From: Gallaecimonas kandeliae | Lineage (GTDB): Bacteria; Pseudomonadota; Gammaproteobacteria; Enterobacterales; Gallaecimonadaceae | NCBI RefSeq assembly: GCF_030450055.1 | Contig: NZ_CP118480.1 | Coordinates: forward strand, 558,001 to 622,000 | Direction: 5' to 3' | DNA: 64,000 bases | Shown: one piece after another, positions 1 through 64,000 of the stretch | How the letters are laid out: every line of letters begins with the position of its first letter | Position numbering within the stretch: position 1 is the stretch's first letter | Program-made: the position numbers and the translations under genes | Notes under the pieces: generated by a model | Seen by the model: the letters and a program-made list of their open reading frames with translations, nothing else | What the model was told of the DNA's origin: nothing | Database searches by the model: none

Positions 1-1955
1 TGGTCGGAAATGAAGGGCTTGAGGCCGACGTTACCCACTACCCAGTACTGGTTGTTGGGCTTCTCGTCGTTGGCGCCGAGGGCGCTGGGGTTGACGTACA
101 TGTCCACGTACTGGGGACGGGCCATCACCCGGGCGGCGGCGAAACGCATCAGGAGGTCGTCGCGCAGGTCCAGCACCAGGTTGAAGCTGGGCAGCCATTC
201 GGCATAGCTGGCCTTGCTGTTGGTGCGCGCGTCGTTGAGGTAGTAGATGGAGGTGGCGTCGGTGTGCACGTAGCGCAGGCCGAAGTTACCGCGGAAGTTG
301 TCGCCGTGGTACTTGGCCATCACATAGGCCGCGGTGTTGTTCTCCTCTATCTCGCTGTGGGAACCCAGTACCTCCTGCTCGCCGATGATGCTGGCCTTGG
401 CCCAGTCTTTGAGCTTGCCGGCATCGAACTTGATGATCTGGTAGTTGCCCGAGCCCACATCGATGAGGCCGTCGTTGAGGTCGGCGGTGGAGATGGTGGG
501 GTTGAAGTTCGGGTCCTGGAGCTGGGTGTACTGCAAGCTGCTACTGGTGTGGTGGCTGTACTTGGCACCGGTCTTGACGGCATAGATGGGGCCGAGATCG
601 ACGTCGAAGTCGATATCACCCTGGTAGTAGGTCTCGTCGTCGGTCTTGGGGGTGCGGTTGAAGTTGGCACCCTGCTGCATGGTCAAGGAGCCGGGATCGT
701 AGGTGGAGTAGGTCTGGTTGTTGGGACCTATGCCGTCGAAGCTCCAGCTCTGGTGGCCATGGGTGAAGTCGTAGGTGCCGTTGTTGATGGCGGTGCCGCC
801 GGTACCGTCGTCCACGGCCATCTCGAAGTCGGTGCCGCCGGAGGAAGTGGTGCGGCCGGCCTGCAGCTTCAGCTTGTAGCTGTCGCCGGTGAAGTTCATC
901 ACCAGGTCCAGCACGTCGGAATTCATGGTGGCCTCCCGGGGGCGGGCCTGCCAGAAGGCGACGTTGAGGGGGCCTTTGACGGGGGTGATGTTGTCACCCG
1001 AGCCCAGGAATTGCTCGGTGGTGCCGGAACCCCAGGTGGTGTCGGCCTGGGTCAGCCAGAGGGCGTAGTTGGTGTTGTCGGCCTTCATCTCCATCTTGAT
1101 GTAGTTCAAGACGAAGTCGAGGTTCTCGGTGGGGTCGTACTGGACAGTGGCGTTGATGGCGGAGCGGTCGCGGTCCTGGATGAAACCGACAGGGCCGGCG
1201 CCCCACTGCCAGAAGGCCTCGTTGCCCTGGCGCTGCAGGTGGCGGGTCTGCTGCACGCCGCTGACCAGGATACCCAGGTTCTCGTCCTTGTTCTTCCAGC
1301 TGACCAGGCCCGAGTACTGGGGATCCGTCTTGCCGGAGTCGCTGGTGTAGAGGCCTTCGACAGAGCCGAACAGGGTCAGGGGATCCAGATCCAGGGGCTT
1401 GCGGGTATTGATGATGACGGTACCGCCGACGCCGCCTTCGGCGAGATCGGCCTGGGAGCTCTTGTACACTTCCAGGTTGCCCACCAGTTCGGAGGGCAGC
1501 AGCTCGTAGTTGAAGCTGCGCTTGGCCGGCTCCAGCACGAACCAGCCGGTGGAGGCGACGTTCTGGCCGTTGAGGGTGGTCAGGGTGAAGTCGGGGCCGG
1601 CGCCGCGGATGGACACCGAGGAGCCTTCGCCGAACTGGCGCTGTATGGTGACGCCGGGCACCCGCTGCAGGGACTCGGCCACGTTCCGGTCGGGGAACTT
1701 GCCGATGTCTTCGGCGGTGATGGAGTCGACGACGGCATCGGAGAAGCGCTTGTCGTTGAGGTTGGCGGCCGAACTGGCACGGATCCCTCTGACCTCGATA
1801 CGCTCGACGTCGTCATTCTTGTTCTTGGCGGTGGCCGTGGCGGCTGTGTCCTGCTGGGCCGAGGCGTCGTCGGCGGCCCAGGCAGGCAGGCTGAGCGCAC
1901 CCAAGAAGGCCAACTTCACAGCGAGAGCGCACGAGCTCAGTTTGCGAATTTCCAT
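1..1955 (-). CDS. TonB-dependent outer-membrane receptor (partial, C-terminus beyond window)
   Basis: About 651 codons are visible, running off the left edge. The N-terminus has a signal peptide (MEIRKLSSCALAVKL... ending at PAWA), then a TonB-box-like stretch (ERIEVRG) and a plug domain with SVSIRG, TTLNG and GGVGGTVIINT motifs, followed by aromatic-rich beta-barrel strands. This is the architecture of energy-coupled outer-membrane uptake receptors driven by TonB-ExbBD. The ATG at 1955 was chosen because it gives the signal peptide at the right place, with AGGA about 10 bases upstream; a stronger AAGGAG lies further up but leads into another frame. The neighbouring LacI regulator and the operator at 2022-2037 suggest a sugar or oligosaccharide ligand. 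That substrate is inference; the family call is firm. Confidence 0.93.
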   Translation of the reverse strand, partial: MEIRKLSSCALAVKLAFLGALSLPAWAADDASAQQDTAATATAKNKNDDVERIEVRGIRASSAANLNDKRFSDAVVDSITAEDIGKFPDRNVAESLQRVPGVTIQRQFGEGSSVSIRGAGPDFTLTTLNGQNVASTGWFVLEPAKRSFNYELLPSELVGNLEVYKSSQADLAEGGVGGTVIINTRKPLDLDPLTLFGSVEGLYTSDSGKTDPQYSGLVSWKNKDENLGILVSGVQQTRHLQRQGNEAFWQWGAGPVGFIQDRDRSAINATVQYDPTENLDFVLNYIKMEMKADNTNYALWLTQADTTWGSGTTEQFLGSGDNITPVKGPLNVAFWQARPREATMNSDVLDLVMNFTGDSYKLKLQAGRTTSSGGTDFEMAVDDGTGGTAINNGTYDFTHGHQSWSFDGIGPNNQTYSTYDPGSLTMQQGANFNRTPKTDDETYYQGDIDFDVDLGPIYAVKTGAKYSHHTSSSLQYTQLQDPNFNPTISTADLNDGLIDVGSGNYQIIKFDAGKLKDWAKASIIGEQEVLGSHSEIEENNTAAYVMAKYHGDNFRGNFGLRYVHTDATSIYYLNDARTNSKASYAEWLPSFNLVLDLRDDLLMRFAAARVMARPQYVDMYVNPSALGANDEKPNNQYWVVGNVGLKPFISD

Positions 1956-2021
1956 GGAAGTTCCATCCTGATGTCTTGGTTTTCTGCATTGGCTCCTTAC
2001 CGCTGGAGCTCTGTTATTGAC

Positions 2022-2037
2022 ATGACAGCGTTGTCAT
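2022..2037. promoter_or_regulatory. LacI-family operator upstream of the TonB receptor
   Basis: ATGACAGCGTTGTCAT: inverted half-sites ATGACA and TGTCAT around a central GCGT, matching the usual LacI-family pattern TGnnAnCGnTnnCA. It lies about 67 bases upstream of the receptor start, between receptor and regulator, so it would repress or tune the receptor and perhaps report on the regulator itself. A second inverted repeat, TTTGGC-N7-GCCAAA, sits next to it at 2040-2058 and may be part of the promoter region. Confidence 0.65.
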
Positions 2038-2130
2038 ACTTTGGCAAAACTAGCCAAATTGTGAACGACTTGCAAAGCCTTTTTTGCGTAAAGATGACTT
2101 GGATCTCAGCCAAAGGCCGGCTTTTGGGGC

Positions 2131-3147
2131 TCAGCCTGGCTGTTGGGTGGATTCGCGGACGAGTAGTTTTGGCTTGAAGATCAGGCTCTTATCTTTCTTC
2201 TCTCCGCGCAGTCCGGCCAGCAGCAGCTCGGCGGCGCGGCGGGCGATCAGGCTGTTGGGCTGCTGGGCCGTGGTCAGGGGCGGCCAGGTCTGGCGGGAGA
2301 AGGGGGAGTCCTCGAAGCCGGCGATGGCGATCTCCTGGGGCACCTGCACCCCTTCGAGGCGGCAGGCGAAGAGGGCGCCGGCGGCTATCTCGTCGTTGGC
2401 GGCCACTATGGCGGTGGGCCTGTCGGGGCCTTGCAGCACCTGGCGGGCGTTGGCCACCCCCGAGTCGAAGGCGTAGCGGCCGGGCAGGATCTGCGCCGCG
2501 CTCGGTGCCAGGCCCTGGGCCTTGAGGGCTTCCTCGAAGCCTGCCTGGCGTTCGGCGGTGGACTGGTGGCTGGTGTCGCCGCAGAAGAAGGCCAGCTTGC
2601 GGTGGCCCTGGTTGAGCAGGTGTTCCGTGATCTCGAAGGCGGCGCCCCTGTCGTCCACCATGACGCAGGGACTGAGTTGGTCCGGCGCCTGGCTGCCGGA
2701 GAGGATCCGCACCAGAGGCACCTGCTGTTCGGCGAGGGTGGCCACCACTTCCGGCAGCTCGGAGAGCGGCGGTGTCAGCACCACCCCGGCCAGCCGGGCC
2801 CGCTTGATGGTGGCGGTCAGCTCCTCGGCGATGTGGCCGGTGAAGGCGTCGCAGGGGTGGATCAGAAGTTCGTAGCCGTGGTCGCGGCAGGCGGCCAAGA
2901 GGCCGTTCTGCATGTCGATGACGTAGTAGGCGTTGGGGTTGTCGTAGAGGTAGCCGATGTTGAAGGACTTGACCCCCGCCAGGCTGCGGGCCGCCTGGTT
3001 GGGCTGGTAATCCAGCTGGCGGGCCGCCTCCATTACCCTGGCCACCGTCTCCTCCCTGACCCTGGGTTCGCGGTTGATGACGCGGGAAACCGTCTTGATG
3101 GATACCCCGGCCAGGCGGGCGACGTCGTTGATGGTGGCTGTCTTCAA
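2131..3147 (-). CDS. LacI-family transcriptional regulator
   Basis: 338 aa. The N-terminus holds the LacI helix-turn-helix (TINDVARLAGVSIKTVSRVIN, residues about 5-25) and hinge helix (YQPNQAARSLAG), followed by a periplasmic-binding-protein-like effector domain (residues about 60-330, with VMVDDRGAAFEITEHLLNQGH and ANDEIAAGA motifs). The reading frame opens with TTG; no in-frame ATG precedes the HTH. It is transcribed towards the TonB receptor gene on the same strand, with a palindromic LacI-type operator between them, so it most likely controls carbohydrate uptake by that receptor. The effector sugar cannot be read from the sequence. Confidence 0.92.
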   Translation of the reverse strand: MKTATINDVARLAGVSIKTVSRVINREPRVREETVARVMEAARQLDYQPNQAARSLAGVKSFNIGYLYDNPNAYYVIDMQNGLLAACRDHGYELLIHPCDAFTGHIAEELTATIKRARLAGVVLTPPLSELPEVVATLAEQQVPLVRILSGSQAPDQLSPCVMVDDRGAAFEITEHLLNQGHRKLAFFCGDTSHQSTAERQAGFEEALKAQGLAPSAAQILPGRYAFDSGVANARQVLQGPDRPTAIVAANDEIAAGALFACRLEGVQVPQEIAIAGFEDSPFSRQTWPPLTTAQQPNSLIARRAAELLLAGLRGEKKDKSLIFKPKLLVRESTQQPG

Positions 3148-3289
3148 GGTACTGGGCTTCAGGGGAGGTGGTGGCCTCCAGTTAACACCAAGGAAGTCAA
3201 AGTCTCAACCTGGCTGCTTTGTCGATACCCCTTTTGCCTGTTTTGTCATCAACTAAGCTTGAAGCATGTGCAGGCGGGGAGCCTTCCCC

Positions 3290-4597
3290 ATGAAAACGCT
3301 GCTGTTTTGGATACTGCTGCTGTGCTCCGGCGCCGTCCTGGCCCAGGGGACCTATTGGCAGTTGGATATCAAGGGCGCCATAGGCCCCGGTACGGCCGAC
3401 TACCTGGCTGGCGAGATAGAACGGGCCAACCAGGCCCCGGCGCCGCCGGTATTGCTGCTGATCGTCATGGATACCCCTGGGGGCCTCTCCTCCGCCACCC
3501 ATGACATCAACAGGGCCATACTGGGCTCGGCCATTCCCGTCGTGGTCTACGTGTCGCCGCCAGGGGCCCGCGCCGCCTCTGCCGGTACCTTTATCCTCTA
3601 TGCCAGCCACCTGGCGGCCATGGCCCCCGCCACCCACCTGGGCGCCGCCAGCCCCATCCAGATCGGGGGCCTGTCCCCCGGCGGCGAGAAGAAGGATGAG
3701 GACCAAAACCAGAAGACCCTGGCCCACAAACAGATGAACGATGCCGTGGCCGATATCCGCGCCCTGGCCCAACTTCGCGGCCGTAACGCCGACTGGGGCG
3801 AAGCGGCCGTCAAGGATGCCGCCACCCTCACCGCCAGCGAGGCCCTGGACAAGAAGGTGATAGAGGTGCTGGCCAAGGACAGGCGCGAGCTGCTGGCCAA
3901 GCTCGACGGCCGCACCGTCGAGACCCATGCCGGCAAGTTGGTGCTCCATACCCGAGATCTGGTGGTGGTGGAGAAGGCCCCCGACTGGCGCCAACGCTTC
4001 ATCATGACCATCACAGACCCCAACGTCGCCTACATACTGATGCTGCTGGGCATCTACGGCCTGCTGCTGGAGTTTTACAGCCCCGGTTTCGGGGTGTCCG
4101 GCACCGTCGGGGTGATCTGCCTGCTGCTGGCCATGCTGGCCTTCCAGATGCTGCCCATCAGCTACGCCGGCCTGGGGCTGGTGCTGGTGGGGCTGGGGCT
4201 GCTGCTGGCCGAGGCCATGATCCCCAGTTTCGGCGTGCTCGGCATAGGAGGCCTGGTGGCCTTCTGTGTCGGCTCAGTGCTGCTGTTCGAAACCCCGGAC
4301 CAGGCCTTCAGGGTGGCCTGGCCACTGATCGCCGCCTTCGCCACCAGCTCGCTGCTGTTGCTGCTGGTGGTGGTGCGGATGCTGCTGGGGCTGCGCCACA
4401 GGGCCGCCGTGTCAGGGCTTAACGCCCTGATCGGCATGGAGGCCGAAGTAGTGGGGGCCGGGCGCGTCCGGTTGCAGGGGGAACTGTGGAATGCCGCCTG
4501 CAGCGAGCCCTTGAAGTCGGGCCAAAAAGTCAGAGTCGAGGCCGTGGATGGCCTGCTGCTCCATGTCTCCGCCAACCAAAAGGAAACCAAGCCATGA
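3290..4597 (+). CDS. NfeD long-form membrane-bound serine protease (ClpP-class)
   Basis: 435 aa from the ATG at 3290, which follows GGGGAG by 8 bases and begins a signal peptide; an upstream start at 3266 has no good ribosome site. Residues about 20-220 form a ClpP-class protease domain with PGG near 63-65 and the nucleophile Ser97 in the A-S-A-G motif; in the characterised archaeal homologue 1510-N a Ser/Lys dyad cuts stomatin. About four hydrophobic segments follow (230-350), then a C-terminal NfeD OB-fold (about 375-433). It overlaps the slipin gene by ATGA, the classic NfeD-stomatin operon. Role: membrane-protein quality control together with the slipin. Confidence 0.92.
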
Positions 4598-5355
4598 TCC
4601 CCGCCGCCTACTTCCCGGTGCTGGTCGCCATCTTCGTGATCTTCATGGTGGTCAGCATGTTCCGCGTCATGCGCGAGTATGAGCGGGCCGTGGTCTTTCT
4701 GTTGGGCCGCTTTTACAGGGTCAAGGGGCCCGGGCTCATCATGATAGTGCCCTTCGTGCAGCAGATGGTGAGGGTAGGGCTGCGCACCGTCACCATGGAC
4801 GTGCCCAGCCAGGACGTGATCACCCGCGACAACGTCACCATCAAGGTCAATGCCGTGCTCTACTTCCGGGTGGTGGATCCCCAGAAGGCCATCATCAACG
4901 TGGAGAACTACCTGGAAGCCACCAGCCAGCTGGCCCAGACCACGCTGCGCTCCGTGCTGGGCCAGCACGAACTGGATGAATTGCTGGCGGAAAGGGATAC
5001 CCTGAACCTGGATCTGCAGCGCATCCTTGACGCCAGCACCGACGCCTGGGGCATCAAGGTCAGCACTGTGGAGATCAAACACGTGGACCTGGACGACTCC
5101 ATGATCCGCGCCATAGCCCGCCAGGCCGAGGCGGAAAGGGTGCGCAGGGCCAAGGTGATCCATGCCAGCGGCGAACTGGAGGCGTCCAAGAAATTGCTGG
5201 AAGCGGCGGAAGTGCTGGCCAAGGAACCCCAGGCCATACAACTGCGTTACCTGCAGACCCTCACCGAGATCAGCGGCGAGCACAATTCCACCGTCATATT
5301 CCCGCTGCCCATGGAGCTGTTGCAGGCCTTTGGCCGGGCCAGGAAGGAAGATTGA
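4594..5355 (+). CDS. Slipin / stomatin-like SPFH membrane protein
   Basis: 253 aa, starting at the ATG that overlaps the NfeD stop codon. One N-terminal membrane helix (about residues 5-22, [16 protein letters not shown]) is followed by an SPFH/Band 7 domain ([38 protein letters not shown]) and a helical region rich in Ala/Glu ([18 protein letters not shown]) that normally drives oligomerisation. The C-terminus ends in the short hydrophobic conserved segment ([13 protein letters not shown]) cut by the partner protease in homologues. Translational coupling to NfeD supports a joint complex in the cytoplasmic membrane. Confidence 0.93.
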
Positions 5356-5377
5356 AAGGGCAGGGCCGGATAAAAGA

Positions 5378-5400
5378 AAACCCAGCACTAGGCTGGGTTT
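5378..5400 (-). terminator. Duplicate copy of the tRNA operon terminator
   Basis: AAACCCAGC-ACTAG-GCTGGGTTT, followed on the minus strand by a T-rich tail. It is identical to the hairpin at 5532-5554 and belongs to the downstream copy of a 53-base direct repeat (5372-5424 and 5526-5578). It lies between the slipin stop and the tRNA genes and could stop transcription from either side. Confidence 0.75.
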
Positions 5401-5531
5401 CTTCGTATGGTGCCTCGAGCCGGACCAAAACGTCGGGAACGTTTTGGGACATCGCTTTGCGATGCCCCGCAGGGCCAAGTCCAGGGAGGGACTTGGCAAT
5501 CGAACCCGTTCGATGAAGGGTCGAAAAAAGA

Positions 5532-5554
5532 AAACCCAGCACTAGGCTGGGTTT
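5532..5554 (-). terminator. Rho-independent terminator of the tRNA operon
   Basis: AAACCCAGC-ACTAG-GCTGGGTTT hairpin beginning 7 bases past the CCA end of the last tRNA-Phe, followed on the minus strand by TTTTCTTTT. This is a textbook intrinsic terminator. Confidence 0.88.
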
Positions 5555-5561
5555 CTTCGTA

Positions 5562-5637
5562 TGGTGCCTCGAGCCGGAATCGAACCAGCGACACGCGGAT
5601 TTTCAATCCGCTGCTCTACCGACTGAGCTATCGAGGC
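5562..5637 (-). tRNA. tRNA-Phe (GAA)
   Basis: 76 bases including an encoded CCA. Acceptor stem GCCTCGA pairs with TCGAGGC; D-arm GCTC-AGTCGGTAGA-GC; anticodon stem GCGGA/TCCGC around loop TTGAAAA, giving anticodon GAA; T-arm GCTGG-TTCGATT-CCGGC. It is the third and last gene of the operon and is identical to the copy at 5810-5885. Confidence 0.97.
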
Positions 5638-5647
5638 AAATTTTAAG

Positions 5648-5723
<76 letters not shown>

Positions 5724-5809
5724 AACCTAACACTCTGTGTTGAAGGTCGGAAATTTATCTTAAATTTCCAACACTAGACAAGCCTTAATGACTTATCCCG
5801 AACAAATTT

Positions 5810-5885
5810 TGGTGCCTCGAGCCGGAATCGAACCAGCGACACGCGGATTTTCAATCCGCTGCTCTACCGACTGAGCTATCGAGGC
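5810..5885 (-). tRNA. tRNA-Phe (GAA), first gene of the operon
   Basis: 76 bases with encoded CCA, identical to the tRNA-Phe at 5562-5637 (loop TTGAAAA, anticodon GAA). It is the promoter-proximal gene of the three-tRNA operon; the promoter's -10 box ends 11 bases before it. Confidence 0.97.
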
Positions 5886-5896
5886 GACGGGCGCTA

Positions 5897-5925
5897 ATTA
5901 AATAGATCTTTGGGGGGCAAGTCAA
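5897..5925 (-). promoter_or_regulatory. Sigma-70 promoter of the tRNA operon
   Basis: On the minus strand: -35 TTGACT, a 17-base spacer, -10 TTTAAT, then a GC-rich discriminator (GCGCCCG) just before tRNA-Phe. Near-consensus boxes with a GC-rich discriminator are the hallmark of stable-RNA promoters under stringent (ppGpp) control. Confidence 0.8.
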
Positions 5926-5983
5926 CCGGCCTGGAGGGGCTTTTCTACCGCCTCCAGACTGTTTGCTCAAAGGCTGAGCAAAA

Positions 5984-6256
5984 TCAGGCGGAAGGGGGGG
6001 TATAACCCTCGATTTCCGGGTCCTTGCCCTCGAACAGGAAGCCGATCATGGCCTGCTCCAGGAACTTGCGGTGCTCGGCATCCATCATGTTCAACTTCTT
6101 CTCGTTGATCAGCATGGTCTGTTTTTTCTGCCAGAGCGCCCAGGCCTCCTTGGAGATGTTGTCGAAGATGCGCTTGCCCAGTTCGCCGGGGTAGAGCTGG
6201 AAGTCCAGGCCTTCGGCTTCTTTGTTGAGATAGGCGCAAAATAGGGTGCGGCTCAT
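5984..6256 (-). CDS. yggX: YggX: Fe(II)-trafficking / oxidative damage protection protein
   Basis: 90 aa, the full family length. It begins [18 protein letters not shown] with the conserved Cys7 and continues [36 protein letters not shown] and a short C-terminal tail, all typical of YggX. In enterobacteria the protein protects iron-sulfur clusters from oxidative damage and its gene is under SoxRS control. The gene overlaps the mutY stop by ATGA, the same coupled pair as in E. coli; its partner MutY is itself a 4Fe-4S enzyme that repairs oxidised bases. Confidence 0.96.
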
Positions 6257-7290
6257 CGGCTTTCCTCTGTTCTCAGTAGCGTCAGCAGTTTGCTGGTAGG
6301 GGCGGCCAGGCCCACGGCCTGCGGCTGGGCCAAGTTATACCAGAGGCTGCCATCGGCTTCCATGACGGCCCCGGGGGCTTCTTCCACTTCCAGCAGCACA
6401 GGGCTGATGTCCAGGTGGAAGTGGCTGAAGGTGTGGCGGAAGGGCGCCAGCGGCTGCTGGCGGCTGGCCACCAGTTGATGGTCATCCAGCCAGGCGCCGA
6501 TGTCCTCGCTTTCCGGCGGGCAGTAGAGGCCGCCCCAGAGGCCGGCGGGGGGCCTTTGCAACAGCAGTATCTCGCCGCCCTTCTTCAGCAGCAGCATGGT
6601 GGTGGTCCTGACCGGCAGGCTCTTCTTGGGTTTTTTGCCGGGGTAGTCGGCCTGGCGGCCCTGCTGGCGGGCGCCGCAGTCGGCGGCCACAGGGCAGGCT
6701 TCGCACTGGGGTTTGGAGCGGGTGCAGATCATGGCCCCCAGGTCCATCATGGCCTGGTTGTAGGCCGTGACCTCTTTACTGGGAGTGAAAGCCTCGGCGA
6801 TGTCCCAGAGTCCGTCATGCACTTTCTTGTTGCCGGGCCAGCCATCCACCTGCTGATGGCGGGCCAGCACCCGCTTGACGTTGCCATCCAGTATGGCGTG
6901 GTCCTGGCCCAGGGACAGGGACAGGATGGCGCCGGCGGTGGAGCGCCCCACCCCGGGCAGGGCCTGCACTGCTTCTATGCTTTGCGGGAACTGGCCGCCG
7001 TACTGGTCGCGGATGGCCTGGGCGGCCTTGTGCAGGTTGCGGGCCCGGGCGTAGTAGCCCAGGCCTGTCCAGTGATGCAGCACCTCGTCCTGGGGGGCGT
7101 CGGCCAGGGTGTTCAGGTCCGGAAAACGGGCCATGAAACGCTCGAAATAAGGGATGACGGTGGCCACCTGGGTCTGCTGCAGCATGATCTCGGACACCCA
7201 GACCTTGTAAGGGGTCTTTTGCTGCTGCCAGGGCAGGGTCTTGCGGCCATGTTGGTGGTACCAGGCAACCACCCGCTCGGCAAAGGTCAT
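6253..7290 (-). CDS. mutY: MutY adenine DNA glycosylase
   Basis: 345 aa. Removes adenine mispaired with 8-oxoguanine. The N-terminal HhH-GPD domain carries [18 protein letters not shown] with the catalytic Glu, the helix-hairpin-helix [13 protein letters not shown] and the catalytic Asp in [11 protein letters not shown]. The 4Fe-4S cluster motif is C-x6-C-x2-C-x5-C ([17 protein letters not shown], about residues 188-204). The C-terminal NUDIX-like domain (about 225-340) recognises 8-oxoG and includes [15 protein letters not shown]. It starts divergently from trmB over a 71-base gap and is coupled to yggX. Confidence 0.97.
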
Positions 7291-7361
7291 GGCGGATCTT
7301 CAGTCTGGAAATGGGCCCGTATTGTAGCGATAATGCCGGCCCCAAAACACAGGAGCCCTCC

Positions 7362-8066
7362 ATGTCCGAGCAAAACGCCGAAAGTACGCCTTACCTGCGT
7401 AAGATCCGCAGCTTCGTGCGCCGTGAAGGGCGCCTGACCAAGGGCCAGTCCCACGCCCTGGAAAGCCAGTGGCCGGCCATAGGGCTGGAACATGGCATGG
7501 GCCTCTTGGACCTGGCCGAGGTCTTCGGCAACGCCAACCCCGTGGTGCTGGAGATCGGCTTCGGTATGGGCAAGAGCCTGGTGGAAATGGCCCAGGCCGC
7601 CCCCGATCTGAACTTCATCGGTATAGAGGTGCACAAGCCCGGCGTCGGCGCCTGCCTGATGGCAGCAAGCGAGGCCGGCATCAGCAACCTGCGGGTGTTC
7701 GAGCACGATGCCGTGGAAGTGCTGGCCGACAACATCCCCGACGCCAGCCTGCAGCGGGTGCAGCTGTTCTTCCCCGACCCCTGGCACAAGAAGCGCCACC
7801 ACAAGCGCCGCATAGTGCAGCCCGAATTCGTCCAGGCCCTGAGAGGCAAGCTGGCCATAGGCGGCGTCTTCCACATGGCGACCGACTGGGAGAACTATGC
7901 CGAGCATATGCTGGAAGTGATGAGCGCGGCGCCCGGCTTCAAGAACCAATCGGCCAGTGGCGACTATGTGCCCTGCCCGGACTACAGGCCCAAGACCAAG
8001 TTCGAGGCCAGGGGGGAACGCCTGGGCCACGGGGTCTGGGACCTGATGTTCGAGCGCATCGACTGA
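7362..8066 (+). CDS. trmB: TrmB tRNA (guanine-N7-)-methyltransferase
   Basis: 234 aa from the ATG at 7362, which follows AGGAG by 6 bases; the frame opens further upstream but without a ribosome site. Makes m7G46 in tRNA using S-adenosylmethionine. The SAM-binding loop is [14 protein letters not shown], followed by [15 protein letters not shown], and the catalytic region [17 protein letters not shown] with the family's invariant PDPW. It ends at a strong terminator and is divergent from mutY, as in E. coli. Confidence 0.96.
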
Positions 8067-8067
8067 C

Positions 8068-8090
8068 AAAGGGAGGCTATGCCTCCCTTT
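8068..8090 (+). terminator. Rho-independent terminator after trmB
   Basis: AAAGGGAGGC-TAT-GCCTCCCTTT followed by TTTATTTC, starting 2 bases past the trmB stop. Confidence 0.88.
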
Positions 8091-8225
8091 TTTATTTCGC
8101 TAAAAACTGGTGAACTTCGCCAGCTGTCATGCGAGGTTCTTATTTCAACATTATGTTTTAAATGCGTTTTATCTGTTGGCACGGCCCTTGATTGAGACCA
8201 AGGGTAAATAGCCAAGGAGCGCGAC

Positions 8226-9005
8226 ATGAACAAGATGATAATTGCCCTGCCTTTACTGGCTCTGAGCACCCTCGCCAGTGCCAAGTCCCACCATATCGAT
8301 ACCGACGACGGCAAGGTCTGCAACCTCAGCATTGCCCATGATCTGGTGCTGTCCGGCAAAGGCTTCCGGGTCGAGGACAAGAGCCGGCCGCTGATGGTGT
8401 TCGAACAGGGCAAGCTGACCATAGACGGCAAGGACCAGCCCTTGAGCGACAGCCAGCGCCAGCAGCTGGAGAGCTTCAGCCACAGCCTGGCCGACAGCGC
8501 CAGCAAAGGGGCCGAGCTGGCGCTCAAGGCCATCGACCTGGCGGACAAGGTGACCCAAAACGTGCTGCATGACATTGCCGGCCAGGACGCCGCCGATGAA
8601 GTGGGCGAGGGGCTGGCCGAGGCCAGGACCCACCTCAAGGGCCAGCTCTACCAGCAGGACGGCAGCTGGCACATCAAGGCCGGCGCCTGGGATGGCGACG
8701 AGGACAATTTCCTGGGCAAGGACTTCGATGCGCGCATCGAGAGCGCCGTCAAGAAGTCCATGGGCAACATCTTCATGCAGCTGGGCAAAGCCATGGCCAG
8801 CGGCGACGGCAGCATGGAAGAGAATGTCCAGGCCTGGGCCGATGGCATCCAAGCCAAGGCCGATAAGATTGAGAAGGAAGCCGATGCCATGGGTGACGAG
8901 CTGGGCGCCCAGGGCGACGCCCTCTGTACCCAGATCACTGCCCTGGATGCCCAGGAGGAAGGCTTCAAGCAGAGCTTCAACGGTTGGGTGGAGATCCTCA
9001 ACTAA
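8226..9005 (+). CDS. YggN-like DUF2884 periplasmic protein
   Basis: 259 aa with a cleavable signal peptide (MNKMIIALPLLALSTLASA). The ribosome site AAGGAG lies 6 bases before the ATG. A conserved beginning (CNLSIAHDLVLSGKGFRVED; PLMVFEQGKLTIDGK) is followed by long amphipathic helices (LESFSHSLADSASKGAELALKAIDLADKV) and a C-terminal helical region, matching the DUF2884/YggN family. Its place next to trmB matches the trmB-yggL-yggN order of E. coli, although yggL is missing here. Molecular function is unknown; the product should be periplasmic. Its last 8 bases overlap the convergent chromate transporter gene. Confidence 0.85.
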   Translation: MNKMIIALPLLALSTLASAKSHHIDTDDGKVCNLSIAHDLVLSGKGFRVEDKSRPLMVFEQGKLTIDGKDQPLSDSQRQQLESFSHSLADSASKGAELALKAIDLADKVTQNVLHDIAGQDAADEVGEGLAEARTHLKGQLYQQDGSWHIKAGAWDGDEDNFLGKDFDARIESAVKKSMGNIFMQLGKAMASGDGSMEENVQAWADGIQAKADKIEKEADAMGDELGAQGDALCTQITALDAQEEGFKQSFNGWVEILN

Positions 9006-10173
9006 GAAGCGCAGCGCCCGCCAGGCCGGCCAGCAATGCCATCAACCAGGCCGGCAGTTTGAGCACATACAAGAGCGCCGCCCCCGCCACCAGCAGGGCG
9101 GCGCTTTTGTTGTCGGTGACGCTGCCTTGGAGCAGGCTCTGGTACCAGACCTGGCCGAGGAAGGCGATGACGGCGGCATTGGCGCCCCTGATGGCCCCTT
9201 GCAGCCAGGTAAGGCGGCGCAGCTGTTGCCAGTTGGGCAGCAAGCCCCAGAGCAGCAGGAAGGACGGCAGGTAGATGGCCAGCAGCGCCAGCAGGCCACC
9301 GGCCAAGCCGCCCGGTCCCATGCTCGAGGCGCTGCCGATATAGGCCGCGAAGGAAAAGAGCGGCCCGGGCAGGGCCTGGGCCAGGCCATAGCCGGCCAGG
9401 AAGCCGGACTCGTTCATGCCGTCGCGGACCATGGCGGTGTCAGCCAGCAGCGGCAGCACCACATGGCCGCCACCGAAGACCAGGGCGCCGGTGCGCACCA
9501 GCTCGCCGGTGCCGGCCAGGGGCAGCATTGCCAGCGCCGTGACCAGTGCCAGGGCCACCGGCAGGCGCCAATCCAGGCGAAACGACGCCTGGCTAGCTTG
9601 CTCTCCTTGCCGCAACCAGAGGGCCCCTGCCAAGGCGCAAAGGGCCAGCAGCGGCAGCTGCCAGGCGGCCCCCTTGAGCAGTAGCACCGCCAGGCAGCCC
9701 AACATCAGGCATTGGGCCAAGGTTCCCTGGAGCAGGCTCCTTGCCATGGCGGCGAGGGCCTGGGCGACGATCAGCACCGCCAGCAGCTTGAGGCCCTGGA
9801 CCAGGCCCAAGGCCCCTGGCCAGCCCAGCAGCCAGGATAGCCCCGAGCCTGCGGCCAGCATCAGCAGGGCGCTGGGCAGGGTGAAACCGATAAAGGCGGC
9901 GATAGCTCCTGGCCAGTCTTGCCTTTCATGGCCTATGGCCATGCCCAACTGGCTGGAGGTGGGCCCTGGCAGCAACTGGCAGAGGGCCAGCAACTCGTTG
10001 AAGCGTTCTTGTGAAAGCCAGCCCAGTTCCTGGACGAAGCGGCGCTGGAACCAGGCGATATGGGCGGCGGGGCCGCCGAAGGCGATAAGGCCGAGTTTCA
10101 GGAACTCACTGAATAGCCACGGCATGGCGTCCTGCCGGGCGGGTGCTGTAGTTGCGGTTGAGGATGTTGTCAC
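8998..10173 (-). CDS. ChrA-type chromate efflux transporter (two-domain form)
   Basis: 391 aa, two tandem CHR domains of about 180 aa, each opening with the family signature: FLKLGLIAFGGPAAHIAWF (residues about 27-45) and LVFGGGHVVLPLL (about 230-245). Other family motifs are LCQLLPGPTSSQLGMAIG and ALPGPLFSFAAYIG. About ten membrane segments. Long-form ChrA proteins extrude chromate, probably using the proton gradient; some homologues may carry other oxyanions. The start overlaps the upstream membrane-protein gene by 68 bases, suggesting co-transcription. Confidence 0.92.
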   Translation of the reverse strand: MTTSSTATTAPARQDAMPWLFSEFLKLGLIAFGGPAAHIAWFQRRFVQELGWLSQERFNELLALCQLLPGPTSSQLGMAIGHERQDWPGAIAAFIGFTLPSALLMLAAGSGLSWLLGWPGALGLVQGLKLLAVLIVAQALAAMARSLLQGTLAQCLMLGCLAVLLLKGAAWQLPLLALCALAGALWLRQGEQASQASFRLDWRLPVALALVTALAMLPLAGTGELVRTGALVFGGGHVVLPLLADTAMVRDGMNESGFLAGYGLAQALPGPLFSFAAYIGSASSMGPGGLAGGLLALLAIYLPSFLLLWGLLPNWQQLRRLTWLQGAIRGANAAVIAFLGQVWYQSLLQGSVTDNKSAALLVAGAALLYVLKLPAWLMALLAGLAGAALLS

Positions 10174-10597
10174 TGCCCCACCAGGCCAGGGCTATCTCGG
10201 CAAAGGGAGTCAGGTAGAGGACCTTGAAGATCATGTCCCCCAGGTATTCGTTGTCGGTGAGGTCGGAGAGGGTCAGCACCAGGCTGGTGGCCAGGGACAG
10301 GGAGACCACCCCCAGATAGCCCCAGTAGGGCAGGCGCCCTTGGTGGGCCTTGAGCAAACCTTCGAAGACGAAGGCCAGGATCACCAGGTCCCGCAGGGCG
10401 TTGGCCAGGTACCAGAGCCCGAAGACATCCTGATCGCCAAAGAGCACGCCGTTCTCATAGTCGTCGGACAGCAGCACCAGCAGGCCGTAAATGGCGTAGT
10501 TGGCCAGGATCATCAGCGGCAGGCGGCGCTCTTTCCTGGCGGTCAGGGCCGCCAGGCCAACCAGGCACACGGCCATCAGGTTCAGGTAATCGCCCAA
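10106..10597 (-). CDS. Small multi-spanning membrane protein, paralogue A
   Basis: 163 aa with four or five hydrophobic segments. I do not recognise the family. The start is a TTG at 10597 with GGAG 5 bases upstream; no ATG fits better. It shares a clear pattern with the next gene upstream (10656-11210): KERRLPLMILANYAIYG against TERRLALLILGNYLLYY, YLANALRDLVILAF against YLANAGREVVILAF, and PFAEIALAWWGSDN against PLAEIIIAWGSSDN. The 3' end overlaps chrA by 68 bases. A role linked to anion transport is possible from context only. Confidence 0.75.
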   Translation of the reverse strand: MGDYLNLMAVCLVGLAALTARKERRLPLMILANYAIYGLLVLLSDDYENGVLFGDQDVFGLWYLANALRDLVILAFVFEGLLKAHQGRLPYWGYLGVVSLSLATSLVLTLSDLTDNEYLGDMIFKVLYLTPFAEIALAWWGSDNILNRNYSTRPAGRHAVAIQ

Positions 10598-10655
10598 GGG
10601 GGCTCCATAAGCAGGGACTAAACTGCCCCTAGTCTCTTGATTATCCCGTCCCCGG

Positions 10656-11210
10656 TCAACGGGGACTGTCAGGCATTGTGGCCTGGACGGCTTTTTTGTT
10701 TGCCCTGCACCGGCCCAGGTAGCGGCTGATGGGGTTGTCGCTGCTGCCCCAGGCTATGATGATTTCTGCCAAGGGAATGCACTGGTTGATATGGTAGTGG
10801 ATGGCCCTGAAGCCGCCAGCCCAGGCCATGCCTGGGCTCAACTCTTGGGCGGCCACCAACGCCATTATCATGTTGGCGCCAAGGGAGGTGCCCAAGACTC
10901 CGAGGTAAGCTTGGTACCATAGAGACCTCTGTGGACGGTGCATTAAGGCATCCAGCAGGAAGGCCAGTATCACCACCTCCCGGCCGGCATTGGCCAGGTA
11001 ATAGCCCGAGGGGCTGATCTTCGGGATCAGGGAGCCATTGACGAAATGGACTAGGCAGAAGAGCACCAGGTAGTAGAGCAGGTAGTTGCCCAGGATCAGC
11101 AGCGCCAGCCGCCGCTCGGTCCTAGAGCAAAGCAGCGCCAGGGTGATAAACCCCAGCGCACTGTCATTGAACAGGCCCACTATGGAGCCTGGATCGAGAT
11201 GGAATGCCAC
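10656..11210 (-). CDS. Small multi-spanning membrane protein, paralogue B
   Basis: 184 aa, about five hydrophobic segments, unknown family. It is a diverged tandem copy of the following gene, with the shared blocks ERRLxLxILxNY, YLANAxRxxVILAF and PxAEIxxAWxxSDN in the same order. Charged residues Glu, Arg and Asp are conserved inside or at the edges of membrane segments, which suggests a functional site rather than a plain anchor. The annotated start is GTG at 11210 without an obvious ribosome site, so the true start is uncertain. The gap to the next gene is 58 bases, so the pair and chrA may form one transcript. Confidence 0.7.
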   Translation of the reverse strand: MAFHLDPGSIVGLFNDSALGFITLALLCSRTERRLALLILGNYLLYYLVLFCLVHFVNGSLIPKISPSGYYLANAGREVVILAFLLDALMHRPQRSLWYQAYLGVLGTSLGANMIMALVAAQELSPGMAWAGGFRAIHYHINQCIPLAEIIIAWGSSDNPISRYLGRCRANKKAVQATMPDSPR

Positions 11211-11341
11211 TGACTCAGCCCGGCTGCTTATCTCCCGGCTGATCCGGTTCTGGTTGTTGGTTTTCCTGCGGTGTCCCAGGCATCTTACTGCTCCTTATCT
11301 TGCCTTTTGCCTGTCCGAGCTTACTGAAAAACCATTACAAA

Positions 11342-13162
11342 TCAATGGATTTGTTTGGCGATCCAGGCGTCTATCCGCTGCTCCAGCACATTGAGAGGCA
11401 AGGGGCCGTTCATCAACACCTGGTCGTGGAAGGCGCGGATGTCGAACTTGTCACCCAGGGCCTGGCGGGCCTTGTTCCTCAGGGCCATGATCTTGAGCTT
11501 GCCTACCATGTAGGCGGTGGCCTGGCCCGGCATCACTATGTAGCGTTCCACCGCCTTGACCACGTCCCCTTTGGGATTGGGGGTGTTGGCCAGCAGGTAG
11601 TCGATGGCCTGCTGGCGGCTCCAGTGCTGGCGGTGGATACCGGTATCCACCACCAGGCGGCAGGCCCGCCACAGCTCCATGGCCAGGCGGCCGAAATCGG
11701 CATAGGGATCCTGGTAGAGGCCGATCTCCTTGGGCACTTCCTCGGCATAGAGGCCCCAACCTTCGATATAGGCGGTGTAGTCGCCGTAACGGCGGAACAT
11801 GGGGATGCCTTTGAGTTCCTGGGCCAGGGCGATCTGCATGTGGTGGCCGGGAATGCCCTCATGGTAGGCCAGGGCCGCCATCTGGTAGCTGGGCATGTCC
11901 TTCATGTTGTAGAGGTTGACGTAGTAGCGGCCGGGGCGGGAGCCGTCCGGCGCAGGGCCTTGGTAGAAGGCCTTGCCGGCGCTCTTCTCCCGGAAGGCTT
12001 CCACCGCCTTGACGTCGATTTCGGCCTTGGGCATCAGCCCGAACAGCTGGGGCAGCCGGCCTTTCATGTCGTCGATAAGGGCGGTGGCTTCCTTGAGGTA
12101 GCGGGCGCGACCGGCCTCGTCATTGGGGTAATAGAAGCGCGGATCGGTGCGCATGTGCTCGAAGAAGGCCTTGAGATCCCCTCTGAAGCCCACCTTGTCC
12201 TTGATGGCTTCCATCTCCTTCTGGATCCGGGCCACCTGCTTGAGCCCCAGGTCGTGGATCTGCTGGGCGCTGAGATTGGTGGTGGTGATCTCCTTGAGGC
12301 GCCAGTCGTAGAAGGCGTCGCCATCGGGCAGCTTCCAGACCCCATCCCTGTCGTCGGCCTTGGCGGCCAGCTCCTTGACGACCCCCAGCAGGTGCCGGTA
12401 GGCCGGCCCCACCTTGGCCCTCAGGGCCAGGCTGACATCGGAGGTGAGGCGGAATGGGTTGAGGCCGTCCACCTTGGCCACCTTGGCCTTGAAGTCGGCC
12501 AGTATGACGTTGTCCTCGCCTTCGCGTTCGAAGGGCACCCCCTTCAGCAGGTTCTGGATGTCATCCTCCACATGCTGGAAGACGAAGGCCGGGGCTATGA
12601 TGCCCTCGTCGGCCCGTTCCTTGAGCTGGGCCTCGAGTTGCTTGAACAGGAAGGGCAGCCTGTTGAGGCGGCGGATATAGGCGAGGGCGTCTTCCTTGTT
12701 CTCGATGTTGTGGGAATTGATGAGGAACGCGACGGGCTCGCTCTGCCAGCCATACATCTGGTTGACGGGGTAATCGTAGTGGCGCCACTTGTCCCCGGCT
12801 AGGGTGTCCTTGAGCTGCTGCTGGAGCAAAGCCAGGCTGAGCCTGTCCTGGTCGTCCAGCTTGCCCGCGTCCAGTTGCCCAAGCCGGTCCAGCATCAGTT
12901 TGGCCCTGGCCACCTTGTCGTTGTCGGCGTGATCGGAGATATCGTCCCATTTGTCCTTGTTGGAGTTCATGCCCAGCTCGGTCTGCCACATGGGGCTGGC
13001 GGCCACTTCGGCGTCGAAATAGGCCTGGAACAGGGCCTGGGCCTTCTCGTGGGTCTGCGCGGTGGTCAGCACCTTGGGTACAGGGGGCCGGGCAGGGCTT
13101 TGGGCGCAGCCGGCCAATAGGGCGGTCAGTGCCAGGGCAGGCAGGCTCTTGGTGAAGGACAT
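11342..13162 (-). CDS. DUF885 family putative zinc metallopeptidase, lipoprotein
   Basis: 606 aa. A lipoprotein signal (LALTALLAGCAQ) would place it in the envelope. The body matches DUF885: a long helical domain with a metal-binding motif of the form HEGIPGHHMQ (about residue 435), a downstream YIEGWGLYAE element that should give the third ligand, and ATAYMVGKLKIMALR near the C-terminus. DUF885 proteins resemble M2/M3/M32-type gluzincin peptidases, but substrates are mostly unknown. It stands alone, transcribed towards the paralogous membrane genes. Confidence 0.88.
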   Translation of the reverse strand: MSFTKSLPALALTALLAGCAQSPARPPVPKVLTTAQTHEKAQALFQAYFDAEVAASPMWQTELGMNSNKDKWDDISDHADNDKVARAKLMLDRLGQLDAGKLDDQDRLSLALLQQQLKDTLAGDKWRHYDYPVNQMYGWQSEPVAFLINSHNIENKEDALAYIRRLNRLPFLFKQLEAQLKERADEGIIAPAFVFQHVEDDIQNLLKGVPFEREGEDNVILADFKAKVAKVDGLNPFRLTSDVSLALRAKVGPAYRHLLGVVKELAAKADDRDGVWKLPDGDAFYDWRLKEITTTNLSAQQIHDLGLKQVARIQKEMEAIKDKVGFRGDLKAFFEHMRTDPRFYYPNDEAGRARYLKEATALIDDMKGRLPQLFGLMPKAEIDVKAVEAFREKSAGKAFYQGPAPDGSRPGRYYVNLYNMKDMPSYQMAALAYHEGIPGHHMQIALAQELKGIPMFRRYGDYTAYIEGWGLYAEEVPKEIGLYQDPYADFGRLAMELWRACRLVVDTGIHRQHWSRQQAIDYLLANTPNPKGDVVKAVERYIVMPGQATAYMVGKLKIMALRNKARQALGDKFDIRAFHDQVLMNGPLPLNVLEQRIDAWIAKQIH

Positions 13163-13242
13163 CTGGGCTCCGATCTCAAGGCTGGGACTGGCGCCATGTT
13201 AACCCATGGCACCGCCCTTTGTTGACCTCGGTATATGAAAAG

Positions 13243-14373
13243 TTACAGAAATGAGGCGAGCAGTTGGTTCAGGTAGCGGTGGCCCTGTTCCGTGACCTGC
13301 CAATGGCTGTCGGTCTCCACCATCATGCCGCGCTTGACGGCATCTGCCAGCAGCACCTGGGCCTCGGCCAGCGGCAGGCCTGTGCGGGCCTCGAACTCGG
13401 CCTTGGGTACGTCTTCGAAGAGCCGCAGCCGGTTCATGAAGTACTCGAAGGGCAGATCCTCGGCCTCCACCTTGTTGAGCTGATCCATGAAGTCGCGGCT
13501 GGGGTCCAGGTAGCCCTTGGGGTGGCGGACCTTGACGGTACGCAGGATCTCGCCGCCCTCCTGGGTCAGCTTGCCATGGGCGCCGCAGCCGATGCCCAGG
13601 TAGTCCCCGAAGCGCCAGTAGTTGAGGTTATGGCGGGCCTCGAAACCCGGCTTGGCGTAGGCGGAGATCTCGTACTGGCGGTAACCGGCGGCCAGCAGCA
13701 GCTCGTGGCCCGCCTCCTGAATGGCCCAGAGGGTATCGTCGTCAGGCAGCACCGGCGGCTTGCTGGCGAAGAGGGTATTGGGCTCTATGGTGAGCTGGTA
13801 CCAGGAGAGGTGGGCTGGGTTGCAGGCGATGGCTTGCTTGAGATCCTCCAGGGCATCTTCCAGGCGCTGGTTCGGCAGGCCGTGCATCAGGTCGAGGTTG
13901 AAGCTCCTGACCCCGCACTGGGCCGCCAAGGCGGCGGCTTTCAGAGCCTCATCCGGGCCATGGATGCGGCCCAGCAGGTTGAGCTTGTCTTTTTGCAGGC
14001 TCTGGACCCCTATGGAGAGGCGGTTCACCCCACCTTGGGCAAAACCCTCGAACTTGGCCGCTTCCACAGTGCCGGGGTTGGCTTCCAGGGTGATCTCGAT
14101 GTCGTCGCTAAAGCCGATGCGCTCACGGACCCCGGCCAGCAGCCTGGCGATGCTTTGGGCCGAAAAGACGCTGGGCGTGCCGCCGCCGATGAAGATGCTT
14201 TGCAGTGCCCGGCCGCCGGCCAGGGGCAGATCCTGCTCCAGGTCATGGAGCAGGGCGTCTACGTAGGCGTCTTCGGGAATGCCCTCTTTGATGGCGTGGG
14301 AGTTGAAGTCGCAGTAAGGGCACTTCTGCACACACCAGGGGATGTGGATATAGAGGGACAGCGGCGGCAGCAA
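13243..14373 (-). CDS. hemW: HemW radical SAM protein (heme chaperone)
   Basis: 376 aa. The radical SAM cluster motif is C-x3-C-x2-C (CVQKCPYCDFN, about residues 14-24); FIGGGTPSVFS, EITLEANPGT and LSIGVQSLQ follow, and the C-terminal HemN-like domain includes FEYFMNRLRL. HemW binds heme and is proposed to deliver it to respiratory proteins; it lacks the extra N-terminal Cys of true coproporphyrinogen dehydrogenase HemN. It starts with TTG one base after the rdgB stop, with GGAGG 7 bases upstream. The rdgB-hemW pairing is the same as in E. coli. Confidence 0.95.
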   Translation of the reverse strand: MLPPLSLYIHIPWCVQKCPYCDFNSHAIKEGIPEDAYVDALLHDLEQDLPLAGGRALQSIFIGGGTPSVFSAQSIARLLAGVRERIGFSDDIEITLEANPGTVEAAKFEGFAQGGVNRLSIGVQSLQKDKLNLLGRIHGPDEALKAAALAAQCGVRSFNLDLMHGLPNQRLEDALEDLKQAIACNPAHLSWYQLTIEPNTLFASKPPVLPDDDTLWAIQEAGHELLLAAGYRQYEISAYAKPGFEARHNLNYWRFGDYLGIGCGAHGKLTQEGGEILRTVKVRHPKGYLDPSRDFMDQLNKVEAEDLPFEYFMNRLRLFEDVPKAEFEARTGLPLAEAQVLLADAVKRGMMVETDSHWQVTEQGHRYLNQLLASFL

Positions 14374-14374
14374 C

Positions 14375-14965
14375 TCAGGCCTCCAAGCGGGCCAGCAGGG
14401 CCCGCAAGGCCTGGCCGCGGTGGCTGACGGCGTTCTTTTCTTCCTTGCTCAGCTCAGCGGCTGTCTTGCCGAGGCTGGGCACGAAGAAGACGGGGTCATA
14501 GCCGAAGCCGCCCTGGCCATGAGCCTTGCTGGCGATGCGGCCTTCCCAGGCCCCTTCGCAGATGATGGGGGTGGGATCGTCGGCGTGGCGCAGGTAGACC
14601 AGGCAGCAGAAGAAGCGGGCGCTGCGGGCGTCCTGGGGCAGGTCCTGCATTTCCCCTATCAGCTTGTCGATGTTGCGCGCATCGGTGGCGCCTTCGCCAC
14701 TGTAACGGGAGCTGTAGATACCGGGGGCGCCACCCAGGGCGTCCACCACCAGGCCGGAATCGTCGGCGATGGCCGGCAGGCCTGTGATACGGGCGGCATG
14801 GCGGGCTTTGATGATGGCGTTTTCCACGAAAGTGGTGCCGGTCTCGGCCACTTCCGGCACCTCGAATTCGCTCTGGGCGACGACGTGCAGTTTCAACGGG
14901 GCGAGCATGGCATCCAGCTCGCGAACCTTACCGGCGTTACCGGTTGCCAGTACAATCTTGCTCAT
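14375..14965 (-). CDS. rdgB: RdgB dITP/XTP pyrophosphatase
   Basis: 196 aa, full length for the family. Hydrolyses dITP, dXTP and dHAPTP to monophosphates, so that deaminated purines are not built into DNA. Motifs: [18 protein letters not shown] at the N-terminus (nucleotide phosphate grip), [34 protein letters not shown] with the metal-binding Asp, [10 protein letters not shown], and SHRGQAL at the C-terminus. Coupled to hemW downstream. Confidence 0.97.
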
Positions 14966-15017
14966 GGCGCCTCCAAAAATCGGGGCGCCACTATAGCATA
15001 AGGCAGCCTGCCTGACC

Positions 15018-15449
15018 TCAGTCCACGTAGAACTGCTGTTCGAACTTGAGGGTGAAGGTCTTGCCCCCTGGCGGGGTGATGTCGATGCTGAAGCGGAAAC
15101 GCTCTTCGTTGGTGTAGGGCAGGGTGGCGATGTAGTAGATGGCGTTGCCTTCCCTGATCTCCTTGAACTTCAACTCTATGACATTGCCCAGCAGGTTGCG
15201 GGCCTCGCCCTTGAGGTCGGCGGCTACCGCTGCCTGGTTGTTGCCTGAGTCCAGCACCGCTATGTTCACCAGCCCCTGATAACGGCTGCGCTCTATATGG
15301 TAGGTCGAGGCGACTTGGGGGGTTAGGAAGGTGGTGGGCAGGGCCTGATAGTGCACATCATATTGGCCGAACTTCATCATCTGCTCGGCGCTGGCCGGCA
15401 GCTGCCAGGCCAGCAGCAGTATCACGGCCAGGGCTCTGAAGAGGGTCAT
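15018..15449 (-). CDS. DUF4426 domain-containing periplasmic protein
   Basis: 143 aa from the ATG at 15449, which has GGAGG 5 bases upstream; the longer TTG start (15461) would sit upstream of that site. A signal peptide ([21 protein letters not shown]) is followed by a compact beta-rich domain ([36 protein letters not shown]-like turns; [12 protein letters not shown]). This matches DUF4426, a family found in the same yggU-rdgB gap in Vibrionales, Alteromonadales and Pseudomonadales. Function unknown. Confidence 0.82.
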
Positions 15450-15512
15450 GGTAGCCTCCAATGGTGCTTAAGCTGTCCATTAGTATGGATAAGACCGGCC
15501 AGCTTGCGCGAT

Positions 15513-15800
15513 TTACTCAAGCCAATCCCAGTCTTTGGGCACCTGAAGGGGGCCTTTGAGCCTGACGCGCTTGTGCCGGCCCAGCTCCCCCTTTTCGATC
15601 TCCACCTGGCCCTTGGCGATCTTGCACTGCTTGGCCAGGTACTTGCGGATGTGCTCGTTGGCCTTGCCGTCCACCGGCGGCGCCGTGATGGCCAGCTTCA
15701 GCTCCTCGCCATGGATGCCGGCGAAGGCATCCCGGCTGGCCTTGGGCTGGACGTAAAGCTGCAGGACCAGATCCTGGCCCTGCCATTCGAAGGCCTTCAT
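15513..15800 (-). CDS. yggU: YggU, DUF167 family protein
   Basis: 95 aa, full family length. Conserved blocks: [45 protein letters not shown] and [12 protein letters not shown]. The fold is small alpha/beta; the function is unknown. The gene overlaps the yggT stop codon by ATGA, so the two are translationally coupled. Confidence 0.94.
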
Positions 15801-16345
15801 CGGAAGGCGTAGCTGAGGAGGTAACCAAGGGCGTATTGCAGGAACTGCAAGCCAAACAGCAACACCATGGGGGAGAAATCCAGGCCGCCCATGGTGGGGA
15901 GTATGCGGCGGATGGGCCTGAGCAGCGGTTCTGTGAGCTGGTAGAGGGCGGCGGCCACCGGATGGTAGCCCTGCATGATCCAGGACATGATCACGCCTGC
16001 CAATACAACATAAAAAATGAGCTGAAAAGCATCATGGACCAACTTGAACACTGAGGCCAGCAGCAACGGCATCAAGGGCAGTAGAGCACCGCTTTGAATC
16101 AGGGTAAGCAGGCTAATCTTGACGACCATCAGAACCAGGGCGAAAAGCACCGAGGCGGTGTCTATGGGCCCCAGGGCTGGGATGACCCTACGCAGCGGGC
16201 GCACTACCGGCTGGGTGGCCTTGACCACGAACTGGCTGAAGGGGTTGTAGAAATCGGCCCTGGCCCATTGCAGCCAGATGCGCAGCAGCACCACCATGAT
16301 ATAGAGGTCAAAGAGGCTTTCGATCAAGAAGACAAAAGGATTCAT
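15797..16345 (-). CDS. yggT: YggT family integral membrane protein
   Basis: 182 aa with two YggT repeats, each a membrane helix pair around an amphipathic stretch: [37 protein letters not shown] in the first half and [32 protein letters not shown] in the second. The start codon shares a base with the proC stop (TAATG) and has an AAGGAG ribosome site. YggT proteins have been linked to osmotic tolerance and to divisome or septum organisation in other bacteria. Confidence 0.93.
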
Positions 16346-17160
16346 TAAAGCTCCTTGGCCATTTCACGGGCACGGGATATGGCGGCGTCCATGGCGTCGG
16401 ACACCAGTTTTTCGAGGCCGGCGGCCTGGAAGGACTCTATGGCCTTGGCGGTGGTGCCGCCCGGGGAGGTGACCTGGCGGCGCAGCTCGCGGATCGGCAT
16501 GTCGCGCCTGCGCACCATCTCGCTGGCGCCGGAGGCGGTCTGCTGGACCAGTTCGCGGGCCGTGACATGGTCGAAGCCCAGTTCTATGGCCTTGGCCTCC
16601 ATGGCTTCCATGAACAGGAAGAAATAGGCGGGGGCCGAGCCGGCCACGGCGATGATGTGGTCCAGCTCAGGCTCTGTCTTGACCCAGGCGGTCTTGCCCA
16701 CGGCCCGCATCAGCATGTCGGCCAGGGCCTTGTCTTCCTGGTTGGTACCCTGGCCGGCGTAGAGGCCGGTCATGCCGAGGCCCACCAGGGAAGGGGTATT
16801 GGGCATGGTGCGAATGAGCGGCACGGGGCGGCCGAACCAACGCTCGAAGTGGTCCAGGGTGACGCCGGCGGCGATGGAGATGAAGAGGCGCTTGCCGTCG
16901 TTGAGCTCCGCCAGCTGCTGGCAGACCTTTTCCATGATGTTGGGCTTGACCCCCAGCACCACCACATCGGCGCCGGCGGCGGCCGCCAGGTTGTCGGTGG
17001 TGGTGTTGGTGCCATACTCGCCGGCCAGGGCTTCCAGCTTGCCCTCGGATCTGTTGGACGCGGTGATGAGGCTGGCGGGATAGCCGGAGCCGACCAGGCC
17101 GCCGATGATGGCCCCGGCCATGTTGCCGGCGCCGATGAATGCGATGCGTTTTTGTTCCAT
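16345..17160 (-). CDS. proC: ProC pyrroline-5-carboxylate reductase
   Basis: 271 aa from the ATG at 17160; a TTG two codons upstream is less likely. Last step of proline synthesis, NAD(P)H-dependent reduction of pyrroline-5-carboxylate. N-terminal Rossmann motif IAFIGAGNMAGAIIGGLV, then DVVVLGVKPNIM, RTMPNTPSLVGLGM, and the C-terminal dimer helices with GSAPAYFFLFMEAM and TSPGGTTAKAIE, which form the active site. It lies between yggS and yggT, a common arrangement in gammaproteobacteria. Confidence 0.97.
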   Translation of the reverse strand: MEQKRIAFIGAGNMAGAIIGGLVGSGYPASLITASNRSEGKLEALAGEYGTNTTTDNLAAAAGADVVVLGVKPNIMEKVCQQLAELNDGKRLFISIAAGVTLDHFERWFGRPVPLIRTMPNTPSLVGLGMTGLYAGQGTNQEDKALADMLMRAVGKTAWVKTEPELDHIIAVAGSAPAYFFLFMEAMEAKAIELGFDHVTARELVQQTASGASEMVRRRDMPIRELRRQVTSPGGTTAKAIESFQAAGLEKLVSDAMDAAISRAREMAKEL

Positions 17161-17171
17161 GTTCAACCTTT

Positions 17172-17870
17172 TCAGTCTGTTCGGGTGCCGAAGAGGGCGG
17201 TACCCAGGCGAACCATAGTGGCGCCCTCCATGATAGCCGCTTCCAGGTCGCCACTCATCCCCATGGACAGAGTGTCTATCTGGGGGTGCTTTTCCTTGAG
17301 CCTGTCGAAGAGCGCTTTCATGGCGGCGAACTGCCGATGCTGCTCTTCCTGGTCGTCCGTCGCCTTGGGGATGGCCATCAAGCCGCGTAGCTCAAGGTGC
17401 GGCAGCGAAGCCACCAGGGCGGCCAGTGTTTCCACCTCTTCCGGGGCCAGGCCTGACTTGCTTGACTCGCCGCTGATGTTCACTTGTATGCAGATCTGCA
17501 GGGGGTTAAGGTGGCTTGGCCGCTGGTCGTTCAGCCGCTGGGCCAGCTTGGCGCGGTCCAGGCTCTGCACCCAGTCGAAATGCTCTGCTATGGGGGCTGT
17601 CTTGTTGGACTGGATGGGGCCTATGTAATGCCACTGGGCACCATGGCCGGGACGGGATTGCGCAAGGCCTTGGATCTTTTCCACGCCTTCGCGCACATAA
17701 TTTTCCCCGAAGGCCCTCAGCCCCAGTGCCAGGGCCGCCTCTATATCCTTGAGGGGTTTACGCTTGCTGACCGCAAGCAAGGTTACGGAATCCGGGTTTC
17801 TGCCGGCATCCTGGGCCGCCGCTTTGATGCGCTGGGAAACGGCGCTCAGGCGTTCTGCTATGGTTGTCAT
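17172..17870 (-). CDS. yggS: YggS family PLP homeostasis protein (PLPBP)
   Basis: 232 aa. Fold-type III PLP-binding protein; the lysine that holds PLP is in LLAVSKRKPL (about residue 36). Other family signatures: RAFGENYVREG, WHYIGPIQSNKT, CIQVNISGESSKSGLAPEE, LRGLMAIPK, LSMGMSGDLEAAIMEGATMVRLGTALFG. It has no known enzyme activity and buffers free pyridoxal phosphate and amino-acid pools. It is divergent from pilT with a 32-base gap, and upstream of proC. Confidence 0.96.
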   Translation of the reverse strand: MTTIAERLSAVSQRIKAAAQDAGRNPDSVTLLAVSKRKPLKDIEAALALGLRAFGENYVREGVEKIQGLAQSRPGHGAQWHYIGPIQSNKTAPIAEHFDWVQSLDRAKLAQRLNDQRPSHLNPLQICIQVNISGESSKSGLAPEEVETLAALVASLPHLELRGLMAIPKATDDQEEQHRQFAAMKALFDRLKEKHPQIDTLSMGMSGDLEAAIMEGATMVRLGTALFGTRTD

Positions 17871-17902
17871 GTTGGCCCGCAGTCTAGAGTGAAAACAAGA
17901 AG

Positions 17903-18937
17903 ATGGATATTACCGAACTCCTGGCGTTCAGCGTCAAGCATAATGCCTCTGACCTGCACATCTCTGCGGGCGTGCCGCCCATGATCCGTGTTGACGGCGA
18001 CGTGCGCCGTATCAACCTGCCTGCCTTGGAACACAAGGAAGTGCATGCGCTGATCTACGACATCATGAATGACAAGCAGCGCAAGGATTACGAGGAAACC
18101 CTGGAAGTGGACTTCTCCTTCGAAGTCCCCGGCGTGGCCCGTTTCCGTGTCAACGCCTACAACCAGAACCGCGGCGCCGCCGCCGTGTTCAGGACCATCC
18201 CTTCCAAGGTGCTGACGCTGGACCAACTGGGCGCCCCGGCCATCTTCAAGGACATCGTCACCAAGCCGCGTGGCCTGGTGCTGGTGACGGGCCCCACCGG
18301 CTCCGGTAAGTCCACCACCCTGGCGGCCATGATCGACTATGTCAACGACAACCGCCACGACCATATCCTCACCATCGAGGATCCCATCGAATTCGTGCAT
18401 GAAAACAAGAAGTGCCTGATCAACCAGCGGGAAGTACACCGCGACACCCACAGCTTCTCCAACGCCCTGCGCTCGGCGCTCCGTGAAGACCCGGACGTGG
18501 TGCTAGTCGGTGAAATGCGGGACTTGGAAACCATCCGCCTGGCCCTGACCGCCGCCGAAACCGGCCACCTGGTGTTCGGCACCCTGCACACCAGTTCCGC
18601 GGCCAAGACCATCGACCGTATCATCGACGTCTTCCCTGCCGGTGAGAAATCCATGGTTCGTTCCATGCTGTCCGAATCCCTGCAGGCGGTCATCTCCCAG
18701 ACGCTGCTGAAGAAGACCGGCGGCGGCCGGATCGCGGCCCACGAGATCATGATCGGCACCCCGGCCATCCGTAACCTTATCCGCGAGGACAAGGTGGCCC
18801 AGATGTATTCCGCCATCCAGACCGGTATGACCCACGGCATGCAGACCCTGGACCAGTGCCTCAAGGAACTGGTCAGCCGCAACCAGATCAACCGCTTGGA
18901 TGCCCGCGCCAAGGCGGTAGACAAGAACGCCTTCTGA
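17903..18937 (+). CDS. pilT: PilT type IV pilus retraction ATPase
   Basis: 344 aa. Hexameric cytoplasmic ATPase that powers pilus retraction and twitching motility. N-terminal PAS-like domain (DLHISAGVPPMIRVDGDVRRI), Walker A GPTGSGKSTT (about residues 131-140), Asp box TIEDPIEFVHE, Walker B region DPDVVLVGEMRD, His box AAETGHLVFGTLHTSSA, and the PilT C-terminal signature AIRNLIREDKVAQM. Eleven bases separate it from pilU, so the two retraction ATPases are probably co-transcribed. Confidence 0.97.
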   Translation: MDITELLAFSVKHNASDLHISAGVPPMIRVDGDVRRINLPALEHKEVHALIYDIMNDKQRKDYEETLEVDFSFEVPGVARFRVNAYNQNRGAAAVFRTIPSKVLTLDQLGAPAIFKDIVTKPRGLVLVTGPTGSGKSTTLAAMIDYVNDNRHDHILTIEDPIEFVHENKKCLINQREVHRDTHSFSNALRSALREDPDVVLVGEMRDLETIRLALTAAETGHLVFGTLHTSSAAKTIDRIIDVFPAGEKSMVRSMLSESLQAVISQTLLKKTGGGRIAAHEIMIGTPAIRNLIREDKVAQMYSAIQTGMTHGMQTLDQCLKELVSRNQINRLDARAKAVDKNAF

Positions 18938-18947
18938 GGATCCGGCC

Positions 18948-20060
18948 ATGGACATGAAAAGCCTGCTGCAACGCGTCTGCGAACTGAACGCTTCGGATCT
19001 CTTCATCACCTCTGGGCTGCCGCCCTGCGTCAAGGTCAACGGCGAGATCCGCCCGGTGGCGGACCAGCGCCTGACGGCGGCCGAGGCCAAGGCCATGGTG
19101 GAGAGCGTCATGAACGAGAAGCAGCTGGCGCAATACCATGAACACAAGGACGCCAACTTCGCCATCGCCGCCAAGGGCATAGGCCGCTTCCGGGTGTCGG
19201 CCTTCGTCCAGCGTGACGCTGACGGCATGGTGCTGCGCCGCATCCAGACCCAGATCCCCACCATAGAGGAACTGGGGCTGCCCCCCATCCTCAAGGACAT
19301 CGTCATGACCAAGCGCGGCCTGGTGTTGATGGTGGGGGCCACAGGTACGGGTAAGTCCACCTCCCTGGCGGCCATGATCGGCTATCGCAACGAGAACAGC
19401 CGCGGCCACATCGTCACCATCGAGGACCCCATCGAATTCGTCCATGAGCACAAGCGCAGCATCATCACCCAAAGGGAGGTGGGCATCGACTGTGACTCCT
19501 TCGATGTGGCCCTGAAGAACAGCCTGCGCCAGGCCCCTGACGTGATACTGCTGGGGGAGATCCGCAGCCAGGAGACCATGGAGTTCGCCCTGGCCTTCGC
19601 CGAGACGGGCCACCTCTGTATGGCCACACTGCACGCCAACAACGCCAACCAGGCGTTGGAGCGGGTGTTGCACCTGGTGCCCAAGGAAAAGCACGACCAG
19701 TTCCTGTTCGACATGAGCCTCAACCTCAAGGCGGTGGTGGCCCAGCAGTTGATCCCGAAAAGGGACGGCACAGGCCGGGTGGTGGCTACAGAGGTACTGC
19801 TGCATTCGCCCCTGGTGTCTGAGCAGATCCGCAAGGGCGACATCCATCTCCTCAAGGACACCATGGAGCGTTCCCGTGAGCTGGGCATGATGACCTTCGA
19901 CCGCAGCCTGTTCGAGCTCTATGCCCACGGCGATATCACCTATGCCGACGCCCTGCACTATGCCGACTCCCCCAACGATCTGCGCCTGATGATCAAGCTC
20001 AGCCAGAACGAGACCGGCAAGACCACCTCCCTCGACAACGTCACCATCGACAAGCGTTGA
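18948..20060 (+). CDS. pilU: PilU accessory pilus retraction ATPase
   Basis: 370 aa, a PilT paralogue with an extended C-terminus. Walker A GATGTGKSTS, TIEDPIEFVHEHKRSIITQREVG, Walker B DVILLGEIRS, and His box AETGHLCMATLHANN. The loop replacing the PilT AIRNLIR motif is LVSEQIRKGDIHLLK, characteristic of PilU. PilU works together with PilT and boosts retraction force. It ends at a strong terminator. Confidence 0.95.
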   Translation: MDMKSLLQRVCELNASDLFITSGLPPCVKVNGEIRPVADQRLTAAEAKAMVESVMNEKQLAQYHEHKDANFAIAAKGIGRFRVSAFVQRDADGMVLRRIQTQIPTIEELGLPPILKDIVMTKRGLVLMVGATGTGKSTSLAAMIGYRNENSRGHIVTIEDPIEFVHEHKRSIITQREVGIDCDSFDVALKNSLRQAPDVILLGEIRSQETMEFALAFAETGHLCMATLHANNANQALERVLHLVPKEKHDQFLFDMSLNLKAVVAQQLIPKRDGTGRVVATEVLLHSPLVSEQIRKGDIHLLKDTMERSRELGMMTFDRSLFELYAHGDITYADALHYADSPNDLRLMIKLSQNETGKTTSLDNVTIDKR

Positions 20061-20064
20061 ACAA

Positions 20065-20088
20065 AAAGGGCGCCATCCGGCGCCCTTT
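20065..20088 (+). terminator. Terminator between pilU and ruvX
   Basis: AAAGGGCGCC-ATCC-GGCGCCCTTT, flanked by an A-run before and TCTC after; it serves pilU and possibly the convergent ruvX operon. Confidence 0.85.
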
Positions 20089-20107
20089 CTCATTCAGTAG
20101 TGCTTTT

Positions 20108-20524
20108 TCAATACTGGCTTTCGAACCAGGACTCGAGGATCAAACAGGCCGACACCGAGTCCACCTTGCCTTTTTCCAGGGCCTGGAAGCCGCCGTTCTC
20201 GAACAGCCATTCCCGGGCCGAGGCCGTGGTCAAGCGTTCGTCCTGGGTCTCTACCGGCAGGCCGAAGCGGCCATGGAGGCGGCCGGCGAACTTGCGGGCG
20301 GCGGCCGTGGTGTTCTGCTCGGTGCCGTCCATGTTCAGCGGCAGGCCCACCACCAGCAGGTCCGGCTGCCATTCCTTGAGCACTTTCTCCACCTGTTCCC
20401 AATTGGGCTGGCCGTCAGTGGCCTTGAGGGCGGCCAGGGGCTGGGCCGAGGCGGTGATGTCCTGGCCCACGGCGACACCTATGCTCTTGGCACCGTGATC
20501 GAAGGCGATAAGGGTCTTTGGCAT
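20108..20524 (-). CDS. ruvX: RuvX / YqgF putative pre-16S rRNA nuclease
   Basis: 138 aa, full length. RNase H-like fold: the first catalytic Asp is in [18 protein letters not shown], the Glu is at [19 protein letters not shown], and the last Asp is in [14 protein letters not shown]. Known as YqgF, implicated in maturation of the 16S rRNA 5' end. It overlaps yqgE by one base, the usual yqgE-yqgF pair. Confidence 0.95.
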
Positions 20525-21099
20525 CAGGCGTGACCTACGTCGTTGGAAAGGTGCCAGATGTCGAAACCCAGCTCCTCACAGGCTTTCTCCCAGCGCTTGG
20601 AGGGCGGGGTATTGAACAGCAGTTCCTGGGCAAAACCCGGTTCGGCCGGCACCAACAGCCAGGAATTGTCGTTCAGCTCCTTCTCCAACTGGCCCGGCTC
20701 CCAGCCGGCGTAGCCCAGGGTCACCATGAAGCGCTCTGGGCCCTGGTCGCCGCCCAGGGTGGAGAGGATGTCCACCGAGGTGGTGACCATGATGTCGCCC
20801 CCCAGTTCCAGGCTGGCGTTGAAGCCGCGCTTGGGACTGTGGATCACGAAACCCCTCTCGGGATTCACGGGCCCGCCCGAATAGACGTAGCGGCCATGGA
20901 GCTGTTCTGGCTCCTCCTGCTCGTCCACCAGTTGCAGCTGGCGCAGCATCTCGACGAGGGTGATGTTGACCGGGTGGTTGACCACCAGGCCCATGGCGCC
21001 CTCGTCGTTGTGTTCGCACAGGTAGGTGACACTGCGGGCGAAGAAAGGATCCCGCATGGCGGGAGTCGCTATCAGGAAGTGATTTTGCAGACTACGCAT
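20524..21099 (-). CDS. yqgE: YqgE / AlgH family protein (DUF179)
   Basis: 191 aa from the ATG at 21099. The frame stays open to 21183, but that extension is made of the gshB hairpin and intergenic sequence. Family signatures: [74 protein letters not shown] and [10 protein letters not shown]. The function is unknown; the gene travels with ruvX and gshB across gammaproteobacteria. Confidence 0.94.
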
Positions 21100-21166
21100 A
21101 AGCGGCACCGAAGGTGGCGTTTCCCCAATTATGGCAAGAACGGCTGATGTGTGAAATGTGGGGACT

Positions 21167-21192
21167 GGCCCGGCCTTTTTCAAGGCCGGGCC
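21167..21192 (-). terminator. Hairpin 3' of gshB
   Basis: GGCCCGGCCTT / AAGGCCGGGCC around a short loop, beginning 6 bases past the gshB stop. It has no U-tract on the gshB side, so it may act as an attenuating or RNA-stabilising hairpin rather than a full terminator. Confidence 0.55.
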
Positions 21193-21197
21193 CAGGC

Positions 21198-22130
21198 TCA
21201 GGCCCCGAGGGCGTCGAAGAGGCGGGCACAGATGTTGATGCCGGTGGCCGCTTCGATCTCCCGCACGCAGGTGGGGGAGGTGACGTTGATCTCGGTGAGC
21301 TTGTCGCCGATGACATCCAGGCCCACGAAGTAGAGGCCGCGCTTCATCAGCTCAGGGCCCACCGTTTCGGCGATCTGGCGCTCGGCAGGGCTTATGGGCC
21401 GCACTTCGCCCCGGCCGCCGGCGGCCAGATTGCCGCGGCTCTCGCCGCCCTGGGGAATGCGGGCCAGCACATGTTCCACCGGCTTGCCGGCCACCACCAG
21501 CACCCGCTTGTCGCCGTCCTTGATGGCCGGCAGGTATTGCTGGGCCATGCAGTAGCGGCTGCCGTGCTGGGTCAGGGTCTCGATGATGACCCCCAGGTTG
21601 GCCTCGTCTGGCTTCAAGCGGAAGATGGAGGCGCCGCCCATGCCGTCCAGGGGCTTGAAGATGACGTCGCCGTGTTCGGCGTGGAAGGCGCGCAGCCGGT
21701 CGCTGCGGCGGGTCACCAGGGTTGGCGGCGTGAACTGGGGGAACCAGGCGGTGAACAGCTTCTCGTTGCAGTCGCGCAGGCTCTGGGGCTTGTTGATCAC
21801 CCTGACCCCATGGCGCTCGGCCAGTTCGAGGATCTGGGTGGCGTAGAGGAACTCGCCGTCGAAGGGCGGATCCTTGCGCATCAAGATGATGTCCAGCTCC
21901 TTGAGGGGCACCGTCTGGGCCTTTTCCAGGCTGAAGTAGTCCTTGGGATCGTCGCGCACCGTCAGTTCGGCCATGTGCCCCAGGGGCTCGCCGTCTTCCA
22001 GCATCAGGTCCTGCATTTCCAGGTAGTAGAGCTGATGGCCGCGGCGCTGGGCTTCCAGGGCCAGGGCGAAGCTGGTGTCTTTCTTGGTGTTGATGGCCGT
22101 TATGGGGTCCATCACTATGCCGACTTTCAT
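21198..22130 (-). CDS. gshB: GshB glutathione synthetase
   Basis: 310 aa, full length. ATP-grasp ligase joining gamma-glutamylcysteine and glycine. Signatures: VGIVMDPITAINTKKDTSFALALEAQRRGH at the N-terminus, ILMRKDPPFDGEFLYATQILE, GDVIFKPLDGMGGASIFRL (ATP-grasp), and RPISPAERQIAE with GLYFVGLDVIGDKLTEINVTSPT (metal and ATP site). The start has a GGAGAGAGG ribosome site. Glutathione made here also feeds the formaldehyde pathway encoded at 25.3 kb. It lies in the rsmE-gshB-yqgE-ruvX series. Confidence 0.97.
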   Translation of the reverse strand: MKVGIVMDPITAINTKKDTSFALALEAQRRGHQLYYLEMQDLMLEDGEPLGHMAELTVRDDPKDYFSLEKAQTVPLKELDIILMRKDPPFDGEFLYATQILELAERHGVRVINKPQSLRDCNEKLFTAWFPQFTPPTLVTRRSDRLRAFHAEHGDVIFKPLDGMGGASIFRLKPDEANLGVIIETLTQHGSRYCMAQQYLPAIKDGDKRVLVVAGKPVEHVLARIPQGGESRGNLAAGGRGEVRPISPAERQIAETVGPELMKRGLYFVGLDVIGDKLTEINVTSPTCVREIEAATGINICARLFDALGA

Positions 22131-22139
22131 CCTCTCTCC

Positions 22140-22868
22140 TTATCCGAGATCGCCCAGGCTCAGCTGCAGGGCGGTAATGGCGGCCAGGGCGGCGGTTTCG
22201 GTGCGCAGCACCCTGGGGCCCAAGAGTACATCCTTGAAGCCTGCCTGGCTGGCAAGCTTCACTTCGTCGTCGGTAAAGCCCCCTTCGGGGCCGATCAGCA
22301 GGCGGGCGGCATCCACCTTGGCCAGGCTGCTGATGCCGCCGTCGGCGTAGGGGCTCAGGGTCAGGCTGTGGCCGGCAAAAGGCAACTGCACCCAGTCGGC
22401 CAGCAGGGCCACCTCGTTGACCTTGGGCACCAAGGCGCGGCCGCATTGTTCGCAGGCGCTGATGGCGATCTTCTGCCATTGGCCCACCTTCTTGTCCAGC
22501 CGTTCCCCCTGGAGCTTGACGCCGCAGCGCTCGGAGAAGAGCGGGGTGATTTCAGTGACCCCCAGCTCCACCGCCTTCTGGATCACGAATTCCATGCGCT
22601 CGCCGCGGGAGATCACCTGGCCGAGGTGGATGGCCAGGGGCGACTCGTTGCCGAGGGTGTTGGCGGCTGTGATGCCGACTCTGACCTGCTTCTTGCCGGC
22701 CTCGAGGATCTCGGCGTCATAGTCGTGGCCGTCACCGTTGAAGAGGCGCAGGGTCTGGCCGGGCTGCATGCGCAGCACCCGGCCCACGTGGTTGGCGCCG
22801 TCTTCGCTCAGGTTGAGTTCCTGGCCCTTGGTCAGGGGCTGGGGTTCGAAAATCCTGGGGTTTCGCAT
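22140..22868 (-). CDS. rsmE: RsmE 16S rRNA (uracil-1498-N3)-methyltransferase
   Basis: 242 aa from the ATG at 22868, which follows AAGGAG by 5 bases and shares its A with the endA stop. N-terminal PUA-like domain (RNPRIFEPQPLTKGQELNLSEDGANHVGRVLRM) and a C-terminal SPOUT knot (LLIGPEGGFTDDEV, VLLGPRVLRTETAALAAI). Makes m3U1498 in the ribosomal decoding region. The order endA-rsmE-gshB matches E. coli. Confidence 0.96.
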   Translation of the reverse strand: MRNPRIFEPQPLTKGQELNLSEDGANHVGRVLRMQPGQTLRLFNGDGHDYDAEILEAGKKQVRVGITAANTLGNESPLAIHLGQVISRGERMEFVIQKAVELGVTEITPLFSERCGVKLQGERLDKKVGQWQKIAISACEQCGRALVPKVNEVALLADWVQLPFAGHSLTLSPYADGGISSLAKVDAARLLIGPEGGFTDDEVKLASQAGFKDVLLGPRVLRTETAALAAITALQLSLGDLG

Positions 22869-23569
22869 CAATGCTCCTTCCGGGCCAGCTTGAGGCAGGC
22901 CTGGGTCACAAAGGGGTTGTCGTTGCCCTGCAGGCCCTTGATCTTGTCGTTACGCTGACATTCCCAACTGGTAACAGGGTAGAGCCTGTCCCAGGCGGTG
23001 AACAACTGGCGTTGCTGGCGGGAGATGCGGATACCGTATTGCTTCTCCATGTAGAAATAGGTGCGGGCTATGGTGCCGCGGGCCCGTTCCGGGGGCATGG
23101 CGCGGTTGGCCTTGAAGTCCACCACCATGGCGCACTGGCCGTACTGGTGCGGCTTGTCGGTGAGGGCCGAGTAACGGAAGTTGGACCTGTCGCCGTTCAC
23201 TTCCCCTATGGCCGGGGCCAGGTTGTGCAGATCCCCTTCCATGCGCTCGAAGGTCTTGTCCTTGGTGCATTGCTTGCGGCCGCCCTTCTGCCAGCATTGC
23301 AGTTGGTGGCCGAATTCCCAGGCCGGCATTATGTGTTCCCATTCGATGCGGTTGGCGCGGCGTTGCTGTTTGCGCACCTGGTAGCCGCAACTCTTGAGGT
23401 CCGGTACCCCTTTCTTGCCGTGCCAGTCGATGGCGCAGCCGCAATAGAAGGTGTTGGGGTGTTCTTGGTACAGTTTGGCCGCCAGCACCTTGGCCTGGCG
23501 GAAGCTGTCCACGGCCCAGCTGGCGTTGCTGGCCAGGGCCAGCAACAGGAGCAGGTATTTGAAGCGCAT
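22868..23569 (-). CDS. endA: EndA endonuclease I (periplasmic)
   Basis: 233 aa with a signal peptide ([19 protein letters not shown]). Beta-beta-alpha-metal nuclease: the active-site region is [19 protein letters not shown] with the catalytic His, and [22 protein letters not shown] supplies the metal-binding Asn. Several cysteines ([26 protein letters not shown]) should form disulfides, fitting an exported non-specific DNase. Coupled to rsmE by a one-base overlap. Confidence 0.95.
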
Positions 23570-23719
23570 CTACTACGAACTTGTCATGGTTATGATGGGG
23601 CCATTGTCGGTAACTGGCCGGCTCGGCTCAAGTGTTTCGTGGCCCGGCGGCAAGGCGGCCGCTTTTGCCTACACTGAGGGCAAGAGCCTTGGACTGGCTG
23701 ATAAGAAGCCCCGCGCCGG

Positions 23720-24310
23720 ATGAAACTCTACTCCTTGCTGTCCGAACTGCTGTTGGTCGCCATACTGCTGCTGTGCATACTGGCGCTCTACCGCCAGCCG
23801 CTGCGCAGGGGGGTGCGCCAGTTGTTCCTGCTGACCTTGCTGCTGCTGGTGCTGACCGCCTGTTTCGGCCTGCTCTGCTTCTCCGGCTACGACAGCCTGG
23901 TGCCTTATTACGGTGACATGCTGTTCCTGGCCAAGCGCCTGGCCATGGTGCTGCTGGTGGCGCTGCTGGCCTGGCAGTTCAATGCCCGAAAGCAGGACAT
24001 GCGCTACCTGATCCTGGTGCTGGGCGGGGCCGGCCTTATCAACCTGGCCCTGGGCCTGCCGCTGCTCACCGAGTCGGTGTCGGTGCTGCTGATGGCGTTG
24101 GTGGGCAAGCAGATGCTGAACTACCCCAACATGGGCCCCTTCTACCTGACGGTGCTGTCCCTGGGGTTCATGACCCTGCTGCCGCTGTTGCCGGCCCTGC
24201 CACAAGATCAGGCCAACAGCCTCTTCCACCTCAACCTGGGGGTGCTGGTGGCCTGCGAGACCTTGCTGCTGCGCTCCTACGTGCGCCACCACCGCAAGAA
24301 TCCCGCCTAG
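23720..24310 (+). CDS. Integral membrane protein of unknown function
   Basis: 196 aa with six or seven hydrophobic segments (for example residues 8-24, 36-55, 73-88, 95-115, 120-135, 143-160, 168-185) and short basic loops. It is Leu-rich, with few polar residues inside the helices. I do not recognise the family. It is preceded by a 150-base gap from the divergent endA and ends 4 bases before the stop codon of the convergent LysR gene, so it is probably transcribed alone. Confidence 0.75.
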   Translation: MKLYSLLSELLLVAILLLCILALYRQPLRRGVRQLFLLTLLLLVLTACFGLLCFSGYDSLVPYYGDMLFLAKRLAMVLLVALLAWQFNARKQDMRYLILVLGGAGLINLALGLPLLTESVSVLLMALVGKQMLNYPNMGPFYLTVLSLGFMTLLPLLPALPQDQANSLFHLNLGVLVACETLLLRSYVRHHRKNPA

Positions 24311-25179
24311 CGGGGCAGGTGCTGGTCCAGGTGGGCCTGGAGATGTTCCACCAGCCTGGCCACCCTGGGGGCCTGTTGCAGGCGGGCAGGGTAGAGGGCC
24401 CAGACGGCGCTGTCTGGGGGCCGCAGCTCGGCCAGCACCTCAACCAGGGCGCCGCTTTGCAGGTGCTCCAGCACGTAGTAGTCCGGCAACTGCACCAGCC
24501 CCAGGCCGTCCAGGGCCGCCTTGAGCAGCAGTTCCCCCGAGTTCATCCTCAGCCTGGCGTCTGGCCTGATAGGACCGCCCTTGCCCAGCCAATGGTCCTG
24601 GGTGCCCAGCAGGCAGCTGTGTTCCTTGAGGTCGTTGAGGCTGGCCGGCACCCCTGCCCTTTGCAGGTAGGCCGGCGAGGCGCAGATGTAGAGGCGCCGG
24701 GGGGCCAGCTTGCGGGCGATGAGGCTGGAATCCTCCAGGCGGCCGAGACGGATGGCCAGATCGATGCCGTCCGCCACCAGGTCCAGGTTGGCGTTGCTGA
24801 GGATGAGGTCCACCTTCAGGGCCGGGTGCAGGGCCAGGAAGTCCATCAGGGCCGGGGCCACGTAGCGTTCGCCGAAGGCGGTGGCCGCCGTCACCCGCAG
24901 CCGGCCCTGTAGGCGCCCTTCGAGGGTGGCCACGGCGTCTTCGGCCTGGGCCAGGCCGTCCAGCAGGGCCCGGGCGTGGCGGTAATAGAGCTCGCCGGAG
25001 TCGGTGACGTTGAGCTGGCGGGTGCTGCGCTTGATGAGCTGGCTGCCCAGGCGCTGTTCCAGGGCCTTGAGCTGGCGGCTGACATGGGCCACCGACACCC
25101 CAAGCGCCAGGGCGGCCCCAGACAGGCTGCGCTGCTCCACCACGGCCACCAGGGCCTCCATACCGTCGAAGCGGCTCAT
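24307..25179 (-). CDS. LysR-family regulator divergent from frmA
   Basis: 290 aa from the ATG at 25179, with AAGG 5 bases upstream; the frame remains open far upstream but only as the antisense of frmA. N-terminal winged HTH: FDGMEALVAVVEQRSLSGAALALGVSVAHVSRQLKALEQRLG (residues 4-45), then the LysR substrate-binding domain (about 90-290; RLRVTAATAFGERYVAPALMDF). The ordinary LysR LSxxQPAVS pattern is replaced by VSVAHVSRQ, a known subclass. It is divergent from frmA-fghA across an 87-base promoter region, so it is the likely regulator of formaldehyde detoxification in place of FrmR. Confidence 0.92.
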   Translation of the reverse strand: MSRFDGMEALVAVVEQRSLSGAALALGVSVAHVSRQLKALEQRLGSQLIKRSTRQLNVTDSGELYYRHARALLDGLAQAEDAVATLEGRLQGRLRVTAATAFGERYVAPALMDFLALHPALKVDLILSNANLDLVADGIDLAIRLGRLEDSSLIARKLAPRRLYICASPAYLQRAGVPASLNDLKEHSCLLGTQDHWLGKGGPIRPDARLRMNSGELLLKAALDGLGLVQLPDYYVLEHLQSGALVEVLAELRPPDSAVWALYPARLQQAPRVARLVEHLQAHLDQHLPR

Positions 25180-25251
25180 CTTTACCTTTATGAAAAGCTG
25201 TTTTGCATATTGAGTGATTATCCCCGGCTTCGGCCACAATACAATGGCTGA

Positions 25252-26385
<1,134 letters not shown>

Positions 26386-26395
26386 GGGCAGGCCC

Positions 26396-27220
26396 ATGGA
26401 ACTGGTTGAAAACCATCTCTGCTTCGGCGGCGAGCAGCGCCGCTACAGGCACCACTCCCAGGTGCTGGGCTGCACCATGCACTTCTCGGTGTTCCTGCCC
26501 CCGGACGCCGGCAGGGATACCCCTGTGCTCTACTGGCTGTCGGGGCTGACCTGCACCGACGAAAACTTCGTGCAGAAGGCGGGGGCTCAGCGTATCGCCG
26601 CCGAGCTTGGCCTGGCCCTGGTGGCACCGGACACCAGCCCCCGCGGCATGGGGGTGGCAGACGACGAGGGCTATGACCTGGGCCAGGGCGCCGGCTTCTA
26701 CGTCAACGCCACCCAGGCTCCCTGGGCCAGCCATTACCACATGGAAGACTACGTGGTGCGGGAACTGCCCGAGCTGGTGGTCGGCCTTGGCCTCGGCGAA
26801 CAGCGCGGCATCTTCGGCCATTCCATGGGCGGCCACGGCGCCCTGGTGCTGGCCCTGCGCTACCCCGAGCTCTACCAGTCGGTGTCGGCCTTCTCCCCCA
26901 TAGCCCACCCCAGCGACTGCCCCTGGGGCCAGAAGGCCCTGGGCGCCTACCTGGGGGAGGAGCCAGAGGCCTGGCGCAACCATGACGCCAGCCTGCTGCT
27001 GGCGGGCCGCACCGCCCCCTGGCCGATCCGGGTCGACATCGGCCTGGCCGACAACTTCCTGGCCGAGCAGCTCAAGCCGGAAACCCTGGAGCGGGCGGCC
27101 CTGCAAAGCGGTTCTGCCCTGGAGCTCAGCCGCCACGCCGGTTACGACCACTCCTACTTCTTCGTGGCCAGCTTCATGGAAGAACAGCTGCGCTTCCACG
27201 CCCGCCACCTGGGGCGCTGA
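26396..27220 (+). CDS. fghA: S-formylglutathione hydrolase
   Basis: 274 aa, esterase D-type alpha/beta hydrolase. Catalytic Ser in IFGHSMGGHGALVLALR, the Asp in PIRVDIGLADNFL and the His in GYDHSYFFVASFMEEQL. Family start pattern: CTMHFSVFLPP, PVLYWLSGLTCTDENFVQKAGAQR. It hydrolyses S-formylglutathione to formate and glutathione, the second step after FrmA, and is co-transcribed with it. A GGGCCGC/GCGGCCC hairpin follows at about 27244-27262. Confidence 0.97.
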   Translation: MELVENHLCFGGEQRRYRHHSQVLGCTMHFSVFLPPDAGRDTPVLYWLSGLTCTDENFVQKAGAQRIAAELGLALVAPDTSPRGMGVADDEGYDLGQGAGFYVNATQAPWASHYHMEDYVVRELPELVVGLGLGEQRGIFGHSMGGHGALVLALRYPELYQSVSAFSPIAHPSDCPWGQKALGAYLGEEPEAWRNHDASLLLAGRTAPWPIRVDIGLADNFLAEQLKPETLERAALQSGSALELSRHAGYDHSYFFVASFMEEQLRFHARHLGR

Positions 27221-27243
27221 CACCCTTTGCCTTAATGCACTCG

Positions 27244-27262
27244 AGGGCCGCTTTTGCGGCCC
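27244..27262 (+). terminator. Hairpin after fghA
   Basis: GGGCCGC-TTTT-GCGGCCC followed by ATTTTC, 24 bases past the fghA stop. It probably terminates the frmA-fghA transcript just before the next gene. Confidence 0.65.
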
Positions 27263-27285
27263 ATTTTCGAGGCTATCTTTGGCTT

Positions 27286-27858
27286 ATGGCCAAGCTCCTG
27301 CTCGCCCTGCCGTTCCTGTTGCTCTGCCTGCCGCTGCGGGCCGACTCCCCCTTTGCCGATCCGGCCGTGCAGTTCATTGAAAGCCGCGACTACTACCACA
27401 TCCAGGCCAACAGCTGGGCCCAGTTGCGGGCCGCCTTGCTGCGCCGCCCCGGCAAGGGTGAACACGCCTGGGCCCAGACCCATTGGGACGCCCACTACCG
27501 GCTCAACTTCGCCTATGGCACAGACCATTGCCGCCTGGTGGGCATGGAGGTCAAGCTGAAACTGGTGATCACCCTGCCGCTCTGGGACAACCCCCCCCAG
27601 GCCCTGAAAAACCGCTGGCACCTCTACAGCGACCACATACTGCGCCATGAACTCAGCCACCGCCAGAACGTCATCGAGATGGTAAAGCGGCTGCGCCGCA
27701 AGGTCCTGGCGCTGCCGGAAGCCGCCGACTGCGACCGCCTCAAGGCCGGCTACCAGCGCATCAGGGCCGCCGAGGATGCCCGGCGTGACCAGGACGACCG
27801 CATCCTCGATCGCCAGGACAGGCTCTGGCAGGAAGCGGAGCAGCGGCACCGCCGCTAA
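27286..27858 (+). CDS. Exported DUF922-like putative Zn-dependent protease
   Basis: 190 aa from the ATG at 27286; the frame opens at 27235 but that part covers the fghA terminator. A signal peptide (MAKLLLALPFLLLCLPLRA) is followed by a domain with YYHIQANSWAQLRAALLRR, HAWAQTHWDAHYRLNFAY and the HExxH zinc motif in ILRHELSHRQNVIEM (about residue 120). This layout fits DUF922 proteins, a poorly studied secreted metalloprotease family. The C-terminal third is a charged helix (AAEDARRDQDDRILDRQDRL). Confidence in the family is moderate; the HELSH motif is directly visible. Confidence 0.75.
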   Translation: MAKLLLALPFLLLCLPLRADSPFADPAVQFIESRDYYHIQANSWAQLRAALLRRPGKGEHAWAQTHWDAHYRLNFAYGTDHCRLVGMEVKLKLVITLPLWDNPPQALKNRWHLYSDHILRHELSHRQNVIEMVKRLRRKVLALPEAADCDRLKAGYQRIRAAEDARRDQDDRILDRQDRLWQEAEQRHRR

Positions 27859-27864
27859 GCAGCG

Positions 27865-27890
27865 AAAAGCCCGCCAAATGGCGGGCTTTT
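27865..27890 (+). terminator. Rho-independent terminator after the DUF922-like gene
   Basis: AAAAGCCCGCC-AAAT-GGCGGGCTTTT followed by TGTTGG, beginning 7 bases past the stop. It also faces the tandem repeat copies downstream of the response regulator. Confidence 0.88.
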
Positions 27891-27904
27891 TGTTGGGTGC
27901 TCTT

Positions 27905-28196
27905 GGCCCCGGCCTTATTGCTCCAGCAGCCGGTAGAGCATGGCCCTGACTTCGGCGGGCTCGAAGGGCTTGTCGCAGATGGCGTCGACGCCGGGTTTAG
28001 GTGCGATATTGGCCCCGGCCTTATTGCTCCAGCAGCCGGTAGAGCATGGCCCTGACTTCGGCGGGCTCGAAGGGCTTGTCGCAGATGGCGTCGACGCCGG
28101 GTTTAGGTGCGATATTGGCCCTGGCCTTATTGCTCCAGCAGCCGGTAGAGCATGGCCCTGACTTCGGCGGGCTCGAAGGGCTTGTCACAGATGGCA
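27905..28196. repeat. 106-base tandem repeat: copied 3' end of the response regulator gene
   Basis: Copies at 27905-28010 and 28011-28116 are identical (106/106); the third, starting at 28117, is the real 3' end of the response regulator gene and diverges after about 80 bases. Each copy carries the last 30 or so codons, the stop codon TAA and about 10 flanking bases, with no start signal. The two extra copies encode NIAPKPGVDAICDKPFEPAEV, while the intact gene has NIAQSGVDAICDKPFEPAEV, so they have one extra codon and synonymous changes. They therefore came from a diverged allele or paralogue, not from simple slippage of this gene. Confidence 0.93.
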
Positions 28197-28924
28197 TCCA
28201 CACCCGACTGGGCGATGTTGGCCAGGTGGGCGCCGCTGGCCTCGCTGGTCACCATCAGCACGGGGATATGGGACTGCACCGAGTGCTGGCGGATGTACTC
28301 GGTCAGCTCCCGGCCGTTGATGTTGGGCATGTTGTAGTCGGTGACCACCAGGTCGAACATCTGCTCCTGCAGCAGGGCTATGGCCTGGTCGCCGTCGGCC
28401 GCCTCTGTGAGCTGGGTGATGCCGAGGTTTTCCAGCACCCGCACTATGTGACGCCTGGCCATGCGGCTGTCGTCCACCACCAGCACCCGCAGGGCGCGGG
28501 CGTCGAAATGGCTCAGCTCCAGTTCCTGGGGAGAGAGCAGATCCAGGGTGGCATTGATGGCCAGGCCCAGCTGATCGCGGGAAAAAGGCTTGGGCAAGAT
28601 GGCGGCCACCCCGGACTGCTTGAAGGCCTCCAGCTCTGTGGGGCGGCGCTCGCTGGACACCAGCACGAAGGGGGTGTCCTTGAGGAGAGGGTCGCCGCGC
28701 AGGGCCTGGACCAGTTCCAGGGCGGTGCCGTCGGTGAAATGCAGGGCGCTCAGCACCAGGTCGGGGCGGCGGCTGCGCAGGTAATCCAGGGCGCTCTGGA
28801 CGCCGTCGGCCCCGTCCACCTGGGCTATGCCTTCGTCATTGAGGTGGCGCAGTATCACCCTTCTCTGGGTCTCGGAGGGCTCTACCAGCAGCAGGGACAG
28901 ATCGGCGGGGGACAGGGATACCAT
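28127..28924 (-). CDS. Response regulator with two receiver domains, the first degenerate
   Basis: 265 aa made only of two REC domains. The second (about 143-265) is canonical: VLVVDDSRMARRH, phospho-acceptor Asp in LVVTDYNMPNING, Thr/Ser in VLMVTSEA and Lys in ICDKPF. The first (about 8-130) has lost the acidic pocket (LLLVEPSETQRR) and the acceptor Asp (LVLSALHFTDG) but keeps Lys in ILPKPF, so it is probably a non-phosphorylated pseudo-receiver. There is no output domain, as in CheY-like and VpsR-like relay proteins; no partner kinase is nearby. Its 3' end is duplicated twice downstream. Confidence 0.9.
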   Translation of the reverse strand: MVSLSPADLSLLLVEPSETQRRVILRHLNDEGIAQVDGADGVQSALDYLRSRRPDLVLSALHFTDGTALELVQALRGDPLLKDTPFVLVSSERRPTELEAFKQSGVAAILPKPFSRDQLGLAINATLDLLSPQELELSHFDARALRVLVVDDSRMARRHIVRVLENLGITQLTEAADGDQAIALLQEQMFDLVVTDYNMPNINGRELTEYIRQHSVQSHIPVLMVTSEASGAHLANIAQSGVDAICDKPFEPAEVRAMLYRLLEQ

Positions 28925-29013
28925 CTTTTATTCTTCTTTTTCATCACAAACTACTAACAGGCATTGTCGCCTTTTAGGCCACCTTGGCAAGGGGTTTCGG
29001 CGGCCACAAAAAA

Positions 29014-29030
29014 GCCGCCCCAGGGGCGGC
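29014..29030 (-). terminator. Terminator after the HMA-like gene
   Basis: GCCGCC-CCTGG-GGCGGC followed on the minus strand by TTTTTT, about 60 bases past the stop of the small gene at 29090-29284. Confidence 0.82.
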
Positions 29031-29089
29031 CGTAACAGCTATTGTCAGGCTTCTAACGATTTGCCAGAAGACTAACCATAGCTCTCACT

Positions 29090-29284
29090 TCAGTTGAGTG
29101 CGGGGTAACCGCTGTCTTCGAGCACCTGGCTGAAGGCCTGGCGACTCTGGTCACTGATGATGGTGATCTGGTTGTGATCGCGGTCGACGCGCAGCAAAGC
29201 TTCGGCGTCGCGGGTCAATACCGCCTGCTGGATCCGTGAGACGCAATGATCGCCAAGGATGTTGCGTACTTGGAAGTGGTACAA
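29090..29284 (-). CDS. Small HMA-fold protein lacking the CxxC metal site
   Basis: 64 aa. The pattern (FQVRNILGDHCVSRIQQAVLTRDAEA, VDRDHNQITIISDQSRQAFSQVLEDSGYPA) matches heavy-metal-associated ferredoxin-like domains such as CopZ, but where those have C-x-x-C this protein has GDHC: only the second Cys (Cys14) remains, with a His before it. It may bind metal differently or have lost metal binding. The start is TTG at 29284 with AAGGAG 7 bases upstream. It has its own terminator and stands alone between the response regulator and sbcD. Confidence 0.75.
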   Translation of the reverse strand: MYHFQVRNILGDHCVSRIQQAVLTRDAEALLRVDRDHNQITIISDQSRQAFSQVLEDSGYPALN

Positions 29285-29536
29285 AACAAGGCTCCTTAGT
29301 TTGTTAGTGCCCTATCTATTTCAGCCGTTCGTTGACGTAAATTCAAGCTAAGACTCTAATTTTTTATTTGGTTTCTAATGAATTATTCAGGCCGGCAAGG
29401 CTGACATCGGTCACAACTTTATGAAAACCAATGGCTTATTGATGGCCCGGCGGCGCCTCGGGGCCTCGGTGCTCAAGGGCTGCAAGCCCGGCCAAAGCCA
29501 AGTAAAGTAGCCTCAAACCGCACAGCCCCGATTCTC

Positions 29537-30733
29537 ATGCGCATCCTCCACAGCTCCGACTGGCACCTGGGCCAGCACTTCATGGGCAAGACCCGCCAGG
29601 CCGAACACCAGGCCCTGATCGACTGGCTGCTGGCCGAGGCCCAGGCCCAGCAGGTGGACGCCGTGCTGCTGGCCGGCGACATCTTCGATACCGGCACCCC
29701 GCCCAGCTACGCCAGGGAGCTTTACAACCGTCTGGTGCTGGCCCTGAAGGGCGCCGGCGTTCAGCTGGTGGTGTTGGCCGGCAACCACGATTCTGTGGCC
29801 ATGCTGGAGGAGTCCAAAGCGCTGCTGGGGGCCCTGGACACCCTGGTGGTGGCAAGCCCGGGGGACGACCAGCTGCTGGTGCTCAAAGACGGCCAGGGCC
29901 AGCCGGGGGCCATCCTCTGCGCCATTCCCTTCCTGCGGGCCCGGGACTTGCTGCAAAGCGAGGCCGGCCAGAGCCAGGAAGACAAGCAGCGCGGCCTGCA
30001 GCAGGCCATCCAGGACCATTACCAGCATCTCTACCAGCGGGCCCTGGCCCGCCGGGCCGAGCTGGGTTTGGAGTTGCCCATCGTCATGACCGGCCACCTC
30101 ACCACTGTCGGGGCCAGCGCCTCCGAGTCGGTGCGCGAGATCTACGTGGGCAGCCTGGAGGCCTATCCCAGCAACGGCTTCCCGCCGGCGGACTACATCG
30201 CCCTCGGCCATATCCACAGGCCCCAGAAGGTCGGCGGCCAGGACCATGTCCGCTACAGCGGCTCCCCCATCCCCCTGAGCTTCGACGAGGCCCGCCAGCA
30301 AAAAGAAGTGCTGCTGGTGGAGCTGGCCCCCGGCCAGTGCCAGGTGAGCTCCCTGCCCGTGCCGAGCTTCCAGGCCCTGGCCAGCGTGCGGGGCCGCCTG
30401 GAGGAGCTGCGGGCCCAGGTGGCGGCCCTCTGCGAAGGTATCGACAGCCTCTGGCTGGAAGTGCAGCTGGAAGGGGAAGAGCACCTCGCCGATCTGCAGG
30501 CCAGGGTGGCCGAGCAGCTGGAAGGGCTGCCGGTGGAACTGCTGCGGCTGCGCCGGGTGCGCAGCAACCAGGGTGCCGCCCTGGGCCGGGAGGCCGGCGA
30601 AACCCTGGACGAGCTGGACCCCCTGGACGTCTTCGCCCGGCGCCTGGCCTGCGAGGAACTGGAACCGGCCCTGGCCGACAGCCTCACCGGCCTCTACCGC
30701 CAGACCCTGGCCAGCCTGGAGGAAGGGCAATGA
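29537..30733 (+). CDS. sbcD: SbcD nuclease subunit
   Basis: 398 aa, Mre11-type calcineurin-like phosphoesterase. Metal-binding motifs in order: [11 protein letters not shown] (residues 5-15), [28 protein letters not shown] and ALGHIHRPQ. The C-terminal capping region (about 280-398) includes [13 protein letters not shown]. With SbcC it cleaves DNA hairpins and palindromes and processes blocked ends. The stop overlaps the sbcC start (ATGA). Confidence 0.97.
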
Positions 30734-33700
30734 AGATCCTCAGCCTGCGCCTCAAGAACCTCAACTCCCTCAAGGGGGAGTGGCATATCGATTTTCGCCA
30801 GCCCCCCTTCAGGGACAACGGCCTCTTCGCCATCACAGGTGCCACCGGGGCCGGCAAGACCACGCTGCTGGACGCCATCTGCCTGGCCCTCTACCACGAG
30901 ACGCCGCGCATGAAGACGGTGTCCCAGTCCAGCAACGAACTCATGACCCGCCACACCAGCGAGGCCCTGGCCGAGGTGGAATTCGAGGTCAAGGGCCAGG
31001 GCTACCGCGCCTTCTGGCAGCAGCGCCGGGCCCGCGACAAGGCCGACGGCAAGCTCCAGCCTCCCAGGGTGGAGCTGGCGCGGCTGGACGGTGAGATCCT
31101 CACCGACAAGATCAACGACAAGCTCAGGCTCACCGAGGAGCTGACCGGCCTCGACTTCGGCCGCTTCACCATGTCCATGCTGCTGGCCCAGGGGGGCTTC
31201 GCCGCCTTCCTCAACGCCGACGCCAACAAGCGCGCCGAACTGCTCGAAGAGCTGACCGGCACCGAGATCTACGGCCAGATCTCCCAAAGGGTCTTCGAAG
31301 ACACCCGCAACCTGGAGCAGGTCGTCAAGGTGCTGGAGGCCAAGGCCGGTCAGATAGCGGTGCTGCCGGACGAGGAGCGGGCGGATCTGGCCACGCAGCT
31401 GGAGGCGCTGCGCGCCGAGGAAAAGACCCTCAACGACCAGTTGCTCAAGGTCGCCACCCAGCTCGACTGGCGCCGGCAGCTGGACGCGGCCGGCCAGGAA
31501 CTCAAGGCCGCAGAGGCCCAGCTGGCCGAAGCCAGCCAGCACTGGCAACAGGCCGAGCCCCAGTTGAAGAGGCTCAAGGCCGCCAAGCCCGCCGAAGCGT
31601 TGCGCCCCCTCTACCGCCGCTGGCAGCAGCTGGGGGAGGAACTGGCCACCAACCACCAGGCCGAGACGGTGCTGGCCACGCGCCTGGCCGAACTCGAGGC
31701 CCGCCAGGGAGAGGCGGCCCGCCAGGGGGAGGCCCTGGCCAGGACCCAACACCAGCAGCTCCGGGCCGAACTTCAGCGCCAGCAGGGCGAAAGGACTGAG
31801 CGCCAGCAGTGGCTGGCCCAGCACCAGCAGGACGGCGAGCTGGCGGCCCAGCTCAGCGGTTGGCAGCAGTGGCAGCGCCAATTGGAGGCCGAGCGCCGCA
31901 GCGGCCAGCAGGAAGAGGCGCGCCGCCAGCGCCTGCTGGACAGTCTTACCGAGGCCCAGCAGGGCCTGGCCAGGCTGGAGCAGCAGGCCAATCTGGCCCA
32001 GGGCGAGGCCCGCCAGGCCGAGCAGCGCCTCCAGCAGGCCGAGCAACAACTCGGCGCCTTGCTGGACGGCCACAGCCTCGACGACTGGCGCAGTCATTGG
32101 CAGGGGCAGCAGAAGCTGCTGCCCCTGGCCCAGGCCCAGCAGCAGGCCGAAGACCGCCAGGGAGAGCTGGCCGCCACCCAGGGCCAGACGGAGCAGGCCA
32201 TCCGGGAGCTCGAACAACAGCGCCTGGCCCTGCGGGAGCGCTTCAAGCTGCTGCGCGAGCAGCAAAAGGACAAGGAAAGGCTGCTGGCCCAGGAAAAGAC
32301 CATCTTTGAGCTGGCCCACTACCGCAGCCGCCTCAAGCCCGGCGAGCCCTGCCCCTTGTGCGGCGCCGCCGAGCATCCCGGCATCAGGGACTATGAGTCC
32401 CTGGACAGCAGCGGCACCGAGGAGGCCCTGGCGCGGCTGACCGAGGAGCTGGCCGCCATCGAGTCCCAGGGCACCAGCCTGGGGGTACGCATCGAGGAAT
32501 ACGGCAAGCTGCTTGGCCAATACCGCCAGGAGCAGCAGCAGCTGGCGGCGGCCATGGCCGAGCGCGGCCAGCAACTGGCCGGCAAAAGCTACCAGGCCTT
32601 GCTGGCGGAGCTGGGCCGCTTGGAAGAGACCATGGCCGCCATAGAGGCGGCCGCCAAGGCCCGTGACCAGCAACAACAGGATTGGCAGCGGGCCCACTTC
32701 GACGCCGAGAAGGCCAGGGACAAGGCCGCCTTCGGCCAGCAGCAGCTGGCCGAGCAGCGGCGCCAATTGGCCGAGGCCGGTGAGCGCCAGGGCCAACTGG
32801 CCGAACAGCTGGTGGCCGCCGAGCAGCACTTCAATGACGCCCTGGCCGCCTTTGGTTTGCAGGCAGGCGAGGACTGGCAAGCCCAGTGCCAGGCCCGTAT
32901 TCAGGCCCACCAGGGCGCCCAGCAGCGGCTGGCGGAGCTGGACAAGGCGTTGGAGTTGGGCGGCCACCACCTGGAGCGCTGGCAGCAGCAGCGTGAGCTG
33001 TGGCGCCAGCGCCTGGGGGAACTGGCCCCCTGGCAGCAGGAAGTGCCCGGGTTGGCGTTGGAGGAACTGGAGCGGCGCTTCAGCGAGGCCGGCGACGCCC
33101 TCAAGGAAGGGAGGGCCGAACTCAAGGCGCGCCGCCAGCGCTCAGCAGAGCTGGCCGAGCAGCAAAGCCAGGCCCTGGGCCAGTGGCAGCAAGAGCTCAA
33201 GGCCAGCCCCTTCAAGGACGAGGCCGCCTTCCACGACGCCCTGCTGCCCATCGAGGAGCAGCAACGCCTGGCCGAGCTGGAGCAGCGCCTCCACGATGCC
33301 CTGGTCGCCGCCCAGAGCCGGGCGGCGGATCTCAAGGCCAGGGTTCAACTGCTGGGCCGAGACCGCCAAGGGGAGGCGAGCCTGGACGAACTCAAGGCCA
33401 GGGAACAGGGGCTGCGCGAACAGCTGCGCGCCCTGGCCAGCCAGGACGGCGCCCTGGACACCCGCCTCAAGGCCGATGCCGAGGCCAGGGCCGCCCTGGG
33501 TGAGCTGGGCCAGGAGCTGGAAGCCAGGCGGGGCGAACTGGCCCTGCAACAGCACCTCAACGGCCTGATAGGATCGCGCAGCGGCGACAACTTCCGCCGC
33601 TTCGCCCAGGGCCTGACCTTGGATCACCTGATCCTGCTGGCCAACCGCCAACTGCAGCGGCTGCACGGCCGTTACCAGCTGGCCCGCAAGGAAGGAGCCG

Positions 33701-34062
33701 AGCTGGAACTGGAGGTGCGGGACTGCTGGCAGGCGGACGTGGCCAGGGACACCCGCACCCTGTCCGGCGGCGAGAGCTTCCTGGTCAGTCTGGCCCTGGC
33801 CTTGGCCCTGTCGGACCTGGTCAGCCAGAAGACCGCCATCGATTCCTTGTTCCTGGACGAGGGCTTCGGCACCCTGGACGCCGACACCCTGGAGGTGGCC
33901 CTGGACGCCCTGGACAACCTCAACGCCAGCGGCAAGATGATCGGCGTGATCAGCCACGTCGAGGCCCTCAAGGAGCGGATCCCGGTGCAGGTCAAGGTGC
34001 ACAAGGGCGCCGGCATGGGCTATTCGCGCCTGGACGGGCGCTTTGCCATGGCTCAGCCCTGA
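30730..34062 (+). CDS. sbcC: SbcC ATPase subunit (SMC-like)
   Basis: 1110 aa from the ATG overlapping the sbcD stop; the frame is open earlier only as an sbcD shadow. Rad50-type ATPase: Walker [17 protein letters not shown] (about residues 34-49), then about 800 residues of Gln/Ala/Leu/Glu-rich coiled coil interrupted by the zinc hook CPLCG (about residue 540), and the C-terminal signature [20 protein letters not shown] with Walker [15 protein letters not shown]. The coiled coil is unusually rich in Gln and Ala codons. It forms the SbcCD nuclease with the preceding gene. Confidence 0.97.
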
Positions 34063-34433
34063 TTGGCTAGCTCGATGAGGTTCTGGTCCGGGTCGCGGAT
34101 GTAGAGGGACAGCAGGGGGCCAGTAGCGCCGGTGCGCGCCACAGGCCCTTCTTCCAGGGCGACGCCGAGGGCGGCCAGCTCCGCCTGCACCTGGGCCAGG
34201 GGCGTGCTGGTGATGAAACAGAGGTCCGCCGAGCCCGGCGTGGGGGCCTTGGCCTTGGGTTCGAATTCCCGACCGGCCTGGTGGAGGTTGATCTTCTGTT
34301 GGCCGAAGGCCAGGGCCTTGCGGTCTCCTTTGAAGGTGACCACCTCGAAGCCCAGCACGCGCCGGTAGAAGGTGCAGCTGGCGTCGATGTCGGCCACCGT
34401 CAGCACCAGGTGATCCAAATGGCTGATTTCCAT
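34053..34433 (-). CDS. VOC family (glyoxalase/bleomycin-resistance fold) protein
   Basis: 126 aa, a single VOC fold of two beta-alpha-beta-beta-beta modules: [32 protein letters not shown] at the N-terminus with the first metal ligand His, [18 protein letters not shown], and the C-terminal [15 protein letters not shown] with the Glu ligand. This resembles the YwbC/ VirulenceAssociated subgroup of small VOC proteins; the substrate is unknown. Its 3' end overlaps the convergent sbcC by 10 bases. Confidence 0.9.
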
Positions 34434-34552
34434 CTATAGGCTCCTCTCTCCCGCCTTGCCCCCGGGGCCGCCCTGGGCCAGACTCTGGGCTGACCCGGCA
34501 TGGGCCGGGCAACGACTTTCCCACGGGCATGGACCCGACACAAGGAGTACAG

Positions 34553-35050
34553 ATGGCAACAGTAAGCCTCCAGGGCAACCCCGTCACCGTCGAGGGCGAA
34601 CTGCCCACCAAGGGCCAGCAGGCCCCCGCCTTCCGCCTGGTGGCCGGCAACCTGGCCGACCTCGGGCTTGAGGACTTCGCCGGTAAGCGCAAGATCCTCA
34701 ACATCTTCCCCAGCGTCGACACCCCCACCTGCGCCGCCTCGGTGCGCAAGTTCAACGAGCAGGCCGCTGCCCTCAACAACACTGTGGTGCTCTGCATCAG
34801 CGCCGACCTGCCGTTCGCCCAGGCCCGCTTCTGCGGCGCCGAAGGCATCGAAGGGGTCACCAACCTGTCGATGATGCGCGGCAGCAGCTTCCTCAAGGAC
34901 TACGGCGTGGCCATCGCCGACGGCCCCCTGGTGGGCCTGGCCGCCCGCGCCGTTGTGGTGCTGGACGAGCACGACAAGGTGTTGCACAGCGAGCTGGTGC
35001 CGGAAATAGCCAACGAGCCCGACTACGCCGCCGCCCTGGCCGTGCTCTAA
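34553..35050 (+). CDS. tpx: Tpx thiol peroxidase
   Basis: 165 aa from the ATG at 34553, preceded by AAGGAG. An upstream start would add eight residues with no ribosome site. Atypical 2-Cys peroxiredoxin: peroxidatic Cys in [21 protein letters not shown] (about residue 60) and resolving Cys in [16 protein letters not shown] (about residue 94), spaced as in E. coli Tpx. Reduces hydrogen peroxide and alkyl hydroperoxides with thioredoxin. Ends at a strong terminator. Confidence 0.97.
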
Positions 35051-35064
35051 GGGCAAACAAGCTC

Positions 35065-35094
35065 AAAAAAGGCAGCCACTGGGCTGCCTTTTTT
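35065..35094. terminator. Bidirectional terminator between tpx and the convergent membrane-protein gene
   Basis: AAAAAAGGCAGCC-ACTG-GGCTGCCTTTTTT: symmetric, with a T-run on both strands, 14 bases past the tpx stop. Confidence 0.9.
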
Positions 35095-35606
35095 CATGCG
35101 CTGGCCTTGGCACCGGCGCCGAGGGCGCTCAGCCAGAGCACCAGGCCGGCGCCCAGGGAAGCCAGGGGGCTGGCCGGGCCGGCCAGCACCGGCACCAGCA
35201 GGGCCAGCAGCACCAGGGCGGCGCCGGTCAGGTAATGGGGCCTGTAGCGCAGCAGCCGCGCCAGGGGCAGGAAATGCAGCCCTATCACCAGCAGGGCGAA
35301 GGGCACCAGCCATTGGGGGTGGCCGCCGAGGCTCAGCAGGTTGCCTCCTACCACCAGCGCCAGCCATTGCACCAGGTTGACCCAGAGGAAGCCGCGGCGG
35401 GCGTCGGCGTCCATGGGCCTGTTGGCACCGGCACGAAGGGTTTTTAAGGGGCCGGCCAGCAGCAACAGGGTGACGGCGGCGACGGCGGCCAGGGCCGGTA
35501 GGCCGAGTTCCCCGAGCTGGTTGCAAGCGAGCAGCAGCCAGGCGCTGCCGAACAGGGCCATGATCAGGGCGCCCTTGGCGCGGCCGCTGGAAGGATGTTG
35601 TTGCAT
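35094..35606 (-). CDS. Integral membrane protein of unknown function
   Basis: 170 aa from the ATG at 35606, with a perfect AAGGAGG 6 bases upstream; a longer frame to 35663 lacks a ribosome site. Five or six hydrophobic segments (LIMALFGSAWLLLACNQLG; LAAVAAVTLLLLAGPL; LVQWLALVVGGNLLSLGG; LVPFALLVIGLHFLPLARLL; YLTGAALVLLALLVPVLAG; LGAGLVLWLSALGAG). The stretch VIGLHFLPLARLLRYRPHY recalls small DUF-type membrane families, but I cannot name one. Divergent from the helicase gene. Confidence 0.78.
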   Translation of the reverse strand: MQQHPSSGRAKGALIMALFGSAWLLLACNQLGELGLPALAAVAAVTLLLLAGPLKTLRAGANRPMDADARRGFLWVNLVQWLALVVGGNLLSLGGHPQWLVPFALLVIGLHFLPLARLLRYRPHYLTGAALVLLALLVPVLAGPASPLASLGAGLVLWLSALGAGAKASA

Positions 35607-35737
35607 CTTTGACCTCCTTGTCGATGGCTGGCCAGGATGGCACGGGGCTCTTGGCTGACGCAAGACTGGCCGATTGGCTTTCCCAGCGACCCTGCACTGA
35701 TGCTACTATCCGCCCTCTTCTGAATTAGGGCCCCACC

Positions 35738-37315
35738 ATGACCGACACCACCTTCGCCGATCTCGGCCTCAGCAAGGCTTTGCTGGACGCCGTTGCCGAA
35801 CAGGGCTATGAGCACCCCTCTCCCATCCAGGCCCAGGCCATACCGGCGGTGTTGGAAGGCCGTGACGTCATGGCTGCCGCCCAGACCGGCACCGGCAAGA
35901 CCGCCGGCTTCACCCTGCCTTTGCTGCAGCGCCTGAGCGGCGGCCCCAAGGTCCAGGGCAATCAGGTCAGGGCCCTGGTGCTGACCCCCACCCGCGAACT
36001 GGCGGCCCAGGTGGCCGAGAGCGTCACCACTTACGGTAAGAACCTGCCCCTGCGCTGCCAGGTGGTGTTCGGGGGCGTCAAGATCAATCCCCAGATGATG
36101 GGCCTGCGCCGCGGCGCCGACGTGCTGGTGGCCACCCCCGGCCGCCTGCTGGACCTCTACCAGCAGAACGCCGTCCGTTTCAGCCAGCTCGAAGTGCTGG
36201 TGCTGGACGAAGCCGACCGCATGCTGGACATGGGCTTTATCCACGACATCAAGAAGGTGCTGGCGGTCCTGCCGCCCAAGCGCCAGAACCTGCTGTTCAG
36301 CGCCACCTTCAGCGACGAGATCCGCGCCCTGGCCAAGGGCCTGATCCACGATCCTGTCGAAGTCTCTGTGACGCCGCCCAACAGCACCGCCGAACGGGTC
36401 GAGCAGGCCATCTACCCGGTGGACAAGAAGCGCAAGCCGGCACTGCTGTGCAAGCTCATCCATGACAACGACTGGCAGCAGGTGCTGGTGTTCACCAAGA
36501 CCAAGCACGGCGCCAACAAGCTGAGCCGCCAGTTGGAAGACGACGGCATCACCGCCGCCGCCATCCACGGCAACAAGAGCCAGGGTGCCCGCACCAAGGC
36601 CCTGGCCGACTTCAAGAGCGGCGCCATCCGGGTACTGGTGGCCACCGACATCGCCGCTCGCGGCCTCGACATCGACCAGCTGCCCCAGGTGGTGAACTTC
36701 GAGCTGCCCCATGTGGCCGAGGACTATGTGCACCGCATCGGCCGTACCGGCCGGGCCGGAGCCAGCGGCAAGGCCATCTCCCTGGTCTGCGCCGACGAAG
36801 ACAAGGAACTGCGCGGCATAGAGCGGCTGATCCGCCTGCAGTTGCCGCGGGTCCAGGAGCCGGGCTTCGAGCCGGTCAACGACCTGGGGGAATCGACCCC
36901 GGACAACAGGCCTGCCAAGCCCAAGAAACCCAAGAAGCCCAAGCAACACCTGGATGGCCAGCGTGCCCCTGCCCACGACGGCCCCTCCCAGGGCCGTCAC
37001 AGCGGCCAGGACGGCGAAGGCCGCCGCCAGGGCCAAGGCCAAGGCCGCGGCGAAGGCCAGCGCCGCACCGAGGGGCGCCAGGGCGAACGCCAGGGCGGTG
37101 AAGGCCGCCGCCAGGGTCAGGGCCAACGCCGCGGCGAAGGTCAGGGCCAGCGTGACGGTAACCGCGATGGCGACCGCCGCAGTGCCGAGGGTAACCGCAG
37201 CGGCCAGCGCCAGGGCGGCCAGCGCAGCGGTAACAGTGGCGGCCAGCGCCAAGGTGGCCAGCGCAGCGGCAACCGTCAGGGCGGCAACCGCGGCGACGTC
37301 AACGGCAACCGTTGA
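35738..37315 (+). CDS. rhlE: RhlE-type DEAD-box RNA helicase with a long RG/QG-rich tail
   Basis: 525 aa. Core motifs in order: Q motif ([27 protein letters not shown]), [12 protein letters not shown] (I), PTREL (Ia), [16 protein letters not shown] (II, DEAD), FSATFSDEI (III), [12 protein letters not shown] (V) and [10 protein letters not shown] (VI). Residues 1-370 are RhlE-like. The C-terminal 130 residues are almost wholly Gly, Arg, Gln, Asn and Glu, built from degenerate [17 protein letters not shown] repeats, a disordered RNA-binding tail that can drive condensate formation. RhlE helps in ribosome assembly and RNA decay. It ends at a strong terminator. Confidence 0.93.
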
Positions 37316-37333
37316 GCCAAACCCCAGACAGCA

Positions 37334-37357
37334 AAAAGGCGCCCCAGGGCGCCTTTT
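37334..37357 (+). terminator. Terminator after rhlE
   Basis: AAAAGGCGCCC/GGGCGCCTTTT, 18 bases past the stop, between convergent genes; its T-run serves both strands. Confidence 0.85.
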
Positions 37358-37358
37358 C

Positions 37359-37610
37359 TTATGGCTGGCTCTTCTTCGGCAGCTGGGGTGGCACTATGCC
37401 GTCTTCCGGGGGATATATGACCATCTCCAGCTTGGGTTCGGGGCAGGGCACGGCGGCCGGGTCCGTGCCCCTGGCGGTGGGCTTGGAAGAAGGCTGTACC
37501 GGGGTGCAGTTGTCGGTGGCGGGGCCCAGGCCCTGGTTGGCGCTCTCGGGCATTTCGGCGCAGCCGGCCAGCGCCAGGGCGGCCAGGGCCAGTAGCACTT
37601 TGTCTTTCAT
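37359..37610 (-). CDS. Small proline-rich lipoprotein
   Basis: 83 aa. Signal peptide II with lipobox LALAGCAE, so the mature protein begins at Cys17. The remainder is short, Pro-rich and low in secondary structure (ESANQGLGPATDNCTPVQPSSKPT; CPEPKLEMVIYPPEDGIVPP), with two further cysteines that could pair. No family recognised. The 3' end abuts the rhlE terminator. Confidence 0.75.
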   Translation of the reverse strand: MKDKVLLALAALALAGCAEMPESANQGLGPATDNCTPVQPSSKPTARGTDPAAVPCPEPKLEMVIYPPEDGIVPPQLPKKSQP

Positions 37611-37701
37611 CGATCTTTCCCTAATCAGCCTGGAAGGACTCCGACCTTAATGGCAGCCCACAGGGCAGGTCAACAGCCGAGGGCGCCGGCCGGGCATGAA
37701 A

Positions 37702-37720
37702 AAGCGGCGCTAGCGCCGCT
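37702..37720. terminator. Hairpin 3' of the 59-aa ORF
   Basis: AGCGGCGC-TA-GCGCCGCT with T/A-rich flanks on both sides, 6 bases past the stop of the small ORF at 37726-37905. Acts as an intrinsic terminator on the minus strand (TTTTTC tail). Confidence 0.75.
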
Positions 37721-37725
37721 CTTTT

Positions 37726-37905
37726 TCAGGCCTGGGTGTCGATGTTATTGCCCAGCGGCCCCTGGGGTTTGGCGGTGCTGACTTGGACGCCGTCGTCCTT
37801 GTCGCCGTCGCCGTCCGGTTTGTTGCCTTCCACCTGATCCCTGGCCTGGCTGGCCTGGACGGCCGCCTGCTGGGCCAGGATGGAGCTTGCTGAGTTGACG
37901 TTCAT
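37726..37905 (-). CDS. Small acidic, Gln/Asp-rich protein (59 aa)
   Basis: ATG at 37905 to TGA at 37726. The N-terminus MNVNSASSILAQQAAVQAS is a neat amphipathic helix; the middle is KPDGDGDKDDGV, then a Ser/Thr/Pro/Gly tail ending NNIDTQA. It has an intrinsic terminator directly after its stop and lies in an otherwise empty 370-base gap. Codon usage is that of the surrounding genes. The helix-plus-acidic-repeat pattern recalls short proteins annotated in Vibrionales and Shewanella, but I cannot name a family. It is easy to miss because of its length. Confidence 0.65.
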   Translation of the reverse strand: MNVNSASSILAQQAAVQASQARDQVEGNKPDGDGDKDDGVQVSTAKPQGPLGNNIDTQA

Positions 37906-37979
37906 AAGGCTTACCCATTGCTCTTTGGCACCGGCATTGGTGCCAGCCGTAAGTGTGGTACAGCCTGCTTAAAAAAGTC

Positions 37980-39362
37980 TTACCTCAACAAGCGGGCCCG
38001 GAAGTTGCGGCCCTTGATGCCCTGGCCCAGCTGCTTGAGGGCCCGCTGCGCCGCTTCCTTGCTGACGGCCACGAAGGCCCAGTCTTCGGCGATCTGGATC
38101 TTGCCCACCTGGTTGCCTTCCAGGCCACCCTTGGCGGTGAGGGCGCCGAGGATGTCGCCGGGGCGCAGCTTCTGGCGCTTGCCGGCGTCGATCTGCAAGG
38201 TGCTCATCACCGCCTGGTAGGGCGCCTGGAGTAGCAGGGATTGGGGCGGCAGGGGGTTTTCTTCAACCCGCAGCTGGAGGTATTCCTCCAACGCCAGCAG
38301 CCGCTGGCCGTCCTTGGGGCTGAACAAGGTGCAGGCCAGGCCCTTGCTGCCGGCGCGGCCGGTACGGCCGATGCGGTGCACATGCACTTCGGGGTCATGG
38401 GCTAGCTGGTAGTTCACCACCAGGTCCAGGGCGTCGATGTCCAGGCCCCTGGCCGCCACGTCCGTGGCCACCAGCACTGTGGTGCTGCGGTTGGCGAAGC
38501 TGACCAGCGTCTGGTCGCGGTCCTTCTGCTCCAGGTCGCCGTGCAAGGCCAGGGCGCTGAAGCCCTTGGCCGCCAGGCTGTCGGCCAGGTCCTGGGTTTC
38601 GCGCTTGGTGTTGCAGAACACCACCGCCGATTCCGGCTGGTACTGTTGCAGCAGCAGTTGCACCGCCTGGCGGCGCTGGGCGTCGTCGGCCACCAGATGG
38701 AAACGCTGGGCTATGCTGGCCTGGCTGTGGCCGCCTTCGACGGTCACCCGCACCGGGTCCACCAGGATGCGCCTGGCCACCGCTTCGATCTGGTCGGGGA
38801 AGGTGGCGGAGAACAGCAAGGTCTGGCGGTTACCTGGGGCGCGCTGGATGATGCCGTCGATGACGTCCTGGAAGCCCATGTCGAGCATGCGGTCCGCCTC
38901 GTCCAGCACCAGGCAGTTGAGGTGGTCGAGGCGCATCGTGCCCCTGTCCAGGTGGTCCGCCACCCGGCCCGGGGTGCCCACTATGATATGGGCGCCGTGT
39001 TCCAGGGAGCCGACCTGGGGCCCGAAGGGCATGCCGCCGCAGAGCGTCAACACCTTGATGTTGTGGACGGCGCGGGCCAGCTTGCGGATCTCGGTGGCCA
39101 CCTGGTCGGCCAGCTCCCGGGTGGGGCAGAGCACCAGGGCCTGGATGCGGAATTTCTTCACTTCCAGGCGGTGCAGCAGGCCGAGGCCGAAGGCGGCTGT
39201 CTTGCCGGAGCCGGTCTTGCCCTGGGCTATGACGTCCTTGCCGGCCAGCATCAACGGCAGGCTCTGGGCCTGGATGGGGGTCATGCTGTGGTAGCCGAGG
39301 CTGGCGAGGTTGGCCACCAGGGCGTCGCCCAGGGGCAAGGTGGAGAAGGCGGTCTGGCTCAA
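37980..39362 (-). CDS. dbpA: DbpA ATP-dependent RNA helicase
   Basis: 460 aa. DEAD-box motifs: Q motif (FSTLPLGDALVANLASLGYHSMTPIQ), [68 protein letters not shown]. The C-terminal 75 residues are the DbpA RNA-recognition domain (LRPGDILGALTAKGGLEGNQVGKIQIAEDWAFVAV), which binds hairpin 92 of 23S rRNA. Starts with TTG at 39362, with AGGA 7 bases upstream. Role: large-subunit assembly. Confidence 0.96.
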   Translation of the reverse strand: MSQTAFSTLPLGDALVANLASLGYHSMTPIQAQSLPLMLAGKDVIAQGKTGSGKTAAFGLGLLHRLEVKKFRIQALVLCPTRELADQVATEIRKLARAVHNIKVLTLCGGMPFGPQVGSLEHGAHIIVGTPGRVADHLDRGTMRLDHLNCLVLDEADRMLDMGFQDVIDGIIQRAPGNRQTLLFSATFPDQIEAVARRILVDPVRVTVEGGHSQASIAQRFHLVADDAQRRQAVQLLLQQYQPESAVVFCNTKRETQDLADSLAAKGFSALALHGDLEQKDRDQTLVSFANRSTTVLVATDVAARGLDIDALDLVVNYQLAHDPEVHVHRIGRTGRAGSKGLACTLFSPKDGQRLLALEEYLQLRVEENPLPPQSLLLQAPYQAVMSTLQIDAGKRQKLRPGDILGALTAKGGLEGNQVGKIQIAEDWAFVAVSKEAAQRALKQLGQGIKGRNFRARLLR

Positions 39363-39470
39363 GGGAAGATCCTACTGCTGCTGAAGGGGCCCCGGCGGGG
39401 AGCGCGAATAATATACAGCTTTGCGCCTTTGTCAAAGGAACTGGGCCCAGAACGGGCCCAAGTCGCCAAT

Positions 39471-39830
39471 TCAGATCAAGGTGGCGCCGTCGAAGTGCCG
39501 GATGGCCAGGGCCCTGGGATCGAGGCCCTCGATACAGCCGAGATTGAGCCTGACGTGCCCCGGCTTCTGCACCAGCTCGTGAAAGACGTAGATGCCGCAG
39601 TGGCGGCAAAACCAGTTGCTTATCACAAGGTCGTTCCATTGGTAGCAGTGCAGGGCCTCCTGGCCTTGCAGCAGCTGGAAGGCGTCAGGGCCGAAATAGG
39701 GCTCGGACATGATGGCGTTGCGGCGGATGCACAGGGAGCAGTTGCACTGCAGGGCCTGGCTGATGGGGGCGCAATAGAGGGAAAAGCGCACGGCGCCGCA
39801 ATGGCAGCGGCCCTGGTACTGGGTTGTCAT
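39471..39830 (-). CDS. GFA family protein (Gfa-like zinc enzyme)
   Basis: 119 aa from the ATG at 39830, preceded by GGAG at 6 bases; the frame is open to 39890 but without a start signal. Zinc motifs: RCHCGAVRF, CNCSLCIRRN and FCRHCGIYVFH, the arrangement of the glutathione-dependent formaldehyde-activating (Gfa) fold. The C-terminal part (VRLNLGCIEGLDP) is family-typical. Real Gfa activity is doubtful for many members; here a formaldehyde link is tempting because frmA-fghA is on the same chromosome, but they are 14 kb apart. Confidence 0.9.
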   Translation of the reverse strand: MTTQYQGRCHCGAVRFSLYCAPISQALQCNCSLCIRRNAIMSEPYFGPDAFQLLQGQEALHCYQWNDLVISNWFCRHCGIYVFHELVQKPGHVRLNLGCIEGLDPRALAIRHFDGATLI

Positions 39831-39901
39831 CCTGGTCTCCTGGCTCTTGCCCCTGGGGGCGGCTTTGGGCAGCATAGGCTTTTTCATCAAGGGATTTCAC
39901 C

Positions 39902-40534
39902 ATGAAACTCAAGCTCTTGCTGGCTGGCTTCCTGCTGGCCCTGTGCGGCCAGGCCTTTTCGGCCAGCCAAGGTTTCAGCGAAGGCAAGGATTACAAGACC
40001 CTGGCCGAGCCCATAGTGGTCAAGGGTAAGCAGCCTTTTCTCATCGAGTACTTCTGGCTGGGCTGCCCCCACTGCCAGGCCCTCAATCCCCTGATGATGG
40101 ACTTCGAAAAGGCCCATCCCGGCACCCGCGTCATCCACAGGCCCGCCATAGGGGGGCCGCGCTGGGTCTGGGACGCCCACGTCTTCTACGCCCTGATGGA
40201 AACGGGCCACGGCAGCCTGTTCAACGACTTCCTCGACTTCTACAAGGCCAAGCGCCTGGCGGACAAGAAGCTGCCGGATCTCGACGACATCAAGGACTAC
40301 CTGGACAAGCACGGCGTCGACAGCCAGGCCTTCGTCAAGGCCATGGACAGCGACGCCACCATGGCCAAGCTGGAGCGGGACCTCAAGGACGAAGAGACCA
40401 TAGGGGTGCACCTGGTGCCGACCATTGTAGTGGCGGGCAAGTACCTGGTGCTGGCGCCCCACGAAGGCAAAGAGGACCAGGCCAAGCGCTACTTTGCCCT
40501 GATCGACTACCTGCTGGCCAAAGCCAGCTCCTGA
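39902..40534 (+). CDS. DsbA family thiol:disulfide oxidoreductase
   Basis: 210 aa with a signal peptide (MKLKLLLAGFLLALCGQAFS). Thioredoxin fold with the active site CPHC in EYFWLGCPHCQALNP (about residue 55) and the cis-Pro loop GVHLVPTIVVAGKYLV. A helical insertion (NDFLDFYKAKRLADKKLP) is characteristic of DsbA. It introduces disulfides into secreted proteins in the periplasm. Whether this is the main DsbA or a paralogue cannot be told; the gene is not next to a DsbB. Ends at a GGCGCCC terminator. Confidence 0.92.
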   Translation: MKLKLLLAGFLLALCGQAFSASQGFSEGKDYKTLAEPIVVKGKQPFLIEYFWLGCPHCQALNPLMMDFEKAHPGTRVIHRPAIGGPRWVWDAHVFYALMETGHGSLFNDFLDFYKAKRLADKKLPDLDDIKDYLDKHGVDSQAFVKAMDSDATMAKLERDLKDEETIGVHLVPTIVVAGKYLVLAPHEGKEDQAKRYFALIDYLLAKASS

Positions 40535-40562
40535 AAAAAAAGGCGCCCTTGGGCGCCTTTTT
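40534..40562 (+). terminator. Terminator after the dsbA-like gene
   Basis: A-run, then GGCGCCC-TT-GGGCGCC followed by TTTTTC, directly at the stop codon. Confidence 0.88.
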
Positions 40563-40569
40563 CAATCCT

Positions 40570-40779
40570 GGCTATTTAGCAGCGCCAGCTGTAGCCGGTC
40601 ATTCCTTGTCACCCAGCTCCCGCCACGTCAGCCAGGGCCGGCTATTTGGCAGCGCCAGCTGTGGCCGGTTATTCCTTGTCACCCAGCTCCCGCCACGTCA
40701 GCCAGAGTCGGCTATTTGGCAGCTCCAGCTGTGGCCGGTTATTCCTTATCACCCAGCTCCCGCCACGTCAGCCAGAGTC
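40570..40779. repeat. 70-base tandem repeat: copied 3' end of ygjP
   Basis: Three units of exactly 70 bases start at 40570, 40640 and 40710 (starting GGCTATTT). The third is the real ygjP 3' end: 30 bases of downstream flank, the TAA stop at 40739 and the last 13 codons. The two copies downstream keep the codons for LTWRELGDKE; in the outermost copy the stop is TGA instead of TAA. Units differ by only a few bases. The repeat has no start codons, so it only adds extra 3' ends after the gene. Confidence 0.92.
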
Positions 40780-41239
40780 GGGTGTCCAGCTCCAGCTGGT
40801 GGTAGGCGGGCTCTATGTGGCAGCACAGCTGGTAGAAGCGCTTGTTGTGGTCCTTCTCCTGGAAGTGGGCCAGCTCGTGGGCCAGGATCATGCGCAGGAA
40901 CTCCGGCGGCCCTTCGCGGAACAGCGCCGCTATGGTCAGGCTGTTCTTCATCTTCAGCTTGGCCCCCTGCACCTGTGCCTTGTAGCTGTGCAGCCCCAAT
41001 GTGTGCTTGACCGGGCTCAGCTTGGCGTCATAACGGGCCGACGCCAGGGGCGGGGCATTGCGCATGTGCCGTTCCTTGAGGCTCTTGGCCTCCTGGAACA
41101 AGGCCTTGTCACTCTGGATTGGGTGGCGGTGGGGGTATTTGTTGTCGAGATAGGCCCCCAGCCGGCCGCTGGCGATGAGATCGCGCACCTGGGCCAGGAT
41201 ATGTTCGGGGTAGCCGCTGAGATATTTGAGGTCCTGCAT
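40739..41239 (-). CDS. ygjP: YgjP family M48-like metalloprotease
   Basis: 166 aa from the ATG at 41239. It aligns from its first residues with YgjP of E. coli (LKYLSGYPEHILAQVRDLI), which fixes the start, although no clear ribosome site is seen. The zinc motif HELAHFQEKDH is at about residue 115, followed by FYQLCCHIEPAYHQLELDTRLWL. YgjP/YfgC-type gluzincins are cytosolic with unknown substrates; the fold resembles SprT. The frame is open to 41401 but that extension has no coding character. The last 13 codons are copied twice downstream. Confidence 0.93.
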   Translation of the reverse strand: MQDLKYLSGYPEHILAQVRDLIASGRLGAYLDNKYPHRHPIQSDKALFQEAKSLKERHMRNAPPLASARYDAKLSPVKHTLGLHSYKAQVQGAKLKMKNSLTIAALFREGPPEFLRMILAHELAHFQEKDHNKRFYQLCCHIEPAYHQLELDTRLWLTWRELGDKE

Positions 41240-41282
41240 GGCGCCATTGTAAGGGCTGGCGGCGGCCAAGGGGAGGGGAAAG

Positions 41283-41302
41283 AAGGGGCGGTTGCCCGCC
41301 CC
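41283..41302 (-). terminator. Orphan terminator upstream of ygjP
   Basis: Minus strand AAGGGGCGG-GCAA-CCGCCCCTT then CTTTCCCC. It ends a minus-strand transcript that has no surviving gene: only a short frame ending ASSTWVNF-stop (41311-41365) lies upstream of it, without a usable start in frame. Confidence 0.6.
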
Positions 41303-41479
41303 TTTGTCTTTAGAAGTTGACCCAGGTGGAGCTGGCTTCCTCTGACTCGGTTGACGGTGCGGTGTCAGGGAGATGAAGGCGCTACTGGCCGGGCCAGACA
41401 TAGCTTTACCTTGCCTTTACGTTGCTTTGCCGCCCCTTGGTTATAAAGAGGCAGTCAAAGTGGAAAAAAGGAGAAGAAG

Positions 41480-42808
41480 ATGGACAACAAGGCCCTTGCC
41501 TGCCTGCTGCTGCCTTTGCTGCTGGCCGGCTGCGGCGGTGGCGGCGGCTCGGACAGCGCCGTTGCCAGCCCTGATCCCGGTCCCAACCAGGCCCCCGTCG
41601 CCGATGCCGGCAGCGACCAGAGCCTGACCACAGGCGCCACGGCCCAGCTTTCCGGCGCCGCCAGCCATGACCCGGACGGTGACGCCCTGAGCTACCACTG
41701 GCAGCTGAGCCAGAAGCCGGCCGGCAGCACCGCGACCCTGGCCGGGGCCGGCAGCGTCAGCGCCAGCTTCGTGGCCGACCTGGCCGGGGACTACCAGCTG
41801 ACCCTGGTGGTGAGCGACGGCCAGCTGGATTCGAGCCCCGACGAGGTGCTGGTCACGGCCAGCAGCCCGGCCTCGGGCCCCGTGGATCTGACCAATGCCA
41901 TACTCACCAGCAGGGACGCCGACTGCGCCAGCTATGCCGGCAGCTATACGGCCCATGTCCAGGACTTCCACCGCAGCCTGGACTTCACGGCCAGCCTGAC
42001 CATCAGCGCCGACGCCGACAAATGCCACTTCGCCACCAACGTCATCCCCAACCACGACTTCGACGACGGCGACCGCGCCTTCGCCAACAACGTCAGCGCC
42101 CAGGACGACCAGTATGCGGTGCCCAGGCACCCGGCCTTCGCCGCCAGCACCACGGCCCTGACGCTGGAGACCACCAACGCCATGCTGCTCAACGGCGCCG
42201 TCGTCGACCTGCTGCCGGCGGCCTGCTGGGGCGTGGGGGACGGCAAGATAGGCTGCAACGACGACGCCACCCCCTGGCGCTACGACCCCGACAACCCCCT
42301 GGCCGACTTCGGCACCGACAGCCACCACGCCCACGCCCAGCCCAACGGCACCTACCACTACCACGGCGATCCCAGGGCCCTCTACGGCGAGGCGGGGGAC
42401 GCCCCATCGCCCCTGATCGGCTTCGCCGCCGACGGCTTCCCCGTCTTCGGCCCCTATATCGAGAAGAACGGCCAGATAGTGGCGGTGCGCTCCAGCTACC
42501 AGCTCAAGGCCGGCACCAGGCCAGGCGGCAGCGAGGGTCCGGGCGGCAGCTATGACGGCACCTACCGCGACGACTACGAATATGTGGCCGGCGCCGGGGA
42601 CCTGGACGAATGCAACGGCATGACGGTGGACGGCCAGTACGGCTACTACATCAGCCAGGGCTTCCCCTACGTGATGAACTGCTTCAAGGGCACCCCCGAC
42701 AGCTCCTTCACCAAGACGGGCGCCGCCCTCGCCAACCGCCTGCACGGCCACGGGCTCGGCTACGGCCAGCAGCATGTCGCCGGCCTCAACGACGACGATG
42801 ACCACTGA
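41480..42808 (+). CDS. YHYH-domain lipoprotein with a PKD-like repeat
   Basis: 442 aa. Lipobox LLLAGCGGGGG gives acylation at about Cys14 and a Gly-rich linker. Residues about 40-135 form a PKD/Ig-like domain (PVADAGSDQSLTTGATAQLSG, HDPDGDALSYHWQLS, DYQLTLVVSDGQ). The C-terminal half carries the YHYH domain: NGTYHYHGDP, LIGFAADGFPVFGPYIE, DYEYVAGAGDLDECNGMTV, YGYYISQGFPYVMNCF. YHYH proteins are exported and of unknown role, common in marine bacteria with His-rich metal-binding hints; this one ends HVAGLNDDDDH. A ribosome site AAGGAG precedes the ATG. Confidence 0.85.
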   Translation: MDNKALACLLLPLLLAGCGGGGGSDSAVASPDPGPNQAPVADAGSDQSLTTGATAQLSGAASHDPDGDALSYHWQLSQKPAGSTATLAGAGSVSASFVADLAGDYQLTLVVSDGQLDSSPDEVLVTASSPASGPVDLTNAILTSRDADCASYAGSYTAHVQDFHRSLDFTASLTISADADKCHFATNVIPNHDFDDGDRAFANNVSAQDDQYAVPRHPAFAASTTALTLETTNAMLLNGAVVDLLPAACWGVGDGKIGCNDDATPWRYDPDNPLADFGTDSHHAHAQPNGTYHYHGDPRALYGEAGDAPSPLIGFAADGFPVFGPYIEKNGQIVAVRSSYQLKAGTRPGGSEGPGGSYDGTYRDDYEYVAGAGDLDECNGMTVDGQYGYYISQGFPYVMNCFKGTPDSSFTKTGAALANRLHGHGLGYGQQHVAGLNDDDDH

Positions 42809-42813
42809 ATGCC

Positions 42814-42837
42814 AAGGCCCCAAAAGGGGCCTTTTCT
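42814..42837 (+). terminator. Terminator after the YHYH lipoprotein
   Basis: AAGGCCCC-AAAA-GGGGCCTT followed by TTCTTT, 5 bases past the stop. It marks the boundary of the AT-rich accessory cluster. Confidence 0.87.
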
Positions 42838-42908
42838 TTGGCCTGCGGCCGGCAGGATATTGCTCGAGAGTTCGCAGAATTATTAAACGGCTTTCTATCT
42901 AAAATTCA

Positions 42909-43190
42909 TCAGCTTTTTTTCTCCCTAGTGACACCTCGATATATGCCATCGAATATCACAAGGAACGCAAAGCCAATAAGGCTTACCTCTAACCTTGAAG
43001 GAGGACTTATTAAAAAGTAGATCAAAGTGGATGAACAAGATGTTGCAAAGATGCTGAGCAGTAAAACGCGATCAAACCAGCTTCGTGGGGACCGTCTAAA
43101 TTTTCCCTCAGCATAACTTTTGGGTAGCTCTTTTAGAGCTACCCATATAATGAAAAAACCTGCTGCTGAAATAAGGATGCTGATAAACAA
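42909..43190 (-). CDS. Small membrane protein in the AT-rich cluster
   Basis: 93 aa with three hydrophobic segments (MFISILISAAGFFIIWVALKEL; VLLLSIFATSCSSTLIYFL; LEVSLIGFAFLVIFDGIYRGV). The start is TTG at 43190, two bases after the upstream gene's stop, so translation is probably coupled. Base composition is clearly AT-rich compared with flanking genes, indicating acquisition. No family recognised. Confidence 0.55.
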   Translation of the reverse strand: MFISILISAAGFFIIWVALKELPKSYAEGKFRRSPRSWFDRVLLLSIFATSCSSTLIYFLISPPSRLEVSLIGFAFLVIFDGIYRGVTREKKS

Positions 43191-43192
43191 GG

Positions 43193-43857
43193 TTAGATCT
43201 CTGAATAGGCAAGTAAGCCACGAGCAAGGAGTTCCTTTTTGGCCTGCTCAGAGCTGTACTTAGCCATGATATTGATTCCTGATATTACTACCAATGCTGC
43301 CAATGAGGCTCTTCCCAGTGCTGCCGGGCTTAGTCCAAGTTTCCCTGCTACCGCCGAAAGGAGATCCGACTTGATAACGGCATTAGCCGTCTCCGCCAGG
43401 GAATGTTTGAGCGCCCCAGCTAGGCCTAGTCTGGATACCGAGTAAGTGGCGAGTGCGACGTTTGCAACGTTGATATCAGCAAAGGAAAGTGGATTAAACT
43501 GTCCTGTTGCTGATTCTACTTTACTGTTGAAGCTAAAAAATTCCATCAGCTCGTCATTAGACAGACTCCACATATACCAATAAGGTGAACACTTAAATCA
43601 GCAAGTAACCCCATCAATCTAGATTGCAACGGGCTTCCTTTCAGTTCAAGTATGCTTCTGTTAACAGAGGGCCTTTCCAAGCGAGGTAGATGACGATATA
43701 GGGCTATGCCGGTAAGTATAGGCGCATAAGTGTCTATAGAAGATGAAATGATTTTCTTATACGAGCCCAGCCCCATCAGGTCCGCTAGCGCTAGGACGGG
43801 TGTGTTCTTTAAATCTGTTGTAACGTATCTGTCGGTGGCTTATTTGAGATTATTCAT
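43193..43857 (-). pseudogene. Broken small gene with early stop and frameshift
   Basis: ATG at 43857 has an excellent ribosome site (AAGGA, 7 bases) but reads MNNLK then TAA at codon 6; the frame continues ATDRYVTTDLKNTPVLALADLMGLGSYKK for about 90 residues and then shifts, near 43546-43573, into a second open stretch (MWSLSNDELMEFFSFNSKVESATGQFNPLSFA... ending LLAYSEI). Together about 220 residues with a hydrophobic Ala/Leu region (GKLGLSPAALGRASLAALVVISGINIMA). Two lesions in one gene mean it is decayed, or its two halves are expressed separately. No family recognised. Confidence 0.5.
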
Positions 43858-43943
43858 AGCACTATCCTTGTTGCTAAGGTGAGGTTAGATGGTAAACTAT
43901 CAAAATAAAGTGTGATGTCAAACAATGTTCAAGGATTGATTCA

Positions 43944-44276
43944 ATGTTAGCTCTTGTTTATTTAGCTTTGGGCATTGGTGATGCTATTGATGATAGATAT
44001 GCCTCGACCTACCTTCATTTGAATTTGTGTGTCAATGTCGAAGCCGAAGTGAGAAAGGACGTAGAAAGGTCTGATAAGTACTTGCTCTTGGCGTCGAAAA
44101 TGAAGGGTGAGGTGATGAAAAAGCCAGGCTTAAAAGATTATTTCTATAACTCCTTCGATAGAGCGATTGAAAAATATCAGGAACGGGGAATAAAGAGCAT
44201 GGACGATCCACTGCTTTCCAGAGAGGGCTGCGAGCAATTGGCCAAAGATGCTGAAGAGTTAATGTCATCGCTATAG
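43944..44276 (+). CDS. Hypothetical protein in the AT-rich cluster
   Basis: 110 aa. A short hydrophobic N-terminus (MLALVYLALGIGDAID) is followed by a charged helical body (NVEAEVRKDVERSDKYLLLASKMKGEVMKK; DYFYNSFDRAIEKYQERGIKSM; EQLAKDAEELMSSL). AAGGA lies a few bases upstream. The same frame continues past the TAG for 34 codons (DLARIVTAVAIIPTTV...), so the gene may once have been longer. Composition is AT-rich. No family recognised. Confidence 0.5.
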   Translation: MLALVYLALGIGDAIDDRYASTYLHLNLCVNVEAEVRKDVERSDKYLLLASKMKGEVMKKPGLKDYFYNSFDRAIEKYQERGIKSMDDPLLSREGCEQLAKDAEELMSSL

Positions 44277-44379
44277 GATTCTATTTTATATCCAAGTGGT
44301 CAACATCGAGATCTGGCGAGAATAGTTACAGCGGTGGCCATAATTCCCACGACAGTTTCCATTTTCGTAGGAGAGGCTG

Positions 44380-44601
44380 TTGGTTTTTTCTAGTGTAATA
44401 GATAATTGTTATGGCGTTACGCCATCTCTTATAGCCAAGTTGAATGACTATGAAGCTGGAAAGAAACGAGACATTGGAAAGAAAATAGAGTATATGGTTG
44501 ATTCTTTCGCGAAAGCTGTTAGGAAGGAGCTTTCTTGGGCTATTTCTTGTTATATAAATGGATTCTTGTCTAGACTGAATAATGGAGTGCTTTTACGATG
44601 A
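44380..44601 (+). CDS. Hypothetical protein, probably 3' part of a frameshifted gene
   Basis: 73 aa from a TTG with GGAG upstream. The sequence before it, in another frame, encodes ARIVTAVAIIPTTVSIFVGEAVGFF and ends at a T6 run; removing or adding one base there would join it to SSVIDNCYGVTPSLIAKLNDYEAGKKRD. That strongly suggests one longer protein broken at the T-run (either true decay or a homopolymer error). The stop overlaps the next gene by 4 bases. Confidence 0.4.
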   Translation: MVFSSVIDNCYGVTPSLIAKLNDYEAGKKRDIGKKIEYMVDSFAKAVRKELSWAISCYINGFLSRLNNGVLLR

Positions 44602-45140
44602 GTAAAGGCCTGAAGTTGATATTTTCGTCGATTGCTTTGTTCATAGCTTTCTCCATCTTGCTTGCCTTTTGTTTATGGTATTCTTTTTATGATAGTGCTT
44701 ACGTCAACTCACTTTTGGAAAAAAAGGCATCGTTGATTGTTATTGACAGTACCACAGGTTATTGTGTGGCAGCGTTCCTACTATTCGCGCCGGGTTTGAT
44801 CTTTGTTCCCGGAAATGCTTATTTCAAGCTGAAAGGTCGAGACGATGGAAAAACTGCAAATGCTTTAAATAAGCTTATGGTATTCGCATGTTTATTATCT
44901 CTGTCATCTCTTTTCTGGGGGCCTTGGGGGGTGACTCATTATTGGGAAGTACGAGCTCAAAAGGCCGGATACCAGCGCTGCCCATCCATGACGTTGCTTG
45001 TGAACCGCCTCCACTACACTGCGTGGGCCAAAGATATTTACTATTGTGACGACCCTGACGTCGTAAGAATATTGACGCGCGGCAGTCACCAAGAGATTGA
45101 TGAAGCCAATCAATATATAGAGAAGCAAGCTAGGCAATAG
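44598..45140 (+). CDS. Membrane protein of unknown function (DUF1240-like?)
   Basis: 180 aa. Two N-terminal membrane segments (LIFSSIALFIAFSILLAFCLWYSF; TGYCVAAFLLFAPGLIFVPG), a third near residue 95 (LMVFACLLSLSSLFWGPWG), and a C-terminal soluble part with cysteines: AQKAGYQRCPSMTLLVNRLHYTAWAKDIYYCDD. The GYxxCP...WAKD..YC layout resembles small enterobacterial inner-membrane proteins annotated DUF1240, but I am not sure. Coupled (ATGA-type overlap) to the upstream fragment. AT-rich, likely acquired. Confidence 0.55.
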   Translation: MSKGLKLIFSSIALFIAFSILLAFCLWYSFYDSAYVNSLLEKKASLIVIDSTTGYCVAAFLLFAPGLIFVPGNAYFKLKGRDDGKTANALNKLMVFACLLSLSSLFWGPWGVTHYWEVRAQKAGYQRCPSMTLLVNRLHYTAWAKDIYYCDDPDVVRILTRGSHQEIDEANQYIEKQARQ

Positions 45141-45219
45141 GCCGTTTCTCGATTTACCCATATTGACCGTTCTTCCACCCATGAATTCAGGGGGAAGTGT
45201 CTTGGCAGGGGGCCGACTG

Positions 45220-45564
45220 GTGACGGATAACCAATTTATTTTTGCTTGCTCCCTGATGCTGGCCAGCTTGGCGCTGACGGGGATCTTCCATCTTCTCTAC
45301 TGGCTGCTGACGGTGCGTAAGATAGACAGGGTGCTGGAAGAGCATGGCAACAGCCCGGCCAGCTTTGATATCCGCTGGGGCAGGGTGGGGCTCTATATGT
45401 GGGCCGGCTTCTGGCCGGCCCATTTCGCAAAGGCAGGGCGCAGGGAGAGGCTTTTCGACCCCCGCTACCTGCAGGGCAAAGTGACGGCCTTCGACAAGGC
45501 GCTGATGGTGCTGCAGCTGCTGTTCTTCACTCTCTTCCTGGTGGTGCTGGGGATACTTTGGTGA
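45220..45564 (+). CDS. Small membrane protein
   Basis: 114 aa from a GTG at 45220 (AGGGGG 7 bases upstream), which starts the hydrophobic segment FIFACSLMLASLALTGIFHLLYWLL; longer starts at 45163 or 45181 are also open but lack a ribosome site. A second hydrophobic segment lies near the C-terminus (LMVLQLLFFTLFLVVLGILW). The middle is basic and soluble (RKIDRVLEEHGNSPASFDIRWGRVGLYMWAG). The composition is back to the GC-rich chromosomal norm. No family recognised. Confidence 0.6.
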   Translation: MTDNQFIFACSLMLASLALTGIFHLLYWLLTVRKIDRVLEEHGNSPASFDIRWGRVGLYMWAGFWPAHFAKAGRRERLFDPRYLQGKVTAFDKALMVLQLLFFTLFLVVLGILW

Positions 45565-45580
45565 GGTTGCTGCGGGCATG

Positions 45581-45605
45581 AAAAAGGGCCATCAGGCCCA
45601 TTTTT
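45581..45605. terminator. Terminator between convergent genes
   Basis: AAAAAGGGCC-ATCA-GGCCCATTTTT, symmetric, 17 bases past the stop of the membrane protein and directly at the stop of the lysozyme-inhibitor gene. Confidence 0.8.
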
Positions 45606-46054
45606 CAGTAATTTTTGAGGTAGTAGAGCAGGGTCTTTACCCTTTCCTTGATGATAGAGGCCTTGTAGCCCCCTCTTGATAGCAGGTAGGAGCTGCCGAA
45701 GTTGGCCCTGTTCCAGTTCTGGTCCACGAAGGCGAATTCGGCATCCCGGTATTTAATCCAAGCCAGTTGCGACTTCTTCAATTTCTCTTTTTCTTCGCTT
45801 CCCAGGTGTGGGATCAGTTCCTTGTAGGCGTCGTTGAGTTCTTCATCCAAGAACGCCAGGTACCGACTATAGTACTGGGCCATCTCCCTGTTGCCGGTGA
45901 GGTTTTGGCCCTGCTCTTCATACTGAGCCACCTTTTCCTGGAACTGGCCAAGGTAGTCTGGGCTGTCGGGGTTATCTATGGCGCAGGCGTTCAGTGAAAA
46001 TACCAGTACGACTGACGACAATAGGGTAACTAAGCCCTTGTTGCGGGTTACCAT
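45605..46054 (-). CDS. LprI-family lysozyme-inhibitor lipoprotein, putative immunity
   Basis: 149 aa. Lipobox LVFSLNACAID, so acylation at about Cys24 and envelope location. The mature part is a DUF1311/LprI-type helical domain: MAQYYSRYLAFLDEELNDAYKELIPHLGSEEKEKLKKSQLAWIKYRDAEFAFVDQ. Family members are known to inhibit lysozyme in mycobacteria and other bacteria. The gene overlaps the end of the GH24 lysozyme gene by 7 bases, so the two are made together; the simplest reading is that it protects the cell from that enzyme or from host lysozyme. Confidence 0.85.
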   Translation of the reverse strand: MVTRNKGLVTLLSSVVLVFSLNACAIDNPDSPDYLGQFQEKVAQYEEQGQNLTGNREMAQYYSRYLAFLDEELNDAYKELIPHLGSEEKEKLKKSQLAWIKYRDAEFAFVDQNWNRANFGSSYLLSRGGYKASIIKERVKTLLYYLKNY

Positions 46055-46815
46055 CTCTCATATTTCCCTTGTGAATAGATCTTCCATTCGGCATTACGCC
46101 TGTTGATAAGACCGTTGTTAACCTTACCCTGTGATTTGTTCCAGGATTTCCATGCCGCCTCCAGGCTGGGGTATGAAGTAACCGCCTTAGGATCGTTAAT
46201 CAATTTCAACACCGAAGACTTACTGAAACTGTCGAGACCTATGTTAAAGGCCAGTATGACCATGGCGTCGAACTGGCTTTGGGTGAGGCTGCCTGTCACT
46301 TTTTGGTTCACCGCAAGGCTGTAAGGGGTCAGATCTCGCTGGAAGAGGGTTCCCGCTTCGACCTCTGTAATACCATTCTTGAACTTATCCCATTCAGCCT
46401 TTGCGATTAGATGACCATAACCTATGGTTGCGCCTTCGACCCAGGCTGTAATGTCGTTGCCAGTCTGGTCATCGTAGGGGCGCAGTGCCAGCTGTTCTAT
46501 TCCCTTGAGCAAGGCCAGGGCCTGAGGGCTCGGTTGGAAATGCTTGCCTGAAGATGGCTTGGTGGCGTTGGCATTACCACCGGCAAGTTTGCTGGCGGTC
46601 CTGCCGTTAGGATCGATACGACCGTCGGGGCGGTGCATCTTGAGCTGGTCTCTCTGGAATTGCTCTATCCGTTGGATAGTCAGAGGCCCAATCAGACCGT
46701 CCTCCTTTAGCTTGCTTGCGGAGGACTTGTTCCAGGCATTAAGTGCATTTTGGACGGTTTTTACGTCCATTGGACGGTTGGCTCCACTGCGGCCAACTGA
46801 TGCGGAGATCTTCAT
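46048..46815 (-). CDS. GH24 lysozyme/muramidase with N-terminal peptidoglycan-binding-like domain
   Basis: 255 aa from the ATG at 46815 (GGAAG upstream). Residues about 5-65 look like a PGRP-type binding region (VGRSGANRPMDVKTVQNALNAWN, DGLIGPLTIQRIEQFQRDQL). A Gly/Asn/Ser linker follows, then a GH24 domain (about 95-255) with the catalytic Glu in LLKGIEQLALRPYDD, the substrate loop TGNDITAWVEGATIGYGHLI, and QFDAMVILAFNIGLDSF. There is no signal peptide, so export would need a secretion system or lysis. A prophage origin or a T6SS cargo effector are both possible; the overlapping lysozyme inhibitor favours an effector/immunity pair. Confidence 0.85.
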   Translation of the reverse strand: MKISASVGRSGANRPMDVKTVQNALNAWNKSSASKLKEDGLIGPLTIQRIEQFQRDQLKMHRPDGRIDPNGRTASKLAGGNANATKPSSGKHFQPSPQALALLKGIEQLALRPYDDQTGNDITAWVEGATIGYGHLIAKAEWDKFKNGITEVEAGTLFQRDLTPYSLAVNQKVTGSLTQSQFDAMVILAFNIGLDSFSKSSVLKLINDPKAVTSYPSLEAAWKSWNKSQGKVNNGLINRRNAEWKIYSQGKYERW

Positions 46816-47116
46816 GATCAAACTTCCCTGTAGTTGTGGTACGTGGCCAGTTCGCCTACTGCTTACTCTTTAGGCTTGGGCTTAGCTGTGCATTATGGCG
46901 CATCAATAAAATACGTTACTGAACAGCCTGATGCTTTGGCTTCGCAGGATTCGCCATTTGATTGTGTGCCTTATTCTGGTTTAGAGATTGCCTAGCAAGA
47001 TGGCTACAACAGGACTCCTGTCTCGTTGGGCCTTTTACTGCTGTCCACAAATAGATTGATTTGGCTGAGGAAACTTTGCTTTATTAGGAGTCCACCCAAG
47101 GACGGAGTAACGCAAA
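46816..47116. other. 301-base intergenic region without a recognisable gene
   Basis: Divergent promoter region between the lysozyme gene and the next operon. It is moderately AT-rich. No ORF of useful length, no hairpin with a T-run and no repeat was seen. A ribosome site GGAG precedes the GTG at 47117. Confidence 0.6.
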
Positions 47117-47479
47117 GTGCAACACCGCATCGCCACCAGTTGGCAAAAGCTGCCGCGCTGGCAGAAGCTGGTTCTCGGCCTCATCTTCCTGGTCGCCGCC
47201 ATCATGCTCCCTGAGCTGGCTTACCTCGGCCAGCTCGGCGGCATGGATCTCTTGTTCCTGGCCTTCGCCGTGCAGCTGGGCCCGCTCTTGGCCACCCTCG
47301 CTACCAGGCTGGGGCCACGGCTTGAGGTACTGCGCCTGGCCTTGGGGCATTCCCAACTGGCGCGGCCCCCCGTCTATCTCGGCCATGTCGCCTGTTGCCT
47401 CTTCGCCACCTTCCTGACCGGTTCCTTGCTTTCCCTGGGGATCTTCCTGCCGGCCCTGATCATGGGGACTGCGGTTTGA
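47117..47479 (+). CDS. Small membrane protein upstream of a secreted paralogue pair
   Basis: 120 aa from a GTG with GGAG 7 bases upstream. Three hydrophobic segments (LVLGLIFLVAAIMLPELAYLG; LLFLAFAVQLGPLLATLAT; VACCLFATFLTGSLLSLGIFLPALIMG) and basic loops. It overlaps the start of the following secreted-protein gene (TTGA), so the pair is probably translated together. No family recognised. Confidence 0.65.
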   Translation: MQHRIATSWQKLPRWQKLVLGLIFLVAAIMLPELAYLGQLGGMDLLFLAFAVQLGPLLATLATRLGPRLEVLRLALGHSQLARPPVYLGHVACCLFATFLTGSLLSLGIFLPALIMGTAV

Positions 47480-47832
47480 GGCTTTACCTCTTGGTGCTCT
47501 GTGCCCTGGTTTCGTGGCCGTCGTTGGCGGCTGGGGTGGGTGGGGCCCAGGCGGTTATGGCATCGAAGGCGGACGCCATGACGGCGTCGCTGTTGGGGCA
47601 GTTGGAGAAGATGAATGCCAGCAGCGCTCAGGGGCCGTCTCTGCCAATGCTGTTGCCCCTGGACTTTAGGTTGTCCAACGATGACTGTGGTTGCCCATGC
47701 CTCAGAACACCCGAGCCGCCCCGCTATCCGGTTTCCTACACAGTCCAGTATCTGGGTCGCTTGGAGGAGTTCACGCCTTTGGAGGGGAAAACCCAGGTCA
47801 GTGAGATCTGGAGCGTTGGCAAGGCGGAGTAG
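47476..47832 (+). CDS. Small secreted protein, paralogue 1
   Basis: 118 aa. The start is TTG at 47476 overlapping the upstream stop, with a signal peptide MRLYLLVLCALVSWPSLAAG. The mature part shares a clear pattern with the gene at 49853-50218: A(x)3A(x)ADAMTASLLGxLEK, a Pro-rich patch, CxC, EPPRYPVSYxxxYLGRLEEFTP and EIWxVGKAE. About 60% of aligned positions match. Both genes are followed by the same repeat element, so the whole unit was duplicated. Four cysteines (CGCPC plus one) suggest disulfides. No known family. Confidence 0.7.
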   Translation: MRLYLLVLCALVSWPSLAAGVGGAQAVMASKADAMTASLLGQLEKMNASSAQGPSLPMLLPLDFRLSNDDCGCPCLRTPEPPRYPVSYTVQYLGRLEEFTPLEGKTQVSEIWSVGKAE

Positions 47833-47874
47833 CTTGTCCTGGTCAGTGGTTTTGTGCTGCTGGCGCTGGGTTCT

Positions 47875-48212
47875 TTTCGAGCACGGAGTGTTTCCATAGT
47901 TCTTTTGAAGCCGGTTCCCGCACCGGCGGGCGTCCCACTTTTGTTTCGGCAAAAGTGGTCAAAACCATCGCCCTGCGCTTCGCTCGATCCTCGCCTCAAC
48001 CCGGCCACATAAGTCAGTCCTGCTGGTGAAGCCTTCCCTGGCGGCGCGTTCCGGCTCGGCCGTCCAAGGCCTCGCGCGAAGCAGCATGAAAGCAGTGCTT
48101 CCATGTGCAAGCTTCGCCCTGCCTCGTCTTCCGCTTTACCACGTTGCCCCTCGTAGCCTCTCCCGGCGGCTCGGCGCTGCGCTTAACGGGCACAAGAGCG
48201 GGTAGCTTCGTT
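47875..48212. repeat. Structured repeat, copy 1
   Basis: Starts with GCCGGT-TCCCGC-ACCGGC (47910-47927), then CCACTTTTG/CAAAAGTGG (47935-47958), a long variable middle, and the shared tail CCCGGCGGCTCGGCGCTGCGCTTAACGGGC...GGTAGCTTCGTT. It begins about 40 bases after paralogue 1 and its tail reaches the stop codon of the convergent gene (48212). See the copy list and covariation in the findings. Confidence 0.85.
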
Positions 48213-48910
48213 CAGTTCACTTTGTTTTGGTTGGCGCAGGTCACTCTTTTCAGCATTCCACTCTTGGTTAGAACTTGGTAGCTGTCATGGTCGCCATGTA
48301 TCAAGAGGTCACCAGTGGGCAGCAGGTGGCTATCAAGAGGGGGGCCAAGCAGGCTGAACAGTGGCGTTAGCAGGAAGTCCTTATCGAGTAGCCAGATATC
48401 GCCCTTATCAGAGCGTATGCCTGGGTCGCTGCTGGTCACGACAACGCCGAAAGGCATCTGATAGATATCGTCTACTCGCATCTCAGCCAGGCGCCTTGCT
48501 TGCCCTGTGTCACTTAGCCACATCAACTCTCCCCCCTTTTCCCCGAAATTGGCTCCAGTCAGCAGGATGTTGCCAAGACGCAAGGTCACGAAAGGGGTGA
48601 CGCTGTAGTGCTCCAACTCCTTTACGGAATAATCGTAGGGAGGCATGTGGACTTGGGTGACTTGATAGCTGCCCGTTGCGGTATCTGTGATGTGAATTTC
48701 AACCCGCCTTATCCTGGCATCATCGCCGAACTTCGCCATAAAAGCGGTGTAACCGCTTTTGTCGTAGTGGAAATCAACTTTGGGCAGCTGATGTCTCTTG
48801 TTTGGCTCCATGCTGAGAGCCTGATTTGAGGCGCAGTCGATGGCCTCAAACAGCTCGGCATGGAGCGGGGTGCTGAGGGCGAGGGCCAGTATCGCTATTT
48901 TTTTCAGCAT
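48212..48910 (-). CDS. Periplasmic protein of unknown function
   Basis: 232 aa with a signal peptide (MLKKIAILALALSTPLHA). Beta-rich sequence with short conserved-looking stretches (LEHYSVTPFVTLRLGNILLTGANFGEKGG; PLDSHLLPTGDLLIHGDHDSYQVLTKSG) and a pair of cysteines near the C-terminus (VTCANQNKVN). No family recognised. Its 3' end meets the end of repeat copy 1; codon usage is GC-rich and native. Confidence 0.65.
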   Translation of the reverse strand: MLKKIAILALALSTPLHAELFEAIDCASNQALSMEPNKRHQLPKVDFHYDKSGYTAFMAKFGDDARIRRVEIHITDTATGSYQVTQVHMPPYDYSVKELEHYSVTPFVTLRLGNILLTGANFGEKGGELMWLSDTGQARRLAEMRVDDIYQMPFGVVVTSSDPGIRSDKGDIWLLDKDFLLTPLFSLLGPPLDSHLLPTGDLLIHGDHDSYQVLTKSGMLKRVTCANQNKVN

Positions 48911-48934
48911 TTTATGACGTCCTTGTCTGGGGCC

Positions 48935-49498
48935 TTAGAACTGGCAGCTGGCGGCGGCTATTCGGCCTTCCGGGTGAGTACCAAACTCAGTACTTTGCTC
49001 TATGGCGACGGGCTTGTACTTGGCGGGGACCACCTTCTGATCGCCTGTGACGACGAAGAAATCGAAATCGAATTTCTTGTCATAGCCCCTTTCACGCTTG
49101 GGCTGGATATTGACCCTGTAGGTCTTGCCCTGCTCGGGTACGAACTTGAGGCCTGAGCTGTAGGTGTAGTTGTTCACCACATGGTTGAACAGCACATAGA
49201 CTTCCTGGCCTTGCGGGATCTGGACGGATTTTTTCCAGTCAACCTTGGTCAGGTCGTCGCTGAACAGGTAGCCGTGCTTACGCTCGGCAAAGTCGGGGCA
49301 GGCTCCTTTCTCGGAAAAGAGATCCACGTGCATCTGGCGCACATAGAAGAGGGGCACTTCATGGTAATCGCGCATCCCTTCGGACATCAGTTCTAGTGTG
49401 GCGCCGTTGGCTATGGGGGTGGTCTTGGCGTAGTCCACGCGGTCCATGGCGCAGGCGCTCAGCAGCAGGCTGGCGAGGGGGAGAATTATTTTTTTCAT
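48935..49498 (-). CDS. Lipoprotein of unknown function
   Basis: 187 aa from the ATG at 49498 (GGAA a few bases upstream), giving signal peptide and lipobox LLLSACAMD. The mature part is an all-beta domain: TPIANGATLELMSEGMRDYHEVPLFYVRQMHVDLF, KGACPDFAERKHGYLF, QEVYVLFNHVVNNYTYSSGLKFVPEQGKTYRVNIQPKRERGY. A conserved Cys pair in the N-terminal half. It ends 24 bases before the upstream periplasmic protein gene, so the two may be co-transcribed. Confidence 0.65.
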   Translation of the reverse strand: MKKIILPLASLLLSACAMDRVDYAKTTPIANGATLELMSEGMRDYHEVPLFYVRQMHVDLFSEKGACPDFAERKHGYLFSDDLTKVDWKKSVQIPQGQEVYVLFNHVVNNYTYSSGLKFVPEQGKTYRVNIQPKRERGYDKKFDFDFFVVTGDQKVVPAKYKPVAIEQSTEFGTHPEGRIAAASCQF

Positions 49499-49547
49499 TG
49501 TCGTTCCTTCAACTTCAAGGGTTTTGATGGCCGCCAAAAGACGGCGC

Positions 49548-49770
49548 CGTTCATGGTACCGAAGGGGCGGAGTGCTGGCCAGATTGCAAGGCGATTAGCA
49601 TTCGCTCGCTAGGTATCCCTATCGACTCGGACCATCCATGGCCCTCGCCCTTCGGGTAATCGTCGCAAGCTCCGATATTCAAATTTGCTCCAGGCAAATT
49701 TGTCGCGTCAGCTAACGCTCCCGGCGGCTCGGCGTTGCGCTTAACGGGCACAATCGCAGGTAGCTTCGTT
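49548..49770. repeat. Structured repeat, copy 2
   Basis: Lacks the first two hairpins but keeps the core stem CAAATTTGC-TCCAG-GCAAATTTG (49680-49702), the flanking CTCCGATATT and GTCGCG, and the tail CCCGGCGGCTCGGCGTTGCGCTTAACGGGC...GGTAGCTTCGTT. It is almost identical to copy 5 in this core, on the opposite strand. Confidence 0.85.
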
Positions 49771-49852
49771 TTGCTTGAGCTGGAAGTCGACAGGGCTTGA
49801 CCAGCTCTGGCCGCTGTTGCTTTATTGGGGCAGGCTTTTCAAGGAAGACCAG

Positions 49853-50218
49853 ATGCTTAAGCAATACTCCTTCTTCTTGGGTGCTGTCTTGCTGGCGGCA
49901 GTTGCGTGGCCGTTGTCGGCTGCCGGATTGGATGATGCCCAGCAGGCCATGGCGCGGCAGGCGGATGCCATGACGGCGTCGCTGTTGGGGCGTTTGGAGA
50001 AGGCTAATACCGGTCGGAACCGGGAGCCCAAAATCGCGGAACTGGTGCCGGTCGATTATATGCCCTGTGCCTGCGACTTCTTGGTGTGGAGTGAACCCGA
50101 AGAGCCCCGTTACCCTGTTTCCTACAGCCTCCACTATCTTGGGCGTCTGGAGGAATGGACGCCGATCGCCGGACCGGCGGAGGTCCATGAGATTTGGGGT
50201 GTTGGGAAGGCGGAGTAG
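49853..50218 (+). CDS. Small secreted protein, paralogue 2
   Basis: 121 aa from the ATG at 49853, with AAGGA upstream and a signal peptide MLKQYSFFLGAVLLAAVAWPLSAAG. The mature part matches paralogue 1 across its whole length, including ADAMTASLLGRLEK, CACDF, EEPRYPVSYSLHYLGRLEEWTP and EIWGVGKAE at the C-terminus. The gene is followed by repeat copy 3 in the same place and orientation as paralogue 1 is followed by copy 1. Confidence 0.7.
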   Translation: MLKQYSFFLGAVLLAAVAWPLSAAGLDDAQQAMARQADAMTASLLGRLEKANTGRNREPKIAELVPVDYMPCACDFLVWSEPEEPRYPVSYSLHYLGRLEEWTPIAGPAEVHEIWGVGKAE

Positions 50219-50273
50219 GTTGTCTTGGCGGACGGTAGTGATTTTTTTGTGCTGCTGGCGCAGAGTTCTTTTC

Positions 50274-50605
50274 GAGCCCGGAGTGTTTCCATAGTCCTTT
50301 TGAAGCCGGTTCCCGCACCGGCGGGCGTCCCACTTTTGTTTCGGCAAAAGTGGTCAAAACCATCGCCCTGCGCTTCGCTCGATCCTCGCCTCTGGTCGTT
50401 CCTGGGCACCGGTTCGTACGCGTGTCCGACCACGTACTCAGCTCTCTCGGCATCCCTGGTTACTCGGGCCATCCTTGGTCCTCACCCTGACGGGCCATCG
50501 TCGTAAACTCCGATGTTCAAATCTGTTCCAGACAGATTTGTCGAGTCCGCTCCCACTCCCTGCACCTCGGCGGCTTTAGGGGGGAGAGCGGGCAGCTTCG
50601 TTGTT
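50274..50605. repeat. Structured repeat, copy 3
   Basis: GCCGGT-TCCCGC-ACCGGC (50305-50322), CCACTTTTG/CAAAAGTGG (50330-50353), core stem CAAATCTGT-TCCAG-ACAGATTTG (50518-50540), and a variant tail CCTCGGCGGCTTTAGGGGGGAGAGCGGGCAGCTTCGTT. It is the fullest copy in the window. Confidence 0.85.
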
Positions 50606-50764
50606 GCTTGGGCTTCTAGCCGTGCCTAGTGCCGCTGTCCCTTGCTGTATAAGCTCTTGCTTGCCTTTTCGCCGAAGTCTTGCCAATACTAGTGCCTAGC
50701 AATCGTTTGCCAGGGACCGGCAGCAGTAATCACCCCCCTCCCTGGCCTGTATCCGAGAGATGCC

Positions 50765-51487
50765 ATGGCCAAATTCCTCAATACCAGCGCGACCAACTAC
50801 TTCCTGGAAGAACTGATCAAGACGGCCCGTGATCGCCTGATCCTGATCAGCCCCTACCTCAAGCTCAACGACCGCATCAAGGAACTGCTGGAAGACAAGA
50901 ACCGGCTCAAGATCGATGTGCGTATCGTCTACGGCAAGGTGGAACTCCAGCCCGAAGAGATCAGCTGGCTCAACAAGCTGGACTTTGTGCGTACCAGCTT
51001 CTGCAAGAACCTGCACGCCAAGTGCTACCTCAACGAGCAGATGTGCATCGTCACCAGCCTCAACCTCTACGAGTTCAGCCAGATCAACAACAACGAAATG
51101 GGCATCCTTATCGAACGGGACGACGACGCCGAGTTGTTCAAGGACGCCTACGAAGAAGCCCAGCGCATCATCCGCATCAGCGACGAAGTGCGGATGTCAT
51201 TGGAGAAGATAGTAGCCCAGGACCAGCCCAAGGCCGACAAGGTGGAAGAGGGCAGCGAAGAAGGTGAAGAGGAAGAGCACACCAAGCTCACCACCTCCAA
51301 GCTGGCCCAAAAGCACGGCCTGCGCACCGCCGAACTCCTCGACAAGCTGGTAACCGTCGGTTACCTCGAATTCAAAGCCGACAAGCACTACCTCACCGAA
51401 AAAGGCAAAGAAGCCGGCGGCGAATTCCGCATGAGTAAACGCTTTGGTGGCTACTTCCTGTGGCCAGAGGATGTTTCGTTAGGATGA
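50765..51487 (+). CDS. PLD-like phosphodiesterase with C-terminal winged-helix region
   Basis: 240 aa. Residues about 10-110 form a PLD-type domain with the nucleophile motif HAKCYLNEQMCIVTSLNLYEFSQINNNEMG, where HxK is at about residue 85 and the following S/N positions fit the HKD family. An acidic linker (KVEEGSEEGEEEEHT) leads to a C-terminal helical region of winged-helix type (LAQKHGLRTAELLDKLVTVGYLEFKADKHYLTEKGKEAG). The combination suggests a nuclease or phosphodiesterase with DNA or protein sensing. No partner gene is adjacent. Native GC content. Confidence 0.75.
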   Translation: MAKFLNTSATNYFLEELIKTARDRLILISPYLKLNDRIKELLEDKNRLKIDVRIVYGKVELQPEEISWLNKLDFVRTSFCKNLHAKCYLNEQMCIVTSLNLYEFSQINNNEMGILIERDDDAELFKDAYEEAQRIIRISDEVRMSLEKIVAQDQPKADKVEEGSEEGEEEEHTKLTTSKLAQKHGLRTAELLDKLVTVGYLEFKADKHYLTEKGKEAGGEFRMSKRFGGYFLWPEDVSLG

Positions 51488-51712
51488 AGAATGCAGTCTT
51501 GGTTGTTCATGGTGTGGAACAAAGCATAAATACCGTAAGATGCTGATAAGTAGAATGAAATGGCGAATCCAAATGTTTCTACTTGGTAGGTTAGTAGATG
51601 GGATTACGACGTTCGCTTACAATGCTCTGCTCAAGCTAGCGTGAGCTAGACTAGAAGTACATGCTAAGAATAATAACCATATGAGTTTACAGGGAATGTA
51701 AGGGATTAAGCG

Positions 51713-52879
51713 ATGAGCAAAGTAAAAGTTCAACCAGAGCTTATAAAGTGGGCAAGAGTAAGGGCCGCACTTGATGAGCAGGAAGTTGCAGAGAAGGTTC
51801 CTGTGGACCTGGAAAGGTATCTAGGTTGGGAGCAGGGAGATAAGCAGCCAACGTTTAATCAGCTCTTAAAATTAAGTCATGTGCTTCATGTTCCGTTCGG
51901 TTATCTTTTTTTAGAGAATCCTCCCGAAGAGGAATTGCCTCTTCCTGATTTTAGAACAAAGGAAGATATGCCCCCAAGATCTATAAGTGTTGATCTGAGG
52001 GAGACAATTTATGATATCCAAAGAAAACATGACTGGTATAAACAGTTTAGGATAGACAACGGTATTGTACCGTCATTTTCTTCTCAGAAAATTCAAGCTG
52101 ATGGGAGTGTTAGAGATATTGCAAAGTCTATCTCTGACTTTTTTGATATTGGTTTGAAGTTTAGAACCTCTTTTTCATATCAAGATGAATACCTAAATGG
52201 ATTTTCTAGTAAACTAGAAACTGCGGGTGTTTGGATTGTCAAAAGTAGCTATGTTCGGAGTAATAATCGACGACCATTGGATGTTGATGAGTTTCGCGGA
52301 TTTGCTATTAGTGATGAAATATTACCGACAATTTTTGTAAACTCTGCCGATGCCAAAGGGGCTCAGTTATTTACTCTCGCTCATGAGCTTGTTCATATCT
52401 GGATTGGAGAGTCCGGAATATCTAATCCTAGTTTAAACCCGGAATCATCCATGACGGATTCTAGATTAGAAAAGCTATGTAATGCAATAGCTGCTGAAAT
52501 TCTTGTTCCCGAGGAGGAGCTGAGAGACTTATCAGGTAAAGTTGTTGACATATTCAGTACGGTAAATAATTTAAGAAGACACTTCCATGTGAGTCCCATC
52601 GTAATCGCACGTAGGCTGTTGGATTGTGGGTTGGTATCTAGGAATGAATTCTTTGTTTTCTACGCTTCTGAAAAAGAAAGATGGAAGCAGGCAAAGGACA
52701 AGTTGAAGGGAAATGATGGTGGACCTTCACCTTACAAAACTGTGCCGTCAAGGTATGGGAAGGTCTTCACTAAATGCATAGTAAATAGTGCTGTTAGCGG
52801 TGAAACATTGCTTCAGTCTGCATCTCGATTGTTAGGCTGTTCTGTGCCAACAATGATGCAACTGGCTTCTAGATTGTAA
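51713..52879 (+). CDS. HTH-ImmA/IrrE metallopeptidase (antitoxin-type component)
   Basis: 388 aa. N-terminal HTH (VRAALDEQEVAEKVPVDLERYLGWEQGDKQPTFNQLLKLSHVLHVPFGYLF) followed by an ImmA/IrrE M78 peptidase domain with the zinc motif HELVHIWIGE (about residue 225). The C-terminal domain ends LLQSASRLLGCSVPTMMQLASRL. AAGGGA precedes the ATG. It is 10 bases upstream of the DUF4411 gene and shares its AT-rich composition, so the two form an acquired two-gene module of the toxin/antitoxin or stress-response type; here the peptidase is the regulator. Confidence 0.88.
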   Translation: MSKVKVQPELIKWARVRAALDEQEVAEKVPVDLERYLGWEQGDKQPTFNQLLKLSHVLHVPFGYLFLENPPEEELPLPDFRTKEDMPPRSISVDLRETIYDIQRKHDWYKQFRIDNGIVPSFSSQKIQADGSVRDIAKSISDFFDIGLKFRTSFSYQDEYLNGFSSKLETAGVWIVKSSYVRSNNRRPLDVDEFRGFAISDEILPTIFVNSADAKGAQLFTLAHELVHIWIGESGISNPSLNPESSMTDSRLEKLCNAIAAEILVPEEELRDLSGKVVDIFSTVNNLRRHFHVSPIVIARRLLDCGLVSRNEFFVFYASEKERWKQAKDKLKGNDGGPSPYKTVPSRYGKVFTKCIVNSAVSGETLLQSASRLLGCSVPTMMQLASRL

Positions 52880-52889
52880 AGGATTACTT

Positions 52890-53396
52890 ATGAGCTACCT
52901 TATAGACTCCAACGTTCTCATAACAGCGAAAAATTTTTACTATGATCCATCTATTTGCCCGGGTTTTTGGGAATGGATGGAGTACTCATTCAACTCGTCT
53001 AAAATAAAAAGTATTGATCTGGTAAAGCGAGAGTTAGAAAAGCAAAAGAAAGACACTTTGGCAGTATGGTTGAGGGAAAAAAAGCAAAACCATTGGTTTG
53101 CTGAGTCTGATGACTTTCATGTAATAGAAAAATTTAGAGAAGTGCAAGAGTATGTAATGTCACAGGGCTACATGCCTGCTGCCTTGGATGACTTTTTTCG
53201 TGAAGAAGTAGCTGACCCTTGGCTTATCGCTCACGGAATGGTAAGTGGTGATACAATAGTCACGCTTGAAAAGCCTAAACCAGCTAATACAAAAAAAAGC
53301 GTTCCAATGGCGAGTTTGTGTGAACATTTTGGGGTATCTTACATTGACACCTTCAACCTTTTACGACAATTCAATGCATCATTTCATTTGAAATGA
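52890..53396 (+). CDS. DUF4411 PIN-like toxin-type protein
   Basis: 168 aa. PIN-like fold: the first acidic residue is in YLIDSNVLITAKNFYYDP (about residue 8), the middle acidic residues are in LVKRELEKQKKDT and the distal Asp in EEVADPWLIAHGMVSGDTIVTLE. Adjacent and downstream of an HTH-ImmA/IrrE gene, the standard DUF4411 pairing. AAGGA lies 6 bases before the ATG. Probably the RNase-like effector of the pair; catalytic activity is inferred from the acidic pattern, not known. Confidence 0.85.
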   Translation: MSYLIDSNVLITAKNFYYDPSICPGFWEWMEYSFNSSKIKSIDLVKRELEKQKKDTLAVWLREKKQNHWFAESDDFHVIEKFREVQEYVMSQGYMPAALDDFFREEVADPWLIAHGMVSGDTIVTLEKPKPANTKKSVPMASLCEHFGVSYIDTFNLLRQFNASFHLK

Positions 53397-53539
53397 TGAG
53401 GTACATAAGCGTACTTTTCTTTGCGTCTTATAATTATAAATTCCCCTACCAACAAGCAATTTAAAAGGTGGTAAGTTATCATTTTTGCAGATAACTGCAG
53501 CATTAAACCTTAAAGACAGCCTTATCGAAGCTGCCAATT

Positions 53540-53870
53540 CCCCCCCTCCCTTAAAGCCGCCGAATTGCAGGGAGTGGGAGGTCAGCCGAGACAAGGATGG
53601 CAGGGGGCCGCCCAGGTGCAGGTGAATACGTGCCTGGAGCGCGTATGAGCCGGTGACCGGCAAGCGACTGGAAATGAGGGAACCGCGCAGCGGCGGTGTC
53701 CAGGGGGAATGGTTTTGAGTCCTTTTGCCGACAACATTGTCTGGAACAAGGTTGAACATCGGCGCTTGCGGCGATGGCCCACAGGGCGAAGGACAGGGAT
53801 GGCCTGAGTAAACAAAAGGACTGCGCGTGCAGGGGCGCCCCCCTGCATTCAAAGCAACCTTCAGTTAAGA
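53540..53870. repeat. Structured repeat, copy 4
   Basis: Reverse orientation. Begins CCCTTAAAGCCGCCGA near the module's 3' end, contains GGCAAGCGAC..., ACCGCGCAGCGGCGGTGTCCAGGGGG, hairpin II arms AGTCCTTTTG (53718-53727) and CAAAAGGACT (53813-53822) around an insertion holding the core stem CAACATTGT-CTGGA-ACAAGGTTG (53732-53754), and ends with GCAGGGG-CGC-CCCCCTGC. Confidence 0.8.
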
Positions 53871-54000
53871 GCTGAAACCTTCTTAAAGCCCCCCCGCCTC
53901 GTCAAGGCGAAACCTTCAAAGCACGGCATTTACATTCCTCCAAGCTATGCGATAGTTGGCGTTACTGGACTGGGTTTTAGTTGTATGACAAGGAGTTAGG

Positions 54001-54738
54001 ATGAAGTCTCTGGTTACGTTGCTGGTGTTGGCAATTCCCTGCCTGGGTTGGGCCGAGGGGAGCTTGCCAGATGGGCCTCATATCGTGGTGAGGGGCGAGG
54101 CGTCCGTTACCGCCAAGCCGGATATCGCCGAGGTGAGGCTGGAAGTGAAGAGCATCAAGCCCGATGCCTTGGCGGCCAAGAAGGAAGTGGATAAGGAGGT
54201 CAACGCCTTGCTGAAAGGGGTCTCTGACTATGGTGTCGGCGACCATGGGGTCATGGCGTCGAACCTGCTGACCGAGCCCAATGTCTTCGATAGCGACGGC
54301 AAAGATGTCAAAGACGGCTATGTGGCGACCCGCACCCTGACCGTCACCCTGAATGGCATCAGCCATCTGAACGACTTCATCAATTTCGCCTTGGGTGTCG
54401 GCATCAACGAGGTCAAGGACATCACCTTGCAGTCGTCCAAGGCGGACGAGATGCAGCACAAGGCGACCCTGTTGGCGGTGAAAGATGCCAAGGATCAGGG
54501 CCAGTCCCTGGCGGCGGCTTTCGGCGCCGATCTGGGCAAGGTCTACAGCATCAATTCCTCCTCCAGCTCCCGTCATTACGGGTTCCAGGGATACGGGTAC
54601 CGGAGTGGAGGCATCGAACGGATCGAGGTAACAGGTTCGCGCATCGACCCCGACGACCTGGCCCCAGGCCGCTACCTGCAAGCCACAGTCACCTTCACCG
54701 CCACGGTCGACGCCGTCTTCACCTTGACGGTTAAATGA
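54001..54738 (+). CDS. SIMPL (DUF541) domain periplasmic protein
   Basis: 245 aa with a signal peptide (MKSLVTLLVLAIPCLGWA) and a strong AAGGAG ribosome site. The body matches SIMPL/DUF541: PHIVVRGEASVTAKPDIAEVRLEVKS, a long helix with KKEVDKEVNALLKGV, GVMASNLLTEPNVF, GYVATRTLTVTLNGISHLNDFINFALGVGINEVKDITLQSS and a C-terminal beta stretch. SIMPL proteins are exported and linked to envelope stress and Tol/Pal-like signalling in some bacteria. Ends 30 bases before repeat copy 5. Confidence 0.85.
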   Translation: MKSLVTLLVLAIPCLGWAEGSLPDGPHIVVRGEASVTAKPDIAEVRLEVKSIKPDALAAKKEVDKEVNALLKGVSDYGVGDHGVMASNLLTEPNVFDSDGKDVKDGYVATRTLTVTLNGISHLNDFINFALGVGINEVKDITLQSSKADEMQHKATLLAVKDAKDQGQSLAAAFGADLGKVYSINSSSSSRHYGFQGYGYRSGGIERIEVTGSRIDPDDLAPGRYLQATVTFTATVDAVFTLTVK

Positions 54739-54769
54739 GCCTAGTGGACCCGCTCTTCAACGAGGGCCC

Positions 54770-55095
54770 TAACCCTATCGAAGCGGCCCGCTCTTCAGCC
54801 CGTTAAGCGCAGCGCCGAGCCGTCGGGAGGGCTAGCTGGCGCGACAAATTTGCCTGGAGCAAATTTGAATATCGGAGCTTGCGACGATTACCCGAAGGGC
54901 GAGGGCCACGGATGGTCCGAGTCGATAGGGATGTCGAGCGAGCGGAGGACGCGTCGGGAACCGTACGCAGCGGTCAGCGGCAAGCGACCAGAGGCGAGGA
55001 TGGAGCGGAGCGCAGGGCGATGCTTTTGGTTACTTTGTGCGAAAACAAAGTAACCCGCCCGCCGGTGCGGGAACCGGCATTCAAACCAGCTTGAT
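54770..55095. repeat. Structured repeat, copy 5
   Basis: Reverse orientation: tail CCCGTTAAGCGCAGCGCCGAGCCG first, core stem CAAATTTGC-CTGGA-GCAAATTTG (54845-54867), the conserved GACGATTACCCGAAGGGCGAGGGCCA segment, hairpin GGTTACTTTGT/ACAAAGTAACC (55028-55055) and GCCGGT-GCGGGA-ACCGGC (55061-55078) at the far end. It sits between the SIMPL gene and the acyltransferase gene. Confidence 0.85.
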
Positions 55096-55297
55096 GCAAT
55101 CACCCACCCCAAAAAGAACACCGCTCCCAGCTCCAGGCGACTGGCGCCAAACCAAGGGCCAAAACTCGCAGTCAAATCCTAGGTTTAGACAAACAAAATC
55201 AACAAGTTAAACAAACCCTGATAAACCCGTCAGAGGCCCTTGCGAGCCCCAACCATTGCAGTAAGATGAGCCATCTCATTGCGCGGGATCCCGCCCC

Positions 55298-56431
55298 ATG
55301 TCCAGCCCCGACGGCGCCATCACCCTGGCAAAAACCCACAGCAGCAACCCTTCGGTCCAGGTCGGCGAAGCCATGGCCTCGACCAGGGGTGAGCGGATGC
55401 TGGAGTTCGACCACCTGCGGGGCGTCGCCATAGCCCTGATCCTGCTGGGCCATTCCATCGTCAACTCCAACGCCGGCTTCCCGCTCTGGCTGGAGAACCT
55501 GCTGCGGGGCGGCACCGGGGTCTTCGTGTTCATCTCCGGCTTCTTCTTCCACCGCATCTTCTACCGGAACTTCGACTTCAAGGCCTTCATGGGGAAGAAG
55601 CTGGCCAACGTCTTCCTGCCCTTCATTGTGGTGTCGGCGGTGGGGCTGGCCGTCAAGCTGCTGGGCTGGCGCCTTATCGACGGCGACGGCTGGGCCAAGG
55701 CCCTCGGCAACGGCTGGGAGCTGGTCAAGGGGGGCTATGTGCTCTTCCCCCACTGGTATATCCCCTTCATCATGCTGACCTTCCTCTGCTCGCCGCTGCA
55801 CAGGGCCTATATCCGCCTGGGGCTCGGCAGCCAACTGGCGCTGCTGCTGGGCTCCTGCCTGGTGGCGGTGCTGATGCAAAGGCCCATGGGGGTCCAGGAT
55901 CCGCTGCAATCCCTTATCTACTTCAGCCCTTTCTACCTGATGGGCATCCTCTACTCCCAGTACCTGCCCTGGCTGCGGGAACATTACAACGCCTTCTTCT
56001 GGCCGGCCCTGGTGGCCGTGGTGCTGACGGTGTGGTTGCAGTCCGAGGTCTTCGTCCATGTCGGCAACTACCACAAGCACCCCTTCCAGTGGGGCGGCAT
56101 CGATCTGCAGTTCATCCAGAAGGTGGGGCTCTGCATAGTGCTGGTGGGGGCCTGCGGCCAGGCCGTGTGGCCGGCCCTGTCGCGGCAGCTGTGCATGCTG
56201 GCCGAGATCAGCTTCGGCCTCTTCTTCCTGCACCCCCTGGTGGGGATGATCTGGGGCAACACCAAGTATTTCCTGGCCCACCAGGGCCTGGTCCAGTTCG
56301 GCCACGGCCTCGGTGAGAGCCTGGCCCTGTCCCTCGGCCTCTTCCTCTTCCAGCTCTACGGCACAGTGCTGCTGATCCGCTGGCTTAAACCCCGCTTGGG
56401 TAAGAAAAGCCGCCTGCTGATCGGCTGTTAG
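55298..56431 (+). CDS. Acyltransferase 3 family membrane protein
   Basis: 377 aa with about ten membrane segments. The acyltransferase 3 signature FDHLRGVAIALILLGHS is at residues 33-49 (start could also be the ATG at 55373 or 55397, both giving the same core). Other family stretches: GTGVFVFISGFFFHRIFY, WYIPFIMLTFLCSPL, LIYFSPFYLMGILYSQYL, SFGLFFLHPLVGMIW. Transfers acyl groups to surface sugars, lipopolysaccharide or exopolysaccharide in homologues; the acceptor here is unknown. It stands alone between two repeat copies. Confidence 0.88.
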   Translation: MSSPDGAITLAKTHSSNPSVQVGEAMASTRGERMLEFDHLRGVAIALILLGHSIVNSNAGFPLWLENLLRGGTGVFVFISGFFFHRIFYRNFDFKAFMGKKLANVFLPFIVVSAVGLAVKLLGWRLIDGDGWAKALGNGWELVKGGYVLFPHWYIPFIMLTFLCSPLHRAYIRLGLGSQLALLLGSCLVAVLMQRPMGVQDPLQSLIYFSPFYLMGILYSQYLPWLREHYNAFFWPALVAVVLTVWLQSEVFVHVGNYHKHPFQWGGIDLQFIQKVGLCIVLVGACGQAVWPALSRQLCMLAEISFGLFFLHPLVGMIWGNTKYFLAHQGLVQFGHGLGESLALSLGLFLFQLYGTVLLIRWLKPRLGKKSRLLIGC

Positions 56432-57199
56432 GCTCAAGTCAAAACCCGAACGAAGCTGCCTGCTTTCCCCCCTTAAAGCCGCCGAGTGGAGAGCTGTGAG
56501 AGGGTAACCTCGGCAAGGATGCCGAGGTAGAGGAGTATTCGTCGGGACACACGTACGACTCGATGCCCGGTAAGCAGCTCGCAACGAGGGGACCGCGCAG
56601 CGGCGGCGTCCAGGGGGTGGCTTCTTTGCCTACTTTCTTGGCCATCAAGAAAGTAGGGCGCATGCAGGGGCGCCCCCCTGCATTTAAAAAAAGACGAAGC
56701 CTCGTTGAGATCCCTAGTCCCTGGTGCATACAGTTCGCAGTCAAGCTGCTCTCGTTCGCCTGCTGAAAAGGGTCCACCGGACTCTTTCCTTGACGCGCTC
56801 ACCATTACGGTTCGGCCGTCCTGGGTCTAGTGTTCGCCTGCGCTCAAAGCAGTGCTTCGGGCTGCGGGGCTCACCTTAGCGTCGAAACTAAAAGAATGAG
56901 CATGCAGGCGCCCCCTGCAAATATCCGTTTCCGCCGTCGAGAAACGGCTCCTGTATAGCCGCGGTCAATATCCCCCTTTGTCCGCCACCTTCGGCAACAA
57001 GGGAAAATAATTTTAATTTATCCGGTTTTGAGCCGTTGATCTTATCCGTATTCGAAAATGGAGTTTTATCTTCGCTGTTTTTTATCCCTGTCCGTTAAGT
57101 GCTGGCCGCTATCGGGCAAGGCGTTAAGCCGGCTGGATAATGTTCTTTCAAACTGGTCTAATGAGTTATTCGTAAAGACAACAAGAAAGGACGGGGTTG
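56432..57199. other. 768-base intergenic region downstream of the acyltransferase gene
   Basis: Apart from repeat copy 6, no gene is visible. The stretch 56770-57196 contains a further repeat-like segment (CAAAGCAGTGCTTCGGGCTGCGGGGC), a CCGTTTC-CGCCGTCGA-GAAACGG hairpin (56928-56950) and an AT-rich stretch before the next gene. It could hold a small untranslated transcript or promoter; nothing protein-coding was supported. Confidence 0.55.
56460..56690. repeat. Structured repeat, copy 6
   Basis: Reverse orientation, 30 bases past the acyltransferase stop: CCCTTAAAGCCGCCGAGTGG, GCAACGAGGGGACCGCGCAGCGGCGGCGTCCAGGGGG, hairpin CCTACTTTCTTG-GCCAT-CAAGAAAGTAGG (56629-56657) and GCAGGGG-CGC-CCCCCTGC (56663-56682). 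Confidence 0.8.
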
Positions 57200-57928
57200 G
57201 TGTCAAAGCTTGAGATAGTGGACATGAACCAGGAAAAGGACTGGCTCTCCCCCGGGCTCCAGGCACAACTTGTCCGGGTTATAGCGGCGAGTTTCGGCGG
57301 CGTAGATGCAAGGGCCTACCTGACGAAATATTTTCTCGCCGACGGCCCCTTCGCACGCACGCTGAGGCTCTATTTTGCGGAGGGCAGTTGCGTCGGCTAT
57401 TGCCTGCTGACCTTTACCCGAAGGGAGCTTGGCGGCAAAAGCCTGGTCGTGATTGGCGCCTCGGCAGCCTTTCTACCCGAATATCGCAAGGGCGGTCGCA
57501 CCCTGGGTTTTTCGCTGACAAGGGCATTCGGCTACTGGCTTCGCCACCCGTTCGAAAGGCTCTATTACGCAGACACCATGTTGAGCCCGGCCATGTACCG
57601 CGCCATCGTAAAACACACGGCGATCGCCTACCCGTCACCGCACTCACCCGAACCGGACGCAGCTACCGCCGGACTGTTCGAGACGTTCAACCCGGACGGC
57701 CGCATCTCGCCGCACTATAAGGCGCTCTGTCTTGTGGATACCGGGCGTTTCACCGCCTATGACGAGACGGCATTGAACGCCCTTAAAAGCAGTGCCAAGC
57801 CGGAGATCGCCTGTTATTGCCGCCTCAACCCGGATTTCCACTCGGGCGTCGCCCTCTTTGTCATTATTCCCGTATCAATGAAACAACTGCTTAGAAGCGC
57901 GTGGAAATTCTGTCGGGCCTGGTTTTGA
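57200..57928 (+). CDS. GNAT-like acyltransferase fold, unknown substrate
   Basis: 242 aa from GTG 57200 (AGGA 8 bases upstream); TTG 57197 would add one residue. A GNAT-like core is visible: strand/helix/strand with FAEGSCVGYCLLTFTRRELGGKSLVVIGASAAFLPEYRKGGRTLGFSLTR, where the acetyl-CoA loop would be RKGGRT; the C-terminal part is atypical (YYADTMLSPAMYRAIVKH; DGRISPHYKALCLVDTGRF; PEIACYCRLNPDFHSGVALFVIIP). No exact family can be named. Base use is a little less GC-rich than neighbours and the gene has no operon partner, so it may be acquired. Confidence 0.55.
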   Translation: MSKLEIVDMNQEKDWLSPGLQAQLVRVIAASFGGVDARAYLTKYFLADGPFARTLRLYFAEGSCVGYCLLTFTRRELGGKSLVVIGASAAFLPEYRKGGRTLGFSLTRAFGYWLRHPFERLYYADTMLSPAMYRAIVKHTAIAYPSPHSPEPDAATAGLFETFNPDGRISPHYKALCLVDTGRFTAYDETALNALKSSAKPEIACYCRLNPDFHSGVALFVIIPVSMKQLLRSAWKFCRAWF

Positions 57929-58157
57929 TCCGTCACAGGGTTTTAGATTGGTTCGGTTCCGCAATGGCGTTTCGTGCATTTTCGCTCTGGATTTTAGCCG
58001 CTTCCAAATAGACGGCGACTTTCTCAACATTAGGCTTGAGCCTGCCCATTGCCCTTTTTCCTGACGCTTGTCGTTATCGTTGTCCATCAGGGTATCCATC
58101 TGGGCAACGGCAAAGGCTGAAGGCCGAGCGAAGAAAGCCGCAGCCAGGCTGGCGCGC

Positions 58158-60065
58158 TCAGTCCCTGAGCGCCTCCCTCAACCCCGAAGACCGCAGCACC
58201 CGCCGCTCCACGGCGGCGGCCAAGAGGCCGGGCACGGGCGCCACCAGGGTAAAGCGCTCGCGGGCGCGGGTGATGCCCGTATAGACCAGCTCCCGGGTCA
58301 GCACAGGATTCAGGGACTCGGGCAGCACCAGGGCGCAGTGGGCGAACTCCGAGCCCTGGGACTTGTGCACCGTCATGGCGTAGACGCTGTCCACGTCGGA
58401 AAGCCTTGAGGGCAGCACCCATTTGACGCTGCCGTCCGGCATCAGGAAAGCCACCCTCAGGGCCCCCTCCAGCTCCAGGCAGATGCCGATGTCGCCGTTC
58501 ATCAGCCCCAGGTGGTAGTCGTTGCGGCTGACCAGCACTGGCCTGCCCTGGTACCAACCCTGGGTGGCGGGGATAAGGCCGGCGCCGTGCAACGCCTCGG
58601 CGGCCAGGGCGTTGAGCCCTTCCACCCCCCATGGGCCCTTGCGCAGGGCGCTCAGCAACTGGAAGCTGGCGAAGGCGGCCAGCACCGCCTTGGCCCAGGC
58701 GTCTTTGTCGTCCTTGGGGTGCTGGCGCAGCACCTCAAGGTAATGGCCATGGCCCTGGCCGCCGTTGTGGCCTGAGACCACCAGCCTTGCCAGGGCCTGG
58801 GGTTTGGTGAGGTCGAGGCGGGCCAGGTCGCCATAGCCGGCGGCCAGCACGGCGCGCACCTGATCGGGCTCGCCGGCGTTGACGGCCCTGGCCAGCTGGC
58901 CTATGCCGGAGTGCTCGCCGAAGCGGTGGCTCTGCCTGAGCATGGCCCTGTGCTGGGCCAGGGCCGTGCCGGCGCTGCCGAAGTCGCCCAGATCGGCGCC
59001 GGCCAGGGGCGCCAGCCAGGCCAGGGTCTCGGCGTCGTAGCCGCCGGCCTCGGCCCCTTCACAGAGATCGCCAAGCACGGCGCCGGCTTCCACCGAGGCC
59101 AGCTGGTCCTTGTCTCCCAGCAGGATCAGCCGAGCCTGGCCGGGCAGGGCGTCCAGCAGCTGGGCCATCAGCTCCAGGTCCACCATGGAGGCCTCGTCCA
59201 CCACCAGCAGGTCCAGGTGCAGGGGGCTGGCGGCGTCGTGGCGGAAATGGCGGCTGCCGGGGATGCTGCCAAGGAGGCGGTGCACAGTGCTGACCTGGGT
59301 GGGGATGGCGGCGCGCACCGCCTGTGGCACCGCCAGCTGCGCCAGGGCGCCGCCGATGGATTCGGTGAGGCGGGCGGCGGCCTTGCCGGTGGGGGCGGCC
59401 AGCTGGATGCGCAGCTTCTGGCCGCCGTCCATGGCCAGCTGTTGCAGCAGGCCCAGCAGGCGCACCACTGTGGTGGTCTTGCCGGTGCCTGGGCCCCCCG
59501 TGATCACCGTGAAGTTGCCCCTCACCGCCAGGGCGCAGGCGATGCGCTGCCAGTCCGGCCCCTTGCCGGCCGGGAAGAGGGCGTCCAGGCGGGGGCCGAG
59601 ATCTGAAGGTAAGGCCAGGCGCTGGGCCAGGCGGGCGCGGATCTGCCCGGCCAGCTGCTGCTCGTACTGCCAGTAGCGGCGCAGGTAGAGGCGGCCGCCG
59701 CCCAGCACCAGGGGCTGCTCCCCGGGGCCCTGGTCCACCAGGGGGGAGGCGGCCAGGGCCGCCAGCCAGGCGTCCAGGCTCAGGCCGGCCAGCAGCGCCG
59801 AGGGCAGGGCGGGCAGCTCCTCGCCAAAGTCCCCCTCCGGGGGCAGGCTGAGGGCGCCGTCGGGGTCGGCCAGGGTGGCGGCCAAGTCCAGGCAGATATG
59901 GCCCCTGCCCAGTTGGTGGGAGCAGAGGCAGGCGGCCAGCAGCACCCGGGGATCGGCGCCTGGCAGCAGCTCGCCGAGGAAGCGGCCAAGGGCCCTGTCC
60001 AGGCGGCGCAGCCAGCCCCTTTCCACCCAGGCGTCCAGCAGGGGTTCCAGGTTATCGAGCGGCAT
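58158..60065 (-). CDS. recD: RecD exonuclease V alpha subunit
   Basis: 635 aa from the ATG at 60065, with AAGGAGG 6 bases upstream; upstream codons in this frame are recB antisense. Walker A ITGGPGTGKTTTVVRLL (about residue 195), Walker B region LLVVDEASMVD (about 270), and the downstream helicase motifs LILLGDKDQLASVEAGAVLG, VYAMTVHKSQGSEF and RARERFTLVAPVPG. The 5'-to-3' helicase and nuclease regulator of RecBCD. Gene order recC-recB-recD, overlapping recB by 14 bases, is unusual only in the missing ptrA insertion seen in E. coli. Confidence 0.96.
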   Translation of the reverse strand: MPLDNLEPLLDAWVERGWLRRLDRALGRFLGELLPGADPRVLLAACLCSHQLGRGHICLDLAATLADPDGALSLPPEGDFGEELPALPSALLAGLSLDAWLAALAASPLVDQGPGEQPLVLGGGRLYLRRYWQYEQQLAGQIRARLAQRLALPSDLGPRLDALFPAGKGPDWQRIACALAVRGNFTVITGGPGTGKTTTVVRLLGLLQQLAMDGGQKLRIQLAAPTGKAAARLTESIGGALAQLAVPQAVRAAIPTQVSTVHRLLGSIPGSRHFRHDAASPLHLDLLVVDEASMVDLELMAQLLDALPGQARLILLGDKDQLASVEAGAVLGDLCEGAEAGGYDAETLAWLAPLAGADLGDFGSAGTALAQHRAMLRQSHRFGEHSGIGQLARAVNAGEPDQVRAVLAAGYGDLARLDLTKPQALARLVVSGHNGGQGHGHYLEVLRQHPKDDKDAWAKAVLAAFASFQLLSALRKGPWGVEGLNALAAEALHGAGLIPATQGWYQGRPVLVSRNDYHLGLMNGDIGICLELEGALRVAFLMPDGSVKWVLPSRLSDVDSVYAMTVHKSQGSEFAHCALVLPESLNPVLTRELVYTGITRARERFTLVAPVPGLLAAAVERRVLRSSGLREALRD

Positions 60066-63000
60066 CGCCGGCCTCCTTGGCGAAGAGGGCGTCCAGGCGC
60101 TCCAGCAGTGCCCTGGAGGGCCTGTCGGTGAAGCAGCCTTGGCCGCGCAGGAAGAGGTAGAGGGCGCCGCCGAAGTGGCGCTCGTGGTCATAGCCTTGGC
60201 CCAGGCGGGCCTTCAGCAGCCGGTGCAGGGCCAGGCAGTAGAGCAGGTACTGGAGGTCGTAGCGCTTTTCCAGCACCACCTGCTCCATGGCCTCGCGGCT
60301 GTAGGCGCCGTCGTTCTCCCCCAGCCAGTTGGACTTGTAGTCGGCCAGGTAGAAGCGGCCCTGGTGCTCGAACACCAGGTCGATAAAGCCCTTGAGCATG
60401 CCGTTGAGCAGCCCAGGGGTCAGGGCCGGCCGAGGCCGGCCGGGCAGCACGGCGCCGGCGACCAGGTGGTCCAGCGCGCCAAGGGGCACCTGGTGGGCGT
60501 CGAACCAGAACTCCATCTCCGCCTGGTGGCCGTCCAGGGCGCTGAGCGCCACAGGCTCGCCCACCGGCAGGGTCAGGGGGGCGGCCAGCAGTTCCTGCAG
60601 CCACAGGCCCAGCCTGGGGGCCCAGTCGCCCCAGCCACGCAGGTTGCAGCGGCGGGCCAGCAGCTCGGCCAGCTCAGCTGGGTCCGGCTTGAAGCCCTGG
60701 CCGGCGGCCCACTCCAGCAGGCCGTGCAGGAAGGTGCCGGGCTCGGGTCCGCGGGGGAAGTGGTGCATGCCGGCGCCGGCCCTGGCGCTGGGGCGGCTCT
60801 GGGGCTCTTCCCTGTCCTCCTGCAGCTGGTCGCCCTGGGCCGTGTCGGCGGCGATGCGCTCCCCCTCCGCCAGCTTGAGGGCCGAGTAGGAGGAGATCCA
60901 CCAGGCCTCGGCCACAGGGCCCTTGAAATGGCGGGCCTGGCCCAGGGGCTCTTCCTGGCCGGCCGGGCGGTAGCTGTCGTCCGTGGCCTCTGGCAACGGC
61001 AGTACCTCGAGGCCGGGGATGGCGGCCTGCCAGGCCTGCAGGCGCCCGGTCAGGGCCTCGGCACTCAGGGGCTCGCCGCCGCCAAGGAGCTGGCCTATGG
61101 CGCTGCGGTGCAGGTTGCTGTCCCTGGCGTTGCCCTTCTTGATGGCGGCCAGGCCCAGCCAGCAGGCGTGGCGGGGCCGGGTCAGGGCCACGTAGAGCAG
61201 GCGCAGATCCTCGGCCAGCCGTTCCCTGTCCGCCTTCTCGATGCTGCTGGGCTGCTTGTCGGGGTCCAGGCGGCGCTTGCCGTCTTGGTGGTAGCTGACG
61301 TACTCGCCCTTGCCCTCTTCGGGGCGGAAGCTGCAGATGAAGGGCAGGAACACCAGGGGGTATTCCAGGCCCTTGGACTTGTGGATGGTGACCACCTTGA
61401 CCAGGTCGGCGTCGGATTCGAGGCGCAGTATCTGCTCCTCGCCGCCGTTGCCGCCCAGGTGCCCTTCCAGGTGGCGGATCAGCGCCTGCTCGCCGTCCAG
61501 GCCGGTGGCGGCCTGCTGCAGCAGCTCGGCCAGGTGCAGCAGGTTGGTCAGCGCCCGCTCACCGTTGACCCCGGCCAGCAGCCGGGCCGGCAGCCGGAAG
61601 TCCTTGAGCCAGGCCCTGACCAGGGGCAAAGGCCCCTGGCGGCGCCACAGCTGCTGGTAGCCCTTGAGCCGCTCCACTTCCGCTTCCAGGGCCAGCTCGT
61701 CATGGTTGAGCCTGTCCAGCTCAGCCCAGCCCAGGCTCAGGCTGGGGCTGGCCAGGGCGGCCCGCAGCAGCCGGTGGTTTTCCGGCTCGGCGCTGGCCCT
61801 CAGCCAGGCCAGCAGATCGGCCGCCTCGGCGCTGGCGTAGACAGATTCCTTGTCGGAGAGGTAGACAGACTGGACGCCGCGCCTGGCGAGGGCGGCGCGG
61901 ATGGCGTCGGCCTCGGCCTTGGCGCGCACCAGCACCGCCATGTGTTCCGGCCGCAGTGCTTCCAGCTGGCCGTCCTTCTCGAAGCCGGCCTTGCCTTGCT
62001 GGCCGAGGTTCAGCAGCCGCACCATCTCGCTGGCGCAGGCCTCGGCCAGGGCGGCCCTGTAGCCGCCGGTCGAAACCGGCTTGTCGCTCTGCAGCTGCCA
62101 GCAGGTGAGCGGCGCCTGGGGCTGGCCGTCGATGCGCAGGACCTCTTTGCGGCCGTTGGCCTCCACCTCGATAAAGGGGATGGCGTCCTTGAACAGGAAG
62201 GCGCCCTCCGGCTGCTGCTCCCCTTGCAGGAAGAGGCCGTTGACGGCGGCCACCAGCTCCTTTGTGGAGCGGTAGTTCTTGCCGAGGGTGTAGTGGCGGC
62301 CGGCGGTGTCCTGCTTGGCCTGCAGATAGGTGTAGATGTCGGCGCCGCGGAAGGCGTAGATGGCCTGTTTGGGGTCGCCGATCAAAAAGACCCCAGTTCT
62401 GCCTGCTGCGCTCGCCGATACGGCGTTGGCCGCCGGCTCAGGTTGCTCCTGGCCCAGGCCGTAGACCTTGGCGAAGATGCCGTACTGGGTGGGGTCCGTG
62501 TCCTGGAATTCGTCGATCAGCGCCACCGGGTATTCGCCGCGGATCACCTGGGCCAGTGTTGGGCCCTGGTCGCCGTCGAGGGCGGCCTTGAGGCGGCCCA
62601 GCAGGTCGTCGAAGCCGAGGGTGGCGCTCTGGTGCTTCTCCTGCTCCAGGCGCTGCTGTATCCAAGTGGCGGCGTGGCGGATCAGCAGCTCCCTGTCCTG
62701 GGGCAGGGCCGCCAGTTGGGCGGGCAACTGGGCCAGGGCGGCGAAGGCCGGGTGCTGGGGCGGGGCCTTGCCCTTGGCGACGGCGCCGGCCAGGCCCTCT
62801 GGGGTGAAGCGGCTCCAGGCGCTGTCGGGGAGCTCCGGCGCCAGCTGCGGCTCGTCGGCCAGCCAGTCGCCGAGGCCGTTCAGGAACTTCTCCAGGGTGG
62901 GCCTTTTGACATAGGTGCCGGAGAGCACCTTGGCGTCCAGGGCCTGGGTCAGCAGTTCGGCCAGCTCCGGCAGCCACTGGCGCCACTGGGCCTTGAGCGG

Positions 63001-63675
63001 CGCCAGGGCCGCCAGGCGCTGGGCCTGCTGCTCGGCCAGCAACTGGCCCAGGTCGCCGCTTTGGGGCTCGGCCAGCTCCAGCCAGGGCTTGATCTTGGCC
63101 TTGAGGGCCTCGGGGCCGGGCCAATGGTCCAACACCCCCAGCAGCTGCCGGGAGGGCAACGGATAGTAATGGCGGCGCCAATAGTCCTTGACGGCCTGAT
63201 CCAGCAGCGCCGAGAGATCCGTTTCCAGGCGGAGGTCGAAGAGGCTGCCGCTGGCGAAGGCGTGGGCCCTCAGCATGCGGTTGCACCAGCCGTGGATGGT
63301 GTGGATGGCGGCCTCGTCCATCCACTGGGCGGCCAGGGCCAGGCGATGGGCGCAGCCCGGCCAGTGCGGCTCGGCAAAGCCGGCCTTGAGGCTCTGCAGC
63401 AGGGCGTCGTCGGTGCCGGCGCCGGCGAAGACGGCGCCCGCCTCAGTGAGGCGGGCGCGGATGCGATCCTTGAGCTCCTGGGTGGCGGCCTCGGTGAAGG
63501 TCACCACCAGGATCTGCGGCGGTGTCAGGGGCGCCTCCTGGCCGTCGGGGGAGCCCAGCACCAGCCGCAGGTAGAGGGCGGCTATGGTGTAGGTCTTGCC
63601 GGTGCCGGCGCTGGCCTCGATGAGGCGGCTGCCGTGCAGGGGAAAAGCCAGGGGGTCGAGCTGCTGGAATTTCAC
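60052..63675 (-). CDS. recB: RecB exonuclease V beta subunit
   Basis: 1207 aa, full length. SF1A helicase: Walker A IEASAGTGKTYTIAALYLR at the N-terminus, VVTFTEAATQELKDRI, IHTIHGWC, VALIDEFQDTDPTQYGIF, FLIGDPKQAIYAFRGADI, TIHKSKGLEYPLVFLPFI, RLRLLYVALTRPRH. The C-terminal nuclease domain (about 980-1200) carries the RecB motif with the acidic triad around FYLADYKSNWLG. It degrades and repairs double-strand breaks with RecC and RecD. Overlaps recD and recC. Confidence 0.97.
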   Translation of the reverse strand: MKFQQLDPLAFPLHGSRLIEASAGTGKTYTIAALYLRLVLGSPDGQEAPLTPPQILVVTFTEAATQELKDRIRARLTEAGAVFAGAGTDDALLQSLKAGFAEPHWPGCAHRLALAAQWMDEAAIHTIHGWCNRMLRAHAFASGSLFDLRLETDLSALLDQAVKDYWRRHYYPLPSRQLLGVLDHWPGPEALKAKIKPWLELAEPQSGDLGQLLAEQQAQRLAALAPLKAQWRQWLPELAELLTQALDAKVLSGTYVKRPTLEKFLNGLGDWLADEPQLAPELPDSAWSRFTPEGLAGAVAKGKAPPQHPAFAALAQLPAQLAALPQDRELLIRHAATWIQQRLEQEKHQSATLGFDDLLGRLKAALDGDQGPTLAQVIRGEYPVALIDEFQDTDPTQYGIFAKVYGLGQEQPEPAANAVSASAAGRTGVFLIGDPKQAIYAFRGADIYTYLQAKQDTAGRHYTLGKNYRSTKELVAAVNGLFLQGEQQPEGAFLFKDAIPFIEVEANGRKEVLRIDGQPQAPLTCWQLQSDKPVSTGGYRAALAEACASEMVRLLNLGQQGKAGFEKDGQLEALRPEHMAVLVRAKAEADAIRAALARRGVQSVYLSDKESVYASAEAADLLAWLRASAEPENHRLLRAALASPSLSLGWAELDRLNHDELALEAEVERLKGYQQLWRRQGPLPLVRAWLKDFRLPARLLAGVNGERALTNLLHLAELLQQAATGLDGEQALIRHLEGHLGGNGGEEQILRLESDADLVKVVTIHKSKGLEYPLVFLPFICSFRPEEGKGEYVSYHQDGKRRLDPDKQPSSIEKADRERLAEDLRLLYVALTRPRHACWLGLAAIKKGNARDSNLHRSAIGQLLGGGEPLSAEALTGRLQAWQAAIPGLEVLPLPEATDDSYRPAGQEEPLGQARHFKGPVAEAWWISSYSALKLAEGERIAADTAQGDQLQEDREEPQSRPSARAGAGMHHFPRGPEPGTFLHGLLEWAAGQGFKPDPAELAELLARRCNLRGWGDWAPRLGLWLQELLAAPLTLPVGEPVALSALDGHQAEMEFWFDAHQVPLGALDHLVAGAVLPGRPRPALTPGLLNGMLKGFIDLVFEHQGRFYLADYKSNWLGENDGAYSREAMEQVVLEKRYDLQYLLYCLALHRLLKARLGQGYDHERHFGGALYLFLRGQGCFTDRPSRALLERLDALFAKEAGDAAR

Positions 63676-64000
63676 TGCTGGGCCTCCATGGCGTCGAAAA
63701 GGGGTTGGTAAAGGGCCCGGGCCAGGGCCTGGAAGGCGCCTTGGTCCAGCTGCGCGAAGGTGGGGAAGGCCCTGGTCAGGTAAGGGTCCTGACCCTTTTC
63801 GCCGGCCTGGAAGTCGCTGCCGTCATAGCGGGCGGCGGCCTTGGTCAGGGCCTCTTCCTCGCCTTTGGGCAGGGCTTCGAGGAAGGCGAAGGCGGCGGCC
63901 TGGGGCAGGGGCAGGGGGGCGTTCAGGCCGTCCTGGTAGGCCTTGGCCAAGGCCTGGAGGTGGCCCAGGGCCAGGCCCTGGGCCAGGGGCTGGATGTTCA
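63672..64000 (-). CDS. recC: RecC exonuclease V gamma subunit (partial, C-terminal end)
   Basis: The last 109 codons of the gene are visible, running out of the window at its right edge. The stretch [81 protein letters not shown] matches the RecC C-terminal helicase-like domain, ending QPLFDAMEAQQ, and the 3' end overlaps recB by 4 bases as in the recCBD operon. Confidence 0.9.
   Translation of the reverse strand, partial: NIQPLAQGLALGHLQALAKAYQDGLNAPLPLPQAAAFAFLEALPKGEEEALTKAAARYDGSDFQAGEKGQDPYLTRAFPTFAQLDQGAFQALARALYQPLFDAMEAQQ

Follow-up and report, generated by a model that had tools for sequence, protein, structure and literature searches.

The response regulator gene and the copies of its 3' end

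The analyzed window is a stretch of 64,000 nucleotides (G000:C1:558001-622000) of the Gallaecimonas kandeliae genome (G000), a single contig of 3,836,841 bases. A response regulator gene on its minus strand is followed, downstream of the stop codon at 28127, by two further copies of its own 3' end on the same strand and then by a convergent gene:

27286..27858 (+): convergent neighbour gene, no NCBIfam match
27867..27893 (no strand): hairpin with A and T runs, resembling an intrinsic terminator in both directions (seen by eye; absent from the output of the terminator scanner)
27903..28008 (-): second extra copy, identical to the first (repeat search and TRF)
28009..28114 (-): first extra copy, a diverged left part (PKP) followed by 69 nt of the gene end including the stop codon, with one mismatch
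28115..28220 (-): the parent gene's own 3' end and the first bases past its stop, aligned in phase with the units and 85% identical to the reference unit
28127..28924 (-): parent gene, intact, 265 aa, two receiver domains (Pfam Response_reg)

The receiver domains place the parent gene among the two-component response regulators, with two Response_reg stretches (E 3e-40, 137 bits versus a cut-off of 30). Each 106-nt unit holds the last codons of the gene, its stop codon, and a short flank. TRF reports a period of 106, 2.8 copies, and 98% matches over 27903-28195, and the repeat search finds the units 27903-28008 and 28009-28114 to be 100% identical, which confirms the two tandem copies behind an intact gene that the initial annotation had described. 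Head-to-tail units of 106 nt in 2.8 copies by TRF are as expected of a minisatellite (VNTR), a class with units of roughly 10-100 bp or more. The annotation spoke of three identical 3' segments; this is true of the two copies, but the last 69 nt of the gene are one base apart from them (98.6% identity), at a synonymous site. The left part of the unit departs more from the gene and includes the QS to PKP change, the copies reading NIAPKPGVDAI and the gene NIAQSGVDAI, as claimed. Two other claims also stand. One is that amplification came later: a first copy diverged from the gene, and amplification or homogenisation then yielded the two identical units. The other is that no extra protein results, as inspection by eye revealed no start codon with a credible ribosome-binding site.

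The 106-nt unit matches its own genome at three places only, all in this locus, and is not one of a MIRU-like family with homologous units at many genome places. The units adjoin at 106-nt spacing, leaving no room for a recombinase element between repeated ends. The motif GGCCAA occurs at the unit start within the gene and again past the last copy (by eye), and the hairpin sits between the array and the convergent gene. Adjoining the response regulator gene on the other side are two genes that by eye encode SbcD- and SbcC-like nuclease subunits (29537-34062, plus strand); SbcCD processes hairpins, and the vicinity of these genes to the array may be a coincidence.

The window's only other long non-intragenic tandem array of similar unit size lies at a second gene:

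40570..40781 (-): three tandem 70-nt units, each holding the 3' end of that gene, its stop codon, and a flank
40739..41269 (-): second parent gene, YgjP-like metallopeptidase, stop at 40739 (Pfam YgjP-like, E 6.1e-10)

Gene-end arrays across the genome

The window and 60 evenly spaced stretches, 1,264,000 bases in all (33% of the genome), were surveyed with a simple gene finder and self-BLAST. Fifteen genes in this sample have a 3' end that recurs behind the stop, so that the array at the response regulator gene, treated as a lone oddity in the initial annotation, belongs to a group of at least 15 in this part of the genome. The genes concerned belong to the response regulator, YgjP-like, polysaccharide deacetylase, T2SSF, Hda, ThiF, thiolase, acyltransferase, DUF1439, RatA-like (below the curated cut-off), CyaY, cystathionine gamma-synthase, succinate-semialdehyde dehydrogenase, and FtsW families, and one is presumably a thioesterase. 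Extrapolated from 15 in 33%, about 45 arrays would be expected if the pattern holds genome-wide.

The survey yielded 20 tandem arrays with a period of 40-500, of which 12 cover a stop codon, one covers a start only, four are intragenic, and three are intergenic. Thus 12 of the 13 gene-boundary arrays include the stop and one the start only (p 0.003); in L073 the gene finder called the wrong strand, and the thioesterase-like case there was placed by eye. The sole gene-start array (L080 6978-7180, G000:C1:2876978-2877180) consists of 77-nt units with the start region of its gene, which we take to be a GH57-like glycosidase. The three intergenic arrays include two runs of tRNA genes, four consecutive tRNA-Asp genes at L196 376-1155 and three tRNA-Val genes at L195 12425-12687. 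The third, a perfect 448-bp tandem pair (L190 7014-7913, G000:C1:1097014-1097913), resembles by eye repeated integron cassettes, presumably with attC-like ends. A long in-frame GAAGCC run encoding Glu-Ala repeats was also seen within a gene (L203 16094-16301, G000:C1:3586094-3586301).

In a fixed test, the last 100 nt of each gene were searched for again within the next 500 nt (score at least 25). It was passed by 14 of 957 genes in G000, or 12 once two adjacent look-alike genes in L084 are removed, these two matches being dropped without further alignment; the total of 15 includes three cases lost to the edge filter or to miscalling (T2SSF, thiolase, and thioesterase). Among the genus relatives the test was passed by 1/288 genes in G002, 4/286 in G003, and 0/280 in G001. 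The other sets gave 0/124 and 0/127 for two other genomes of the order (G009 and G013), 0/180 for E. coli K-12, and, for two high-GC replicons, 0/309 on the Cupriavidus metallidurans megaplasmid and 0/194 on Sinorhizobium meliloti pSymB. In total, none of 1214 genes passed in six comparison sets, including G001 of the same genus. A permuted control gave two chance matches over all sets (in G003 and G009), and scores just above 25 are unsure. The corresponding 5'-end test gave 1/286 in G003 and 9/957 in G000, the latter mostly explained by 3' arrays, paralogues, or a miscalled gene: a miscalled antisense frame in L073, starts within 3'-end arrays in L070 and L083, two matches in L084, and the true start array in L080; outside this explained set are two matches in L086 and one in L198.

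Unit periods range from 70 to 232 nt in 12 arrays. In nearly every unit, a left part diverged from the gene and carrying small indels is followed by sequence near-identical to the gene through the stop. The arrays are gene-specific, and no common sequence longer than 12 nt was found among 15 units compared. In many arrays the last copy directly precedes a terminator-like hairpin (by eye), and in array-free orthologues of the relatives the stop mostly lies a few bases ahead of such a hairpin. Many arrays also lack the inter-copy spacer behind the last copy. In the two operon cases, metB (cystathionine gamma-synthase) and ftsW, the unit spans the upstream gene end and the start of the next gene (by eye, MetL-like and MurG-like, respectively); the first copy preserves the upstream gene and the last copy preserves the downstream start.

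Convergent junctions hold 8 of the 11 arrays with known neighbours versus 330/1057 gene ends (p 0.006), or 8 of 13 when the two operon cases, found later, are included (p 0.02). No replication-strand bias was found, 8/15 arrays being co-directional versus 212/352 genes (p 0.61). Hairpins at 12 copy junctions have z from +0.3 to -4.5, with several parent segments equally strong. By a hand tally, the first copies fall 8, 9, and 3 of 20 into the three reading frames (p 0.21), on which ground we rejected a frame-covering function. We likewise set aside a period of 1 mod 3, seen in 7/8 multi-copy arrays (P 0.003), since it was picked post hoc and is contradicted by G002.

Arrays in related species

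The relatives were represented by one genome per species, about 10% of three of them being sampled. Three of the five species of the genus carry an array behind the response regulator gene: G000 has two extra copies, G002 three, and G003 about two degenerate ones, and none was found behind the orthologues in G001 and G004. The G002 copies lie at offsets 114, 228, and 342, all in the frame of the gene; those of G003 contain indels and are no longer in frame. The genes of G001, G002, and G004 read A-Q-S-G-V-D as in G000, and that of G003 T-Q-A-G-I-N. The PKPG segment of the G000 copies, CCTAAACCC, resembles the corresponding segment of the G002 copies, CTCAAACTC, and is absent from the genes, and so marks the copy lineage.

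Over the last 69 nt, the G000 copies are 98.6% identical to their own gene and 85.5% to the G002 gene, and the G002 copies are 94.2-97.1% identical to their own gene and 81.2-84.1% to that of G000. This likeness of copies and gene within each genome amounts to concerted evolution. The signal is weaker against G004, whose gene is 91.3% identical to the G000 copies. In the protein tree of the response regulator orthologues, G003 lies outside the other four, whose branching order is only partly resolved; the distribution thus implies two losses of an ancient array or else more than one origin. A single old array is favoured by the left segment, which is similar in the copies of G000 and G002 and missing from the genes.

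Other arrays are younger or local, judging from the orthologues compared. No arrays were found at the CyaY, ThiF-family, and YgjP-like orthologues in G001-G004, at the thiolase orthologue in G002, or at the thioesterase orthologue in G001, and in a protein search the extra copy of the acyltransferase end appears in G000 alone. Genus-wide protein searches with RatA-like, Hda, and T2SSF missed the known G000 extra copies and are uninformative on the relatives. Finally, two intergenic arrays of G003 (L131 12503-12978, 251 nt, and L141 3806-4306, 128 nt) resemble clusters of palindromic repeats more than gene tails.

Origin of the arrays and comparison with known repeats

We consider it probable that these arrays are gene-tail minisatellites, that is, short tandem duplications spanning a gene junction, tolerated since the genes stay whole, and then homogenised with the parent gene. 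A short tandem duplication over a stop codon would copy the 3' end of the gene with a short flank; the first copy would remain in the gene, so that nothing is broken and the duplication can persist. Recombination among the copies, and of the copies with the gene, would shift the copy number and prevent the gene end and its copies from drifting apart, except at the left edge of the unit, which diverges. The same process would lie behind the arrays of many G000 genes, mostly at convergent junctions, and in operons across the junction of two genes, where again both neighbours stay whole. The arrays, their positions, their restriction to single genes, and the likeness within each genome are observed, whereas we infer the duplication, the filtering by tolerance, and the homogenisation by recombination. 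A counterpoint to tolerance as the only filter is that start-covering and intergenic arrays (one start-only and three intergenic) are rarer than expected. Besides, because the last copy is often without the inter-copy spacer, a single clean duplication would be insufficient.

An alternative is that selection maintains the copies for their coding sequence, which could, for example, supply spare 3' ends for recombination into the gene or be translated by ribosomes that slip or pass the stop codon. Of 19 changes private to a copy, 15 are synonymous, versus 23-42% expected (P 3e-7 to 1e-3), the T2SSF copies being left out; with these frame-disturbed copies kept, the count is 18 of 28 (P 3e-6 to 0.015). 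Between first copies and genes, 29 differences in 12 arrays are synonymous and 9 are not. The excess of synonymous change in the copies is not predicted by free drift, and could be explained by imported gene alleles or by selection on the copies. Selection would also agree with the common frame of the three G002 copies and with the retention of an array at this gene in G000, G002, and G003, but it fits poorly with the varying frame of the first copies, the indels in G003, and the array-free G001 and G004. Moreover, the counts are small and polarized by majority rule, and recombination with other gene alleles could bring in synonymous differences as well. We therefore regard maintenance by selection as unlikely. 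We are similarly doubtful of "spare tails", a scheme in which the coding-end copies of many genes in the genus trade sequence with the gene under constraint to encode the same protein sequence, the 3' end evolving as a small multicopy family.

The initial annotation derived the copies from another allele or paralogue by recombination, with amplification afterwards. Its support lies in the differences between gene and copies, found in the left part of the unit and at the one synonymous site, and in the mutual agreement of the copies against the gene in several arrays. However, the unit has no further match in the genome, none of the genes compared in G000-G004 encodes P-K-P-G, and the G002 copies hold a similar segment; we rejected this source on these grounds and hold it to be quite improbable. 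The strong 3'-end position and the many copies just ahead of terminators (by eye) would suit a mobile or site-specific element that targets gene ends and leaves copies of its target, yet the 15 units share no sequence, their lengths vary from 70 to 232 nt, and by eye no recombinase gene was seen in the ORF neighbourhood of the array in the window, which makes such an element very improbable. The perfect identity of the two units would be expected of an assembly artefact, but the copies can be told from the gene at defined positions, the response regulator gene is followed by arrays in three species, and 15 arrays with different units occur in one genome. With G002 being a separate genome, an artefact is hardly credible, though the exact copy number at the response regulator array could be wrong.

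If genome-wide, gene-tail minisatellites would make the genus a natural record of short tandem duplications at harmless places, in which the rate of these duplications and of their homogenisation with the source gene could be measured directly, and the effect of trailing copies on the evolution of protein C-termini would become accessible. Multicopy gene ends also matter for assembly, primer design, and gene prediction. In the open full-text literature, subscription journals being outside the scope of the search, no paper describing tandemly repeated coding 3' ends was found, and the available part of a Gallaecimonas paper does not mention such arrays (PMC12539734); this silence is a weak sign of novelty.

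Slipped-strand or microhomology tandem duplication is a general mechanism of local head-to-tail duplication. The GGCCAA motif at both ends of the response regulator array resembles its traces, whereas many G000 arrays differ in the diverged left edge and in the spacer missing behind the last copy. The E. coli tandem arrays compared here, which we take to be REP/BIME, are likewise tandem repeats just behind genes, and two of the four found overlap a stop by at most 5 nt; in contrast, the coding ends are unrepeated, none of the 180 E. coli genes having passed the 3'-end test.

The closest known kind are the bacterial minisatellites (MIRU-VNTR). As described in the available part of PMC2734929, those of Mycobacterium tuberculosis likewise consist of tandem units (about 40-100 bp) located at gene junctions. 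At the rnc-fpg1 junction, according to the same part of that paper, a few bases in related species correspond to direct repeats of 279-358 bp, absent from other mycobacteria, and the repeat length goes with expression (PMC2734929). MIRU, however, are one family over 41 places, whereas the G000 arrays, many in one genome, are private to each gene and built of its coding end. The density of the arrays, their 3'-end bias, and the synonymous excess in the copies are unusual.
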